Virus record (IMG/VR): IMGVR_UViG_3300015371_000057 | Coordinates: 1-50,186 of that record | DNA: 50,186 bases | Strand: one strand, 5' to 3' | DNA from: a virus | In this document: piece after piece, positions 1 through 50,186 of the stretch | Layout: every line of letters begins with the position of its first letter | How positions within the stretch are numbered: the first letter of the stretch is position 1 | Translations under genes and position numbers: made by a program | Notes under the pieces: model-generated | Told to the model about the DNA's origin: nothing | Seen by the model: the letters and a program-made list of their open reading frames with translations, nothing else | The model's database searches: none

Positions 1-298
1 AGCAGCCCGTGACGACGTTCGCCATCGCTGCTGTCGCCCGCTCCTGAGCGGAGTTGCGCGGGATCAGCCGCGGCTTGCTCAGGCGCTTGTTGTGGAAGCG
101 CACGAACACCTCGTACTCGCTGCACCACCCGCGCTTCATGCACTCCTTGTAGATCGCATCGACGAGGTGGGCGATGTCGCGGTCGGCCTCCTTCAGCTCC
201 GCGATCAGCTCGCGCGCCGCGCGCAGCTCGGCCTGGAGGTACGCCTTGGTGCCCGGCCGTGGAGGTGCTACCTCAACGGCCACCGCCTCCGCGCTCAC
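1..298 (-). CDS. Hypothetical protein, truncated by the window edge
   Basis: A GTG start at 298 overlaps the stop of the upstream gene by four bases (GTGA), the coupling used throughout this operon. The frame is open to base 1, giving about 99 codons without a stop. The product begins VSAEAVAVEVAPP and continues into an Ala/Glu/Lys/Arg-rich helix with coiled-coil character (residues about 20-45), then a basic stretch with KECMKRGWCSEYEVF. I do not recognise a family. Its C-terminus is missing, so no function is proposed. Confidence 0.6.
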   Translation of the reverse strand, partial: MSAEAVAVEVAPPRPGTKAYLQAELRAARELIAELKEADRDIAHLVDAIYKECMKRGWCSEYEVFVRFHNKRLSKPRLIPRNSAQERATAAMANVVTGC

Positions 299-951
299 AC
301 CAGATCACCCGTCGTGAACGACGTGACCTGGAACCGGCCGAAGCTGGGACGGAAGTCGCCCACGCCGCACAAACGCCCCGCGTCGACGAGCACCTCCAAC
401 AGCAGCGCCGGGTTGACGTACTGGGGCAGGTTCACCATCAGGTTGAACGTCGCCGTCCACCCCGGCATGAACGCCGGGCGCACTCGCGTGATCCCCTGGC
501 GCTGCACCATCACCCGGCGCCGATCCAGGTACTCCCACGTCGCGCACAGCTCACCGTCCCGGTACAGCGGGGTCACGTCATCGAGCACCACCACCGCGGC
601 GCGGAACAGGTCGAGCGCGCTCTTGCGCGGTGACCGTGGGTCCTGGCGGAACTTCGCCGCGCCCTGCGGCCCAGCGATCGAGCCGAACAGCTGGGTGCCC
701 GACAGCCCCACCATCCCATCGGGCGTGCGGTACACGTAGCTGTCCACGTCGTCGGTCTTCTTGGCTGCTGAGCCCTTGGGGGCTGCGGCCTTCGTGGCGA
801 CGCTCTCGTCGCTCCAGCGGTGGCACAGGAGGCTGGCCACGCCTGTGATCTCGACGATCGCGGAGTAGGGACGGCCGAGGTCGATGTACGCCTCGCCATC
901 GTTGGTCGGCTCCAACGCATCAAGCGCGTTGGGAGAGTCAACTGCTGCCAT
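295..951 (-). CDS. Conserved phage protein of unknown function
   Basis: 218 residues. The ATG at 951 is preceded by GAAAGGAACC at good spacing, the phage's leader-gene ribosome-binding site. The architecture matches a widespread phage hypothetical: an N-terminal strand with a short 'LLCHRW' segment (about residues 41-46) and a C-terminal signature CGVGDFRPSFGRFQV (about residues 193-207), similar to the 'G-DFRP--GRF' ending I recall from other phage proteins of this size. The role of that family is not established. The fold may be ferredoxin-like, as in RAMP proteins, but this is a guess. It follows a gap with two inverted repeats and so may begin its own mRNA segment. Confidence 0.75.
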   Translation of the reverse strand: MAAVDSPNALDALEPTNDGEAYIDLGRPYSAIVEITGVASLLCHRWSDESVATKAAAPKGSAAKKTDDVDSYVYRTPDGMVGLSGTQLFGSIAGPQGAAKFRQDPRSPRKSALDLFRAAVVVLDDVTPLYRDGELCATWEYLDRRRVMVQRQGITRVRPAFMPGWTATFNLMVNLPQYVNPALLLEVLVDAGRLCGVGDFRPSFGRFQVTSFTTGDLV

Positions 952-986
952 CTATCAGGTTCCTTTCAAGGATGTTCTATCAGCAC

Positions 987-1006
987 CTACCGCTCAGGAG
1001 CGGTAG
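987..1006 (-). other. Perfect inverted repeat in leader of the 295-951 gene
   Basis: A 9-bp arm CTACCGCTC and its complement GAGCGGTAG are separated by 2 bases. It lies between the hairpin at 1019-1056 and the ribosome-binding site of the 295-951 gene. It could be an operator or a leader hairpin. Confidence 0.5.
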
Positions 1007-1018
1007 ACTCAGGCAGGG

Positions 1019-1056
1019 CGGAGGGCCACTCAGCTTGGACACATCGTGGCCCTCCG
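1019..1056 (-). terminator. Intergenic stem-loop, possible terminator
   Basis: An 11-bp perfect stem (CGGAGGGCCAC with its complement) encloses a 16-nt loop, 11 bases past the stop of the 1067-1480 gene. There is no U-tract, as is usual in high-GC actinobacterial hosts, so it may terminate weakly or act as an mRNA processing or stability element. Confidence 0.5.
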
Positions 1057-1066
1057 TCCTGTCCGA

Positions 1067-1480
1067 TCAGCGGGCCAGTTCGGCCATCAGGTTGTCGAGC
1101 GCCGCCTGGAAGTCGGCAGCGGCGCGGACCGCTCCCGGCTTGACGGCGATCATGTTGCGCAGCATCCGGCCCTGGTACGAGCGGGTGGCCTGCCAGCCCT
1201 GCTGCTGGCTGGCGAGGAGTGCGACCGGATCGGTCGTCGTCCCCGCCTGGTAGCCCATGGCCCGGCACAGCTCCAGCATCGGCTCACCGCGTGCGGACAG
1301 GATCTCTCCCGCCGCGCGCAGGCCCTGGGTCACCATCTGCACGGACATGCCGTACTCGGCGGCCACCTGGCTCTTGGTGCGGCCGATGAAGCGGCGGGGG
1401 TCGTCGGCGAACCACTCTCCCCACTGCTCCGCAGCGCTCTTGATGACGGGACCCCCAGATCCCCCAACGGTGGGCATCAC
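1067..1480 (-). CDS. Small protein with a helix-turn-helix-like segment
   Basis: 137 residues. The ATG at 1480 overlaps the stop of the upstream gene (ATGA). Residues about 33-62 (RTKSQVAAEYGMSVQMVTQG and what follows) have the spacing of a helix-turn-helix: a helix with 'SQVAAEYGMS', a turn, then 'VQMVTQGLRAAG'. The C-terminal half is Ala/Gln-rich and helical. Position directly after two other candidate DNA-binding proteins suggests a regulatory or replication accessory role, but I recognise no named family. Confidence 0.65.
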   Translation of the reverse strand: MMPTVGGSGGPVIKSAAEQWGEWFADDPRRFIGRTKSQVAAEYGMSVQMVTQGLRAAGEILSARGEPMLELCRAMGYQAGTTTDPVALLASQQQGWQATRSYQGRMLRNMIAVKPGAVRAAADFQAALDNLMAELAR

Positions 1481-2382
1481 GCCCTCCCTTCTCCTGTCTC
1501 CTGATGGAGCAGGTCTTGCAGCGCCTCATCGGTGACGGAGTCATCGGCCATCACCAGCGCCTTGATCGTGTGGATGTTGTCGATCGCGCAGTCGAGCTCG
1601 TGCACGACGCCCTCGCGCACGTTGGGGCGCCGTGAGATGAGGCACCCCTCCTTGCCGAGCTCATCGAGCAACTTGCGCGTCTCGTGCAACACGCTGGCGA
1701 CCATCGAGAGCTGGACCATCCCGCCCGTGGCGTCGGTCGCATCCTTGGCGGCTGAGCCGTCCTCCGGAACGGGCCGCGGACGGCGTCCCCTCGATGCTCG
1801 CTGGGTGCTCGACTGGATCACTGAGAGGTGGGCATCGGTGTCGGCAGTGATCGCATCGGCCAGCTCGGGCCGAGCGGCGATCGCCCTGGCGATGTCCTCC
1901 GGAGTCAGCGCATCGAGCGCGGCTTGGGCGACTGCGGGGGAGCCCTTGATCGCAGCCGCCATCGCTCGCTTGTTCTTGGCGATGTCGAGCGCCTTGGCGG
2001 CGCCCGTCCCATCCGCTTCGGCCTGCGCCCGGATCGCATCGCGGTCAGCCACCCCGGCCGTGCGCGGATCGTCGAACGTCGTCGAGGGCCACTCGCCCGT
2101 TGGCAGGGTGACCGTTCGGCCGAGCCTCGGGTACTTCCCGCCGTGGGCGTCGAGCCAGTTCTGCACGTAGATCGTCACGGTCGACTCTGAGCGCAACCCA
2201 ACGATGCCGCGCTTGGCGAACGCAGCGGGCGTCTCCCCCTCGCCGTCGCCGGGCAGCCTGACCACCGCCGCGACGAGCGCCGCGCGTCGCCACTCCGTTG
2301 CGGTGATCAAGTCCCCGGCCGCGACCAGTTGGTCGATGACCTCCTGCGCCGTGCTCGGCACCTTCACGCTTGCTGCTGTCAT
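1477..2382 (-). CDS. Putative DNA-binding or replication-associated protein
   Basis: 301 residues. The ATG at 2382 overlaps the preceding stop (ATGA). Residues about 40-95 contain 'AAFAKRGIVGLRSESTVTIYVQNW', which reads like a helix-turn-helix of the kind found in phage and plasmid replication or partition accessory proteins. The middle is Ala-rich helical, with a possible second helical repeat 'TPEDIARAIAARPELADAI', and the C-terminal third is charged and helical. No catalytic motif is visible. It is the second gene of the leaderless operon starting at 3044. Function unassigned. Confidence 0.65.
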   Translation of the reverse strand: MTAASVKVPSTAQEVIDQLVAAGDLITATEWRRAALVAAVVRLPGDGEGETPAAFAKRGIVGLRSESTVTIYVQNWLDAHGGKYPRLGRTVTLPTGEWPSTTFDDPRTAGVADRDAIRAQAEADGTGAAKALDIAKNKRAMAAAIKGSPAVAQAALDALTPEDIARAIAARPELADAITADTDAHLSVIQSSTQRASRGRRPRPVPEDGSAAKDATDATGGMVQLSMVASVLHETRKLLDELGKEGCLISRRPNVREGVVHELDCAIDNIHTIKALVMADDSVTDEALQDLLHQETGEGRA

Positions 2383-3044
2383 GCTGTCTCCTCTTGGTCT
2401 GGGTCTGGCTGGGCGGCTTCGAGCTCACGGTCGTCCTCAGCAATGTCCTCGACGATGCGGTTGGCCGCTCGCTGCATGGCCCTGAACCACTCCCTCCCGG
2501 CAACCTCCGGGTGCTCGGCGGCGAACGCATAGACCCAGGCGACGAACTGGAGGTCCTCGGTGATCAGCTGACGAATCCGCGCGTCGGCTTCCTCGATGGT
2601 GCTCGGGATGGTGATCGTCCGCTCCTTGGAGCGGTTGATGTACGCCACGATGTCGAAGCCGTCCGAGTCGCCAGGCTCCGACCGGGAGGCGTCGTAGAAC
2701 TCCGCCCACATCCGGCCCTCCGGGATCAGCTCGACGTTGTCCCAATCCTCTGGCTCCAGCGTCTCGGCGTGCGCAACCACCCCTGCATCAGCGGCCGCTT
2801 CCCAGGCGTCCAGATGTCGGAGGATGCGAGGGCGACTGGTGCCTGACAATGAAGCGAACCTCGTTCCGCTGACCTTGCGCTCGGGAACCGGTACGGCCGT
2901 ACCGGTTGAGGGTCGGCCGGTGCCTCTTCCGCGCTCAACGCAAGCGGCGACTGCGAGCCCCAGTGCCCAGCCCCCACCTCCTTTGGAATGGCGGCCGAAG
3001 TCTGCGGCAGCGGCCTCGACAGCGGGTTGCGGATTCCGGGTCAT
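2379..3044 (-). CDS. Putative DNA-binding regulator, leaderless start
   Basis: 221 residues from the ATG at 3044. A longer frame with an upstream start is open, but the TAGGAT -10 box at 3052-3057 ends exactly 7 nt before this ATG, so the transcript should begin at or next to the A of ATG. Residues about 60-85 (RFASLSGTSRPRILRHLDAW) suggest a helix-turn-helix. The C-terminus is acidic (EDDRELEAAQPDPDQEE). A perfect 22-bp palindrome lies inside the coding region at 2886-2907. First gene of the left minus operon; probably a regulator, by position and sequence character only. Confidence 0.65.
   Translation of the reverse strand: MTRNPQPAVEAAAADFGRHSKGGGGWALGLAVAACVERGRGTGRPSTGTAVPVPERKVSGTRFASLSGTSRPRILRHLDAWEAAADAGVVAHAETLEPEDWDNVELIPEGRMWAEFYDASRSEPGDSDGFDIVAYINRSKERTITIPSTIEEADARIRQLITEDLQFVAWVYAFAAEHPEVAGREWFRAMQRAANRIVEDIAEDDRELEAAQPDPDQEETA
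2886..2907. promoter_or_regulatory. 22-bp perfect palindrome inside a coding region
   Basis: The sequence is identical to its own reverse complement over 22 bp, with core GTACGGCCGTAC flanked by CCG/CGG. It falls in codons about 46-53 of the 2379-3044 gene. A perfect 22-bp palindrome is not expected by chance in 50 kb. Half-site TACGG/CCGTA recurs in the palindromes at 18209-18236 and 21765-21774. Confidence 0.6.
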
Positions 3045-3051
3045 CTCTATA

Positions 3052-3083
3052 ATCCTAGCGCGGCCCACGGATGGGGCGCTAGC
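3052..3083 (-). promoter_or_regulatory. Promoter for the left minus operon, leaderless
   Basis: Read on the minus strand: GCTAGC (3078-3083), exactly 20 nt, then TAGGAT (3052-3057) as a TAnnnT -10 box, then 7 nt, then ATG. The spacer contains CCGTGGGCCGCGC, which is also present in the promoter at 17950-17981. The GCTAGC-N20-TAGnnT layout is shared with 17950-17981 and 4353-4384. Confidence 0.65.
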
Positions 3084-3088
3084 GGAAA

Positions 3089-3102
3089 CCCCTGGTCAGG
3101 GG
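3089..3102. repeat. Short palindrome between divergent genes
   Basis: CCCCTG-GT-CAGGGG is a perfect 6-bp-arm inverted repeat just upstream of the 3052-3083 promoter, in the gap before the rightward gene at 3180. It is a candidate operator. Confidence 0.35.
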
Positions 3103-3179
3103 CTATTTCACCCCGCTCGGGAACGGCGGTCACATAAGCTTCACGTGTCAACTGTTTGATGCGCGGAGAAGATGAACTC

Positions 3180-3476
3180 ATGGCCCGCTCACGCAATGGA
3201 GAGCACCGCCACCGTCAGCCTTGGTACGACATGGAGTGCCCCGCTTGTGGTCTGCTCGTGAAGGGGCGTCCCACGTTGCCCGGGATGCCCCTTCACATCC
3301 GGGCGCACTTCAATGACCAGGCTGAGGTCTGCACTGGACTAGCAGTTGAACCGACGCACGATCCGGCCAGGGATGGTCGTGGCAATGCCTGCGTAGCCCT
3401 CGGGGACGAGTTCGGCGATCTCATCCCGTTCAGCCGCACCAGTCCAGATGATGCCAAGGAGCTCGCCGCTCACTGA
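3180..3476 (+). CDS. Small zinc-finger-like protein
   Basis: 98 residues from the ATG at 3180, chosen because GGAGAAG lies about 8 nt upstream; an in-frame ATG at 3156 is the alternative. The N-terminal half has CPACGLLVKG followed by MPLHIRAHF, a C-x2-C...H-x3-H zinc-finger layout. The C-terminal 45 residues lie over the end of the leftward 3339-3584 gene and look less constrained, so the protein's functional part may be only the first 50-55 residues. Function unknown. Confidence 0.5.
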   Translation: MARSRNGEHRHRQPWYDMECPACGLLVKGRPTLPGMPLHIRAHFNDQAEVCTGLAVEPTHDPARDGRGNACVALGDEFGDLIPFSRTSPDDAKELAAH

Positions 3477-3584
3477 GTCGTGGATCTGGAGCCGCGTCGT
3501 CGAGGCGTGGGTCACTTGCGGTAGGTGATCTACCGCGCGCGCGTACCCCTGCCCGTCCCGGCCGGTGTTGTCGTAAGAGTTCAC
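3339..3584 (-). CDS. Small hypothetical protein
   Basis: 81 residues from the GTG at 3584, preceded by GAGGAG at 6-nt spacing. A GTG at 3590 is in frame but too close to that site. The sequence reads as a globular beta-rich domain ('RLQIHDSVSGELLGIIWTG', then an acidic/hydrophobic C-terminus ending IPGRIVRRFNC). It overlaps the 3' end of the rightward 3180-3476 gene tail to tail by 138 bp. No family recognised. Confidence 0.6.
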   Translation of the reverse strand: MNSYDNTGRDGQGYARAVDHLPQVTHASTTRLQIHDSVSGELLGIIWTGAAERDEIAELVPEGYAGIATTIPGRIVRRFNC

Positions 3585-3910
3585 TCGCACCTCCTCATTG
3601 GGCTGTCCGCTTCGGACAGGGCGGGGGGTCCGGGGGGCAGTGCCCCCTGGGCAAAGCCCCGGCAGCCCTCACCTGTCACGACCGAGTTGGTCAGCCCTTG
3701 GTTGCATCTACTCCGCATCGGTGCTCGCGACCTTGCGATCGGGCACCACGTGCGCGGCCGACGACCCCGTTCCCGGCCGACCGGCTCGCCCTGAGAGACG
3801 ACCCAGCACCACTCACGCTTCGGTGCCAACGGCTCCGCAGGTCGGAGCAACCATCTACCCCTGTCGATAGCGCAATCGCTAACCTGGGCCTCCTCACGCC
3901 AATGAGTCGT

Positions 3911-3943
3911 CACCGCCCCTGGCCTCCACCGCCAGGGGCGGTG
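3911..3943. terminator. Strong 13-bp stem-loop, terminator-like
   Basis: CACCGCCCCTGGC and its perfect complement GCCAGGGGCGGTG flank a 7-nt loop (3924-3930). It has no U-tract. It sits in the gap upstream of the HNH gene and would insulate that gene from either side, or act as a protein-binding site. Confidence 0.55.
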
Positions 3944-4001
3944 GCGCGTATCGGAGCGGTCCCCCTACGCTACTACGACCGCGGAGCGGCGACTAGTGCC
4001 A

Positions 4002-4007
4002 TAGACT
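4002..4007 (+). promoter_or_regulatory. Candidate -10 box for the HNH gene
   Basis: TAGACT, identical to the -10 of the 17950-17981 promoter, ends 9 nt before the GTG at 4017, giving a leaderless or nearly leaderless transcript. No CTAGC element at the usual distance, so the call is weaker than the others. Confidence 0.3.
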
Positions 4008-4016
4008 GCAAATCGG

Positions 4017-4337
4017 GTGAAACGGTCTGGGTCATTTGGTCGAAATGCGCGGAAGCGCAAGGCGCCATTGAAGCGCGGCGTGCCACCGGAGGTGTACCAG
4101 GCGGTCCTCGATCGTGACCGCTGGTGCGTGGCCCACCGGATGGGCTACGCCTGGGGCGTGCGGTGTGGTGGTGCACCGCACGTCCACCACCAGGTGCTCC
4201 GCAGCCACGGTGGCCCGCACACCCTCGACAACCTGATCCTGCTGTGCGAGGCCCACCACCACATGGCCCACAACATCGACCGCGCAGGGGCCGAGGCGTG
4301 TGGGATCATCCGCCGTGGAGCGGCTCTTCGCAGCTGA
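4017..4337 (+). CDS. HNH endonuclease
   Basis: 106 residues with a GTG start. The HNH core spans about residues 48-86: RCGGAPHVHHQ, then N at the middle of 'LDNLILLCEAHHHMAH', giving the expected His-His...Asn...His metal-binding and catalytic layout. A Lys/Arg-rich N-terminus precedes it. Stand-alone HNH proteins in phages are either homing-type nucleases or packaging-associated nicking enzymes. This one is remote from the terminase and lies alone between hairpins, which fits a mobile or moron-like gene better. No ribosome-binding site is visible, consistent with leaderless initiation. Confidence 0.85.
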   Translation: MKRSGSFGRNARKRKAPLKRGVPPEVYQAVLDRDRWCVAHRMGYAWGVRCGGAPHVHHQVLRSHGGPHTLDNLILLCEAHHHMAHNIDRAGAEACGIIRRGAALRS

Positions 4338-4352
4338 TACGCAGGGCTTCCC

Positions 4353-4384
4353 GCTAGCTGGCGGGGCGTGCTATCGGCTAGGCT
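4353..4384 (+). promoter_or_regulatory. Promoter for the early/middle plus operon
   Basis: GCTAGC at 4353-4358, exactly 20 nt, then TAGGCT at 4379-4384 (TAnnnT). The transcript would carry a leader of about 40 nt with the GGAAAGGAACCG ribosome-binding site at 4419-4430. Same architecture as 3052-3083 and 17950-17981. Confidence 0.6.
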
Positions 4385-4430
4385 AGGGGGTAGCGGTCGC
4401 CGGGGGTGCGCACCGCTAGGAAAGGAACCG

Positions 4431-4922
4431 ATGACCGCTGATCCCCTCCCGTTCGACGACCCGCCACGCCTGCCCCTGTCCCCCACGCTCGTAGCCCTGA
4501 TCGACGAGCACGGCTACGAGGACACGTGGCGTGAGCTCCGGCGACTCGCCCCGACCGTCGTCCAGGGCAGCGCCCCGGCGCGCTGGACCGACCCCGAGAC
4601 GAGTCACATGGCTGCCAAGAGATCCCACGATGTGGGAAGGTTCTCGGCAAAGAGCCGCCAGGCGAAGCTGCTGCAACTGTTCTCGATGAGGGACATGACC
4701 GACCAGCAGGCGACGATCCACCTGGTCGGCTCGCACGCTGCGCCGAGCGCCTTCGACGGGTGCCGACGACGGTGCTCCGACCTGAGGGCAGCCAACTTCC
4801 TGTTCGACACCGGCAGGCGTAGGAAGAACGCTGGCTCCGACGAGGACAGCATCGTCTGGGGGATCAGCGAGGCGGGCATCGTCGCCCTCCGCTCGATCGA
4901 GGACACGGGGTGGTCACGATGA
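4431..4922 (+). CDS. Winged-helix DNA-binding protein
   Basis: 163 residues from the ATG at 4431, fixed by GGAAAGGAACCG just upstream. Residues about 55-150 match the phage winged-helix type that begins 'PETSHMAAKRS', followed by 'SRQAKLLQLFSM', a recognition region 'DGCRRRCSDLRAANFL', a basic wing (TGRRRKNAG) and a closing strand 'SIVWGISEAGIVAL'. First gene of the rightward early operon and a candidate regulator of it. Stop overlaps the next start (ATGA). Confidence 0.7.
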   Translation: MTADPLPFDDPPRLPLSPTLVALIDEHGYEDTWRELRRLAPTVVQGSAPARWTDPETSHMAAKRSHDVGRFSAKSRQAKLLQLFSMRDMTDQQATIHLVGSHAAPSAFDGCRRRCSDLRAANFLFDTGRRRKNAGSDEDSIVWGISEAGIVALRSIEDTGWSR

Positions 4923-5176
4923 GGTGGCTGCGCTGGCCGGTCGCTGCGGTCCTCGGCTTCTGCGTGCTCGGCAGCGATGTCGGCGCGGATGGCAAGGACA
5001 ACGACCGGGTCCTCAAGGGCCGCGACTTCATCGAGGTGTTCAAGGACGACGGCGGCGGCAAGAACTACCTCTACACGATCACCGAGTTCACCGACCGCTG
5101 GGGCCGCAAGTGCACGGTGGTCACCGGGGACTCCGAGCAGACCATCGCCCTCGACTGCCAGGACAAGGCGGGCTGA
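4919..5176 (+). CDS. Small exported or membrane-anchored protein
   Basis: 85 residues from the ATG at 4919, which overlaps the previous stop (ATGA). The N-terminus MRWLRWPVAAVLGFCVLGSD has a basic start and a hydrophobic core of about 13 residues, a signal peptide or anchor. A Cys in 'LGFC' resembles a lipobox but has Phe at -1, which is unusual. The rest is polar ('KDNDRVLKGRDFIEVF') with two further Cys near the end that could form a disulfide outside the cytoplasm. Function unknown. Confidence 0.65.
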   Translation: MRWLRWPVAAVLGFCVLGSDVGADGKDNDRVLKGRDFIEVFKDDGGGKNYLYTITEFTDRWGRKCTVVTGDSEQTIALDCQDKAG

Positions 5177-5352
5177 TGCGCTTCCGGATCACCGTCCGCG
5201 GCGACGACATCGAGCTGCGCGGCTACATCGACGGCGAGGTCGAGCTGCGGCGGTTCGCGGCAGCCCTCGCGGACGAGTTCGGGACCAACCCGATGATCGC
5301 GTACTCGCCCGCCGACGACGACTACAACCCATTCACGGACTGGGCGCACTGA
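5176..5352 (+). CDS. Small hypothetical protein
   Basis: 58 residues. The ATG at 5176 overlaps the previous stop (TGATG), and its own stop overlaps the next start in the same way. A beta-strand pattern (FRITVRGDDIELRGYIDG) is followed by a helix 'ELRRFAAALADEFG' and an acidic C-terminus. No family recognised. Confidence 0.6.
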   Translation: MRFRITVRGDDIELRGYIDGEVELRRFAAALADEFGTNPMIAYSPADDDYNPFTDWAH

Positions 5353-5792
5353 TGCCCCTGCTCAACTACACGACCACCGTCGCCGCGTCGCGCACGGCCC
5401 ACCAGATCACGACGATGCTCGCCCAGGCGGGCGCGAAGCAGGTGCTGCTCGACTACGGCCAGTTGCGCGATGGCGGCAGCGAGGTCACCGGCCTGAGCTT
5501 CGCCATCGACACGGACATCGGCATGATGCGCTACCGCCTCCCGGTGAACACCGACGCGGTGGCGGTGGTGCTGAGCCGCGACCCGAAGGTGCCGCGCAGC
5601 CTGAAGACCTCGGTCCAGGCCGAGCGCGTCGCCTGGCGCATCCTGAAGGACTGGGTGGAGGCGCAGCTGGCTCTCATCGCCACGACGATGGTCACGCTCG
5701 ACGAGGTGTTCCTGCCCTACATGATGATGGGCGAGGGCACCGTCTACGAGCTGTTCCGCAAGCAGCGCCTCGCCATCGGACCGGGCGAGTGA
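5352..5792 (+). CDS. Conserved actinophage hypothetical protein
   Basis: 146 residues starting MPLLNYTTTVAASRTAHQI, a start I recognise from conserved hypothetical proteins in many actinophages. Typical points: 'LAQAGAKQVLLDYG', a middle 'FAIDTDIGMMRYRLPVNTDAV', then 'ERVAWRILKDWVEAQLALI' and 'LDEVFLPYMMMGEGTVYELF'. No established function. Full length for the family as I recall it; located in the early operon between other coupled small genes. Confidence 0.8.
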   Translation: MPLLNYTTTVAASRTAHQITTMLAQAGAKQVLLDYGQLRDGGSEVTGLSFAIDTDIGMMRYRLPVNTDAVAVVLSRDPKVPRSLKTSVQAERVAWRILKDWVEAQLALIATTMVTLDEVFLPYMMMGEGTVYELFRKQRLAIGPGE

Positions 5793-5905
5793 TGGGCCGC
5801 TTCGACCGTTGGCTCGCCAGCCCATGGGGCTGCGCCTTCGTCGCCCTCAACGGCATCGCATTCTGGGTGGTGCTCATCTACGCACTGATCGACGCCATCC
5901 GATGA
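5792..5905 (+). CDS. 37-residue membrane protein
   Basis: ATG at 5792 overlaps the previous stop (TGATG) and its stop overlaps the next ATG at 5902 (ATGA). Sequence: a short amphipathic start (MGRFDRWLASPWG), then one transmembrane helix 'CAFVALNGIAFWVVLIYALI'. Tight coupling on both sides is the main argument that it is translated. Function unknown. Confidence 0.6.
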   Translation: MGRFDRWLASPWGCAFVALNGIAFWVVLIYALIDAIR

Positions 5906-6087
5906 GCGCGCAGCACGACCACGAGATCGACAACAAGCTCCACGCCGACTGCCCGGCCTGCGACTACATCCGCGAGGTGACCGACCCGAAGCGGGCCAAG
6001 GCTGAGCGTGAGGTCGAGAACGACCTGGGCCAGATCATGAAGACCGCGCTCAAGGCGCGCCCAGGCCGCAAGGCGAAGTACCACTGA
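5902..6087 (+). CDS. Small basic protein with a CxxC motif
   Basis: 61 residues from the ATG at 5902. An N-terminal HDHEIDNKLHADCPACDY carries a CPAC knuckle with nearby His residues that may bind zinc. The C-terminal half is highly basic (PKRAKAEREVEND, ARPGRKAKYH), so nucleic-acid binding is plausible. Overlaps both neighbours by one to four bases. Confidence 0.6.
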   Translation: MSAQHDHEIDNKLHADCPACDYIREVTDPKRAKAEREVENDLGQIMKTALKARPGRKAKYH

Positions 6088-6311
6088 TGGCCGAGGTCCA
6101 CATGACCGCGGCGCAGTTCCGCAAGCTGGGCGTCGACCCGAAGCTCGGCAGCACGCGCACCGTGAAGCGCCCGAGCAAGCAGCGCCGAGAGGCGCGCGGC
6201 AACTACCACACCACCTGCAAGTCCTGTGGGGAGGACTTCACCACGCGGGCGTCCGAGGACGAACACCTCAACCGCACGCGCCACGCCAACTACCTCCTGG
6301 TCTTGGACTGA
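6087..6311 (+). CDS. Small C2H2-like zinc-finger protein
   Basis: 74 residues. The C-terminal half has CKSCGEDFTTRASEDEHLNR followed by TRHANY, a C-x2-C...H-x5-H arrangement of classical zinc-finger type. The N-terminal half is basic. Starts on TGATG overlap with the previous gene. Likely nucleic-acid or protein binding; no specific role can be assigned. Confidence 0.65.
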   Translation: MAEVHMTAAQFRKLGVDPKLGSTRTVKRPSKQRREARGNYHTTCKSCGEDFTTRASEDEHLNRTRHANYLLVLD

Positions 6312-6320
6312 AAGGACCCA

Positions 6321-7049
6321 ATGCCCACCGTCACACTCCCGCCCGACATGCCCGCCCGCATGAAGTCGCTGCCCCGCGACAGTGTGGGTCGGCCGATCCC
6401 CTTCTTCGCCGCCGTCGTCAACGGCGAGCACGACTTCCGCTTCATGGACAGCAAGCGGCTCGTCGAGGCCATCCGCGACCAGCTGTGCTGGGTGTGCGGC
6501 TCACGCCTGAACCGCCAGCGCGGCTCCGATGCTCCCCGCGGCGTGTTCGTCGCTGGGCCGATGTGCCTCGTCAACCGCACGAGCGCCGAGCCCCCGTCCC
6601 ACACCGACTGTGCGACGTGGAGCGCCAAGGCGTGCCCGTTCCTGACCAAGCCCGCCAAGGAGCGGCGTGAGACGAACATGCCCGACAACATCTCGGAGGC
6701 TGCGGGTCTGATGATCGCTCGCAACCCTGGCGTCACCGCCCTCATCTCGTCCCTGCGCTGGAAGGTGTGGAACCCCAAGCGGGAGACGGGCATCGGCGGC
6801 GACGGCCTGCTGTTCGAGTTCAGCCGCATCGAGAACGTGCTGTGGATGACCGAGGGGCGTCAGGCGTTCAGCCACGAGGTGCTGGCGTCGATCGAGACGG
6901 GCCTGCCGGATCTCATCCGAGTGGCCCAGTCAGAGCCCGGCGCCATCCCCCACCTTGCCCGCAAGCTCCGCACGGCGCTCGACTGGGTGGCCCCTGGCTT
7001 CTCCGACGACGTGCCCACCATCCGCTGGCTCCTGGCGCGTCTGCCATGA
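6321..7049 (+). CDS. Conserved phage Cys-rich protein of unknown function
   Basis: 242 residues, ATG preceded by GAAAGGACCC. The first 120 residues contain CWVCG, GPMC and 'PSHTDCATWSAKACPFLTKP', a multi-Cys pattern I recognise from conserved hypothetical proteins in actinophages and probably metal-binding. 'MIARNPGVTALI' after it also fits that family. The following region resembles a second, helical domain. Function unknown. Confidence 0.75.
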   Translation: MPTVTLPPDMPARMKSLPRDSVGRPIPFFAAVVNGEHDFRFMDSKRLVEAIRDQLCWVCGSRLNRQRGSDAPRGVFVAGPMCLVNRTSAEPPSHTDCATWSAKACPFLTKPAKERRETNMPDNISEAAGLMIARNPGVTALISSLRWKVWNPKRETGIGGDGLLFEFSRIENVLWMTEGRQAFSHEVLASIETGLPDLIRVAQSEPGAIPHLARKLRTALDWVAPGFSDDVPTIRWLLARLP

Positions 7050-7297
7050 AGGCCGACTCTGAGTGCCGATCGTGTCGCGCGCCCGTGCGCTGGGTCATCA
7101 CCGAGCCCAACGGCCGCAGGATGCCACTGGACCCGATCCCCGCACCCGATGGGAACATGTGGGTGGACAGGATCGAAGGCGGCACGCCCATCATGCGCGT
7201 CGCGCTGAGCGGCGCCGACGTTCCCGGCAACGTGGCGATCCGCTACGTCTCGCACTTCGTGACCTGTCCCGACCGCGACTCGTGGAGGACGCGATGA
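7046..7297 (+). CDS. Phage zinc-ribbon protein
   Basis: 83 residues, ATG overlapping the previous stop. CRSCRAPVRWVITEPNGRRM followed by PLDP is the common phage zinc-ribbon opening (C-x2-C, Trp, Thr/Pro-x-Gly-Lys/Arg-x-Met-Pro-Leu-Asp). The second metal ligand pair is probably the C-terminal 'SHFVTCPD'. Such proteins are frequent in phage early operons; the precise role is unknown. Confidence 0.75.
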   Translation: MKADSECRSCRAPVRWVITEPNGRRMPLDPIPAPDGNMWVDRIEGGTPIMRVALSGADVPGNVAIRYVSHFVTCPDRDSWRTR

Positions 7298-7659
7298 CCG
7301 ACACCTTCCGCCACGCGCGCCCACTCGCTCAGGCTGAGGTCGAGGAGCGCATCGCCGCCGTCATCGAGTCGATGGAGGCGTGGACCGACAGCTACGACCT
7401 GATCGCCCAGGAGGCTGCCGAGGCCGAGGCTGACTACCGCTTGGAAGCGGGGCGAGCCCGGCTGGCCGTGATCCAGCACGGCGAGAAGATGACTGTGGGT
7501 GAGCGGGATGCACGCGTGGACGTGATGACCGCCGACAAGCACAAGCAGCACCTCATCAAGACCGCGGCCCGCAACAGCGCCCGCGAGCACCTACAGACGC
7601 TGAGGGCGCATCTCGACGCGCTCCGCACCCTGAACGCCAGCATCCGCGGCCAAGCCTGA
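7294..7659 (+). CDS. Coiled-coil hypothetical protein
   Basis: 121 residues from the ATG at 7294 (ATGA overlap). Almost entirely helical with long Ala/Glu/Lys/Arg heptad-like stretches: 'VEERIAAVIESMEAWTD', 'AAEAEADYRLEAGRARLAVI' and 'AREHLQTLRAHLDALRTL'. The pattern 'GEKMTVGERDARVDV' in the centre is reminiscent of conserved actinophage early proteins of unknown role. Possibly an accessory to recombination or replication proteins, but nothing in the sequence proves it. Confidence 0.65.
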   Translation: MTDTFRHARPLAQAEVEERIAAVIESMEAWTDSYDLIAQEAAEAEADYRLEAGRARLAVIQHGEKMTVGERDARVDVMTADKHKQHLIKTAARNSAREHLQTLRAHLDALRTLNASIRGQA

Positions 7660-7669
7660 GAGGGAGAAC

Positions 7670-7927
7670 ATGACAGTCAACGGGCACGTCCCGCCTCCGC
7701 GCACACTCGCGGAGCGGGAGCTAGAGAAGGTGCAGCGCACCATCACCCAGGGCCAGCTCGCTGAGCGGCGCCGCAAGGAGCTGGTCGTGTTCCTCCACCG
7801 CGACCAGCACATGAGCCAGGTGGAGATCGCCGCGCGCCTCACGCGTGCGTCAGTCGCAGTCGGCGGCCAGCCGGTCGGTGATGATGCGGTGTTCAAGATC
7901 GTCAAGGCAGGAAGGACCATGCGATGA
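7670..7927 (+). CDS. Small helix-turn-helix protein
   Basis: 85 residues, ATG with AGAGGGAGAAC upstream. 'ELVVFLHRDQHMSQVEIAAR' and 'LTRASVAVGGQPVGDDAVFK' fit helix-turn-helix: the DNA-binding part would be 'SQVEIAARL'-turn-'GDDAVFKIV'. It directly precedes and overlaps the ParB-like gene (ATGCGATGA region), suggesting a shared task. Confidence 0.6.
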   Translation: MTVNGHVPPPRTLAERELEKVQRTITQGQLAERRRKELVVFLHRDQHMSQVEIAARLTRASVAVGGQPVGDDAVFKIVKAGRTMR

Positions 7928-8598
7928 ACTCACTGACCCAGGAGTTCGACCCGGCAATCGAGATCGATCTGATCCACGAGCATCCGGACAACCCTCGCCG
8001 CGGCGACGACAAGGCGGTGGGTGAGTCGATCGCCCGCAACGGGTTCTTCGGCGCCGTCCTCGTCCAGCGCAGCACCCACCACATCATCGCCGGGAACACG
8101 CGCTTCCGGGTGATGGCCGAGGAGGGCCAGGCGACCATCCCCGGCTTCTGGGTGGACTGCGACGACGAGACGGCGACGCGCATCCTGCTGGCCGACAACC
8201 GCACCAGCGACCTCGCCTTCTACGACGACGAGCAGTTGTTCACGCTGCTGAAGGGGCTCGTCGAGAGCGAGGGCCTGGACGGCACGGGCTACGACCGCGC
8301 TGCGTACGAACTGCTGCTCCAGAGCGTCGAGTCCGACGCCATCGTCGGCGGCATCCGCCAGGGCATCGTCCCCGAGGAGCGCATCGACGCCTACAACGAG
8401 CTCGACATCCGCTCACTGATCTTGCCCTACGACTTCAGCAGGTACGAGCCCGTGGCGAACGGGCTGGCACAGTTGCGGTCGTACTGGGGCCTCGACAGCA
8501 ACGCTGACGTGGTCGAACGCCTCGTGTTCGAGGCACTGGAGGACATGGGTGCAACGGGAGCAGGCTTCGATCCCACGGCTGACGCTGCCACGGGGTGA
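7924..8598 (+). CDS. ParB-like nuclease-domain protein
   Basis: 224 residues. The N-terminal ParB/Srx-like domain covers about residues 12-95: 'HEHPDNPRRGDD', then 'GESIARNGFFGAVLVQ', then HHIIAGNTRF and 'ADNRTSDLAFYDD'. The GNTRF box corresponds to the phosphate-binding G-x-x-R segment. No typical C-terminal helix-turn-helix is obvious. In phages such proteins often sit beside DNA methyltransferases or modification enzymes; here the next two genes are a dioxygenase and a kinase of DNA-modification type. Confidence 0.8.
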   Translation: MNSLTQEFDPAIEIDLIHEHPDNPRRGDDKAVGESIARNGFFGAVLVQRSTHHIIAGNTRFRVMAEEGQATIPGFWVDCDDETATRILLADNRTSDLAFYDDEQLFTLLKGLVESEGLDGTGYDRAAYELLLQSVESDAIVGGIRQGIVPEERIDAYNELDIRSLILPYDFSRYEPVANGLAQLRSYWGLDSNADVVERLVFEALEDMGATGAGFDPTADAATG

Positions 8599-9556
8599 TG
8601 CACTCGTCCCGTGCGCCTACGCCGAGGGCATGAAGGACCGCTGGAACCGACGCATCCAGAGCTGCGGGGCGCTCGTGCCGTACGCCCCGCAGCACCTGTG
8701 CCCGAACTGTGGACATCGCCTGGTGAAGTCGCACGCTCCGCCGCCCACCGCTAGCTCGCGGGTGATCGACGGCAACGTCGCCATCATCGACGAGCTCACC
8801 GAGCAGGTCGTCGCGGTGCAGATGGTCTGCGCGAGCGACCTCGCCACCGACCTTGCCGCGTCGCTGGGCCAGGTGAAGTGGGACGACCAGGTGTTCGCCA
8901 ACGCCACCACCACCTCGCGACTCAACGGCATGGCCGTGACCCACCGCACGTTCGGCTACCAGCCCCCGGTGCCGATGCGCCGTCGCTACGGGTGCTCCCG
9001 CTCGCAGTTCAACAGCGAGTACCCGAAAGCGATGGAGCAGATCGCGCAGTTCTGCAAGGTGGCCGAGCACGTCTTCCGCACCCACGCTCACGAGGTCCAC
9101 GACCTCACCTGCGGCAAGGTGCGCGACAACATCCCGCCCGCCTGGCTCATCGCGGGCACGCCGTGGTCGAGCGGCATCATCAACCGCACGGTGTCGCTCC
9201 CGTACCATCGCGACCAGGCCAACGTGACCACTTCGTGGAGTGCGATGTTGGTCTGTCGCCGTCAGGTGGAGGGCGGGTTCCTCCATCTGGCGGACTACGA
9301 CACCTACTTCGCCGTCCCCCACGGGAGCATCACGATCTTCGACGGGCAGTCGGTCGTGCACGGGGTCACGCCGATGAAGATGCTCACGCCCGCGGGCTTC
9401 CGCTACTCGCTCGTCACCTACGCCAAGGTCGGCATGCGCAAGTGCTGCCCCGACCCGAGCCAGGAGGCGCGGCGCGCCGCCATCGAGGCCACCGAAGCTG
9501 AGGACCGCCGCGCAGCGGGGTACAAGCCCTTCCGCAAGCCACGTCGCTTCGCCTGA
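8549..9556 (+). CDS. TET/JBP-type 2-oxoglutarate/Fe(II) dioxygenase
   Basis: 335 residues from the GTG at 8549, which has GGAGGA 5-6 nt upstream and overlaps the ParB-like gene by 50 bp. An N-terminal CPNCGHRL zinc knuckle precedes the double-stranded beta-helix core. Visible catalytic points: LPYHRDQAN with the H220-x-D222 iron ligands, the distal His271 in VVHGVTP, and Arg285 in 'GFRYSLVTYA' positioned for 2-oxoglutarate. 'SGIINRTVSLPYHRD' and 'GGFLHLADYD' agree with phage TET-like proteins, which are known to oxidise 5-methylcytosine in DNA. Likely substrate: 5mC made by the methyltransferase at 26391-27074. The kinase gene follows after 14 bp. Confidence 0.8.
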   Translation: MQREQASIPRLTLPRGDALVPCAYAEGMKDRWNRRIQSCGALVPYAPQHLCPNCGHRLVKSHAPPPTASSRVIDGNVAIIDELTEQVVAVQMVCASDLATDLAASLGQVKWDDQVFANATTTSRLNGMAVTHRTFGYQPPVPMRRRYGCSRSQFNSEYPKAMEQIAQFCKVAEHVFRTHAHEVHDLTCGKVRDNIPPAWLIAGTPWSSGIINRTVSLPYHRDQANVTTSWSAMLVCRRQVEGGFLHLADYDTYFAVPHGSITIFDGQSVVHGVTPMKMLTPAGFRYSLVTYAKVGMRKCCPDPSQEARRAAIEATEAEDRRAAGYKPFRKPRRFA

Positions 9557-9570
9557 ACCAGACTCGCGTC

Positions 9571-10182
9571 ATGCGAGTCGTCTACGTGATCGGGCTGCCC
9601 GGCTCCGGCAAGACCACGATGGTCGAGCGTGCCGTCGATCTGCTCGCGGAGCACCCCGTCGTCATCATCGACCGCGGCACCGTGCCCCACGTCCGCCTCG
9701 ACTACTGGCTCTGGCACATCGGACGCCCACGGGCCGACTTCGGCGGCACCGACACGCTCTCCATGAGCATCCAGCCCCGCGCCATCCGCTGGCTGGACGA
9801 GATCCGCCACGAGTGCGACGTGTTGGTCGGTGAGGGCGATCGCCTGGCCAACGCCGCCTTCTTCGCCGCCTGCCCGGAGCTCACCATCGTCCACCTCGAC
9901 GTGCCGCTGGAGCTGGCGCGCTTCCGGGCCAACGTGCGCGCCGACCAGATGAAGCGGCCCCGTCAGAACGAGAGCTGGTGGAAGGGCCGCGCCACCAAGG
10001 TCGCCAACCTCGTCCGCACCCATCGCGTCGAGACGTTCGACGGCACGTTGCCGAGCTACCTGCTCGCTGAGGAGCTGGCCGATGTGCTGGCGGCTGGGAG
10101 CGACTCCAGCCAGGCCGCGAAGTGGCGGTTGTTGAGGGCCGAGGGCCCGCGGCCACCGCGCACCGTCCGCAGCGCCTCCTGA
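9571..10182 (+). CDS. P-loop nucleotide kinase, candidate hydroxymethyl-base DNA kinase
   Basis: 203 residues. Walker A GLPGSGKTT at residues 8-16; a Walker-B-like strand ending 'VLVGEGD' at 84-90; a helical lid with several Arg/Lys ('ARFRANVRADQMKRPRQNES'). This is the size and layout of the P-loop kinases of phage DNA-hypermodification clusters, some of which phosphorylate hydroxymethyl groups on DNA bases. Placement immediately after the TET/JBP-like gene supports that role, but deoxynucleotide or RNA kinases share these motifs. The last 40 residues overlap the leftward phosphatase gene and look compositionally odd. Confidence 0.75.
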   Translation: MRVVYVIGLPGSGKTTMVERAVDLLAEHPVVIIDRGTVPHVRLDYWLWHIGRPRADFGGTDTLSMSIQPRAIRWLDEIRHECDVLVGEGDRLANAAFFAACPELTIVHLDVPLELARFRANVRADQMKRPRQNESWWKGRATKVANLVRTHRVETFDGTLPSYLLAEELADVLAAGSDSSQAAKWRLLRAEGPRPPRTVRSAS

Positions 10183-10532
10183 CCGCTGATCCCGAGCGAG
10201 TAGCACAGGATCAGCCCCGCCAGCAGGCCGCTGCGGTTGCGCCCGCCGTGACACTGCACCAACAGCGGCCCAGCGCCCCACAGACGAGCGCCACGGCGCG
10301 CCAGGAGGTCGTAGCGGGCCAGTCGGGCATCGTCGAGGCGCCCATCGGTCAGCGGCACGTGGAGGTACTCCTGGACGGCTCCCGCGAGCACTGGGTCACG
10401 GCCCCGCCACAGGTTGATGACGCTGCGAACCCCCTCGGTGGTGACCGCCTCGACGCGCGCCGCCTCCGGCACGTCCAGCAGCTGTGGCCCGATCCACAGG
10501 CCCTCGGCGAGGCCGTACATGAGCGTCTTCAC
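10056..10532 (-). CDS. Dual-specificity/tyrosine-phosphatase-like protein
   Basis: 158 residues from the GTG at 10532, which overlaps the upstream stop (GTGA). The active-site loop VQCHGGRNRSG gives C94-x5-R100, and an upstream Asp in 'VPLTDG' (about residue 63) is placed as the general acid. Compact size suits the dual-specificity class. The last 15-20 residues (Ser/Ala-rich) lie over the end of the kinase gene. Possible substrates are phosphoproteins or the phosphorylated product of the convergent kinase; the latter is speculation from position. Confidence 0.8.
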   Translation of the reverse strand: MKTLMYGLAEGLWIGPQLLDVPEAARVEAVTTEGVRSVINLWRGRDPVLAGAVQEYLHVPLTDGRLDDARLARYDLLARRGARLWGAGPLLVQCHGGRNRSGLLAGLILCYSLGISGQEALRTVRGGRGPSALNNRHFAAWLESLPAASTSASSSASR

Positions 10533-11512
10533 CGCAGCACCGGCTGGCGCAGGTCTCGAGTTGCCCCGTAGTCGTAGAGGATGTCGCTCCAGGTGTAGCC
10601 GTGGGTCGCGACGACCGGCCCGAGCTCCTCGCGCGCCCCGGTCCACCCGTTCAGCTCGCCCAGCGACACGTGCGGGAACAGCTCCTGGCGGATCGCCCAT
10701 CCCGGCGCGGCGACCTCGGCCCCCCAGTGCGGCGTGATCTCGGTCAGGTAGCGGTGCTCGCTGTCGATGCTGCGGCCGGGGTACTGGCGCCGCGCCTCCA
10801 TCGACTGGCGGTACTCACACGTCATCACCTGCAACTCGTAGTGACTCAGCTCGACCCCGTACTCCTCGCGCACCATGCGCAGCGTCGTGTTGGCGATCGA
10901 CTCGGTGGCGGCGTTGCCGACGCGGGTGTTGTCACGGGCCAGGGTCTGCGTGTGCTGCGGCCACAGCAGCGTCAGCGTGCGTCGCGGTGACCACGCATCG
11001 CGCGAGCGGATGTCGTAGGAGGCTGTCCCCGCCCCGAAGCGGGAGAACAGCTCCAGCATGCGGATCGCGATGTACCGGCCGACCCCGTACACCTGGAGCA
11101 CATCGGCCCACGCAGCCTCGTAGTTGGCCGGAGACGCCGCCCCCAGCCACCAGTCCCGATCGGGCCAGTCGCGGCTCACCGTGGCGTACGAGCGCAAGTA
11201 GCGGGCCAGCTTCTGCGGCGTGCGCACGGCCCGACGCTCACGGCGGAACGGGATGCCGTCCCAGTGCTTCGTGAGCCAGGCGGTCAAGTCCTCCGTGCTC
11301 ATCGCCCGCACCATGTTCCGGTCGAGCGAGGTCCAGAGGGCCAGCGCGCCGCCAGTGTTGTACACACCGCCGTAGCAGCCGACCCTCCAGACCTGCTCGT
11401 GAACGGGGAGGCCACGACACATCCCCGCCACCATGTGAGCGTGTGGGCTCGGACCACCGACCGCCTTCTCCCAGCGGCAGAACTCAGCGAAGAAGCGCCA
11501 GTGGTCCGTCAC
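10529..11512 (-). CDS. aGPT-Pplase-like DNA base-hypermodification protein
   Basis: 327 residues with a GTG start. It matches, from memory of the family, the alpha-glutamyl/putrescinyl thymine pyrophosphorylase group (clade 3 in particular): an opening 'FFAEFCRWEKAVGGPSPH', a central 'FRRERRAVRTPQKLARYLRS' (about residues 89-108) and a helix-hairpin-helix-like 'VYGVGRYIAIRMLELF' (about 141-156) as in DNA-glycosylase-fold proteins. Known members act in phages with hypermodified thymine, joining amines or amino acids to an activated base on DNA. Here it lies next to a kinase and a TET/JBP-like enzyme, so the base could be cytosine. Family assignment is by pattern only. Confidence 0.6.
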   Translation of the reverse strand: MTDHWRFFAEFCRWEKAVGGPSPHAHMVAGMCRGLPVHEQVWRVGCYGGVYNTGGALALWTSLDRNMVRAMSTEDLTAWLTKHWDGIPFRRERRAVRTPQKLARYLRSYATVSRDWPDRDWWLGAASPANYEAAWADVLQVYGVGRYIAIRMLELFSRFGAGTASYDIRSRDAWSPRRTLTLLWPQHTQTLARDNTRVGNAATESIANTTLRMVREEYGVELSHYELQVMTCEYRQSMEARRQYPGRSIDSEHRYLTEITPHWGAEVAAPGWAIRQELFPHVSLGELNGWTGAREELGPVVATHGYTWSDILYDYGATRDLRQPVLR

Positions 11513-11527
11513 CTCACGGACGGTAGG

Positions 11528-11896
11528 TCAGGCTCGCCTGATCTTGACGACGTTGTCCTCCGACTCCACCAGCGCAGCCGCGTCGCGCTGCATCACCAGC
11601 CGCGCCCACTCCTGGCGCAACTCGGACCCGGTCAGTCGGACTCCGTGGTCGTCCAGGCCCATCTCCTTGTAGCCCTCAGGGTGGTCGTAGTAGCGGGCGA
11701 GCATGTCGCCCGTCACGCGACTGAAGATGTCGTGGCGCTCCGTCCCGCAGGTGTCACAGCGGAACAGCGCCAGCACCCCCATCACGGGCCGCTGCTCGGG
11801 GGAGCTCACGACCAGCTCCCACCGATGGCGCACCGGCCCGCGGCAGGCGATGAAGCGCTCCCGCTGGTCGAGGCTTGGCAGGCGGGGTCTGGCCAT
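11528..11896 (-). CDS. Conserved phage zinc-ribbon protein
   Basis: 122 residues, ATG at 11896 overlapping the preceding stop (ATGA). FRCDTCGTERHDIFSRVTGD with the following 'ARYYDHPEGY' is a conserved actinophage pattern: a C-x2-C ribbon, then an Arg/Tyr-rich strand and a 'YxxPEGY' turn. A second Cys early in the protein ('FIACRGPVRHRW') may complete the metal site. Function unknown. Confidence 0.7.
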   Translation of the reverse strand: MARPRLPSLDQRERFIACRGPVRHRWELVVSSPEQRPVMGVLALFRCDTCGTERHDIFSRVTGDMLARYYDHPEGYKEMGLDDHGVRLTGSELRQEWARLVMQRDAAALVESEDNVVKIRRA

Positions 11897-12189
11897 CAGA
11901 AGTCCCACCGCACGGTGATCTGCGGGAAGAACAGCGCCCACCCTCCGGTGGGCAACTTCTCGAAGCGCACCTCGTCTCCGATGAACGCGGCGGCGATGTC
12001 GATGTCGACGTTCTCGCTCGCCAGCAATCGGCCGAGGTTGAGCGCCGTGCGGACCGGGTTGCCGGTCATGAACCCGAGGCACCTCGTCCCGTCGCCCAGC
12101 GGGTACTCGTAGCGTGGCTCCACCACTCCCTCCAGATGCATCAGCTCCGTTACCAGCGCGTCAGCGTCCTTGTAGTGGATCGTTGTCAT
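11896..12189 (-). CDS. Small hypothetical protein
   Basis: 97 residues from the ATG at 12189; the GAAAGGAAG site lies about 12 nt upstream and forms part of a longer in-frame extension that I reject. It starts MTTIHYKDADALVTELMHL and ends in hydrophobic strands ('GGWALFFPQITVRWDF'). The mixed alpha/beta pattern suggests a compact domain; no family is recognised. Confidence 0.6.
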   Translation of the reverse strand: MTTIHYKDADALVTELMHLEGVVEPRYEYPLGDGTRCLGFMTGNPVRTALNLGRLLASENVDIDIAAAFIGDEVRFEKLPTGGWALFFPQITVRWDF

Positions 12190-12264
12190 TAGCAATCTGC
12201 TTCCTTTCATGGGGGGTGCGAGCCGCTGGTGTCCAACCACCAGCGGCCCGCTTCCCGAATCGTC

Positions 12265-12666
12265 TCAGGCCTGAACGTCCACGCCAGTGATCTCACCGTT
12301 GTCGGACTCGATGGTGATCTCCTGGAGTTGGGAGTAGATCTCCTCGTAGGCGTTGTCGAGGTTGCGGGCTCTGCCCTGGACACGCACCCGGTAGGTGATG
12401 TCGATCTCCCGCAGGTAGTGCTTGAGCCACGGCGTCGACAGCCGGGCGTTCACCCTGTCGACGAAGGTGTTGTACTCGTCGCACCACGTGCGCATCTCGG
12501 CCTCGCTCAGTAGCTCCTCACCGATGATCGCTCGATCGGCCTGGTGCCGCTGGAGTTGGCGGCGCAGGTCCTCGGCCTCGGCCAACGCGGTCTGCAACAG
12601 CGTGGTCGCCTCGTCGTATCGGGCCTTGCTGACGTACTCAGCGCTGAGCCCTTCGGTCACTGTCAT
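12265..12666 (-). CDS. Coiled-coil hypothetical protein
   Basis: 133 residues. The ATG at 12666 overlaps the stop of the tandem helix-turn-helix gene, and the ribosome-binding site GAAAGGAACC is encoded inside that gene's last codons. Residues about 17-45 form a coiled coil ('ATTLLQTALAEAEDLRRQLQ'), followed by 'WCDEYNTFVDRVNARL' and beta strands 'IDITYRVRVQG'. Function unknown. Confidence 0.6.
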   Translation of the reverse strand: MTVTEGLSAEYVSKARYDEATTLLQTALAEAEDLRRQLQRHQADRAIIGEELLSEAEMRTWCDEYNTFVDRVNARLSTPWLKHYLREIDITYRVRVQGRARNLDNAYEEIYSQLQEITIESDNGEITGVDVQA

Positions 12667-13121
12667 CTCTCGGTTCCTTTCATGATCTCCGGCGCATCCG
12701 CAGGCGGTGGGTAGTACCGCCCACGGAGGGTTCTGGTGGGCCGTCGCGCGGGGTGGCGCCCTGGCCCGCCATAGGTCTTCGGCACGAACGCGATGATGTC
12801 GCTCGGCGCGAAGCACAAGGTGTTGCTGATCTTCGTGGCCTTCAGTTCGCCGTCCGTGTACCAGAGGCGAACCGTCCGCACGTCGACGCCGAAGAACTCC
12901 GCCACCTCCTGCGAGGTGATGCACTGGTTCGACGCCAGACGCCGGTCCGCAGCGAGTCGTGCTTCGATCGCTGCGACGGGGATGTAGTACTGCCTGCCCA
13001 CCTTCGCGGAGCCGGGCAACCGACCCCAGTTGATGAGTTGGTACACGCGCTGTGCGCTGATCCGAAGCAGGCCAGCTGCCTCGGGCACGGTCACAGTGTC
13101 AGGCGGGCGCGTCTCAGCCAT
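12663..13121 (-). CDS. Tandem helix-turn-helix (excisionase/MerR-like) protein
   Basis: 152 residues with two winged helix-turn-helix units in a row: 'VPEAAGLLRISAQRVYQLIN' with wing 'GRQYYIPVAAIEARL' (about residues 12-55), and 'ITSQEVAEFFGVDVRTVRLW' with 'TKISNTLCFAPSDIIAFV' (about 68-113). A basic Arg/Pro-rich tail follows. Architecture suits a regulator or an excisionase-like accessory factor binding two half-sites; with no integrase seen nearby, regulator is preferred. Preceded by a promoter at 13190-13219 and short leader ORFs. Confidence 0.75.
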   Translation of the reverse strand: MAETRPPDTVTVPEAAGLLRISAQRVYQLINWGRLPGSAKVGRQYYIPVAAIEARLAADRRLASNQCITSQEVAEFFGVDVRTVRLWYTDGELKATKISNTLCFAPSDIIAFVPKTYGGPGRHPARRPTRTLRGRYYPPPADAPEIMKGTER

Positions 13122-13138
13122 TGGGTTCTCACTTCCAT
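13091..13138 (-). CDS. Possible 15-residue leader peptide
   Basis: The only start codon well placed behind GGAAAGGAACCG here is the ATG at 13138, which opens a 15-codon frame (MEVRTQWLRRARLTL) that overlaps the start of the helix-turn-helix gene (13121) out of frame. A second leader frame starts at the GTG at 13182, 7 nt after the -10 box, and ends at 13129. Translation is inferred only from signals. Confidence 0.25.
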   Translation of the reverse strand: MEVRTQWLRRARLTL

Positions 13139-13189
13139 CGGTTCCTTTCCACTCGTGCCGCCCGAGGGCGGCGTCCTTTCACGGTCCCC

Positions 13190-13219
13190 AATCTACTAGA
13201 ACCAGGCGCCGGGAGCTAG
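13190..13219 (-). promoter_or_regulatory. Promoter for the tandem helix-turn-helix gene
   Basis: On the minus strand CTAGC (13215-13219), 19 nt, TAGATT (13190-13195), then GGGGACC and GTG. The stretch from the -10 box through GGGGACCGTGAAAGGA is the same as at 21576-21597 except one base. A GCCGCC-CTCG-GGCGGC hairpin lies downstream in the leader. Confidence 0.55.
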
Positions 13220-13224
13220 GCGGC

Positions 13225-13827
13225 TCACTCGACCACGGCGTCCGGGTCAGTCATCAGCACCGCCATGTACGGCTCCAGCACATCGGTGGCGGCCTGCACG
13301 AGCCTCATCGGCACCTTCCCCGGTGGCCGGGATGCCCGCGCGTTGGCGGTCAGCTCCACCATCTGGCGCACCGCATCGCCCAGCTCCCCATCGCCAGCGC
13401 CCTCCATGTCGGTGCGCTCGAAGCTCCCCTCGACGTGGTAGGTGAGGCCGTAGGACTGCTCCAGGTGCACGAGGTCCCAGCACGTCACCAGAAGGCACGT
13501 CCCCACGGTCTGGTCCCCGGCCTCCGCTCGCTGGCCGAGCTCCCCGCGCGCCGGGATGCGCTCATCCTCCAGGCTCTGGTGAGCGATCCACGCCTCCGAG
13601 ATGAGGGCGAGGTAGTGGGCGTCGAACAGCGGCACCATCGTCATGCCGATGGCGAGCACCGCGCCCGGCATCCCTCCCGTCTCGGCCTCGACCTGCGGGA
13701 CGACCTTGGCCACGTCGTGCTGCTCACGGTCGAGCAGGATGATCACCGGCACCAGGTGCCCGTGCCTCCCGTAGTTGGCGAGCGCCCCCTCGGCGAGCGT
13801 CTCGCACAGTTCCTTCGGTGTCCTCAT
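13225..13827 (-). CDS. Hypothetical protein
   Basis: 200 residues from the ATG at 13827. It overlaps the upstream stop (ATGA), with GAAAGGAACG encoded by that gene's last codons. N-terminal helix 'TPKELCETLAEGALANYGRH', then a hydrophobic beta-alpha region ('LVPVIILLDREQHD', 'GAVLAIGMTMVPLFDAHYLA') and a Cys/Trp strand 'LLVTCWDLVHLEQ'. The pattern looks like an enzyme-sized alpha/beta domain, but no motif allows a call. A promoter for the next gene lies just past its end. Confidence 0.65.
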   Translation of the reverse strand: MRTPKELCETLAEGALANYGRHGHLVPVIILLDREQHDVAKVVPQVEAETGGMPGAVLAIGMTMVPLFDAHYLALISEAWIAHQSLEDERIPARGELGQRAEAGDQTVGTCLLVTCWDLVHLEQSYGLTYHVEGSFERTDMEGAGDGELGDAVRQMVELTANARASRPPGKVPMRLVQAATDVLEPYMAVLMTDPDAVVE

Positions 13828-14381
13828 CGCGTTCCTTTCATGATCGCTGTGGTGCGCTCGACGATCTCGCGCACCTCGGTCCCGTGCAGGCGCAGCCACC
13901 CCGCCGCGCTGCGCCATCCGTTGTTCGACGCCCAGCGCCCAACGATCAGCCGCTGGCCGTGCTTGTCGTCGAGGAACAGGTCCCCGACCTGTGGCAGCAC
14001 CGGCAGGACGCGCGGCCCAGGGCAGATGATCCGGCCCGGTCGGTTGAACTGGCCCGCCGAGATGTCGAGGGTCCAACCGCGCCCCTCGGCCATGAGGTGC
14101 CCGTTCCAGCGGCCACCGCCCTTGGCGATGTCCGGCCCGACCCCCAACGACCACGCCTGGTCCGGCCAGTCCTCGACGCCGACCCCCTCGCGGAACAGGT
14201 CCCAGGCGAACCGGTTGAACAGGAGCAGGTGCACGCTGACCGGCCGCGCCGTCACCCCCAGCTTCTCCAGCGCCCGCACCACCACTCGCGTCCCGTTGAT
14301 GCAGTGATCGGGCGAGAACGGGAAGTCGTCCTCGCGCTGCCACCGACCCCAGGCACGGGCCAGCGCCTCGACCGTGAACAT
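13824..14381 (-). CDS. Cys-His-Asp (transglutaminase-like fold) candidate enzyme
   Basis: 185 residues from the ATG at 14381. A catalytic-triad-like order is visible: C27 at the start of a helix ('HCINGTRVVVRALEKLG'), H95 in 'RWNGHLMAE', D106 in 'GWTLDISAGQFNRP'. This order and spacing is typical of transglutaminase/NlpC-type folds, which cleave or form amide bonds. Whether it acts on peptides, an amine donor for base modification or something else is unknown. It shares the operon with the aGPT-Pplase-like and methyltransferase genes. Last codons (MKGTR) encode the next gene's ribosome-binding site. Confidence 0.55.
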   Translation of the reverse strand: MFTVEALARAWGRWQREDDFPFSPDHCINGTRVVVRALEKLGVTARPVSVHLLLFNRFAWDLFREGVGVEDWPDQAWSLGVGPDIAKGGGRWNGHLMAEGRGWTLDISAGQFNRPGRIICPGPRVLPVLPQVGDLFLDDKHGQRLIVGRWASNNGWRSAAGWLRLHGTEVREIVERTTAIMKGTR

Positions 14382-14386
14382 CTCGT

Positions 14387-14659
14387 CTACCGCTCGATCA
14401 GGTGCCACGACCCCTCCTGCTCTTGCAGCGCGGCCCAGTGGCGGTAGCACAGCTCCAGGGTGAAGTGCTCGACACCCTCGTGACCCTCGGCGGTGACCGA
14501 GGCGAGCGACTTGCAACCGACCCAGCAGCACCCGTTGCACTCCGGGCAGCACTCCGGGTGCCACTGGTCGTTCCCGTGCGGGCGCTCGTCGGACATGCGG
14601 TCGTAGATCATCGGCATCCCGCACATGCGGCAGACCCCGTAGTCGTAGAGCTCGGGCAT
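14387..14659 (-). CDS. Cys-rich zinc-binding protein
   Basis: 90 residues, starting 2 nt after the previous stop. Two Cys clusters: 'CRMCGMPMIYDR' near the N-terminus and 'HPECCPECNGCCWVGCKS' in the middle, followed by 'LELCYRHW'. Enough ligands for two zinc sites. One of many small Cys-rich proteins of this operon; function unknown. Confidence 0.65.
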   Translation of the reverse strand: MPELYDYGVCRMCGMPMIYDRMSDERPHGNDQWHPECCPECNGCCWVGCKSLASVTAEGHEGVEHFTLELCYRHWAALQEQEGSWHLIER

Positions 14660-14661
14660 GG

Positions 14662-15402
14662 CTAGTACGCCCACTTGCCGGAGCGGACACGGCGGCGCAT
14701 GGCGATGCGCTCGTTCTGCCCCCACGCTGCGAACCAGCCGAGGCGGGTGCGGAAGCGCGAGCGCAGCCGGGTCACCTCGGGCATGTCGTCGTCGTTGATC
14801 GTGGGCCAGATGTCGAACCAGCCCACGTCCCAGTACGAGTGCTTCGGCGGGCGCCAGTCGTGGATGTCGGCTTGGTGGATCCACAGCTTCACGCCGAGGC
14901 GCTGTGCCTTGTCGTGGTAGTGCTGGCCGACCGCCTTGATGATCCGCGGCTCCCGCTCGACCACCTCCACGAAGCTCAGGCGACGCTCCAGGGCACGGTT
15001 CAGCACCATCCCCAGCCCGAGCCCGACGATCAGCGCCGAGCCCCCTGGGATGTCAGCGAAGGCTGCATCCACCTCGCGGTGGTCACGCACCTCGGCGGGC
15101 GTGTCGGTCATCCACAGCACCCCGTCCACGGTCAGGCGGGTGTAGATGCCGGGATCGGTGGAGCGGTCGTCGCGCTGCGGGTTGAACGCAGCGCGCAGCT
15201 TCTCGACCATCGCCTCCCGCTCAGTGATCTCGAAGCGCTCGATGAGCACCCCGTCGTCGTTGTACGGCGGCACGTCCACGAGCCACTCTCTGGTCGTCGG
15301 GTCCAGGCCCATCGACCTCGCCCGCTGCATCGCCTCCTCCGTCTCCTGCTGGAGCTGCTCAAGGCGATCGCGCGGGATGGCGAACGGCTCCTTGTCACTC
15401 AT
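14662..15402 (-). CDS. Rossmann-fold SAM-dependent methyltransferase-like protein
   Basis: 246 residues from the ATG at 15402 (ATGA overlap). The N-terminal third is helical; then the class I methyltransferase core: 'ALIVGLGLGMVL' (motif I, residues 123-134), an acidic end of strand 2 in 'VVEREP' (147-152), 'HQADIHDW' (177-184) and 'YWDVGWFDIWP' (190-200). It resembles spermidine-synthase-type Rossmann proteins as well as small-molecule methyltransferases. DNA-methylase motifs such as DPPY or PCQ are absent, so DNA is not the obvious substrate. It might make or modify a donor used on hypermodified bases. Confidence 0.65.
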   Translation of the reverse strand: MSDKEPFAIPRDRLEQLQQETEEAMQRARSMGLDPTTREWLVDVPPYNDDGVLIERFEITEREAMVEKLRAAFNPQRDDRSTDPGIYTRLTVDGVLWMTDTPAEVRDHREVDAAFADIPGGSALIVGLGLGMVLNRALERRLSFVEVVEREPRIIKAVGQHYHDKAQRLGVKLWIHQADIHDWRPPKHSYWDVGWFDIWPTINDDDMPEVTRLRSRFRTRLGWFAAWGQNERIAMRRRVRSGKWAY

Positions 15403-15509
15403 GCCGCGACCCCCACGATGATCAGGGTGGTGGTGCCGATTGCCCACACCACGGTCATCAGCAGGAGCGCGCGGCTCCATCCGAACGGGCGCCAGTGGCG
15501 CAACTTCAT
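15399..15509 (-). CDS. 36-residue membrane protein
   Basis: ATG at 15509 with GAAAGGAACTGACG upstream; the stop overlaps the next start (ATGA). A basic N-terminus (MKLRHWRPFGWSR) precedes a single transmembrane helix 'ALLLMTVVWAIGTTTLIIVG'. Ribosome-binding site, coupling and the clear helix support a real small protein. Function unknown. Confidence 0.65.
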   Translation of the reverse strand: MKLRHWRPFGWSRALLLMTVVWAIGTTTLIIVGVAA

Positions 15510-15511
15510 CG

Positions 15512-15739
15512 TCAGTTCCTTTCGTCAGCATCAACTTCGGCGACCCGGCTCACGTGCAGCGTGAACTCGGTGCCGTTGGCGTTCTGGAGGCGGGCATACC
15601 GCCCACGCCGATTGCGTGGGCGGCCAGGCCCCGGCCACCCGATCAGCCTCACCACGCGCCCGTCATCGAGGCGCACGAGCCCCCGATCGACGGCCACCTT
15701 GATCATCCCTGGGTCGTCGTAGACCGGCACCCACCTCAT
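15512..15739 (-). CDS. Small basic beta-rich protein
   Basis: 75 residues from the ATG at 15739, overlapping the preceding stop. Strands 'VPVYDDPGMIKVAV' and 'GLVRLDDGRVVRLIGWPG', a basic loop 'GRPRNRRGRYARL', and an acidic end. It might be an SH3- or OB-like small domain. No family recognised. Confidence 0.55.
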   Translation of the reverse strand: MRWVPVYDDPGMIKVAVDRGLVRLDDGRVVRLIGWPGPGRPRNRRGRYARLQNANGTEFTLHVSRVAEVDADERN

Positions 15740-15915
15740 CGCGATCGCCTCGGGTAGCCGTGGTCGCGGTCGAGCACCACGTCGCGCGCCGACCGCCAGG
15801 CCTGCGCCTCGTAGTCCCACACGACGAGGCGCCGATGCGCCCATGCGTACCGGCACCCGCCGATGAACCAGCCCAGCGCGAACGCGCCCAGCGCGGTGAC
15901 GAGCCAGTCAGTCAC
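15736..15915 (-). CDS. Small membrane protein
   Basis: 59 residues from the GTG at 15915 (GTGA overlap). One N-terminal transmembrane segment 'WLVTALGAFALGWFIGGCRY', then a charged cytoplasmic-type tail 'RRLVVWDYEAQAWRSARDVV'. Function unknown. Confidence 0.6.
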   Translation of the reverse strand: MTDWLVTALGAFALGWFIGGCRYAWAHRRLVVWDYEAQAWRSARDVVLDRDHGYPRRSR

Positions 15916-16274
15916 GTCTCGTCCAGCCGCTCGCTCGGCGTCGGCCCCTGCGGCCGGAGTGCCCGGTCGAGCTCGGCGATCTTGTCGAACAGCTGCTGAC
16001 ACTGCTCCAGCGGCACCGGATGGGCGCGCATCGTCACTCCCGGCACCCGCCCGTTCAGCCACCGGCCGCCCATGTGCTCGGCCAGCGGCACCAGGAAGAT
16101 CGTGCTCATGTTCTCGGGCATCCGCTCCGCGATCCCCCACAGGAGGAGCGCCAAGCTGTGCTGCCAGTCCCGGTCGTCGGCGTCCGCCAGGAGCATCGTG
16201 TTGGTCACAACGCCCACGGCGTACTCGTGGATCTGTGCTTCGGTGAGCGGCTCCAAGCGCGCCGGGATGCTCAC
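15912..16274 (-). CDS. Hypothetical protein
   Basis: 120 residues with a GTG start at 16274 that overlaps the upstream stop. Mainly helical ('AQIHEYAVGVVTNTMLLADA', 'ALLLWGIAERMPENM'), with a Pro-rich acidic C-terminus. The start codon lies directly against a 10-bp hairpin (16275-16302) that includes its purine-rich upstream region. No family recognised. Confidence 0.6.
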   Translation of the reverse strand: MSIPARLEPLTEAQIHEYAVGVVTNTMLLADADDRDWQHSLALLLWGIAERMPENMSTIFLVPLAEHMGGRWLNGRVPGVTMRAHPVPLEQCQQLFDKIAELDRALRPQGPTPSERLDET

Positions 16275-16420
16275 CCTGCCCGCCCCTCACGAGGCGGGCA
16301 GGGACGCGGCTCCCACGCGGCAGCGCGGTCCTTGGCGTGCTGGTAGGCCCGGTTGATCGCGGTCCGCAGGACCGATGCGATGGCGTGGGGAACATCGAGC
16401 GGCTCACTCAGTGAGGTCAT
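16271..16420 (-). CDS. 49-residue hypothetical protein
   Basis: ATG at 16420 inside the end of the upstream gene (17-bp overlap, different frame); stop overlaps the GTG of the next gene. Product begins MTSLSEPLDVPHAIASVLRT and continues with a helix containing 'INRAYQHAKDRAAAW' and a Pro/Arg tail. It fills an otherwise unexplained gap and would open the hairpin at 16275-16302 for its neighbour. Confidence 0.5.
   Translation of the reverse strand: MTSLSEPLDVPHAIASVLRTAINRAYQHAKDRAAAWEPRPCPPREGRAG
16275..16302 (-). other. 10-bp hairpin abutting a GTG start
   Basis: CCTGCCCGCC and its perfect complement GGCGGGCAGG enclose an 8-nt loop. On the minus strand the 3' arm ends one base before the GTG at 16274, so folding would hide the initiation region unless ribosomes translating the upstream 49-codon gene open it. 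Confidence 0.5.
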
Positions 16421-16868
16421 CGGGCAGCCTTCCCGTGGTCAGGTACTCCTCGAACGCGGCACCGCTGAGGGCGATGAACGTGGGGCCGGGGACGGTCGCT
16501 GCGTTGGCGACCACCGTCAGGTCCTGCCCCGTGCGGCGGGCGTCGTTGAGCACCCGCCCCCACTGGTCAGCCATGCTCGTGAACGCCTCGACCACTTCCG
16601 GGCTGGCCGGGAGGCTGTCGCCCTCGGCGTCCGGGTCGAGGGCGCACACGACGACCGGCCCGAACAGGGCGATCCCCGTCATCAGCGAGGCGACCACGTT
16701 GAGCACGCTCCCGTTCAGCATCGCCTCGTCGTCGATGAACAGCGAGAACTCGGCGCCCCGGATGAGGTCGATCGTGGCCCCGCCCATCGCTGCCTTGATG
16801 CCCTCGTAGGTGTTGGGCACGGGCTCGTGCCAGCAGTCCGGTCGGATGACCGTGAGCTCGCCGCTCAT
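16404..16868 (-). CDS. Hypothetical protein
   Basis: 154 residues from the ATG at 16868 (overlap with upstream TGA). It begins MSGELTVIRPDCWHEPVPNT; then 'GIKAAMGGATIDLIRGAEFS' and 'IDDEAMLNGSVLNVVASLM', and an alternating hydrophobic segment 'GIALFGPVVVCALD'. The alpha/beta pattern and 'DDEAMLNG' loop suggest a small enzyme-like or regulatory fold. No family recognised; similar-size proteins occur in actinophage early regions. Confidence 0.6.
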   Translation of the reverse strand: MSGELTVIRPDCWHEPVPNTYEGIKAAMGGATIDLIRGAEFSLFIDDEAMLNGSVLNVVASLMTGIALFGPVVVCALDPDAEGDSLPASPEVVEAFTSMADQWGRVLNDARRTGQDLTVVANAATVPGPTFIALSGAAFEEYLTTGRLPDDLTE

Positions 16869-17035
16869 CGGGCGAGCCGATTCACGCACGACCAGCACAG
16901 CCAGCCCTCGGGCTCATCTGCCGGGATCGGGACCGGGCGGCAGTTGGGCTTGGTCAGCTGGTGGCAGTCGCGGAAGGCGTGCCAGCGGCACCCCGGCACC
17001 CACCAGCGGAAGATCGCTCGGACGCTGCGCATCAT
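16865..17035 (-). CDS. Small Cys-rich basic protein
   Basis: 56 residues from the ATG at 17035 (a second ATG follows at once). 'PGCRWHAFRDCHQLTKPNCR' and 'EGWLCWSCVNRLAR' provide several Cys/His ligands and many Arg, the look of a small nucleic-acid-binding zinc protein. Overlaps both neighbours by four bases. Confidence 0.55.
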   Translation of the reverse strand: MMRSVRAIFRWWVPGCRWHAFRDCHQLTKPNCRPVPIPADEPEGWLCWSCVNRLAR

Positions 17036-17418
17036 TGCGCCTCCGTCCCCGAGTACGGACGCCCCCACACGCCCTGGCGCTGACGCCGGAACGCCACGGT
17101 CGGCGCCCGGTCACCGAACTGCTCGACCATCACCGCCACCGGGCCGACCCCGTGCTCGTCGCCCTCGGGGATGTCGATCACCCACACCCGCCGCTCGTCC
17201 ATCGAGCTGACCGGCGTGGACCCCTCGACGCGCGGCGCCATCGCCTTGTCGCGCATGTCGTTCACGACCTCCGCCACCGTGGCGACGTGGCCGATCACGT
17301 CGACGAGCGAGTCGCTCATCGACAGCAGGTTGTCCCGCAGCCCGTCCACACGGGCCACCAGCAGCTCCAGGTCGCCCTCGACCCGGCGCAGCTTGACGTG
17401 CTCGCTCTCCTCGCTCAT
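17032..17418 (-). CDS. Coiled-coil hypothetical protein
   Basis: 128 residues from the ATG at 17418 (ATGA overlap). Residues about 5-60 form a heptad-like helix ('RRVEGDLELLVARVDGLRDN', 'VIGHVATVAEVVNDMRDK'), followed by beta strands 'ERRVWVIDIPEGDE' and 'GPVAVMVEQFGDR' and a basic C-terminus. Suggests an oligomer with a small beta domain. Function unknown. Confidence 0.6.
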   Translation of the reverse strand: MSEESEHVKLRRVEGDLELLVARVDGLRDNLLSMSDSLVDVIGHVATVAEVVNDMRDKAMAPRVEGSTPVSSMDERRVWVIDIPEGDEHGVGPVAVMVEQFGDRAPTVAFRRQRQGVWGRPYSGTEAQ

Positions 17419-17687
17419 GCCGTCACCCCCTCCCGCGCGCCGATCAGCCAGCGCGCCATCGACACGATCAGCGCCTCGGCGGTGTCCGGGTCGGCCAGCA
17501 GGGCGTCGATCACCGGCTGCACCGACACGGTGGCGATCACCGTGCGACGCCAAGCGCCGTGCGGGATGTCGTGCTCGATCGCCAGCGCCTTGCCCTGGTC
17601 GTCCTCGCCGATCGGATCGACCGACTCGACCCCTCGCACCTCGGCGCCGAAGGACCAGACGTTGCCCGGCTCCATCAGCGCGCTCAC
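17415..17687 (-). CDS. Hypothetical protein
   Basis: 90 residues from the GTG at 17687 (GTGA overlap; the internal ATG four codons on is an alternative). Strand-rich first half ('NVWSFGAEVRGVESVDPI', 'ALAIEHDIPHGAWRR'), helical second half ('VQPVIDALLADPDTAEALIV'). No family recognised. Confidence 0.55.
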   Translation of the reverse strand: MSALMEPGNVWSFGAEVRGVESVDPIGEDDQGKALAIEHDIPHGAWRRTVIATVSVQPVIDALLADPDTAEALIVSMARWLIGAREGVTA

Positions 17688-17899
17688 CGCTCCACCGCTT
17701 CCCCGGCCTCGCTGTCCCGCAGGATCAGCCGCTGACCGAGCCCGAGCCCGAGCCCGTAGCACTCGCTCTCGAAGTGCTGGTCGCACACGTTGGCCCACGG
17801 GCCAGCGGTGGTCTTGGCGTCGTACGCCGCGGTGTTGGTGCACCCCGGCCAGTCGCACTGGGGGAGGTGATCCACGACCACCTCCGAGTGATTCTTCAT
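17684..17899 (-). CDS. Small zinc-finger protein
   Basis: 71 residues from the ATG at 17899 behind GAAAGGAACTGCGGAG. 'CDWPGCTNTAAYDAKT' and 'WANVCDQHFES' give C-x4-C...C-x2-H ligands. First gene after the promoter at 17950-17981, so it begins the downstream part of the minus operon. Confidence 0.65.
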   Translation of the reverse strand: MKNHSEVVVDHLPQCDWPGCTNTAAYDAKTTAGPWANVCDQHFESECYGLGLGLGQRLILRDSEAGEAVER

Positions 17900-17949
17900 C
17901 TCCGCAGTTCCTTTCGTCGTGCCCGCTGCGTATTTCGGGCGATACCTAT

Positions 17950-17981
17950 AGTCTAGCGCGGCCCACGGCCGGTCAGCTAGC
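17950..17981 (-). promoter_or_regulatory. Promoter inside the long minus operon
   Basis: Minus strand: GCTAGC (17976-17981), exactly 20 nt, TAGACT (17950-17955). The spacer shares CCGTGGGCCGCGC with the promoter at 3052-3083; the two agree over most of 36 bp. A leader of about 45 nt with GAAAGGAACT follows. Confidence 0.65.
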
Positions 17982-17995
17982 CCTACCAGGGAGTA

Positions 17996-18028
17996 CCGCC
18001 TGAGAGCGGCGGAGCCGCCCCCAGGCGG
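17996..18028 (-). terminator. Stem-loop upstream of the 17950 promoter
   Basis: CCGCCTG (17996-18002) pairs with CAGGCGG (18022-18028), with an inner GGCGGC-TCC-GCCGC stem. It lies between tRNA-like element A and the promoter and probably separates two transcripts. Confidence 0.5.
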
Positions 18029-18052
18029 GGCCTCCCGTCTGCGTGGTAGGAG

Positions 18053-18126
18053 TGGGCCAGGCGGGAGTCGAACCCGCGCGCCGGGAGGAAAGGAACTCCC
18101 GCGCTCACCGTGCTGACCCTTGGCCC
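18053..18126 (-). tRNA. tRNA-like element A (divergent, identity undetermined)
   Basis: Starts at the last G of the upstream gene's TAG stop. Acceptor GGGCCAA pairs with CTGGCCC (six of seven pairs) with discriminator A. The D-arm is short (TCA/TGA with a 6-nt loop). The anticodon-like stem CGGGAG/CTCCCG encloses an 8-nt loop UUCCUUUC instead of 7. The T-arm GCGGG-UUCGACU-CCCGC is canonical. Length 74 nt. The 8-nt loop makes the anticodon unreadable. Ten bases across the loop (18088-18097) are complementary to the phage ribosome-binding site GAAAGGAACT. Confidence 0.45.
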
Positions 18127-18887
18127 TAGGGCTCGCCCCAGGGATCCTGATGCGGGGTGGCGTAGCGGTCCCACCACGACGCGTAGATGGCGTGCCACGC
18201 CTCCTGCGCTGTCATACGGCCGCGGCCGTATGACAGGCCCGACCCCAACGTGCGAGCAGCGCCCGTCAGCAGCTCGCTCACCTCGTCGGTGCCCATCCCT
18301 GCCTCGACCAGTGCCGCCACCACGGCGGCGTCGTTGTTGGGGTCGACCGCAGGCTGCATCCGCAGCACCACGTCCACGATGCGGTCGTCGTGCTCGCGGG
18401 CCTGGCGCGCCAGCTCGGCCGCGTTGCGTCGGAGTTGCTCGACTGCGGCCTCGGTGTTGCGGGGGACCTGGACCGGGCGCAGGTCCGAGCGGTCCTGCTT
18501 GGCCGGAGGCTCCTTGCAGAACTCGCGCAGGCGCTCCCGGCTCGGCATCACGTCCATCTCGGCGCACGCCCCGAGGAACGCCGCCATCAGCGTCACCCGT
18601 TCCGAGTTCCCGACCATGCTCCGATGCAGCACCCACGATGCGTCGGCTCGCCGGATGTCCGGTGGCCACGCCCAAGCGACCGAGCGGTACTCGGCCAGGC
18701 GCTTCGGGGCGATGCCGATGGCGTCGGCGAAGGCGTCGAGGTCCTCGCGCGCCGGGTCGTGAGCTCCGCGCCGGGATGGCTGGCCGAAGATGCCCACGGC
18801 CATGTCACCCAGCGCCCACTGCACCCCGTCGAGCTGGCCCAGGAGCAGGCGACCCTCGGCCACCTGCTCCTCGGTGTAGGCGCTCAC
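18126..18887 (-). CDS. Putative DNA-binding protein
   Basis: 253 residues from the GTG at 18887 (GTGA overlap). The pattern 'GIAPKRLAEYRSVAWAWPPD' followed by 'ASWVLHRSMVGNSERVTLM' resembles helix-turn-helix proteins of phages and actinobacterial plasmids, where 'YRxVAxAWP' marks the recognition helix. A helical middle and an Ala-rich C-terminus follow. The coding region contains a perfect 28-bp palindrome at 18209-18236. Its stop supplies the first base of tRNA-like element A. Specific role unknown. Confidence 0.65.
   Translation of the reverse strand: MSAYTEEQVAEGRLLLGQLDGVQWALGDMAVGIFGQPSRRGAHDPAREDLDAFADAIGIAPKRLAEYRSVAWAWPPDIRRADASWVLHRSMVGNSERVTLMAAFLGACAEMDVMPSRERLREFCKEPPAKQDRSDLRPVQVPRNTEAAVEQLRRNAAELARQAREHDDRIVDVVLRMQPAVDPNNDAAVVAALVEAGMGTDEVSELLTGAARTLGSGLSYGRGRMTAQEAWHAIYASWWDRYATPHQDPWGEP
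18209..18236. promoter_or_regulatory. 28-bp perfect palindrome inside a coding region
   Basis: The sequence equals its reverse complement over 28 bp: arm CTGTCATACGGCCG and its complement with no spacer. It lies at about codons 217-226 of the 18126-18887 gene. Core half-sites TACGG and CCGTA, separated by 6 bp, also occur in the 2886-2907 and 21765-21774 palindromes. In RNA it could form a 12-bp hairpin. Confidence 0.65.
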
Positions 18888-19306
18888 TGTGCCCGGCCCT
18901 GGATGACCTCGTACAGGATCGAGCACTCGTCCCCGTCCAGCGTCCAGAACTGCACGTCCTGGACCCACTCGGGCAAGAGCTCACGGTCCTGCTGCTCGGC
19001 CATCTCGGCAGCGTGCTGCGTGCACACCCGCATCCGCTCGCCCGTGTAGGGCTGCGGGTCGGGCTCCCACTCCGGTGGGTACGAGGCCACGATCTCGTCG
19101 TGGTACGTGGTGACGAAGCTCGCCACCATCCCGCACTCGACGCTGGCTCGGCTGCCGTCGTAGTCCCGGAACGTCACCGTCCACTGGCACCGCGGCGGCT
19201 GCCCGTCCATCCAGCACATCGGGCAGCGCCCGTAGTTGTCGAGCACGTTCTTCGGCCAGCGCGCCCCGCACCCGGAGCACGCCACCATCTCGGGGAACGA
19301 GCTCAT
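18884..19306 (-). CDS. Zinc-ribbon hypothetical protein
   Basis: 140 residues from the ATG at 19306 (ATGA overlap). N-terminal 'VACSGCGARWPKNVLDNYGR' followed by CPMCW is a four-Cys ribbon. A second domain with 'RCQWTVTFRDYDGSRASVEC' and 'MRVCTQHAAEMAEQQ' may hold another metal site. Acidic, strand-rich C-terminus. Function unknown. Confidence 0.6.
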   Translation of the reverse strand: MSSFPEMVACSGCGARWPKNVLDNYGRCPMCWMDGQPPRCQWTVTFRDYDGSRASVECGMVASFVTTYHDEIVASYPPEWEPDPQPYTGERMRVCTQHAAEMAEQQDRELLPEWVQDVQFWTLDGDECSILYEVIQGRAQ

Positions 19307-19524
19307 GGCACCCGCTCCACGTGGACCGTGGTCGTCGTCTCGCAGCTCAGGTGGAACTCGACGCAGTAGGCGACGTGCTCGTCGCACCGCCACGTCACGC
19401 CCCTGGCCGGGAACCCGTTGATCCCGACGAGCACCATCCAGGTCGCCTCGACCCCGCACTCGCCATCGGCGGTGCCGTCGAGGCCCATCGTGCACGGATG
19501 CCCGCGCACCTCCATCTCATCCAT
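19303..19524 (-). CDS. Small Cys-rich protein
   Basis: 73 residues, ATG at 19524 behind GAAAGGAGCTGCGG. 'HPCTMGLDGTADGECGVEAT' and 'WRCDEHVAYCVEFHLSCE' resemble the 17684-17899 product in layout (Cys...Cys...C-x2-H), so the two may be paralogues. First gene after tRNA-like element B. Confidence 0.6.
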   Translation of the reverse strand: MDEMEVRGHPCTMGLDGTADGECGVEATWMVLVGINGFPARGVTWRCDEHVAYCVEFHLSCETTTTVHVERVP

Positions 19525-19572
19525 CCGCAGCTCCTTTCACCTTGCTGCTCGCCCGGCACGGTGCCGGGGTCG

Positions 19573-19640
19573 TGGGCCTGGGCGGAGTCGAACCGCCGCG
19601 CTGGAGATCGGAGTGTCCAGCGCCCTGCCAGTGCAGGCCC
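19573..19640 (-). tRNA. tRNA-like element B (short, aberrant core)
   Basis: Perfect 7-bp acceptor GGGCCTG/CAGGCCC with discriminator A, and a canonical T-arm GGCGG-UUCGACU-CCGCC. The rest is not canonical: only 10 nt stand where the D-arm should be, and an 8-bp stem GCGCTGGA/TCCAGCGC with a 10-nt loop (CACUCCGAUC) replaces the anticodon arm and runs directly into the T-arm, with no variable loop. 68 nt. A CCG in the loop could read as an Arg anticodon, but the geometry argues against normal decoding. Confidence 0.4.
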
Positions 19641-19647
19641 TCCTGCC

Positions 19648-19845
19648 TCACGCCATCGCCTCACCCGCCATCTGGGCCAGGCGCGCCCGGACCCGCAGCA
19701 TGTGCGGGAACGTGGCCTCGTTCTGCTGGCGCCACGGGGCGTGGGCGTTCGTGACGCACGCCTGCCCCACCCCCTGCCCGCAGTGCGGACAGGCCACCTC
19801 GGTCACGGTGGCGTGCGCCCTGACGTTCTGCTCGGGCGTGGCCAT
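19648..19845 (-). CDS. Small zinc-ribbon protein
   Basis: 65 residues, ATG at 19845 sharing one base with the preceding stop. 'VACPHCGQGVGQACVTNAHA' is the common phage ribbon with C-x2-C, a second Cys and His; a basic helix 'HMLRVRARLAQM' ends it. Its stop is 8 bases before tRNA-like element B. Confidence 0.65.
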   Translation of the reverse strand: MATPEQNVRAHATVTEVACPHCGQGVGQACVTNAHAPWRQQNEATFPHMLRVRARLAQMAGEAMA

Positions 19846-20012
19846 CAGATGGCCCACCCGAACTTGGGCAGGCGACGGGCATCGAGTGCCCGCTGCCGCT
19901 CGTTGCGCGCCGCCTCCCGGATGAGGCAGGCCCCGGCATCGGCGCACACGGGCGCCACCCCAGCCAGCAGCCGGAGTGGTCCCACGTGCCCGCAGCACTC
20001 GCACCTCACCAT
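19845..20012 (-). CDS. Small zinc-finger-like basic protein
   Basis: 55 residues from the ATG at 20012 (a GTG at 20009 is equally placed). 'VRCECCGHVGPLRLLAG' and 'PVCADAGACLIREAARNERQ' give a possible four-Cys site and a basic helix. Function unknown. Confidence 0.55.
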   Translation of the reverse strand: MVRCECCGHVGPLRLLAGVAPVCADAGACLIREAARNERQRALDARRLPKFGWAI

Positions 20013-20272
20013 GTCCCGTCCCCGATGCACTCCCGCACGATGCGCTCGTGCGTGTCGCACAGGTGCACGCGCCCCGGCCAGATGCCGACGATGGCGCGCG
20101 GGTGGGCCTGCGCCCAGCGCCGGAACGCCTCACGGTCGGCCTCGCTGAGCTCGACGGTGGCGTCCGTCTCGCACCCCTCGGTGCTGCCTCGCTCGCCCCA
20201 GGCGAAGAAGCGGCACCGCACGGGTGCCCCGTCCGGCAGCAGCAGGGGTGGCCGCTCGTTGGCGGGCCTCAC
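20006..20272 (-). CDS. Small hypothetical protein
   Basis: 88 residues from the GTG at 20272 (GTGA overlap). Strands around 'APVRCRFFAWGERGS', then 'ELSEADREAFRRWAQAHPRA', then 'VHLCDTHERIVREC'. Three to four Cys/His in the second half may bind metal. No family recognised. Confidence 0.55.
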   Translation of the reverse strand: MRPANERPPLLLPDGAPVRCRFFAWGERGSTEGCETDATVELSEADREAFRRWAQAHPRAIVGIWPGRVHLCDTHERIVRECIGDGTW

Positions 20273-20580
20273 GGCGCACCCCACTCGGCGCACATCGTGG
20301 CCAGCGCCACCAACGGGCACTCGGTCATGACCCAGCGGAAGGTGGCCAGGTCCCGCTCGTGGTCGGCATAGCCGAACTCCTCCGGGTCCAGGGACTGGCG
20401 CGGTGCGCCTCCCGTGACCACGTCCCAGTAGCGGTCCTCCATGGCCGTGCGGCCCTTGGTGACCCACTGGTTGGCGACCACCCGGTCGCCCTCGTACAGG
20501 CCCCACAGGCCCGCACACCCGTCCACGAAGCGCACGCTCTGGCGGTCGTCGGTGATCGTGAGCTCGATCCTCATGCTCAT
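20269..20580 (-). CDS. Hypothetical protein
   Basis: 103 residues, ATG at 20580 with GAAAGGAACCGAGC upstream (an ATG two codons on is the alternative). The sequence alternates strands and Trp-containing turns ('MRIELTITDDRQSVRFVDG', 'LWGLYEGDRVVANQWVTK'), ending in 'LATFRWVMTECPLVAL'. Looks like a compact beta-rich domain. Function unknown. Confidence 0.6.
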   Translation of the reverse strand: MSMRIELTITDDRQSVRFVDGCAGLWGLYEGDRVVANQWVTKGRTAMEDRYWDVVTGGAPRQSLDPEEFGYADHERDLATFRWVMTECPLVALATMCAEWGAP

Positions 20581-20623
20581 GCTCGGTTCCTTTCATCCGA
20601 ACCCTCGCCCCTGCGGCGAGGAG

Positions 20624-20668
20624 TGGGCGCTGGGGCCTCGAACCCCAGTGGCTGCCGGTCGCCCGCCC
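20624..20668 (-). ncRNA. tRNA-like element C: acceptor/T-arm remnant
   Basis: A T-arm CUGGGG-UUCGAGG-CCCCAG (6-bp stem) is followed by CGCCCA, which can pair with GGGCG upstream, leaving about 11-15 nt where the D and anticodon arms would be. It lies 3 nt after the stop of the lipoprotein gene, just as elements A and B follow stops. A second hairpin CCTCGCC/GGCGAGG lies beyond it, before the next ribosome-binding site. Confidence 0.35.
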
Positions 20669-20670
20669 GC

Positions 20671-20949
20671 TCAGTCGGTCACGCAGACCCACCGTTCGCT
20701 GGCGTCATCCACCAGCGAGCCGCCCCGCCAGTCGCAGTCGTCCCCGGCCTCGTCCTCCTGGACGCTGCCTGGGTAGTGCCACACGGTGGCCGGGTACTGG
20801 CCCTCGCCGCCTGCGTCGTACGTGCTCGTCACGCCCGCCAGCGGCAGGCTGACGCCCGTCTCCGCACCGACCGGCCCGGAGCTCGCACCGTGCGGCGCCA
20901 CGCCGCATCCCGCCAGGGCCAGCAGCCCCACGCTCATCATCCGCTTCAT
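20671..20949 (-). CDS. Small lipoprotein
   Basis: 92 residues from the ATG at 20949, with GAAAGGAACTCAGGAAC upstream. MKRMMSVGLLALAGCG is a short signal peptide with the lipobox L-A-G-C, so the mature protein should be lipidated at Cys15 and sit on the outer face of the membrane. The mature part has two Cys ('DDCDWRGG', 'WVCVTD') that may form a disulfide. Phage lipoproteins sometimes block superinfection, but nothing here proves that role. Confidence 0.75.
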   Translation of the reverse strand: MKRMMSVGLLALAGCGVAPHGASSGPVGAETGVSLPLAGVTSTYDAGGEGQYPATVWHYPGSVQEDEAGDDCDWRGGSLVDDASERWVCVTD

Positions 20950-21035
20950 GTTCCTGAGTTCCTTTCAACTCGTTGACCCGATGCATTGGGCACCGGACCA
21001 CGACCACCCACCGAAGCGGGGAGCCGTGGACCGAT

Positions 21036-21055
21036 GCCAGGCCCGAAGGCCCGGC
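21036..21055 (-). terminator. UUCG tetraloop hairpin after the 21067-21522 gene
   Basis: On the minus strand GCCGGGCC-TTCG-GGCCTGGC: an 8-bp stem (one G-T pair) capped by a stable UUCG loop, 11 nt past the stop. Possible terminator or 3'-end stabiliser. The surrounding 20950-21066 gap shows nothing else. Confidence 0.55.
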
Positions 21056-21066
21056 ACCGTCCGGGA

Positions 21067-21522
21067 TCAGTTGGCCTCAGCCAGCTCCTCGGCGGGAGCG
21101 GCAGCCTGCGCCGCCTTCTTGCCCGAGGCGTACAGGCCGTTGATCAGGCGGGGAGGAATCCCCACCAGGGCAGCGACCTGGTTGGCGTTCATGCCGTGGT
21201 CGTCCTTGAGGGCGACGATCAGGGCCTTGACCTGGGCGTCCCGGCCATCCGGCCCGACCTGCTGCAGATAGATGCGGTCGATGTCGACCGCTCCTGCGTA
21301 GGTCTTGGGCGTGACCTTGGCCAGGTCCAGGTGCATCGCCTTGAGGACTCGACCGAACGTGACGCGCTGGGCGTCGGTGGCGACGGTCAGCCCGACCGCC
21401 TTGTCGAGGGCGCCACGGATGGCGTCAGCGTCCCACTTGGCCGTCCGCTCGTTCGCCTGGGCGATGCGAGTCGCCTCCTCGATCTGCGCGTCCGTCCACT
21501 CCTGGGGCTCGTACTTGCTCAT
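21067..21522 (-). CDS. Putative helix-turn-helix protein, first gene of the long minus operon
   Basis: 151 residues from the ATG at 21522, which overlaps the stop of a leader ORF (ATGA); an in-frame ATG at 21534 lacks a ribosome-binding site. Helical N-terminus ('WTDAQIEEATRIAQANERTA'), then 'VKALIVALKDDHGMNANQVA' with 'ALVGIPPRLINGLYASGKKA', a helix-turn-helix-like end followed by an Ala/Glu tail. Being first after the divergent control region, it may be a regulator or a nucleoid-type protein; the family is not recognised. Confidence 0.65.
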   Translation of the reverse strand: MSKYEPQEWTDAQIEEATRIAQANERTAKWDADAIRGALDKAVGLTVATDAQRVTFGRVLKAMHLDLAKVTPKTYAGAVDIDRIYLQQVGPDGRDAQVKALIVALKDDHGMNANQVAALVGIPPRLINGLYASGKKAAQAAAPAEELAEAN

Positions 21523-21584
21523 GATTTGTACCATCGGGACCCGTGGCCAGGACTTTCCTGGCTCATCGCTCCCGTTCCTTTCAC
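21519..21584 (-). CDS. Possible leader peptide coupled to the 21067-21522 gene
   Basis: A GTG at 21584 follows the TATATT -10 box by exactly 7 nt (leaderless start), and an in-frame ATG at 21566 has GAAAGGAACGGGAGCG upstream. The frame ends in a TGA that overlaps the ATG of the next gene. The product would be 21 or 15 residues (ending MSQESPGHGSRWYKS). Coupling and two alternative initiation signals favour translation; regulatory rather than protein function is likely. Confidence 0.35.
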   Translation of the reverse strand: MKGTGAMSQESPGHGSRWYKS

Positions 21585-21591
21585 GGTCCCC

Positions 21592-21597
21592 AATATA
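21592..21597 (-). promoter_or_regulatory. -10 box for the long minus operon
   Basis: TATATT on the minus strand, followed by GGGGACC and then GTG. The sequence through GGGGACCGTGAAAGGA (21576-21591) repeats the leader at 13174-13195. The -35 side falls in the TAGGT repeat cluster. Confidence 0.55.
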
Positions 21598-21602
21598 GCC
21601 CC

Positions 21603-21644
21603 CCTAGGTAAGATCCGGTTAGGTCTAAGGTAAGAATTAGGTAG
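21603..21644. repeat. Cluster of TAGGT-like direct repeats
   Basis: Four related units in about 40 bp: TAGGTAAGAT, TAGGTCTAAG, AAGGTAAGAA and TAGGTAGGAG. They are AT-richer than their surroundings and cover the -35 side of the minus promoter. Iteron- or operator-like. Downstream at about 21665-21682 is a short GAGCTCC duplication. Confidence 0.45.
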
Positions 21645-21734
21645 GAGACCGGTGGGGGGTAGGTCCGAGCTCCGAGCTCCGCTCTCCGGCGCAGGCTCAC
21701 CGCTGCCCTGAGCGTCCGGGGTACGTGACCCTTC

Positions 21735-21774
21735 CCGTATACCGCTAGCCCTCAGGCTGTGTTACCGTATACGG
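21735..21774. promoter_or_regulatory. Paired CCGTATAC palindromes at the rightward start
   Basis: CCGTATACCG at 21735-21744 and the perfect palindrome CCGTATACGG at 21765-21774, centres 30 bp apart; the second ends one base before the ATG at 21776. GCTAGC lies at 21744-21749. TACCGT (21763-21768) is a TAnnnT box 7 nt before the ATG, so the second palindrome would cover the start of a leaderless transcript. Likely an autoregulatory operator. Confidence 0.55.
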
Positions 21775-21775
21775 C

Positions 21776-22081
21776 ATGAGTCGTCCGCTGACCCGTGGTC
21801 GGCCCGTGACGCTGCGACTGTCGCTGACGGCTGACGCTGCTCTCCGTGAGCGGGCTGCCGCTGCCGGGATGAAGCCGGGGGCCTACCTCGCCGCCGACTA
21901 CGAACGTCGCCTCGGGGGCTCGACGGTTCGTGATGCATCGAACATCCGTACGATGCCGCCGCCGAAGCCCGTGACGACCGACTGCCGCCACCGGACGCCG
22001 ACGCTGCTCGCGGGCGGGCTGGCCAAGTGCAAGGACTGCGGAGCGGTGCGAGGGGCGGGTGGGGTGTGGCGAGCGGTGTGA
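21776..22081 (+). CDS. RHH-like regulator with a C-terminal zinc knuckle
   Basis: 101 residues from an ATG without a ribosome-binding site but 7 nt after a TAnnnT box. N-terminal 'RGRPVTLRLSLTADAALRER' followed by 'AAAAGMKPGAYLAADYERRL' has the strand-helix-helix order of ribbon-helix-helix proteins. The C-terminal CRHRTPTLL...KCKDCGAVRG supplies zinc ligands. First gene of the rightward structural operon, directly abutting palindromic sites; probably an autoregulator. Confidence 0.65.
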   Translation: MSRPLTRGRPVTLRLSLTADAALRERAAAAGMKPGAYLAADYERRLGGSTVRDASNIRTMPPPKPVTTDCRHRTPTLLAGGLAKCKDCGAVRGAGGVWRAV

Positions 22082-22359
22082 CGGAGGTTCATTACGGTGC
22101 GGATGGCATGCCCAGGGCCCACCGGGGGAACCGAGTCCCGATCACGATCCGCCTGCCGTTCGACTTGTACCGCGAGGTCGCCTTGCGGGCCAACGCTCGG
22201 AACTGGTCGATGAGCGACTACATCGGGTTCTGCGTGGCGCGGGAGCTCTCCGATCGGTACCGGCCCGTCCCGCCGACTCATGGCCTCCCGATCGTGCCCC
22301 CGTCGGGGTGGATCGAGGAGGAGTGGGCGCCGCGGAATGGATCGAGTCCAGATGAGTGA
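22078..22359 (+). CDS. Ribbon-helix-helix protein
   Basis: 93 residues from the GTG at 22078, which overlaps the previous stop (GTGA); the ATG at 22108 is an alternative. 'NRVPITIRLPFDLYREVALR' then 'ANARNWSMSDYIGFCVAREL' is a clear CopG/Arc-type ribbon-helix-helix. It precedes the small terminase subunit and may regulate the late operon together with its upstream relative. Confidence 0.7.
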   Translation: MTEVHYGADGMPRAHRGNRVPITIRLPFDLYREVALRANARNWSMSDYIGFCVARELSDRYRPVPPTHGLPIVPPSGWIEEEWAPRNGSSPDE

Positions 22360-22834
22360 CGACCGTCCCGCTCCCCGGCGAACGGGCGCCGCGGCCCTCG
22401 CCCTCCGTCTCGCGGGCGCTGGGTACGACGAGATCGCGGACGCCCTGTCGCTTGCGAGCGCAAGGGTGGCCCGGGAGCATGTCGAAGCGGCCTTGGAGGC
22501 GCGGGCGTGGGATGACGTGTCGGGCCGGGAGAAGATGCGGGCGGAGAACGGGGCTCGGCTCGACCGTCTCCTTCGGAGCGTCTGGGCCAAGGCGACCCAA
22601 CCCGACCACCCGGAGCACCTCCAAGCGATCAAGGTGGCCCGGGAGCTCATCGACCGCCACTGCAAGTTGTACGGGCTCGACGCGCCGAGCGAAGTCGTCA
22701 TCCACACGCCCACCGCGTCCGAGATCGACCGGTGGGTGGCCGACATGATCGGCAACTCGGCGGCCGACCTGAAGGCGATGGAGGCCCCGATCATCGACGC
22801 CGAGGTGATTGATGACGCAACTACCTCCGTCTGA
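22352..22834 (+). CDS. Terminase small subunit
   Basis: 160 residues from the ATG at 22352 (an ATG at 22337 is in frame). N-terminal helix-turn-helix 'RLAGAGYDEIADALSLASAR' with 'VAREHVEAALEAR', then 'NGARLDRLLRSVWAKATQPD', 'HLQAIKVARELIDRHCKLYG' (oligomerisation helices) and 'LDAPSEVVIHTPT'. This order and its position before the large subunit identify it. It recognises the packaging site and feeds DNA to the large subunit. Confidence 0.8.
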   Translation: MSDDRPAPRRTGAAALALRLAGAGYDEIADALSLASARVAREHVEAALEARAWDDVSGREKMRAENGARLDRLLRSVWAKATQPDHPEHLQAIKVARELIDRHCKLYGLDAPSEVVIHTPTASEIDRWVADMIGNSAADLKAMEAPIIDAEVIDDATTSV

Positions 22835-23153
22835 CGCCACCGAGAAGGAAGTGGCGGCGTGGGTCCGGGCGGCGATCGCCAACCTCGACGACGAGCCGCG
22901 CAAGCGGAACTGGCGCTACTACGCGCTCGGGATGACGATGGGCCAAGCGATCGCCATGGCGCCTGAGGTGTCGCGGCTCGGCTTCCGGGTCCCGACTCCC
23001 GAGTTCCGCATCGTGAGACAGGTGGCCCGCGATCGCGGCCTCCCGGTCGAGCCCCTCGCCCGGCGCGCCTTCGGGACGTGGCTCGTGGCGGTGGGCGGCG
23101 TCGACCCCGAGGCGATCCCCTACCTGACGCGCGGTGGGATCCTGGGGCCATGA
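22812..23153 (+). CDS. Hypothetical protein between terminase subunits
   Basis: 113 residues from the ATG at 22812, overlapping the small terminase gene by 23 bp and the large one by 4. N-terminal helix 'DATEKEVAAWVRAAIANLDD', then 'YYALGMTMGQAIAMAPEVSR' and 'VRQVARDRGLPVEPLARRAF'. Its fixed place suggests a packaging accessory, but I recognise no family. Confidence 0.65.
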   Translation: MTQLPPSDATEKEVAAWVRAAIANLDDEPRKRNWRYYALGMTMGQAIAMAPEVSRLGFRVPTPEFRIVRQVARDRGLPVEPLARRAFGTWLVAVGGVDPEAIPYLTRGGILGP

Positions 23154-24562
23154 GCAACGTCGACCCCAACGCCTGGCGCAACTGGAGCCCGGCCGCTCAA
23201 CAACAAGCGCTGGAGAAGCTGAAGGCCCGCCAGGTCGAGACGTGGCGCCCCTTCTACTGCCCGGTCCCCGGCTGCAACGGCAAGCCCCACGGCGAGTGGG
23301 AGTGGAACCATGCGCGGGCCGATCAACACCCGCCCACCGACAACGAGTGGCTGTGTTGGTTCCTGCTCTCGGGGCGTGGCTCGGGCAAGACGCGCACGGG
23401 GTCGGAGTACACCCACCGGATGACCGAGTTCACCGGGCGGATGGCCTTCGTCGGGGCGACCGGCCCCGACGCGCGAGACATCATGATCGAGGGCGAGTCA
23501 GGCCTCCTGACGATCGCGCCACCCGGAGCCCGGCCCCACTTCGAGCCCTCCAAGCGACGGCTCACGTGGCCCAACGGGTGCATCGGCACCGTCTTCTCGG
23601 CCGAGGAGCCCGATCGCTTGCGCGGCCCGGAGCACGGCTACGCCTGGGTCGACGAACCGGCCCACTTCGCCCTCATCGGGGAGGTCTGGGACAACCTCAT
23701 GTTCGGCTTGCGGATCGGGCGGCGACCGCGGGTCGTGTGCACGACGACCCCCAAGCCCCGCCCGTGGGTCAAGGAGCTGCTCAAGGAGCCGAGCACGCGA
23801 GTCGCCAGGGCCAGTACCTACGACAACCTCGACAACCTTGCCCCGGCCTTCGCCGAGCGAGTGCTCAGGCGGTACCAGGGAACCCGACTGGGGAGACAGG
23901 AGCTCTACGGCGAGGTCCTGGAAGACGTCGAGGGGGCGTTGTGGACGTGGGAGATGATCGAGCCCGACCGACTGGCGCGGGCGCCCGAGTCGATGACCCG
24001 GATCGTCGTCGCCGTCGACCCGGCCGGAGGCGCCAAGGCCCGCAACGACGAGACCGGCATCGTCGTCATCGGGAGCCTCGATGACCACCTCTACGTCCTG
24101 GCCGATCGCTCGGGGCGCTTCTCGCCGTACGGGTGGGCGATGGCGGTCGACGCCGCGTACGAGGAGTTCTCGGCCGACGCGGTGATTGCGGAGACGAACT
24201 ACGGCGGCGACATGGTGATGAGCAACTTGCGCGCCGCGGGCGTCAACAAGCGCGTCATCGGCGTCCATAGCCGCAAGGGCAAGGCGATCCGCGCCGAGCC
24301 GATCGTCGGCGTCTACGAGCAACACCGCGCCCACCACGTCGGCACCTTCCCCGAGTTGGAGGAGGAGCTCACCACGTGGCAGCCCTACGAGGACAAGGAC
24401 TCGCCCAACCGCCTCGACGCGCTGGTCCACGGGGCCGTCGCCGTTCTCGGGCGCAAGCAGATGGCCGACATCGCCTCCCCGAGCTCCTTGCGCCGCAACG
24501 CCGAGTCCCGCGAGGCCGAGTCGATCGCCCGCGCCCGCCGCCATCTAGGAGTGCCCCGATGA
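23150..24562 (+). CDS. Terminase large subunit
   Basis: 470 residues. ATPase: Walker A SGRGSGKT (74-81), Walker B 'YAWVDEP' (164-170), a coupling 'TTTPKPRPWV' segment. Nuclease: 'VVAVDPAGGAKARNDETGIV' (first Asp), 'AVIAETNYGGDMV', and 'SPNRLDALVHG' (last Asp). ATP-driven DNA packaging into the prohead and headful or cos cleavage. Unusual: residues 37-54 hold C-x4-C-x4-H-x6-H (CPVPGC...H...H), a likely zinc-binding insertion just ahead of the ATPase. Starts on an ATGA overlap. Confidence 0.95.
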   Translation: MSNVDPNAWRNWSPAAQQQALEKLKARQVETWRPFYCPVPGCNGKPHGEWEWNHARADQHPPTDNEWLCWFLLSGRGSGKTRTGSEYTHRMTEFTGRMAFVGATGPDARDIMIEGESGLLTIAPPGARPHFEPSKRRLTWPNGCIGTVFSAEEPDRLRGPEHGYAWVDEPAHFALIGEVWDNLMFGLRIGRRPRVVCTTTPKPRPWVKELLKEPSTRVARASTYDNLDNLAPAFAERVLRRYQGTRLGRQELYGEVLEDVEGALWTWEMIEPDRLARAPESMTRIVVAVDPAGGAKARNDETGIVVIGSLDDHLYVLADRSGRFSPYGWAMAVDAAYEEFSADAVIAETNYGGDMVMSNLRAAGVNKRVIGVHSRKGKAIRAEPIVGVYEQHRAHHVGTFPELEEELTTWQPYEDKDSPNRLDALVHGAVAVLGRKQMADIASPSSLRRNAESREAESIARARRHLGVPR

Positions 24563-25497
24563 GGATCTGCGTCTACGCCATCATGCGCGACGAGTCGGTC
24601 AACGTGATGCCGTGGTTGGAGTCGGCCAACGACGCCAACGACTTGTTCGTGCTCGACACCGGCTCCGTCGACGGGACGCCCGAGCAACTCAGCGCGGGCG
24701 GGGCTCACGTGCGCGAGGCCGTCTTCGACCCGTTCCGCTTCGACGACGCCCGCAACGCGGCGTTGGCGCTGGCGCCCCCGGCCGACTTGTACTTCCGCCT
24801 CGACGCCGACGAGCGGCTGCCCCCTGACTGGCGCGAGCAGATCGAGGACAACTACGACGAGCGGGTCCCGCGCTACCGCTACCGCGTCCGCAACACCGAC
24901 GGCATCTGGGGCACGATCACCCGCGACGACCTCCACCGTCGCGGTGGCTTCCGCTGGAAGTACCCGACCCACGAAGTGCTCGTCGGGCCGCTCGTGGCGA
25001 TGGACCTGCCGCGCCTCGTCGTGACCCACTCCCACCAAGGCCGTCGACCCCACCACGAGTCCAACCTGGCGACGCTCGCCAACGCCGTCGAGGAGTACCC
25101 CGGCGACGCCCGGATGCGCTTCTACCTCGCCCGCGAGTTCTGGTACGCGGGCCAGTGGGCCGACTGTCGGTTGGCGATGATGAACTTCTTGGACCTGCCC
25201 AACGGGTGGGGCGCGGAGCGGGCCGAGGCCTACCGCATCCTGGCGGCGATCGACGACTACCCCGAGCGGTGGTTGTGGAAGGCGGTCGGTGAGTGTCCGG
25301 AGCGGCGCGAGCCGTGGGTCGACCTGGCCCGGTTGTACCTGCTCGGGGGCGAGCCCGAGCGGGCGCTGACGATGGCCAAGGAGGCCGACCGGCGCGAGGA
25401 CGAGTCGCTCTACACGACCGACCCGCGCGCTTGGGGCGATGGGTTCGACGAGTTGGCCGACGAGATCGACCACGCCCTCGCCGAGTCCCTGCGGTGA
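24559..25497 (+). CDS. Family 2 glycosyltransferase with helical C-terminal repeats
   Basis: 312 residues, ATGA overlap with the terminase. GT-A fold: 'DTGSVDGT' (33-40, nucleotide-sugar site), 'RFDDARNAAL', and the metal-binding 'RLDADERLP' (80-88). The second half ('DARMRFYLAREFWYAGQWAD', 'EAYRILAAIDDYPERW', 'PWVDLARLYLLGGEPERALT') looks like TPR-type helices. Enzymes like this in actinophages lie near head genes; the acceptor may be a virion protein or, given the TET-like gene in the same genome, a hydroxylated DNA base. Which is unknown. Confidence 0.85.
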   Translation: MRICVYAIMRDESVNVMPWLESANDANDLFVLDTGSVDGTPEQLSAGGAHVREAVFDPFRFDDARNAALALAPPADLYFRLDADERLPPDWREQIEDNYDERVPRYRYRVRNTDGIWGTITRDDLHRRGGFRWKYPTHEVLVGPLVAMDLPRLVVTHSHQGRRPHHESNLATLANAVEEYPGDARMRFYLAREFWYAGQWADCRLAMMNFLDLPNGWGAERAEAYRILAAIDDYPERWLWKAVGECPERREPWVDLARLYLLGGEPERALTMAKEADRREDESLYTTDPRAWGDGFDELADEIDHALAESLR

Positions 25498-25583
25498 CTA
25501 CGTTCGGAGCGGACGCCCCGGATGACACTCGGTGGTCGATGACTCCGGTGACGAATCGGACGAGGCCGAAGAACAGCCAGGCC

Positions 25584-25796
25584 TCACACCAGCCTGATCG
25601 GTGCTGGCGCAACCTCGGGGAGCATCAGGGCCGGGGCGTCCAACCGATCCACCCGCTCCGAGCGAAGCTGGTTGATGGCCGTGATGATCGGGCTCGGATC
25701 GCCCTCGTCGGCGTGCTCGTGGATCCAGATGAGCGAGCGCCGGGAGAGGATGTGATCCTCCCGCCACTCGTGACGGATCAGGTCGTGCAGTTCCAT
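25584..25796 (-). CDS. Lone minus-strand small gene in the late operon
   Basis: 70 residues from the ATG at 25796, with GAGGGGAG upstream. MELHDLIRHEWREDHILSRR with 'LIWIHEHADEGDPSPIITAI' is a natural-looking helical sequence. It lies against the direction of all neighbours between the glycosyltransferase and the next plus gene, leaving about 60-85 bp on each side, as morons do. Function unknown. Confidence 0.6.
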   Translation of the reverse strand: MELHDLIRHEWREDHILSRRSLIWIHEHADEGDPSPIITAINQLRSERVDRLDAPALMLPEVAPAPIRLV

Positions 25797-25855
25797 CGTC
25801 GGCTCCCCTCGATGCCGCCCACGATGGACGTCAATCGTCCCACAGGAGGGGGACG

Positions 25856-26050
25856 GTGACCACGTTCAACCGCATCACCACCAGCATCGAGCAGGCCCGC
25901 GGCGGCGGCTTCCGCATCCGCATCCGCTACTGGTCGACCGAGCACCAACAGGTGCAGTACGAGCTGTCCCAGCGGGTCTTCGGCTCCCCGATCGAGGCCG
26001 AGGACATGGCCGTGCGCGTGGCCCACTCGTTGCGGGAGCGGCTCGGATGA
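25856..26050 (+). CDS. Small hypothetical protein
   Basis: 64 residues from the GTG at 25856 with AGGAGGGGG close upstream. Strands 'GGGFRIRIRYWSTEHQQVQY' then helix 'EAEDMAVRVAHSLRERLG'. Stop overlaps the next start (ATGA). No family recognised. Confidence 0.65.
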   Translation: MTTFNRITTSIEQARGGGFRIRIRYWSTEHQQVQYELSQRVFGSPIEAEDMAVRVAHSLRERLG

Positions 26051-26394
26051 TCGCGGACGCCTCCCCGCTGTCCTTCGACGACCCGTTCGTCCTCGTCTGC
26101 GCGGCGGTCGTGGCCGTCCTGGCGGTGGCCCGGTTCACCCGGCTCATCGTCGACGACGACTACCCGCCGACCCGCTGGCTCACGGAGCGCTTCGTGCGGT
26201 TGGTCCCCGAGAAGTGGGGCGTGCTCGTCGAGTGCTCGTGGTGCACGTCGCCGTACGTCGCGGCGATCATCGTCGGCTGGGCGTGGGCGACCGATCTCCA
26301 CTGGTCGTGGTGGTTCGTCAACTCGATCGCCGCGCTGTCGTGGCTGGCCGGGTTCATGAACGCCCGCGACATCCCCCCCGACCAACGAGGGTGA
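26047..26394 (+). CDS. DUF1360-like membrane protein
   Basis: 115 residues with three hydrophobic segments: 'VLVCAAVVAVLAVARFTRL', 'SPYVAAIIVGWAWATDL' and 'FVNSIAALSWLAGFM'. 'ARFTRLIVDDDYPPTRW' and 'WGVLVECSWCTSPYVAAI' match the membrane protein family DUF1360 found in actinobacteria and their phages, including the C-x2-C pair. Located in the inner membrane; role unknown. Confidence 0.75.
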   Translation: MIADASPLSFDDPFVLVCAAVVAVLAVARFTRLIVDDDYPPTRWLTERFVRLVPEKWGVLVECSWCTSPYVAAIIVGWAWATDLHWSWWFVNSIAALSWLAGFMNARDIPPDQRG

Positions 26395-27074
26395 GTCGCC
26401 CGGTCCTGCTCGACCTGTTCTGCGGCGCGGGCGGCGCAAGTATGGGATACATGCGCGCCGGGTTCCGTGTCATCGGCATCGACCGCACACCCCAGCCGCG
26501 CTACCCCTTCGAGTTCCGCCGCGGCAACGCGCTGTGCCCGCCGATCGGACTGCGCCACGTGGCGGTGATCCACGCCAGTCCTCCGTGCCAGGCGTACTCC
26601 CAGGCCAACAACATCCACGGCAACGTCCACGTCGAGCTGCTCGACGCGACGCGCGAGCTGCTCGTGGGCTCGGGTCTGCCGTACGTGATCGAGAACGTGC
26701 CCGGCGCGCCGCTCGTCGACCCGGTGCTCGTGTGCGGGCGGGCGCTCGGCTGTGGCGTCAAGCGCCACCGTCACTTCGAGAGCAACTTGCCGTTGGTCGG
26801 CACGACGTGTCCTCCCGGCCACCCCGGCCACTGGCTCTCGGTGTACGGCAACTCGGCCATGACCCGCGGCGAGAAGGTCGGCCGCTTGCCGAGCGACCGC
26901 GGCAACAAGATCAGCCGCGCCCACGTCGGCACCGAGGCCGGTCGTCGCGCCATGGGCATCCCGTGGATGACGATCAACGAGCTGTCCCAGGCGATCCCCC
27001 CCGCCTACACCGAGTTCCTCGGGCGCCAGATCGCTACGCTCCTCTCGCCGGAGCCGTCGTCGCGTCATGGGTGA
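26391..27074 (+). CDS. DNA (cytosine-5) methyltransferase
   Basis: 227 residues from the GTG at 26391 (GTGA overlap). Motif I 'LDLFCGAGGASMGYMRAGF' (7-25), motif IV 'ASPPCQAYSQ' with catalytic Cys66, motif VI 'YVIENVPGAP' (98-107), an RHRHF motif VIII-like segment, and a C-terminal 'IPPAYTEFLGRQIA' as motif X. It is short compared with restriction methylases and has a reduced target-recognition region, like other stand-alone phage enzymes. No cognate endonuclease is nearby, so self-protection or provision of 5mC for the TET-like enzyme are the likely roles. Confidence 0.9.
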   Translation: MSRPVLLDLFCGAGGASMGYMRAGFRVIGIDRTPQPRYPFEFRRGNALCPPIGLRHVAVIHASPPCQAYSQANNIHGNVHVELLDATRELLVGSGLPYVIENVPGAPLVDPVLVCGRALGCGVKRHRHFESNLPLVGTTCPPGHPGHWLSVYGNSAMTRGEKVGRLPSDRGNKISRAHVGTEAGRRAMGIPWMTINELSQAIPPAYTEFLGRQIATLLSPEPSSRHG

Positions 27075-28933
27075 CGATGCCGGGAGTGCCCGCCGACCGG
27101 TGGCGGGTGCTCCCGGCCCGGTTCACCGGGCGTAACGTGTCGGTCCCAATGGCACGGGCTCGTCAACCGGCGCCGACTCCGCCCAACGGCTTCATTGCCT
27201 CCGCCGTGCGCTTGCCGACCGCGAGCCGCAACCAAGCGGGCCGCTCCGAAGGTTGGCAGGGTCAGGCGTGGCAGTACTGGGAGACGGTGGGCGAGCTGCG
27301 CGCCGTGTCGGTGTGGATCGGCAACGTGCTGTCGCGGGCCCGGCTGATCCCCGGCAAGCGCGAGGGTCGGATGATCGTGCCGCTGACCGATGCGAGCCAC
27401 CCGGCCTCGCTGGCGATGGAGGCGCTCTACGGCGGGCCGCAAGGCCAAGAGGAGATGCTGCGCCAGTACGGCATCCACGACACCGTGGCGGGCGAGTTCT
27501 ACATCGTCAACACGGCCAAGGACGACCGCTGGTACTCGCTCGCCGCGGGCAAGGTGACCCAGCTCCCGGGCGGCAAGCTCCAGGCCGACTTCGGCACCGA
27601 GGGCGGCTCCCAGCCGCTCGGCGCCAACGATCTCGTCATCCGCCAGTGGACGCCACACCCGCGCGACCCGACCCGTGCTGACTCAGCAGTCAGGAGCAAC
27701 CTGACGACGCTGGCCCAGATCGTCGGCTACGACCAGCACATCTCGGCCCAGATCCGTTCCCGCCTGGCGGGCGCGGGCGTGCTGTTCCTGTCGAACGAGG
27801 TGCAGTTCCCGGTCCCCGAGGGCGCCGATCCCAACGCCTCCCAGGCCCAGATCTTCATGTCGCTGCTCGGGGAAGCGATGATGACGCCGATCCAGGACCC
27901 CGGCGACCCGAGCGCGCTGGTGCCGATCGTGGCGATGGTGCCGACCGAGAGCCTCGGCAAGAACGAGCACCTGAAGTTCTGGACCGACCTCGACGAGGCG
28001 GTCGTCGAGATGCGCGACGCCGGGATCAAGCGGTTGGCCCTCGGGATGGACGTGCCGCCCGAGGTGTTGCTGGGGATCGCCGACGCCAACCACTGGAACG
28101 CCTGGCTCTCGGAGGAGAGCGCGGTGAAGGCCCACCTGGAGCCGCGCCTCGGCAACTTCGCCTGGGGTCTGTCGACGCAGTACCTGCGCCCGGCGCTGAA
28201 GGGTCAGCTCCCCCGTGGCGAGACGCCCGAGGACTACTACGTCCTGGCCGACACGTCGTCGATCCGCCTCCGCCCGAACCGCTCGTCCGAGGCCATCGAG
28301 CTGTACAACCTGGGCGAGCTGAGCGGCGAGGCGCTGCGCCGGGAGACGGGCTTCCAGCCCGAGGACAGCCCCGAGCAGCCGGAGTTCGAGCGGTGGCTGC
28401 TCAAGCGAATCTCGACCGGCGCCGTCAGCCCCGAGCAGACCGCCGCCGCCCTCAAGCTCTTGGGCATCGACCTCGGAGAGCTCACCGCACCGGTCACCCC
28501 GCCCGCCGACCACACACGCATCGACACCGAGCCCGCGCTGGAGGATCGCACCCCACCCGAGCTGGAGCAGGGTCGGGCGCGGGCGAACCAACCGGCCGGG
28601 CTCGCCGCGGCGTGCGACGTGTTGGTGTACCGGGCGCTGGAGCGGGCGGGCAATCGCCTCCGCAACGTCCACCCGCGCACCGACACCTCGATGATGGCGG
28701 CGATCGACGTCTACCGGACGCTCGTCGGGGAGCCGGACCACCTGCTGTCGGGGGCGTGGGACTGCGCGACCGACGTGCTCGGTCCGTACACCGACGACCC
28801 GGCCCCCGTCATCGACACCCTCGACTTCTACGTGCGCGGCCTGCTCAGTTCGCAGCGCCCGCACTCGCCCGTCGTGCTCGGGGCGCTGCTCGCCTCGGCG
28901 CCGACCCCGCTGGAGGCGGTGGTCCGTGGCTGA
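27071..28933 (+). CDS. Portal protein
   Basis: 620 residues from the GTG at 27071 (GTGA overlap; ATG at 27077 is an alternative). Basic Pro-rich start, then the portal core: 'WQYWETVGELRAVSVWIGNV', 'HGIxD'-type region around 'YGIHDTVAGEFYIVNT', 'SLAAGKVTQLPGG', 'DLVIRQWTPHPRDP', and 'GMDVPPEVLLGIADANHWNA', a segment typical of actinophage portals. The last 150 residues form an extra acidic/helical tail. Dodecameric ring at the capsid vertex through which DNA passes. Confidence 0.85.
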   Translation: MTMPGVPADRWRVLPARFTGRNVSVPMARARQPAPTPPNGFIASAVRLPTASRNQAGRSEGWQGQAWQYWETVGELRAVSVWIGNVLSRARLIPGKREGRMIVPLTDASHPASLAMEALYGGPQGQEEMLRQYGIHDTVAGEFYIVNTAKDDRWYSLAAGKVTQLPGGKLQADFGTEGGSQPLGANDLVIRQWTPHPRDPTRADSAVRSNLTTLAQIVGYDQHISAQIRSRLAGAGVLFLSNEVQFPVPEGADPNASQAQIFMSLLGEAMMTPIQDPGDPSALVPIVAMVPTESLGKNEHLKFWTDLDEAVVEMRDAGIKRLALGMDVPPEVLLGIADANHWNAWLSEESAVKAHLEPRLGNFAWGLSTQYLRPALKGQLPRGETPEDYYVLADTSSIRLRPNRSSEAIELYNLGELSGEALRRETGFQPEDSPEQPEFERWLLKRISTGAVSPEQTAAALKLLGIDLGELTAPVTPPADHTRIDTEPALEDRTPPELEQGRARANQPAGLAAACDVLVYRALERAGNRLRNVHPRTDTSMMAAIDVYRTLVGEPDHLLSGAWDCATDVLGPYTDDPAPVIDTLDFYVRGLLSSQRPHSPVVLGALLASAPTPLEAVVRG

Positions 28934-30851
28934 CGCAGCGGAGATCGCGGCGCTCATCCGCAACGAGATCGAGGATGCGCTGACCGAGTTCGACCCGATG
29001 CCCCGGCAGCGTCGGATGCGCGAGGCGGCACGCGACGCCTTCCTCATCGCCTACAACGACCTCACCCCGACCGACGTGACCGACGTGACCAACGAGGAGG
29101 CCGCCAACTTCGTCGGGTCGTTGCAGAACATGTTCTCGCTCACCGACCCCGACGGCACGCCCGAGCAGACCGACCGCATCGCCGGGATCATGGGCGTGGC
29201 GGCGATGAACGCGGCGACGGTGGCCGCCAACCCCGGCGCCAACAAGACGTGGATCACGATGCGCGACGACCGCGTCCGCGAGACGCACGTCCCGATGCAC
29301 GACGTGACCGTGGGGTCGCTGGAGACGTTCGACGTGGGCGGGTTCGACCTGCTCTACCCCGGCCAGCCGGTCGGTCCCCCGGAGATCTGGATCAACTGTC
29401 GATGCAAGTTGGCGGTGGGTGGAACACTCACCTCGGGAGGCGACATGGACCCAGCCGACACCGTGAGCAGCGCCCTGGAGACGGGCGCCCACGTCCACTC
29501 CTGGACGCCGGGCGACCACAGCCACAGCTTCTCGATCGATGACCCCGACACCCTCGTCGCTCGCGAGTTCGACGCCGCCAAGCGGCGAGCGATGGCCGAC
29601 CGCGGCACGGCGATGCCCGATGGCAGCTTCCCGATCTCCAACGTCGAGGACCTCCGCAACGCCATCCAGGCCATCGGGCGGGCCAAGGACCCCGAGGCCG
29701 TCAAGCGCCACATCCGCAAGCGGGCGCGGGCGCTCGGTGCGACCAACCTGCTCCCCGAGTCGTGGACGGCGAGCCTCGATGCCGCCGTCAACACCCACGA
29801 CGCGCCGGGCTGGGTCACCAACCCCCGCGAGACGCAACGGCTGCGGACGTACTGGACGCGCGGCGAGGGCGCCGGGAAGATCCGCTGGGGTCAACCCGGC
29901 GACTTCGACCGCTGTCGATCCCAGCTCCGCAAGTACGTCTCCAACCCGAGCTTCCTCGCCGGGACGTGTGCCAACCTCCACTACGTGGCCCTCGGCTACT
30001 GGCCGAACCAGGGTCCCCACGAGGGCAAGCACGGCCACGCCTCTGCTGCCCCACCCGCCTTCGATCCCGACTTCGACACCGAGGAGTCCGCTGCCGTGAC
30101 TGCCGCCTTCACCGCCGCCGCCGAGCTGACCGACGAGCTGCCTCCTGCCGAGTGGTTCGCCGACCCCCAGCTCGACGGGCCGACCCCGCTCACCGTCTCC
30201 GACGAGGGGCGTGTGGTCGGCCACCTCGCCACCTTCGACACCTGCCACGTCGGCGTGTCGGGGAGCTGCCAACTGCCGCCGCGCAGCCAGCACGACTACG
30301 CCTACTTCCGCACCGGGGAGGCGATCACGGCAGGCGGGCCGGTCCCGGTGGGCCAGATCACGATGGACACCGGCCACGCTGGGACTGACCTCGGTCCGAC
30401 CGCTGCCGTCTCACACTACGACGACACCGGCACCGTGGTCGCGGACGTCGCGGCCGGGGAGGATGCCCACGGCATCTGGGTCGCGGGCATGGTGCGGCCG
30501 GGGACAACGGAGAGCCAGCTGCGGACGCTGCGCGCCGGGAGCCTGAGCGGTGACTGGCGTCGCATCGGCGGCAACCTGGAGCTGGTGGCGGCGCTCGTCG
30601 TGAACGTCCCCGGCTTCCCCATCCCGCGCACCCAGGTCGCCTCAGCCGGGGGCACCGAGTTCGCGCTGACCGCGGCGGCGATCGTCGCCATCGACCCCAA
30701 CGCTCACGACGCCGACCGCATCGCGGTGGCCGTGATGGCGGCGATGGATCAGCGCACCGCCGACGCCAAGCGCCGCGAGCGCGCCGCGGCACTGGCCGCA
30801 GACATCACCGACCTGCGAGTGAACGCGCTCGCCGCCGCAGTGGGAGGCTGA
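28926..30851 (+). CDS. MuF-like head morphogenesis protein fused to a capsid maturation protease
   Basis: 641 residues from the GTG at 28926. Residues about 105-163 are MuF-like: 'KTWITMRDDRVRETHVPMHD' and the closing 'PPEIWINCRCKL'. A linker follows with 'AMPDGSFPISNVEDLRNAI' and 'HIRKRARALGATNL'. The C-terminal third carries the maturation protease pattern: 'GHLATFDTCHVGV', 'TMDTGHAGTDLG' (catalytic His region), 'LRAGSLSGDWR' (Ser region) and 'ELVAALVVNVPGFPIPR'. Such fusions put the protease inside the prohead together with the portal. Confidence 0.8.
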   Translation: MADAAEIAALIRNEIEDALTEFDPMPRQRRMREAARDAFLIAYNDLTPTDVTDVTNEEAANFVGSLQNMFSLTDPDGTPEQTDRIAGIMGVAAMNAATVAANPGANKTWITMRDDRVRETHVPMHDVTVGSLETFDVGGFDLLYPGQPVGPPEIWINCRCKLAVGGTLTSGGDMDPADTVSSALETGAHVHSWTPGDHSHSFSIDDPDTLVAREFDAAKRRAMADRGTAMPDGSFPISNVEDLRNAIQAIGRAKDPEAVKRHIRKRARALGATNLLPESWTASLDAAVNTHDAPGWVTNPRETQRLRTYWTRGEGAGKIRWGQPGDFDRCRSQLRKYVSNPSFLAGTCANLHYVALGYWPNQGPHEGKHGHASAAPPAFDPDFDTEESAAVTAAFTAAAELTDELPPAEWFADPQLDGPTPLTVSDEGRVVGHLATFDTCHVGVSGSCQLPPRSQHDYAYFRTGEAITAGGPVPVGQITMDTGHAGTDLGPTAAVSHYDDTGTVVADVAAGEDAHGIWVAGMVRPGTTESQLRTLRAGSLSGDWRRIGGNLELVAALVVNVPGFPIPRTQVASAGGTEFALTAAAIVAIDPNAHDADRIAVAVMAAMDQRTADAKRRERAAALAADITDLRVNALAAAVGG

Positions 30852-30855
30852 GGAC

Positions 30856-31224
30856 ATGGCTGACGCCAAGACCAACATCACCGACGAGGGCGACCACCGG
30901 GGAGCCACCGTCACGACGCTCGTCTCCGCTCACGACCGCGGCTCGCGCGACTACAACCAGCGCGTCGGGGAGGGCGACCCGTTCGGCTCCAACGGCCCAC
31001 CCGCGCCGACCCCGCCGCCAGCGACCGGCGCCACCGCGGGCTCGCCGGGCTCGTGGACGCCCGCTGGCTCGACGCCACCGGCCGACGCAGCCGCCGCGTC
31101 GAGCATCACCGCCAGCCCGACCACCGCGTGGACGACCGGCCAGTACGTCCAGGGCTCGACCGCTGGCGCTCCCGGCGAGATGACCTGGAGCGGCACCGGC
31201 TGGGTCGGGGGGCGTGCTCCCTGA
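30856..31224 (+). CDS. Probable head fibre/decoration protein
   Basis: 122 residues. After a polar N-terminus, a Pro/Ala/Gly linker leads to a C-terminal domain of about 65 residues: 'GSPGSWTPAGSTPPA', 'ITASPTTAWTTGQYVQGS', 'WSGTGWVGGRAP'. The same domain ends the 34215-35147 protein and is common at the C-terminus of actinophage head and tail proteins, where it is thought to be surface-exposed. Position between protease and capsid suits a head decoration. Confidence 0.6.
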   Translation: MADAKTNITDEGDHRGATVTTLVSAHDRGSRDYNQRVGEGDPFGSNGPPAPTPPPATGATAGSPGSWTPAGSTPPADAAAASSITASPTTAWTTGQYVQGSTAGAPGEMTWSGTGWVGGRAP

Positions 31225-31361
31225 TGGGCTGCGGCTGCGGCAAGAAGCGCAAGTACCTCGTCACCACCAAGGCGGGCGTGCAGTCCACCGTCGACACCCT
31301 CTCGGCTGCGATGCAGATCATCCGCAAGGAGGGCGGCAACTACAAGCCGATCAAGGTCTGA
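31224..31361 (+). CDS. Small MGCGCGKKRK-type protein
   Basis: 45 residues, ATG sharing a base with the previous stop. Starts MGCGCGKKRKYLVTTKAGVQ and ends 'SAAMQIIRKEGGNYKPIKV'. This short type, with a Cys-Gly-Cys-Gly start and basic patch, is recurrent next to head genes in actinophages; role unknown. Confidence 0.65.
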   Translation: MGCGCGKKRKYLVTTKAGVQSTVDTLSAAMQIIRKEGGNYKPIKV

Positions 31362-31559
31362 TCAGCCGCCTCCGGTCGGCCCGGTCAGATCCTCGACCGG
31401 CGCGTCAGGTGCCACCTCGCGCACGGCGTCGATCCCGTTGAGGGCTCCGGTCAGCGACGTGTAGCCCTCGGACACGGCGATGATCTCGCCGTTGTCAGCC
31501 CTCAGACGCCACCGCCGCTCACCCGCCTCGTCGATGTAGACCTCGTACTGCGCGCTCAT
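31362..31559 (-). CDS. DUF1508/YegP-like small protein, antisense moron
   Basis: 65 residues from the ATG at 31559. 'YEVYIDEAGERRWRLRADNG' and 'IIAVSEGYTSLTGALNGIDA' followed by 'VREVAPDAPVEDLT' is one full DUF1508 (YegP) unit: two strands and a helix with the 'GE-xY-S--A---GI-AV' pattern. It lies opposite to the late operon between head genes; its stop abuts the stop of the preceding plus gene. An ACACCC-A-GGGTGT repeat sits just upstream. Confidence 0.75.
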   Translation of the reverse strand: MSAQYEVYIDEAGERRWRLRADNGEIIAVSEGYTSLTGALNGIDAVREVAPDAPVEDLTGPTGGG

Positions 31560-31572
31560 GGTTCCCACTGTG

Positions 31573-31585
31573 ACACCCAGGGTGT
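31573..31585. promoter_or_regulatory. Inverted repeat upstream of the DUF1508 gene
   Basis: ACACCC-A-GGGTGT centred 20 bp upstream of the minus ATG at 31559. It may be an operator for that gene's own promoter. The rest of the 31560-31716 gap holds a short GCCGC-TGAA-GCGGC hairpin at about 31646 and the capsid gene's ribosome-binding site GCGGAGG. Confidence 0.4.
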
Positions 31586-31716
31586 AGCGTCCCGCCCCAG
31601 ACGACCGAGGGTCCCTGTCGAGCGAAGCTCCAGGAACCCGCTGACGCCGCTGAAGCGGCAGGCGCGGTTGGCGAACGATCCTCAACACCCGTCCCTCTCG
31701 ACCTGCGGAGGCTGTG

Positions 31717-33369
31717 ATGTACGAGCTCCCGGAGAACCTCACCGCCCAGTCGGCCGAGGAACTGCAAGCACTGATCGACGGAGGGCTCGATGCCCTGCGC
31801 GCTCTCAAGATCACGGCCGAGTCCTCGGAGGAGGACGTGGCCGAGGGCGAGCGCATCGTCGCCGCGATCAAGACCGTGCAGGGGGAGGTGTCCCGGCGCG
31901 CCGCCGACGCCACCCGCAAGACGCGCGCCGACGCGCTTCAGACGTTCGCCACCACCACGCCCGAGGAGCCCGAGGCACCGGCCGAGCCGGAGACGCCCGC
32001 CGAGCCGGAGGCCCCAGCCGAGCCGGAGGCCATCGTGCCCGATGAGGTCATCCAGCCCGAGCCGGTGACCGCTGCCGGGTCGCCCGCTCGCCGCGCTGCC
32101 GCCAACGCGGCGCCGATCACGGTGCCCGCCCGCCGCACGGAGGCCGTGAGCCTGCTCGCCGCGGCCGACGTGCCGGGCTTCCCGACCGGCGCCCCGCTCG
32201 ACGGCCTCGCCGCCGTCGTCTCCGCGGTGCTCAACCGGTGCAAGGGTCTGCCGACCACCCGCATCGGTGGCGCCGATGGCGTGCGCCACCGCTACGGCGC
32301 TGCCCTGATCCAGAAGAACGGCTACGGCGACATCAGCCAGGCCGCGGATCACGACGACTACCACCTCGTGTGGGCGGCCGGTGATGAGCGTCGCCTGCCC
32401 GGCAACTCCCTCGTCGCGGCAGGCGGCTGGTGTGCTCCGAGCGAGACGCTGTACGACCTGTGCCAGTTCGAGACGGTCGACGGCATCCTCTCGATCCCGG
32501 AGATGCAGATCACCCGCGGCGGCATCCGCTGGACGCAGGGTCCCGACTTCAGCGACATCTACGACGCCTGCGGCTTCGCGCTGACCGAGCAGGAGGCCAT
32601 CGACGGGACCGCGCAGAAGGACTGCTGCATCGTCGACTGCCCGCCGTTCGACGAGATCCGCCTCGACGCGGTCGGCCTGTGCGTGAAGACCCCGCTGCTG
32701 ACGAACACGGCCTACCCCGAGCTGGTGCGCCGGTTCATGGAGGGCGCGCTCGTCGCCCACCAGCACAAGGTCAACAAGCGGATCATCGACGACATCACGG
32801 CCGCGGCCGGGACGGCGACGCTGCTCAACGACAACGGCTCGCTGGAGCAGACGCTGGCCCAGGTCGAGCTGCTCGCCGTGGGAATGCGCTACCGCTACCG
32901 CATGAGCCAGACCCAGAGCATCGAAATCGTCGCGCCGTTCTGGCTGCGGACGCTGCTGCGCATGGACATCGCCCGGCGCCAGTTCGTCAACCCGTCCGAG
33001 GTCAGCGACGCGTCGATCAACAGCTGGTTCACGGCCCGCAACCTGATGGTCCAGTGGGTCTACGACTTCCAGGACCTCGACGTCGATCCGAACTGCACGG
33101 TCGCGGTGCCCGCCACGGTGACGATCCTGATGTACCCGGCCGGGACCTGGATCAAGGGCTCGGCCGACGTCATCAACATCGACTCGGTGTACGACTCGAC
33201 GGGCCTGTCGGAGAACGTGTTCACGGCGCTGTTCATGGAGGAGGGCATCCTCGCCGTCCAGCGCTGCACGCACACGTGCGCCTACACCTTGCCCGTCTGC
33301 GTCAGCGGCCGCACCGGCGCCGCCGACCTGACCGGCTGCTACACGTTCGGCGCCGACGTCACGCCGTGA
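31717..33369 (+). CDS. Major capsid protein with fused N-terminal scaffold-like region
   Basis: 550 residues from the ATG at 31717 (CGGAGG 5 nt upstream). Residues 1-85 are helical and acidic ('SAEELQALIDGGLDALRALK'); 85-115 is a Pro/Glu repeat (PEAPAEPETPAEPEA). The HK97-type shell domain follows, with 'HQHKVNKRIIDDITAAAGTA', 'IEIVAPFWLRTLLRMDIARR' and 'VTILMYPAGTWIKGSADVIN'. The N-terminal part probably acts as scaffold (delta domain) and is removed by the maturation protease. Notably Cys-rich for a capsid ('KDCCIVDCPPF', 'CTHTCAYTLPVCV'). Confidence 0.85.
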   Translation: MYELPENLTAQSAEELQALIDGGLDALRALKITAESSEEDVAEGERIVAAIKTVQGEVSRRAADATRKTRADALQTFATTTPEEPEAPAEPETPAEPEAPAEPEAIVPDEVIQPEPVTAAGSPARRAAANAAPITVPARRTEAVSLLAAADVPGFPTGAPLDGLAAVVSAVLNRCKGLPTTRIGGADGVRHRYGAALIQKNGYGDISQAADHDDYHLVWAAGDERRLPGNSLVAAGGWCAPSETLYDLCQFETVDGILSIPEMQITRGGIRWTQGPDFSDIYDACGFALTEQEAIDGTAQKDCCIVDCPPFDEIRLDAVGLCVKTPLLTNTAYPELVRRFMEGALVAHQHKVNKRIIDDITAAAGTATLLNDNGSLEQTLAQVELLAVGMRYRYRMSQTQSIEIVAPFWLRTLLRMDIARRQFVNPSEVSDASINSWFTARNLMVQWVYDFQDLDVDPNCTVAVPATVTILMYPAGTWIKGSADVINIDSVYDSTGLSENVFTALFMEEGILAVQRCTHTCAYTLPVCVSGRTGAADLTGCYTFGADVTP

Positions 33370-33406
33370 TCTGTGAGGGGAAGCGCGAGCGAGAGGAGGT
33401 GAGTCG

Positions 33407-34198
33407 ATGGCAGAGATGATCGCTGGAGCGCGATGGTTCCTTGACGTACCAGCGCCGCCCGTCCTTGGCGGTGGCGTTCTGTCGGTCGCCCGCGTCATCG
33501 ACAACCCTCCGACGCACGCGCTGATGGGCTCCGAGTACACGACCGATGCGTGTGCAACGGCCCAGGAATGGCTCGAAGACTGGTGCGACATGACCCCGGC
33601 CACCCAGAAGGTGTTCGACACCGGCTGGGAGCTCGTGACCGGCGACCCGTTCGTCGCCTACACCGGCCTGGAGTGCATGCTCACGACGCTCAACGAGGCC
33701 AAGGGTCGGGTGCTCGATCGGTTCGCCTACGCCGAGAGCCGCTCGGTCGACAAGAACATCGCCGCCTGGCTGAGCGCCAACGCGGCGGTCGACCTCGGCG
33801 GTCCCTTCCCGGTGAACGAGGCCATCGGCATCGCAGAGGCGTACGCGGCGACGGTGTACGGCGGCGTCCCCACGCTGCTCATCCCGCGCCAGTACGTGGC
33901 CTGCGCTTGTGGCTACGCCGTGCGCTCCAACCTCGACGGCTCGCTGGCAACGTGCCAGGGCGCCCAGGTCGCCAACATCACCACCCCGATCACGCTGCCG
34001 GTCGTGGCCGACGCGCCGGGGACGATGTACGTGACCGGCCAGATCACGCTGCTGCGCGGCGCGATCAGCTCGTACTCGACGCCACAACAGGTGCTCGACG
34101 ACACCGGGCGCTTCGCCCCGCCCCGCGCGCTCGCCGAGCGCATCTACGTCCCACTCATCGAATGCCTGACCGCCAAGGTCCAGGTGACGTGCTCATGA
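33407..34198 (+). CDS. Virion structural protein, possibly HK97-fold related
   Basis: 263 residues, ATG with GAGAGGAGGTGAGTCG upstream. 'IAGARWFLDVPAPPVLGGGV' at the start and 'IAEAYAATVYGGVPTLLIPR' in the middle, then 'YVACACGYAVRSN', 'GTMYVTGQITLLRGAIS' and 'ALAERIYVPLIECL'. The order of a long helix and central strands is reminiscent of a reduced capsid-like fold, and it directly follows the capsid gene. Minor capsid or vertex protein is the best guess. Cys-rich. Confidence 0.6.
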   Translation: MAEMIAGARWFLDVPAPPVLGGGVLSVARVIDNPPTHALMGSEYTTDACATAQEWLEDWCDMTPATQKVFDTGWELVTGDPFVAYTGLECMLTTLNEAKGRVLDRFAYAESRSVDKNIAAWLSANAAVDLGGPFPVNEAIGIAEAYAATVYGGVPTLLIPRQYVACACGYAVRSNLDGSLATCQGAQVANITTPITLPVVADAPGTMYVTGQITLLRGAISSYSTPQQVLDDTGRFAPPRALAERIYVPLIECLTAKVQVTCS

Positions 34199-34214
34199 AC
34201 CAGAGGAGCTAGCG

Positions 34215-35147
34215 ATGGCGAATCCCAAGTCCTTCCCCCTGGTGCGCGGTCGGGTCATGCGCGTCACCAAGGTCGACGGTTGCTGCGCCCCGGTCTTCGG
34301 CGACGACAACCAGGTCGTCACCGAGGGCTTCGTCTCGGTCGCCCTGACGGCGAACGTGAACGAGCCCGAGGAGATCAGCGTCGTCAACGCCGCGGGCAAG
34401 ACCTGCGTCCGCGACCCAGGGTGCCCCGAGTTCCAGGGCTACAACGCCGAGATCACCTTCTGCGAGGTGTCGCCGTGCCTGTTCTCGCTCGTCACCGGCC
34501 AGCCCTCTGTCATGGACGGGGACGGCGAGGTCATCGGCTTCCGCATGAACACGTCGGTGTCGACCTGTGACAGCGGCTTCGCGCTGGAAGTCTGGATGGG
34601 CGTTCCGGGCGTGGCTTGCTCGGGCGATGCAGGGGCGTTCGGTTACCTGCTGCTGCCGTGCCTCCAGGGCGGCGTCGTGGGCGACTTCACGATCGAGAAC
34701 GCCGCCGTCACGTTCACGGTGACCGGCGCGGTCACCAAGGACGGCAACGGCTGGGGCGTCGGCCCGTACAACGTCGTCGAGGACGCGGCCGGTGTCGACG
34801 GCCCGCTCCCCGATCCGCTGGACCCCGACGACCACCTCTACGTCATCTTCACGACGCTGGCTCCGCCCGCGCCGACCGATGGCTGCGTCCCGCTCGTCCA
34901 GGGCGGCGGCGGTGGTGGAACGGCGGCGACCGGCGCCACCGAGGTCGCTGGTGCTGGTGGCACGTGGAGCCCCGGTGGCTCGACGCCGCCTGCCTCCGTC
35001 AGCGCCTTGCAGTCGGCCAGCCCGGCGATCACGGCCAGCCCGACCACGGCCTGGTCGACCGGCAGCTTCGTGCAGACCGGCACCGCTGGTGCCGCTGGCC
35101 AGGCCCACTGGGACGGCAGCGCCTGGGTCGCCGGAGTGGCGCCCTGA
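34215..35147 (+). CDS. Probable major tail protein with C-terminal decoration domain
   Basis: 310 residues. 'FPLVRGRVMRVTKVDGCCAP', 'VVTEGFVSVALTANVNEPEE', 'GYNAEITFCEVSPCLFSLVT', 'SGFALEVWMGVPG', 'GYLLLPCLQGG', and 'FTIENAAVTFTVTGAVTKDG' give the strand order of phage tail-tube proteins. After a Gly run, a 65-residue domain repeats the end of the 30856-31224 protein ('GTWSPGGSTPPA', 'ITASPTTAWSTGSFVQ', 'WDGSAWVAGVAP'). Odd point: it lies before the connector genes rather than just before the chaperones; a head protein cannot be excluded. Confidence 0.6.
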   Translation: MANPKSFPLVRGRVMRVTKVDGCCAPVFGDDNQVVTEGFVSVALTANVNEPEEISVVNAAGKTCVRDPGCPEFQGYNAEITFCEVSPCLFSLVTGQPSVMDGDGEVIGFRMNTSVSTCDSGFALEVWMGVPGVACSGDAGAFGYLLLPCLQGGVVGDFTIENAAVTFTVTGAVTKDGNGWGVGPYNVVEDAAGVDGPLPDPLDPDDHLYVIFTTLAPPAPTDGCVPLVQGGGGGGTAATGATEVAGAGGTWSPGGSTPPASVSALQSASPAITASPTTAWSTGSFVQTGTAGAAGQAHWDGSAWVAGVAP

Positions 35148-35167
35148 TCTGAGGGAGGATTGGCGGC

Positions 35168-35965
35168 ATGACCGCCTGTGTTCCCTGGGAGCCCGACTTC
35201 GGTTGCTGCGACGAGTGGGCCACGCTCGAACCCGAGTTGCAAGAACGCGCCGAGACACTGGCGTGGTCGACGTTGCGAGTGCTGACCGCGGGCAGGGTCG
35301 GCAACTGCCCCATCACCATGCGCCCGTGCCTCAGCGCGCCATGCTCAGTCTGCAACCCCGGAGGCCAGTGGATGATGCCGTTCATCCGCGACGGCAACTG
35401 GTACAACGCGATCTGCGGCACCGACCCCTGCTCGTGCGAGCGGCTGTGCGAGATCGTCACCCCCGGCCCGATCGCCATGCTGACCCAGGTGACGGTCGAC
35501 GGAACGGACATCCCGCTGGACAACTTCCGCGTCGATAACGGGAACCACCTGGTCAGGACGGACGGAAACTGCTGGCCGAGCTGCCAGGACATGAACCTCG
35601 CGCTGACCGAGCCCGGCACCGTCGGCATCACCTACGTCCCCGGCATCATCCCCGACGCGGCCGGGCTGTGGGCGGCGGGCGTGCTGGCCTGCGAGTTCGC
35701 CAAGGCGTGCTCGGGCAAGACCTGCCGCCTGCCCTCGACGGTCACGTCCGTCTCGCGTCAGGGCGTCACGATGACGATGGGCGGCGCGGGCCTCGGCATC
35801 AACGCGGCGCCCGAGATGTTCCCCGGCAACATGACCGGCATCCGCGAGGTCGACGCCTACATCGCCACGGTCAACCCGTACGCGCTGAAGGTGCCACCGA
35901 TGGTCTGGAGCCCTGACCTCCCGGCGACGCGCCACCGCTACACGACGTGGGCGGGCACGCCGTGA
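35168..35965 (+). CDS. Head-to-tail adaptor
   Basis: 265 residues, GAGGGAGG upstream. N-terminal 'CCDEWATLEPELQERAETLA' then 'WSTLRVLTAGRVGNCPITMR' and 'PCLSAPCSVCNPGGQW' is the pattern of actinophage adaptors (helical packing domain). A beta domain follows ('LTQVTVDGTDIPLDNFRVDN', 'LALTEPGTVGITYVPG'), then a C-terminal helix region 'GIREVDAYIATVNPYALKVP'. Sits on the portal ring. Many Cys. Confidence 0.75.
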   Translation: MTACVPWEPDFGCCDEWATLEPELQERAETLAWSTLRVLTAGRVGNCPITMRPCLSAPCSVCNPGGQWMMPFIRDGNWYNAICGTDPCSCERLCEIVTPGPIAMLTQVTVDGTDIPLDNFRVDNGNHLVRTDGNCWPSCQDMNLALTEPGTVGITYVPGIIPDAAGLWAAGVLACEFAKACSGKTCRLPSTVTSVSRQGVTMTMGGAGLGINAAPEMFPGNMTGIREVDAYIATVNPYALKVPPMVWSPDLPATRHRYTTWAGTP

Positions 35966-36462
35966 CCGTGGTCGACCCGATCGCGCCGCCGATGGTGGCG
36001 ATGGCGATGCAGGCGCTGAGCGAGTGCGTGTGCGAGCAGCTGGAGGAAGTCGGCGCGGGGCCGACGTGTTGGTGCGGCATCCTGCCCGGCGCGGCGGTGG
36101 CGTGGGACTACTGCGCGGGCGAGTGCTCGTCCGACCGCTGCGGCATCGGCTGGGTGCGGCTGGTGTCGGTGTTCCCCTACGGCATCTTCCCGACGCCCCA
36201 GCCTGACGACCACTGCACGCTCCCGCTGGCATGGGCCGTCGAGGTCGGCGCACTGCGCTGCATGCCGATCATGGTCGACGGCTCGCCGCCTCCCCCCGCC
36301 CTCATGAACGAGGTAGCGCTGAACCAGATCCTCGACGCTCGCGCCCTGCACTGGGCGATGAAGTGCTGCGACCTGCCCGTGGCCGCCAACGTCTACACCC
36401 CGCTCGGTCCGGACGGCGGCTGCGTCGGAGGGGCCTGGCAAGCCTGGCTGACGCTCGACTGA
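35962..36462 (+). CDS. Head-tail connector / tail terminator-like protein
   Basis: 166 residues from the GTG at 35962 (GTGA overlap). 'MAMQALSECVCEQLEEVGAG' and 'PTCWCGILPGAAVAWDYCAG', then 'GWVRLVSVFPYGIFPTPQ' and 'LPLAWAVEVGALRCMPI', ending 'AWQAWLTLD'. Gene order (after the adaptor, before the gp10-like gene) and the alpha/beta pattern suit a head-closure or tail-terminator protein. At least ten Cys. Confidence 0.65.
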   Translation: MTVVDPIAPPMVAMAMQALSECVCEQLEEVGAGPTCWCGILPGAAVAWDYCAGECSSDRCGIGWVRLVSVFPYGIFPTPQPDDHCTLPLAWAVEVGALRCMPIMVDGSPPPPALMNEVALNQILDARALHWAMKCCDLPVAANVYTPLGPDGGCVGGAWQAWLTLD

Positions 36463-36887
36463 TGGCGAAGGTCGAAGTCAGCATCCCGGACGCCAACATC
36501 ATTCGCGTCCTCAACTCTCCGGGCGGTCCGGTGTCGAACTGGCGCGACCAGGTCGGCCAGCGCGTCGTCAACACGGCGCGCACCCTCGCCCCCGTCAACA
36601 GCGTGCTCAACGCCCAGCACCGCGGCGGCGGGGTCGGCGAGTACAAGGCGTCGTTCGACTGGGAGCGCGGCCACTCCGGCAACCAGCACCTCGTGCGCGC
36701 CGTGATCACCAACTTCTCCGACCATGCCATCTACGTCGAGCTCGGACGTGGCCCGTCCTACTCGCGGCAGGTGTTCTCGTGGACCGGCTGGGGTGGTCAG
36801 ACCAGGGCCGTGCACGCGACGCGCGGCTGGGCCGGGCAACACGTCATGCAGCGGGCGCTCGATCAGGTGGCGCTGACTGCGGTGTAG
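36462..36887 (+). CDS. HK97 gp10-like tail completion protein
   Basis: 141 residues, ATG sharing a base with the previous stop. 'WRDQVGQRVVNTARTLAPVN' followed by 'GEYKASFDWERGHSGN' and 'VITNFSDHAIYVELGRGPSY' is the gp10-like order: a helix ending in 'A-tLAPV-tG', then strands with 'A-YvE-G'. The C-terminus 'GWAGQHVMQRALDQVALTAV' matches the closing helix. Joins the tail to the head connector. Confidence 0.8.
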   Translation: MAKVEVSIPDANIIRVLNSPGGPVSNWRDQVGQRVVNTARTLAPVNSVLNAQHRGGGVGEYKASFDWERGHSGNQHLVRAVITNFSDHAIYVELGRGPSYSRQVFSWTGWGGQTRAVHATRGWAGQHVMQRALDQVALTAV

Positions 36888-36893
36888 GTTCCC

Positions 36894-37301
36894 GTGACCA
36901 TGAGGCAATTCGGAACCGCTGCACGGCGTGGAGTCGCGGCCGTCAACAACCCAGCAGACATCGTGTTCCAGTGGGAGCGATCCGAGAACGTCTGGGTCGA
37001 CATGACCGCCCACCCTCCGACCACCGGCCAGATCGCCCTGTTCCTCGGCCACCAGGGCACAGGCGCGGCGGGCGTGCGGGCGATGTTCGAGCTCCTCTCC
37101 ACCGTCCTCGACGACGCCGACTACGCCATCATCGAGGACCAGCTGCGCGATGGGCTCGACGTGCAGGTCATCGTCGAGCTGGTCCAGTACCTGACGGAGG
37201 AGTGGTCCGGCCGCCCTACGTCGCCGCCCTCCGCATCGCCAACATCGCCATCGAGCACTGGGTTGTCATCGACGGAGAGAACCCTGGCTGCGATCCCCTG
37301 A
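36894..37301 (+). CDS. Tail assembly chaperone (short form)
   Basis: 135 residues from the GTG at 36894 (GTAGG 5 nt upstream; ATG at 36900 is the alternative). 'GQIALFLGHQGTGAAGVRAM' and 'ADYAIIEDQLRDGLDVQVIV' then 'ELVQYLTEEWSGRP' is the gpG-type chaperone. The Ser/Thr/Pro-rich end (TSPPSASPTSPSSTG) is the usual non-shifted tail. It occupies the fixed place just before the tape measure gene and is part of a -1 frameshift pair. Confidence 0.8.
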   Translation: MTMRQFGTAARRGVAAVNNPADIVFQWERSENVWVDMTAHPPTTGQIALFLGHQGTGAAGVRAMFELLSTVLDDADYAIIEDQLRDGLDVQVIVELVQYLTEEWSGRPTSPPSASPTSPSSTGLSSTERTLAAIP

Positions 37302-37558
37302 GCCTGCCGCCCGACCGGTTCTTCAACCACGTGCAGTGGTGGGCGATGCAGCGGGTCCGTGATGTCGACCGCTTCCTGGCCGATCTGGAGCGTCCGCTGC
37401 CCCAGGCGCCAGGCGCGCCGCGCGTCGTGACCGAGCGCGATCTGGAGCAGGACGCCGAGAGCTTCATGGCCTTCGCCAAGGCGTTCGGCATCTCGCCGCC
37501 CAAGCCTCGTGCTACGGCCAACGGCGACGCTGTCGTAACCTCTGCGCCAGCTTCGTGA
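37202..37558 (+). CDS. Tail assembly chaperone, -1 frame extension (long form)
   Basis: Open -1 frame relative to 36894-37301, continuing to the stop at 37558. Sequence 'PPYVAALRIANIAIEHWVVI', 'DRFFNHVQWWAMQRVRDVDR' and 'ERDLEQDAESFMAFAKAFGI' is the T part of a gpG-T fusion. No independent start with good spacing is present, so ribosomes probably shift by -1 between about 37190 and 37220 to make a fused protein. I do not see a canonical X-XXY-YYZ run in frame; the slip site is unassigned. Confidence 0.75.
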   Translation: MVRPPYVAALRIANIAIEHWVVIDGENPGCDPLSLPPDRFFNHVQWWAMQRVRDVDRFLADLERPLPQAPGAPRVVTERDLEQDAESFMAFAKAFGISPPKPRATANGDAVVTSAPAS

Positions 37559-37572
37559 GGTAGGGAGAGCCC

Positions 37573-40500
37573 GTGGCGCGCAACGTCGGCAGCATCGAGG
37601 TCACTGTCGATGCCAACACCGGCAAGCTCAAGGCCCAGATCACGCGGGCGGGCGAGGAGGCGGGCAAGGCCGGTGGCAAGGCCATCGAGGAGGGCCTGTC
37701 CGACGTCGACGGCCGAGAGCTCATCGCCAAGCTGAAGAAGATCAAGGCCCAGGCCGAGCGCGCCCTGTCCGGGGTGGAGATCGACATCGGCGTCGACAAG
37801 GCCAAGGCCCTGGCCGACATCCGAGAGCTGGAGCAGCGGCTGCGCGCCGCGCAGCTCGAAATGCATGTCGAGCCCGATCTGCGCACGGTCGGCCTGGAGG
37901 CCGAGATCGCCCGGATGCGCCAGCGCCTGCTGAACGATCTCGACCTCACCGTCGAAGGCAAGCTCAACGACAAGCGCCTCCTGGCCGATGCCGAGAAGGC
38001 CAAGCACCTGATGGAGACGGTGCTCAGCCGGGTTGAGGCGCGCGTCGAGATCGCCATCGACAAGAACCAGACGAACGCTCAGCTCACGGCCCTCCACGCC
38101 GAGATGGAGCACCGCCTGTCCGACATCGAGGCGGACATCGGCGTCAACGACACCCAGGTCATCGCGGACCTGCGCCGTCTCCAGGCCCGGCTGCAAGCCG
38201 AGCACCTGCTGCTGAAGATCGAGGGGGAACTGGACCCCGACATCGAGCGCAAGATCCGAGCGCTGGAAGCGCGCCTCGGCAGCTTCCGCATCAACGTCAC
38301 CGGCCAGGTGAACCGCGGCGACTTCGCCGTCATCAAGAAGCAGATCCAGGCTCTGCTCGGTGAGGTCGATGCCAACGTCGACCTGCAACTGTCGATCGAC
38401 GAGGCCGTCGCCAACGTCGAGGCGCTCAACGCCGAGCTGAAGCGCTCGGGCAAGCTCCCGGTCGACGTCGACCTGACAGAGGCGCGCCGCTCGCTGGAGG
38501 TCTTCCGCTCCATCCAGGAGCACAACGACATCGAGCTCCCCGTCGACATCGACATCAGCTCGCTCGATGCTGCGCTGGCGCGGATGGAGGCGCAGTCAGC
38601 GGCCAGTGGCGGCGACTCCGGTGACGCCTTCGCCAAGGCCTTCCAGTCGAAGTCCGGCGACGGGTTCAAGCTGCTCCCCGGACAGGTCAAGGAGTGGGCG
38701 CCGCTGATCGGCGTGGCCCTCGGCCCCGCGGTGCAGTTGCTGGAGGGGGCGCTGGGCGGCGCCCTCCAGGTCGTCTCGTCGGCCTTCTCGGCGCTGGGCG
38801 GCGCGGCCGGTGCCGCGACACCGATCGTCGCCGGACTCGGCGCGGTGATGGGGGCGGTCGTCATCGGCTCGCTCGGCATGGGCAAGGCCATCAAGGCCAG
38901 CTCCGAAGCCTTCACCGAGATGGAGGACACTGGCACCGTCAGCGAGGCGACCTTGAAGAAGGTCGACAAGGCGATGCGCAACCTGACCCCCGCGGCGCGC
39001 GAGGTGGCGCAGGAGATCGCGGCGATGCTGCCGCAGTTCCGCAACCTCCAGGACATCGTGTCGTCCCACCTGTTCGCAGGCATGGGGGCCGAGCTGCACT
39101 CGCTGAGCGCGGAGACGCTCCCCGACCTGACGGCCATGTTCTCGCTGGCCGCCGACAGCGCCAACCGCTTCGGCAAGCAGATGCTCGATGCGCTCCGCGG
39201 CATCGACTTCACGGGCACCTTCGCCGCCGTGCAGCCCGCCATCGACGCGCTCGGCCGGGCCATCGCCAACGTCGTGCGGGCCATCGAGCCCTTCCTGAAG
39301 GCCGCGGCGCCCGCGGCCCGAGAGCTGGCGAACTGGATCGAGGAGGGGTCCAAGTCCTTCCTCAACATGGTCCGGGCGGGCGCGGGCAGCGGCAAGATCA
39401 CCCAGTTCCTGCTGGAGGGCGTCTCGTCGCTGAAGGACTGGGCGCGCCTGATCGGGGCGGTCGGGGACGCGCTGTTCACGCTGTTCCAGGCGGGCAAGTC
39501 GGGCGGCGACGGCATGGTCAAGTCGCTGACCGACATCGTCGGCAAGTGGGACGCCTGGATGGAGTCGGCCAGGGGGCAGAAGGCCCTGTCCGACTTCTTC
39601 GCCACCAGCCGTCAGCTCCTCAGCGACCTTGTCCCGCTCATCAAGGGCGTGGCCGATGGCATCGCCAACATCGTGACCCCGGCCGCGGGGACCAGCTTCC
39701 GTCAGCTCACCACCGGGCTCGGTGACATCGCGCGGGTGGCGGGCGAGCTGATCAACGTCTTCAACCGCATGAACATCACCGGCACCTTGGTGCAGGCGTT
39801 CTCCACCTTCGCCAAGGCCCTGGAGCCGGTGATCCCATCGTTGACCCGGCTGGCCGACGCCATCGGTGTCTCGCTGGCCCACGCCTTGCAGGTCGCCACC
39901 CCGTTCATCACGACCCTCGCCTCGGTCATCGGCACCCTGGCCGACATCCTCGTCCCACTGGCCCCGGCCATCGTCGCCATCGGGATCGCCTTCGCGGGCT
40001 GGAAGATCATCAGCAGCGTCATGGGCTTCGTCAACCAGGCCATCGAGGGGGTCAGCAAGCTCGGCCAGCAGTTCAGCGCGACCCAGGGGGCCATCGAGAA
40101 GTTCCCGCAGGCGCTGACCAACGTCCGTGCCGCCTTCACGGACCTCCAGGGACCCGGCATCACCTTCGCCGACAAGGTGCGCTCCTCGTTCAGCGAACTG
40201 GGGACGCAACTCCCCGCGCTCGCCCGTGGCGCCGCGGCCTCGGCTGGCGTCGCGCTCGCCTCGGGGCTCGGCATCGCCTTCGGCGCCCAGATGGTGTCGA
40301 CCGGCCACGGCATGTCGGAGAAGGTGACCGGCGTGCTGACGACCATCGGGTCGGCCGTCACCGCCTTCGCCACGGGTGGCCCGATCGTCGGCGCGGCCTC
40401 GGTCGGCATCGGACTGATTGCAAACGCATTCATGAATAGCGCCCGCAAGGCCGAGGAGGCCAAGGCCGAGGTCGACGACTTCGCCAAGGCGCTGCTCAAG

Positions 40501-42822
40501 ATGCGCGACGGGGCCAGCGACGCCGATGCCGTGAACATCGTCCTCGACAAGCTCAAGGGCAAGGGCAACGACGTTCGCGACGCCTTCCAGAAGATGGGCC
40601 TGTCGGTCGGTGACTGGGCCGACGAGGTGATCAGCGGGAGCAAGTCCGCGCAGCAGGCCACCGCCGACTGGCTGGAGACGATCGTCGGGGCCAGCGACCC
40701 GCTGGTCGAGATGGTCCGCAGCGGCAAGGTGTCGCTGGGGGATCTGCGCGCCGAGTTCGACCTCATGAACACCGACGCCGGGCTGGCGACGGGTGCCTTC
40801 GCCCACCTCGGTGACGTGCTGGCGGAGAACGACATCTCGATGCAGAGCGCGCACGGGATGTTCGAGCTCCTCAACGACTCCCAGAGCCAGCTCGGCAAGG
40901 GGGCCGAGGAGGCCGCTCGCCAGACCTTCGAGGCTGGCTCCGCGATGGACAAGGCCGCCGACTCCGGCGAGAACGCAGCTGCGGGCTTCGACGCGGCGAG
41001 CGACTCGGCCACGAAGGAGGCCGAGGCCGCGGCGACGGCCGCCAGGCAGATGGCTGACCTGGAATCCCAGCTGAAGAACACCGAGGGCACCGCCAAGGCC
41101 GCTTCCCAGGGGTTCGACTCGATCAGCGACGCCGTGTTCGGCATCGCCGGTCCGATGAGCGCGGCCGAGGTGGCGATGGCCGGGGTCGGCAAGGCCGCGG
41201 ACGACGCCGCCAAGAAGGCCGATGCCTTCGGTGAGGCGATGGACAAGCTGATCTCGCCGAAGCTCGATGCCGCCGCGGCGCTGTCGGCCTACAAGCAGGG
41301 CATCGACGACATCAGCAAGTCGCTGGAGGACAACGGCAGGAGCCTCGACCTCAACAACGAGAAGGGCCGCAACAACGCCGAGGCGATCCGCTCGCAGATC
41401 GAGTCCATCGACGCCTGGGGCCAGGCCGCGCTCGCCAACGGGGTCAAGCAAGAAGACGTCAACACGATGATGCAGGCGATGCGCGACTCGCTCATCGAGC
41501 AGGTCGGCGCCTTCGACACCGCGGGGCAGTCGGCCGAGGAGTACATCAACCAGCTCGGCCTGACCCCGGACAACATCCGCACCATCGTCGAGACGCCGGG
41601 CCTGCTCGACGCGACGAAGCAGATCCTTTCCTACGACACCGACATGGACGGCATCGACGATCGCGTCGACACCACCTTCTCGGCCAACAACCTCGACTTG
41701 GTCAAGTCCGCGCTGGCCGAGTACGGGGTGGACCTGTCGAAGGTCCCCGACGACGTGCTGACCACGTTCCTCCAGCAGAACTGGCAGACCGTCCACGACC
41801 AGGCCCAGACCCTCGCCACCGACGCCCAGACGGTCACCGACACCCCAGCCACGGTGCAGATGAGCTCGACCGGCGCCGACACCGTGACCGGCCAGATCCA
41901 GGCCGTCGCCGAGGGCATGTTCGGGATCGACAACAACCCGGCCACCGCCACCGTCTCGCCGGAGGGAATCGAGCAGACCAACACCGACCTCGCCACCGTC
42001 GACTCCAACCTCAACACCGTCGACGGCAAGACGGCCAAGCCGCAGGTCGAGCTGGTGAACAACCTCATCGTGCTCGCCGTCCTGGCGACGATCACCGACG
42101 AGGTGAAGAAGCTCGACGGCATGAAGGCGTCGCCCGACGTGAAGATCCCCAACTTCGGCACCGTCGTCGGCCAGACGGTGGTGATGACCGCGCTCCTCAC
42201 TCAGCTCGGCCAGCAGAAGCCCGCCCCGCAGGTGACGCTGCCGACCTTCCCTACGGTCGTCGGCCAGGTGATCGTGATGAATGCACTCATCCAGCAGCTC
42301 GGTCAGCTGCGCGCCGCGCCCAGCGTCACGCTCGCCAACTACGGCGCGGTCATCGGCCAGATCGTCGCTCTCGGCCTTGCCGTCGCCGGGCTTGACCGGA
42401 TGAGCGCCTCGGTGAGCGTGAGCGCGCCGGGCCTGAACGAGACGATCAACGGCTTCCGCACGCTCAACACCCTCATCACCCAGACCAACGGGCGCGTCGC
42501 CACCGTGACCACCCGCAACGTGACCATCAACTCGACGCAGCAGGGCATGGCGGGCGCGCTCATCACTCACCCGATGAACATGAACGTCGGGGAGCGCGGG
42601 CTGCGCGAGGCGCTGATCCCGCTCGACCTGCCGCTGTCGCGAGTGAACCCGAACGTGCGCGGGATGGCCGAGCAGCTCCGTGGCGAAGGCGGCACCGTCT
42701 CGGCTGGCACGATTCTCCGCCAGGTGAACGTGACCAACAACATCGAGGTGAGCTCCTCATCCGCTGACCCGGTGGCGATCGCCACCCAGGTCATCAACCG
42801 CGCTGCGGCGATGGCGAACTGA
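37573..42822 (+). CDS. Tape measure protein
   Basis: 1749 residues from the GTG at 37573 (TAGGGAGAG upstream), the largest gene. The first 330 residues consist of repeated helix/strand units; several hydrophobic stretches lie at about 400-440 and 790-980, followed by coiled-coil regions. At about 1.5 A per residue it predicts a tail near 260 nm. Odd points: a calcium-loop-like DTDMDGIDDRVD at about 1355-1366, and three 31-residue repeats at 42124-42402. C-terminus binds the tail-tip proteins encoded next. Confidence 0.95.
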   Translation: MARNVGSIEVTVDANTGKLKAQITRAGEEAGKAGGKAIEEGLSDVDGRELIAKLKKIKAQAERALSGVEIDIGVDKAKALADIRELEQRLRAAQLEMHVEPDLRTVGLEAEIARMRQRLLNDLDLTVEGKLNDKRLLADAEKAKHLMETVLSRVEARVEIAIDKNQTNAQLTALHAEMEHRLSDIEADIGVNDTQVIADLRRLQARLQAEHLLLKIEGELDPDIERKIRALEARLGSFRINVTGQVNRGDFAVIKKQIQALLGEVDANVDLQLSIDEAVANVEALNAELKRSGKLPVDVDLTEARRSLEVFRSIQEHNDIELPVDIDISSLDAALARMEAQSAASGGDSGDAFAKAFQSKSGDGFKLLPGQVKEWAPLIGVALGPAVQLLEGALGGALQVVSSAFSALGGAAGAATPIVAGLGAVMGAVVIGSLGMGKAIKASSEAFTEMEDTGTVSEATLKKVDKAMRNLTPAAREVAQEIAAMLPQFRNLQDIVSSHLFAGMGAELHSLSAETLPDLTAMFSLAADSANRFGKQMLDALRGIDFTGTFAAVQPAIDALGRAIANVVRAIEPFLKAAAPAARELANWIEEGSKSFLNMVRAGAGSGKITQFLLEGVSSLKDWARLIGAVGDALFTLFQAGKSGGDGMVKSLTDIVGKWDAWMESARGQKALSDFFATSRQLLSDLVPLIKGVADGIANIVTPAAGTSFRQLTTGLGDIARVAGELINVFNRMNITGTLVQAFSTFAKALEPVIPSLTRLADAIGVSLAHALQVATPFITTLASVIGTLADILVPLAPAIVAIGIAFAGWKIISSVMGFVNQAIEGVSKLGQQFSATQGAIEKFPQALTNVRAAFTDLQGPGITFADKVRSSFSELGTQLPALARGAAASAGVALASGLGIAFGAQMVSTGHGMSEKVTGVLTTIGSAVTAFATGGPIVGAASVGIGLIANAFMNSARKAEEAKAEVDDFAKALLKMRDGASDADAVNIVLDKLKGKGNDVRDAFQKMGLSVGDWADEVISGSKSAQQATADWLETIVGASDPLVEMVRSGKVSLGDLRAEFDLMNTDAGLATGAFAHLGDVLAENDISMQSAHGMFELLNDSQSQLGKGAEEAARQTFEAGSAMDKAADSGENAAAGFDAASDSATKEAEAAATAARQMADLESQLKNTEGTAKAASQGFDSISDAVFGIAGPMSAAEVAMAGVGKAADDAAKKADAFGEAMDKLISPKLDAAAALSAYKQGIDDISKSLEDNGRSLDLNNEKGRNNAEAIRSQIESIDAWGQAALANGVKQEDVNTMMQAMRDSLIEQVGAFDTAGQSAEEYINQLGLTPDNIRTIVETPGLLDATKQILSYDTDMDGIDDRVDTTFSANNLDLVKSALAEYGVDLSKVPDDVLTTFLQQNWQTVHDQAQTLATDAQTVTDTPATVQMSSTGADTVTGQIQAVAEGMFGIDNNPATATVSPEGIEQTNTDLATVDSNLNTVDGKTAKPQVELVNNLIVLAVLATITDEVKKLDGMKASPDVKIPNFGTVVGQTVVMTALLTQLGQQKPAPQVTLPTFPTVVGQVIVMNALIQQLGQLRAAPSVTLANYGAVIGQIVALGLAVAGLDRMSASVSVSAPGLNETINGFRTLNTLITQTNGRVATVTTRNVTINSTQQGMAGALITHPMNMNVGERGLREALIPLDLPLSRVNPNVRGMAEQLRGEGGTVSAGTILRQVNVTNNIEVSSSSADPVAIATQVINRAAAMAN
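42124..42402 (+). repeat. Three 31-residue tandem repeats in the tape measure C-terminus
   Basis: Units begin KASPDVKIPNFGTVVGQ, KPAPQVTLPTFPTVVGQ and RAAPSVTLANYGAVIGQ, each 93 bp, with a weaker unit on either side. Each unit is a Pro-containing strand plus a hydrophobic helix. Confidence 0.7.
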
Positions 42823-42823
42823 G

Positions 42824-43762
42824 ATGTACGTCGGCTTCATCTCGATCGGCAACGACGATCCTTTCGCCAACCCTGAGCTCGAGTCGACCGAGGTCGTCAA
42901 CAACATGCGGGCCTACGCCTACGCACGATGGGCGGGCCTCGACTGGCTCAAGAGCTGCGACGAGTGCGAGGGCCTCGACATGCTCACGTCGGAGGGCAAG
43001 GGCTACGTCAGCCCGATCGCTGACCCGGCGCCGTGGTACGACGTGGACAACCCGGACTCGTACGGCTTCCTCGGCGTGGTCGGGATGGAGATCACGGGGG
43101 CGTCCGACTCGACCCGTCAGGCCAACGTCTCGATGTCCCTGTCGGGCATCGGTGTGATCGGTCCGACGTACATGGCACCGCGCACGATGGTGGTCCGCGC
43201 TCTCGCCATCGCCCGCGATGACTGTGCGCTGGAGTACGGCCTGCTGTGGCTACGGCGGCAGTACTCGACGACGATCAACCCCTGCGGCGGCGACCCGATG
43301 ACCTTCTTCGACTGCTGCCCGTGTCTCTGCGACGACGAGGGGGCGGGGGGTCCGTGCTGGGCTCGGGACTACGACGAGCTGGCGGGCGGTCCGGAGTGCG
43401 ACCCGACGTTCTGGCCAGCCACCTACGACGAGCTGATCGCGGGCCCGCCTGCCGACGACGAGGAGTGGTGCGACTGGGTCGACGTCTACAACGAGCTGCG
43501 CGTCGGACCGCCGCCGTGGTCGTGCTGCATCGACGAGTGCCTGGCGCCGTACATGCGCCAGTTCCACAACTCCCGCGTGACCACCGGCCCGACGATCCTG
43601 CGGCGCCCGTCGATGAGCTGCGGCGCGTTGGCCGAGGTCGAGTTCACGATCGTCGCCGCCGACCCCCAGCCTCACTCGATGCCGTTCACCGCGATTCGCG
43701 AGTTCATGGGCGGCGTGGCGAGCGACGAGATCATCGACGAGCCCGATGTGGTGGCTGCCTGA
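42824..43762 (+). CDS. Minor tail protein (distal tail-like), Cys-rich
   Basis: 312 residues starting 1 nt after the tape measure stop. First half resembles distal-tail proteins ('NNMRAYAYARWAGLDWLKSC', 'YGFLGVVGMEITGASDSTRQ', 'ANVSMSLSGIGVIGPTYMAP'). An insertion follows with 'CCPCLCDDEGAGGPC' and three short repeats YDELAGGP, YDELIAGPP and YNELRVGPP, each followed by Cys/Asp/Trp. The end 'LAEVEFTIVAADPQPHSMPF' returns to the tail fold. Likely forms a ring at the tail tip. Confidence 0.75.
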   Translation: MYVGFISIGNDDPFANPELESTEVVNNMRAYAYARWAGLDWLKSCDECEGLDMLTSEGKGYVSPIADPAPWYDVDNPDSYGFLGVVGMEITGASDSTRQANVSMSLSGIGVIGPTYMAPRTMVVRALAIARDDCALEYGLLWLRRQYSTTINPCGGDPMTFFDCCPCLCDDEGAGGPCWARDYDELAGGPECDPTFWPATYDELIAGPPADDEEWCDWVDVYNELRVGPPPWSCCIDECLAPYMRQFHNSRVTTGPTILRRPSMSCGALAEVEFTIVAADPQPHSMPFTAIREFMGGVASDEIIDEPDVVAA

Positions 43763-44136
43763 TGCGCTGGCGTCGCGCTCGTCTCGTCGTCACGACCGAC
43801 ACGCGCGGCGTGTTGCTCGGCAGCATCCTCCCGACGATCACGCTGCGCCCGAGCGCGGCCACGGGCCGACTCCGCATCGGCCTGTGGGTCGCGGGCGATC
43901 GGCTGCTCGGCTACCAGGTCCCGCCGCTCCCGGCCAACGCCGTCTTCACGATCCGCGAGGGACGCTCCGCTGGCCCGACCGAGGGCCGGGTGTACGACTG
44001 GGGCGGCGTGTTCTGGCCGAAGCGCGGCCAGCTCATGCCGCAGGGCACCTTCACGCTGACCCTCGACCAGGAGGAGGCGCTGACGGTGCCCGTGCTCGTA
44101 GACGTGTCCGTCGAAGCCGTGGAGGACAGAGCCTGA
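43762..44136 (+). CDS. Minor tail protein
   Basis: 124 residues, ATG sharing a base with the preceding stop. Beta-rich throughout ('RLVVTTDTRGVLLGSILPTI', 'LRIGLWVAGDRLLGYQVPPL', 'GTFTLTLDQEEALTVPVLVD'). Position between distal-tail-like and hub-like genes implies a tail-tip component; no family recognised. Confidence 0.65.
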   Translation: MRWRRARLVVTTDTRGVLLGSILPTITLRPSAATGRLRIGLWVAGDRLLGYQVPPLPANAVFTIREGRSAGPTEGRVYDWGGVFWPKRGQLMPQGTFTLTLDQEEALTVPVLVDVSVEAVEDRA

Positions 44137-45233
44137 TGCCGTTCTTCTGCGGCCAGCACCGTGCCTTCATCTACGAGCGCGGCGGCCAGAACCTCATCAC
44201 AGAGATCGAGCCGCTGAGCGCGGTGCGCTGGCAGCGCATCCGTGACGACGTGTCGGTGGCTGAGATCAAGGTGCCGACCCACTACTGCTGCGAGATCCTC
44301 GGGGACGTTCGCACGGTCAAGCACGAGCTGCACCTCGTCCGCAACGACCTGCCGGTGTGGGAGGGGCCGATCACCCGCATCGAGTACGAGTTCGACCAGG
44401 CCAGCATCTTCGCCGCCGACGTGCTCTGGCAGTCGACGCGCACGGTGATCAACGAGGGCTACAGCCAAGCCTCCCCGAACATCGGAAACGTCATCAACCG
44501 CATGGACTGGCTGCTGCGGGACAAGTGCTACGCGCTCCACGGCGACCCGTGGAACGTTCTGCCGCACCTCCACCCGCACAACCATCCGGGCGACCCGACC
44601 ACGACCCGCGTCGTCAACGCCTGGCAGTTCTACGTGTGGGAGGACTTCGACAAGTACGCCGAGGACTACGGCGCCGACTACTGCACGGTCGGGCGCGACA
44701 TCCACTACTTCGACCTCAACCTGGCCTGGAAGATCATCCCGCCCCTCGACGAGAACTACATCAGCCAGTTCCCCCGCGTCGTCGAGTACGGCAACCAGGC
44801 GGCGACGCGCGGCGTCGTCTCCAACAGCCACGGCTACGCGGGCATCTTCGAGAACCCTGACCCGGCGCTCATCGCGGAGTGGGGGCACGTCGACTGGCTG
44901 ATCAGCAACGAGGGCGACGGCCAGCCGGACAACATCCCCACGCCCGAGGAGATCGCCAGCTGGACGGCGACCGCCGAGCGCAACATCGCCGACCGCATCC
45001 CGCCGCCCGTCGCCATCGTCATCCCCGCCAACACGACGCTGCTGCCCGGCTCGCCGTGGTTGATGGAGGACCTCGTGCCCGGCGCCTGGTTCCAGGCCAA
45101 CGTCACCCGGCTCTGCCGGGAGGTGTCGGAGTATCAGCGCATCCACGAGGTCGTCGTCACCGAGGAGGCGCCCAGCGGTGAGACGGTGCAGTTCTCCGCA
45201 GTCTCCGCCCCGAGCAGCATGGTGATCCCCTGA
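44136..45233 (+). CDS. Minor tail protein, baseplate hub-like
   Basis: 365 residues, TGATG start. '[20 protein letters not shown]', '[20 protein letters not shown]' and '[20 protein letters not shown]' are the pattern of gp27/Dit-associated hub proteins that open the tail-tip chain. Later '[20 protein letters not shown]', '[15 protein letters not shown]' and '[20 protein letters not shown]' continue it. It should form the trimeric hub to which the collagen-like fibre attaches. Confidence 0.8.
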
Positions 45234-48200
45234 TGGCCAAGATCCCCGGCGAGCGCGACTCCCTCCCCGCCTTCCTGCGCGACATCGACACGCGCCTGAC
45301 GCGCCAGGAGCGCCACGTCCACAACGGCGTGGCCGGTGGTGGCGCGGCTGGTCCTCCAGGGCCAACCGGCCCAACCGGACCGACCGGCCCCACTGGTCCG
45401 ACCGGACTCAGCGGCACGGTCGGCGGGGTCGGTGCGACAGGACCGACCGGCCCCGCTGGACCGCCAGGAGCGACCGGCGCGATCGGACCCACCGGGCCAG
45501 CGGGCGCGACCGGCGCGCAAGGCATCGCAGGACCCACTGGAGCGCCCGGAGCGACCGGTGTGCAGGGTCCTCCGGGACCGACAGGCCCCCAGGGTCTGCT
45601 CGGCCCCACGGGTCCTACAGGCGCCGCAGGAGCAACCGGAGCGACCGGCGCCGCGTCGACGGTCCCCGGCCCCACAGGCGCCACCGGAGCCATCGGCCCG
45701 ACCGGTGCGGTGGGACCGACCGGACCGCAAGGCGTGCCCGGCGTGGTCGGCCCGACCGGACCGCAGGGGGTGGCCGGACCGACCGGCCCGCAAGGAGCGC
45801 AGGGTATCCAGGGGCCGACCGGCGCTCAAGGACCGCAAGGCGTCGCTGGGACCGGCATCACGATGCGTGGCGAGGTGCCCAACGCGGGCGCCCTGCCTCC
45901 CACCGGCAACACCCAGGGCGACGCCTTCATCTCGCAGGACGACGACTCGCTGTGGATCTGGGACGGCACGCAGTGGGTGTCTGGTGGCAGCATCCAGGGG
46001 CCGCCAGGCGCGGTCGGCGCAACCGGCGCGCAGGGGCCAACCGGCGCGCAAGGCCCCGCTGGGGCGCCTGGTGCGACCGGACCAACAGGGCCGACCGGCG
46101 CGCCCGGCGCCACCGGAGCTCAGGGCACGCCCGGTGTTGCTGGCCCGACCGGACCCACCGGCCCCCAGGGCATCCCCGGCCCGACCGGCGCGACCGGTCC
46201 CGCGGGCCCGCTCGTCGCCCAGCCGATCAACTGGCTGACCGACGTGGACACGGTGGCAGACCCGCCGCAGGTCGGCCAGCAGCTCACCTGGGACGGTACG
46301 AACTGGAAGCCGGGCGAGGGCTTCATCGCGCCGCAGCCGATCAACTGGCACACCGACGTCGACACGCAGACCGTGCCGCCGATCAACGGCCAGGCGCTCG
46401 TGTGGAACGGGACGAACTGGGTCCCCTCGTCGCGCTCGATCGACAGCCTCGTCGATGTCGACACGAGCACCGTCGCGCGGACGCTCGGCCAGGCGTTGGT
46501 GTGGAACGGCTCGCTGTGGACCCCCTCGTCGGTGCTCGGTCCGGCTGGTCCCACGGGGCCGACCGGGCCGCAGGGTGTCGCTGGTCCTACCGGGCCGACC
46601 GGTCCCGCTTCGACCGTGCCCGGCCCGACCGGGCCGACCGGCGCGACCGGGGCACCGGGAACACCCGGCGCCACCGGGGCGACGGGACCGACAGGGCCGA
46701 CCGGACCCACGGGCGCCACTGGCGCGACCGGAGCCGCGGGCACATCCATGAGGATTGCCGGGACCGACACGTGGGCCAACATCTCGGCCAAGCCGTGCAC
46801 GCCCGGTGACGTCTGGATCACCTCCGACGCACCGGCTGGCGTCCCTGGCCGCTCATACCTCGACCAGACGCTCGGCACGGCGACCACCCCCGACACCGCC
46901 GACATGGCGGTCACCGGCCCCGTCCGTCTGTCGATCCAGTACCAGCCCGACACCGTCCCAGCGTCCGGCTTCCCCTCGCTGATCACGAAGCAGGGTCCGG
47001 GCGGGGTGCCCGAGCGCGAGTACCTGATGTTCCTGTCGACGCCGCGCGTCTACGTCTCCTCGGCCAACGCCGCAGCCGGTCAGGCGACCGCCGAGATCAC
47101 GCCCGCGGTCGCGCTCACGCTCGGCGTGCCGCACACGCTCAGCGTGGACATGGCGCCCAACTCCGCCACGGTCACGATGCGCGTCGATGGCGTGACCCGC
47201 GCTGGCGCCTGGGCGACCGGCCCGCCGACGATCCCCAACACGACGGCCTCGGTCATCGTCGGCAACGTCGCGGCGGGGCTCACCGGTCGCATCCTGTGGG
47301 CGCAGCTCCAGACGCTCGATGGCTCGGGCAACGTCACCGGGACCGTCTGGCGCTTCGACCCCAACGAGCGGACCGGCACCGGCACGACGTACACCGATCC
47401 ACGCGGTCGGGTGTGGACGCTGAGCGCCGCGGGCGCCATCGTCGCGGTCGCTGCCGCGCCCGGCGATGGTCTGACGTGCGTCGGCGGCACGTGGACCAAC
47501 GTCGGCCCGATCCGCGGCGCGACGGGTCCGACCGGCGCCACAGGTACCGCTGGCCCGACCGGCCCGACCGGGCCAGCCTCGACCGTTCCTGGACCCACTG
47601 GCCCGACCGGGGCAACCGGTCCGACCGGCGCCACCGGCTCCGCGGGCATCGTCGTGCCGAACTCCTGCTACGTGGCGACCACCGCCAACCTCGCCGCGCT
47701 CAGCGGCCTGCTGACCATCGACGGCGTGACGCTGTTCGACGGAGCGCGCGTGCTGGTGAAGGACCAGACCACCGCATCGCAGAACGGCATCTACATCGCC
47801 TCGGCCGGGGCGTGGACGCGGGCGCCGGACATGGATGCAGGGACCGAGGTCGTCGGCACCACGGTCTACGTGCAGGCGGGCACCGTCAACGACAAGACGC
47901 TGTGGTCGGTCTGGTCGCCTGCTGCGAACTCGACGGTCACCATCGGCACGACCTCGATCATCTGGACGCGCATCGGCGTGCAGCCTCCTGCCTACGCGGG
48001 CGAGTGGCGCACCACCCCGGCCACGCCCGCCACCGACCCGAACGTGGCTCAGTTCGGCCACCTGTCGATCTTCGGCAAGGAGGGGATGCACGTCGACAAC
48101 GCGGGCTACGTCCGCTTCTACGCGCGGGCCGGTACGCCGTGGAGCGGACCGAACCAGATCCAGTTCCTGGAGGTCGCCGCCGACCACGTGACCGAGCAGT

Positions 48201-49126
48201 GGATCGCCTCGCTCACCGCGGCGGCATTCCAGGTCGGTGACATCGCGATGGGCATCCATCCGACGTCTGGCCTGTTCGGCGTGTTCAAGCCCTCCGAGGC
48301 GGTCGGCGGTGGCCTGAACTATCTCGTCATGCGCGGGTCGGGTGGCGACCTCCTCCTCTCCTGCGGTGCGAACAACGGCATGGCGTTCCGCAGGAACGGC
48401 ACCACGAACATGCTGTACCTCAACATCGACCAGACCGACTTCAGCGGCTCGGTCATCGCCAACCGGACCAACCAGCCGGGCTTCGACTGGAACACGGCGC
48501 AGTTCGTGGCGAACATGTCGGGTGGGAACCAGCAGTCCCGCATCGCGATCTACTCGCCTGGCATCGCCCCGCAGTTGCGCTCGGTGCCCGCCAACGGCGA
48601 GAAGCTGAACATCGTCAACTCTGCCGCCTCGGGCTGGGCTCCGATCCAGGCGTCCGGGTTCGAGACGGTGTCGACGATCACCACGAAGCGGGACGTCAGG
48701 GAACTCGGTATCCGCCCGCTGCGGCTGGAGCGCGAGCGCGTCGTCGTCCACCACCCGGTCGACGCCGACACGGTGCCTGAGGTCGATCTGATGGCGCTGC
48801 GCCCCGTGGCGTTCCGCCCGAAGGACCACCAGCAGCGGATCGTGCCGACTGGTGACGGGCCGATCACTGTCTCCGACGACGACTCGTGGCGGTACGAGCC
48901 CGAGGTCGGCATCCTCGGGCACGAGGGAACGCGCGAGCGCCTGGGTCTGATTGCAGAGGAGGTCGCCACGATCATCCCCTCGGCGGTCACGCACACGCGG
49001 GACGGCGACACCGTGGCGATCGACTACGCACAGGTCGTGGTCGCCCTGCTCGATCACGTGCAACGACTCACCGACGAGGTGGCGACCCTGCGCTACCGGG
49101 TCACCGAACTGGAAGGAACCGCATGA
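45233..49126 (+). CDS. Collagen-like tail fibre with C-terminal chaperone (S74-like) domain
   Basis: 1297 residues. After a 37-residue attachment region come blocks of Gly-x-x repeats ([13 protein letters not shown] type) at about 38-205, 260-325, 440-505 and 765-815. They alternate with globular units: '[20 protein letters not shown]', three repeats of the type 'TDVDT...GQ.L.W.GTNW.P' (about 327-435), a lectin-like region and '[20 protein letters not shown]'. The last 150 residues match intramolecular chaperones ('[11 protein letters not shown]', '[18 protein letters not shown]', '[20 protein letters not shown]'). Forms a trimer; binds the host surface. Confidence 0.9.
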
Positions 49127-49437
49127 GCGCATCCTCGATCTTCCGAGCGGCGAACGATCCGCAGCTCATCAACCGCGTGCTGGCGATGGCGCAGAAGGAG
49201 GTCGTGTTCAACGCGGCCCTCGGTGACACCGTGTACGGACGCCAGCTCCGCTCCGGGATGATCAACGTCCAGCCGCTCATCTACGGCGTCGCCGTCGACA
49301 CCGAAGCCGCCTACGAGTCAGCGCTCGTCGCGGGCCGCGGAGCACCCGGCTTCGACACCGACATCATCCCCGACGCCACGCTGACCGCCTCCATCGTCGC
49401 CCACTGGCCCGCTGATCCGCCTGCCGGGACGCCGTAG
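49123..49437 (+). CDS. Small tail-associated protein
   Basis: 104 residues, ATG overlapping the fibre stop (ATGA), with GGAAGGAACCGC upstream encoded by the fibre's last codons. '[20 protein letters not shown]' then '[20 protein letters not shown]'. Translational coupling to the fibre suggests a tail or fibre-assembly role. No family recognised. Confidence 0.65.
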
Positions 49438-49446
49438 GGTTCGGCC

Positions 49447-50082
49447 GTGCCAGGCTTCACCCCGATCCAGAACTGGCCGTTTCCGGTCGACGCCGATCCC
49501 GTCGATGTCGCGGGCGATCTGCACAAGATGGCGCTCGCGCTGGACCCGAGCAGTGTCCCGTTCTTCAACTCCGTCGCGGACCGCAACACGCGGTGGCCGA
49601 ACCCGCCCGAGGGTGCGCTGTCGACGCGGCACGACAAGCCTGGCGGCGGCGTGGAGCGGTTCTCCAGTGCCGGGCACTGGACCCCCGTCGACCAGGACTG
49701 GCACACTGCGCTCGTCTCGGGCTCCTACCAGTCGTACGGGACCGGCGTCGGGCTGCGCGACATCGTCACGTGCAACATCCCCGCCAAGAGCTACCGCTCG
49801 GCCGTCCTGTTCTGGGCGATGGCGCAGTGCGGGTCTGACTCCAGCGCGGTCAACGTCGTCTTCGACGTGCTGCGGCTGAGCGATGCGTTCTCGCTCGTCT
49901 CCACCGGCCTGATGGTGTCGAACGCGGCCAACGTGATGGTGGCTGCCCCGCTGATGTCGGCCTTCGTCCTGGAGGCCGGGATTGTCGGCTCGATCAAGCT
50001 GCGGGCCAACATCCAGGCCGGGTCGGGAACGTTCTACGCCGGGTCGTCGATCACCACCCTTGAGATCACTGCTGAGGTGTAG
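49447..50082 (+). CDS. Probable minor tail/fibre protein
   Basis: 211 residues from the GTG at 49447. It begins 'FTPIQNWPFPVDADPVDVAG' and 'DLHKMALALDPSSVPFFNSV', with 'RDERNT.WP.PP.GAL'-like spacing in 'RNTRWPNPPEGALST', a sequence type seen at the start of actinophage tail proteins. The C-terminal half is beta-rich ('LVSGSYQSYGTGVGLRDIV', 'SIKLRANIQAGSGTFYAGSS'). Likely surface-exposed. Confidence 0.65.
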   Translation: MPGFTPIQNWPFPVDADPVDVAGDLHKMALALDPSSVPFFNSVADRNTRWPNPPEGALSTRHDKPGGGVERFSSAGHWTPVDQDWHTALVSGSYQSYGTGVGLRDIVTCNIPAKSYRSAVLFWAMAQCGSDSSAVNVVFDVLRLSDAFSLVSTGLMVSNAANVMVAAPLMSAFVLEAGIVGSIKLRANIQAGSGTFYAGSSITTLEITAEV

Positions 50083-50090
50083 GAGGAGCT

Positions 50091-50186
50091 GTGTCTGACG
50101 AGTCCATCACCCGCTGCGCCGCCGACGTGGAGTTCCGAGTCCGCATCACCGACCTGCTCGCCGCGGCGGGGTCGGCGGTGCCGACC
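50091..50186 (+). CDS. Hypothetical protein, truncated by the window edge
   Basis: GTG at 50091 with AGGAGGAGCT at good spacing; 32 codons are open to the edge (VSDESITRCAADVEFRVRIT...). Too short to assign; position implies another tail gene or the first of the lysis genes. Confidence 0.55.
   Translation, partial: MSDESITRCAADVEFRVRITDLLAAAGSAVPT

Follow-up and report, generated by a model that had tools for sequence, protein, structure and literature searches.

To our knowledge, amino-acid decoration of DNA is known only on thymine. Thymidine hypermodification includes tailoring steps carried out by flavin, PLP, and acetyltransferase enzymes, and JBP hydroxylates T to 5hmU in DNA. The phage TETs assayed in Burke 2021 reportedly act on 5mC, and Iyer et al. 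2013 is said to have predicted computationally that hydroxymethylpyrimidines made by TET/JBP enzymes are starting points for further modification.

We analyzed a virus record of 50,186 bases from IMG/VR (69% GC; the window, meaning this whole stretch of DNA). It carries a cassette that very probably directs amino-acid hypermodification of a pyrimidine by a TET dioxygenase, a P-loop kinase, and an ADDT transferase, as judged from protein families and a structural model. The general idea of such a pathway was reportedly predicted in Iyer et al. 2013.

The window resembles the thymidine hypermodification system of M6 in having an ADDT-family protein (M6 gp51) and a base kinase in PHROG 800. As in some TET cassettes, a PLP enzyme lies between ADDT and the kinase in M6. 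Unlike in M6, the hydroxymethyl group in the window is predicted to arise by TET action on the polymer; the thymidylate-synthase-like dUMP hydroxymethylase (PF00303) that would otherwise supply it was found in the M6 positive control and was absent from G000-G003. The window kinase belongs to Ploopntkinase3 rather than HMUDK_HMUD1, and the window additionally has a DSP phosphatase, of which none was found near the M6 genes, and a C5-methyltransferase.

Gordonia phages Wooper and LittleMunchkin, Rhodococcus phage Tonitrus, and Mycobacterium phage Prince likewise carry ParB, TET, ADDT, and the kinase in one block. However, these actinophages have no DSP annotated in the block and no C5-methyltransferase in the genome, their TETs are without the N-terminal Cys-rich segment, and their ADDTs are 21-24% identical to that of the window. 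The cytosine hypermodification that combines TET with a TAGT glycosyltransferase (Burke 2021 type) shares TET as the first step, and a 62%-identical TET is paired with TAGT (PF20691) at locus L025 of contig G006. In that type the decorating enzyme is a TAGT sugar transferase, whereas the window is predicted to use the kinase and ADDT; no TAGT was found in the window.

Organization of the cassette

The features of the window are summarized in Table 1. A sequence-only reading of this DNA had picked out a dioxygenase, a Walker A kinase, and an aGPT-Pplase-like protein. All three ORFs were found where it had placed them, each scoring above its own Pfam gathering cut-off. The phosphatase gene on the minus strand had been overlooked.

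Table 1 Features of the hypermodification cassette and the candidate methyltransferase in the window.
Feature	Coordinates	Strand	Evidence
ParB-like N-terminal domain protein	7924..8598	+	PF02195 4e-6, phrog_723 3e-32
TET/JBP dioxygenase	8549..9556	+	PF12851, H220, D222, H271, R285
P-loop kinase, predicted 5-hydroxymethylpyrimidine DNA kinase	9571..10182	+	PF18751 1.3e-17, phrog_800
DSP/PTP-type phosphatase	10056..10532	-	CHGGRNR signature, phrog_10650 1e-7
ADDT, predicted 5-phosphomethylpyrimidine aminoacyl transferase, HhH DNA-glycosylase-like fold	10529..11512	-	PF18724 7e-9
C5-cytosine DNA methyltransferase, candidate 5mC source	26391..27074	+	phrog_363 6e-34, motifs

The ParB gene opens the cassette and overlaps the start of TET; it precedes TET in 4/4 close genomes and also in cultured actinophages. 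The GTG start of the phosphatase gene overlaps the ADDT stop by 4 bp (GTGA), and its 3′ end overlaps the 3′ end of the kinase gene by 127 bp. Close relatives of ADDT (67-77% identity) were found in three IMG/VR contigs, G001, G002, and G003, all of which carry ADDT in one cluster with ParB, TET, the kinase, and the phosphatase. The cassette proteins are approximately 39-84% identical across these relatives, with their motifs intact. G002 and G003 share the gene layout of the window. In G001, the order is ParB-TET-ADDT-DSP-kinase; all five genes are on the same strand, and each overlaps its neighbor by a short stretch. The gene order was thus changed and yet all five genes were kept, which argues that they function together.

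No tailoring gene adjoins ADDT in the window. A GT2-like gene (24550-25497) was considered as a pathway member and rejected, as it is also present in G043 and G044, two relatives without TET.

TET, kinase, and ADDT

The dioxygenase matched Tet_JBP (PF12851) at 40.6 bits against a cut-off of 34.9. The residues listed in the sequence-only reading are numbered correctly: H220, D222, and H271 form the HxD...H iron triad, R285 is the 2-oxoglutarate-binding Arg, and all four are invariant in four orthologues. Among the matches of the family profile were chains of human TET2 and of a Naegleria TET-like protein (E 3e-4 to 7e-4). The subclade that includes the window TET has an additional Cys-rich, zinc-ribbon-like segment at the N-terminus, which the cultured TETs do not have, and no host or prophage relative of this subclade was found in GTDB genomes. 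The TET residue eight past R285, which aligns with H1904 of human TET2, was considered as a marker of base specificity and rejected because it did not sort with the presence of a methyltransferase.

The kinase matched Ploopntkinase3 (PF18751) at 64.4 bits (cut-off 27). The Walker A motif named in the earlier reading was present, as GLPGSGKTT, and the alignment showed conserved GTD, EGxRLAN, and QxxxW motifs. It shares PHROG 800 with the M6 kinase gp54. HMUDK_HMUD1 (PF18748), which M6 gp54 does match, was not among the matches of the window kinase at E values up to 1.

The third protein matched ADDT (PF18724) at 36.1 bits (cut-off 26.2) as its sole Pfam match; none of the aGPT-Pplase families (Pfam clades 1 and 3) was matched. 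The AF2 model, built from 24 sequences in place of a four-sequence version that gave pLDDT 45, is all-helical and confident (pLDDT 92.1, pTM 0.89). Its top PDB matches were 8Z2N and 8Z2M, which are PUGT, a 5-phosphomethyl-dU glycinyltransferase (Foldseek probability 1.00, TM 0.52-0.62, E 2e-3 to 7e-3); HhH DNA glycosylases came next, with weaker matches. By sequence, the family profile matched 25qc, an amino acid:DNA transferase (7e-12), and 8z2m (2e-5), and it matched M6 gp51 (PF18724) with a probability of 96.9% (E 1.7e-10). Judging by the fold and the profile matches to PUGT, the reaction probably uses a 5-phosphomethyl base, with its phosphate as the leaving group. No similar ADDT was found among cultured phages by tblastn. 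Cultured ADDT homologues matched aGPT-Pplase3 below the cut-off (12.8 vs 25 bits), and relatives labelled "aGPT-Pplase2" in SEA-PHAGES belong to the Pfam ADDT family. The earlier enzyme assignments hold apart from this one: "pyrophosphorylase" is the wrong name for this protein, which is best called an amino acid:DNA transferase.

We propose a post-replicative, TET-started pathway. The C5-methyltransferase would produce 5mC, which TET would oxidize to 5hmC. The P-loop kinase would then phosphorylate the 5-hydroxymethyl group in DNA, and an amino acid would displace the phosphate in the ADDT reaction (the nearest solved relative uses glycine), giving a 5-(N-aminoacyl)methyl base. As no tailoring enzyme adjoins the cassette, a simple amino-acid adduct is expected. 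The family calls and the PUGT-matching ADDT model support well the route from hydroxymethyl through phosphomethyl to amino acid, and the series of TET, kinase, and amino-acid transferase that had been suggested from the sequence.

Distribution of the TET-kinase-ADDT combination

Among 80 TET loci from IMG/VR, which are the top-scoring loci and not a random sample, ADDT and the kinase were both nearby in 25, the kinase only in 7, and ADDT only in 3; the other 45 had neither ADDT, kinase, nor DSP nearby. The one-block arrangement of ParB, TET, ADDT, and kinase also occurs in cultured Gordonia, Rhodococcus, and Mycobacterium phages. The combination is thus not unusual, nor peculiar to this phage.

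In other TET cassettes, genes for an FAD oxidase (DAO), GNAT, PLP (PALP), and FkbM methyltransferase proteins lie between ADDT and the kinase. The flavin, PLP, and acetyltransferase genes among them fall in the tailoring classes of thymidine hypermodification, and as gene context they provide the best support for an amino-acid route.

Database labels for TET, kinase, and ADDT are widely wrong, including queuine transferase, terminase small subunit, adenylate kinase, and DNA glycosylase. Such mislabelling hides how common the pathway is.

C5-methyltransferase and the target base

The C5-methyltransferase named in the earlier reading has intact FCGAGG, SPPCQ, ENV, and AIPPAY (motif X) motifs, which are invariant in two to three orthologues, and its match to PF00145 is slightly under the cut-off (20.4 vs 22 bits). 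A distance of 15 kb separates it from the cassette, and its neighbors are a small gene on one side and the portal gene on the other; its position varies among relatives. The orthologues in G002 and G003 are 71-73% identical.

We compared the presence of TET and C5-methyltransferase in 36 long contigs carrying the major head gene of the window. The methyltransferase was present in 4/4 TET-bearing and 4/32 TET-less contigs (one-sided p = 0.0012, uncorrected for kinship), where three of the four TET-bearing contigs are closely related to each other and some contigs may not be complete. When G009, which has the methyltransferase, and G006, the contig with a close TET and TAGT, which does not, were added, the counts were 5/6 vs 4/32 (p = 0.0014). 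G043, the closest head-gene relative found (75%), has neither TET nor the methyltransferase. In the more distant G062, a ParB-TET-ADDT-kinase cassette is accompanied by a methyltransferase from a different subfamily. The CpG, GpC, and TpA dinucleotide odds showed neither methyl-cytosine depletion nor another sign of methylation. This result, the distance and varying position of the methyltransferase, and its absence from G006 count against cytosine.

The strongest alternative is that the base is thymine. TET would make 5hmU from T, the kinase would make 5-phosphomethyl-dU, and ADDT would add the amino acid, with the methyltransferase being an unrelated enzyme of the ordinary phage type. This course of events is tentative but has a real chance of being right. 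The solved ADDT relatives use 5-phosphomethyl-dU, a C5-methyltransferase was found in 0/11 genomes of cultured actinophages that have TET and/or the kinase, and among contigs of 35 kb or longer that carry TET, ADDT, and the kinase, about half are without one. Against it, the methyltransferase tracks TET in the head-gene lineage of the window, with G043 lacking both; the TET subclade of the window has the Cys-rich N-terminal segment missing in cultured TETs; and the phage TETs assayed in Burke 2021 reportedly act on 5mC. The earlier proposal of 5mC as the target is plausible for the window lineage, where the methyltransferase accompanies TET, but the absence of the enzyme from the cultured actinophages and from about half of the long contigs favors thymine there. 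For the window lineage only, cytosine is weakly and slightly favored over thymine, and we regard the chances that the TET-kinase-ADDT pathway acts on cytosine as about even.

A phosphatase linked to ADDT

The window phosphatase carries the CX5R signature and scored below the PF00782 gathering cut-off (20.5 vs 33.5 bits), whereas its relatives in G001, L047, and L222 scored above it (35.6, 40.9, and 52.3 bits, respectively). D63, the general-acid Asp, is invariant in four close orthologues. A scan of IMG/VR with the four close phosphatases matched solely the three known cassettes. We then used a wider alignment of two distant and two close sequences, which retrieved 23 loci. ADDT adjoins the phosphatase in 23/23 of them, a count to be read with the search seeds having been taken from ADDT cassettes and with some loci being near-duplicates (e.g. 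L217/L034 and L227/L228). The [HQ]CxxGRNR motif is kept in all 23 relatives and the DG motif in most, and a P-loop kinase of the same kind is present at 15 of the loci. In L222, phosphatase and kinase form a single 355-residue ORF directly after ADDT, with both domains above the Pfam cut-off. At L219, L230, and L233, an M6-gp58-like hydroxymethylase is present and there is no TET in the fetched stretch. The phosphatase thus occurs with either a TET or a dUMP-hydroxymethylase start, which suggests that it belongs to the phosphate-handling kinase/ADDT step, which both kinds of start share.

A literature search, whose scope did not include the main papers of the field, returned no paper tying a DSP to hypermodification. 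The ADDT-linked phosphatase seems to be a new element, undescribed and recurring beside ADDT in other viruses. Given the pathway, we lean towards a role in stripping phosphate from 5-phosphomethyl bases that are not taken by ADDT, as suggested by its linkage to ADDT and the kinase and its fusion to the kinase in one virus. As the main alternative, the phosphatase might act on protein, switching the kinase or a host target while the rest of the pathway is unchanged, a possibility that overlaps both the cytosine and the thymine readings. This is consistent with its DSP family membership and with generic phage DSPs located away from ADDT, such as the cultured-phage DSP matched by the window phosphatase, which adjoins an RNA ligase gene in Mycobacterium phage Aziz. 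We consider it unlikely, however, because the subfamily was found only beside ADDT and once within the kinase polypeptide, for which a shared substrate is a better fit than signalling.

It is very improbable that TET and the methyltransferase stop at 5hmC, with kinase, phosphatase, and ADDT decayed or acting on another substrate: TET can act alone, as the 45 loci without ADDT, kinase, or DSP nearby indicate, and G009 has TET and the methyltransferase with none of the three beside TET, but the cassette of the window is contiguous and conserved, with motifs intact in three relatives and translational coupling in G001.

Implications

The amino-acid route with the phosphatase acting on DNA bases may be combined with cytosine as the substrate. 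The full series would then run through 5mC, 5hmC, 5-phosphomethyl-C, and 5-aminoacylmethyl-C, and with a dedicated base phosphatase it would amount to reversible phosphorylation of DNA bases; we regard this complete scheme as rather doubtful. Should the base be cytosine, the decoration of DNA with amino acids would extend from thymine to cytosine, phages would gain another block to restriction enzymes, and enzymologists would gain a route to aminoacyl-cytosine DNA. For either base, an ADDT-linked phosphatase would imply that phages manage the phosphorylated bases of their DNA rather than merely consume them.

Glycosyltransferase and methyltransferase genes in the window and its relatives

A glycosyltransferase-2-like gene adjoins the terminase gene in the window. 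The same gene was found in G043 and G044, relatives of the window that lack the TET/JBP dioxygenase (TET), and it was therefore ruled out as a member of the modification cassette. In both the window and G009, a contig with TET and a methyltransferase, the C5-methyltransferase gene has a small gene on one side and the portal gene on the other. In G002 and G003, which carry close relatives of the cassette, it lies on the opposite strand, downstream of the gene for head maturation. A second putative methyltransferase gene was retained in G002, G003, and G044.

Positions of the additional features
Feature	Record	Position	Strand	Note
Glycosyltransferase-2-like protein	window	24550-25497	+	phrog_13126 'beta-1,4-glycosyltransferase', E 1e-61
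C5-methyltransferase	window	26391-27074
C5-methyltransferase	G009	11427-12092
C5-methyltransferase	G002	57575-58264
C5-methyltransferase	G003	20368-21045
Putative methyltransferase	window	14662-15534	-	phrog_15480, E 4e-32
tRNA-Ala (GGC), predicted	window	18684-18772	+	surrounding stretch open in frames of both strands

Public labels and variant cassettes

Among phrog_6059, phrog_800, and Mycobacterium phage Prince gene 3, public records label TET as 'queuine tRNA-ribosyltransferase', the base kinase as 'terminase small subunit' or 'adenylate kinase', and the amino acid:DNA transferase (ADDT) as 'DNA glycosylase'.

Three loci (L033, L034, and L047) showed the gene order TET-ADDT-FkbM methyltransferase-DSP-type phosphatase-kinase, and this cassette may methylate a putative amino-acid adduct. 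Phages Stinger (L207) and Kharcho (L210) have TET and the kinase, with no ADDT annotation between or beside them; their end product is possibly phosphorylated bases.
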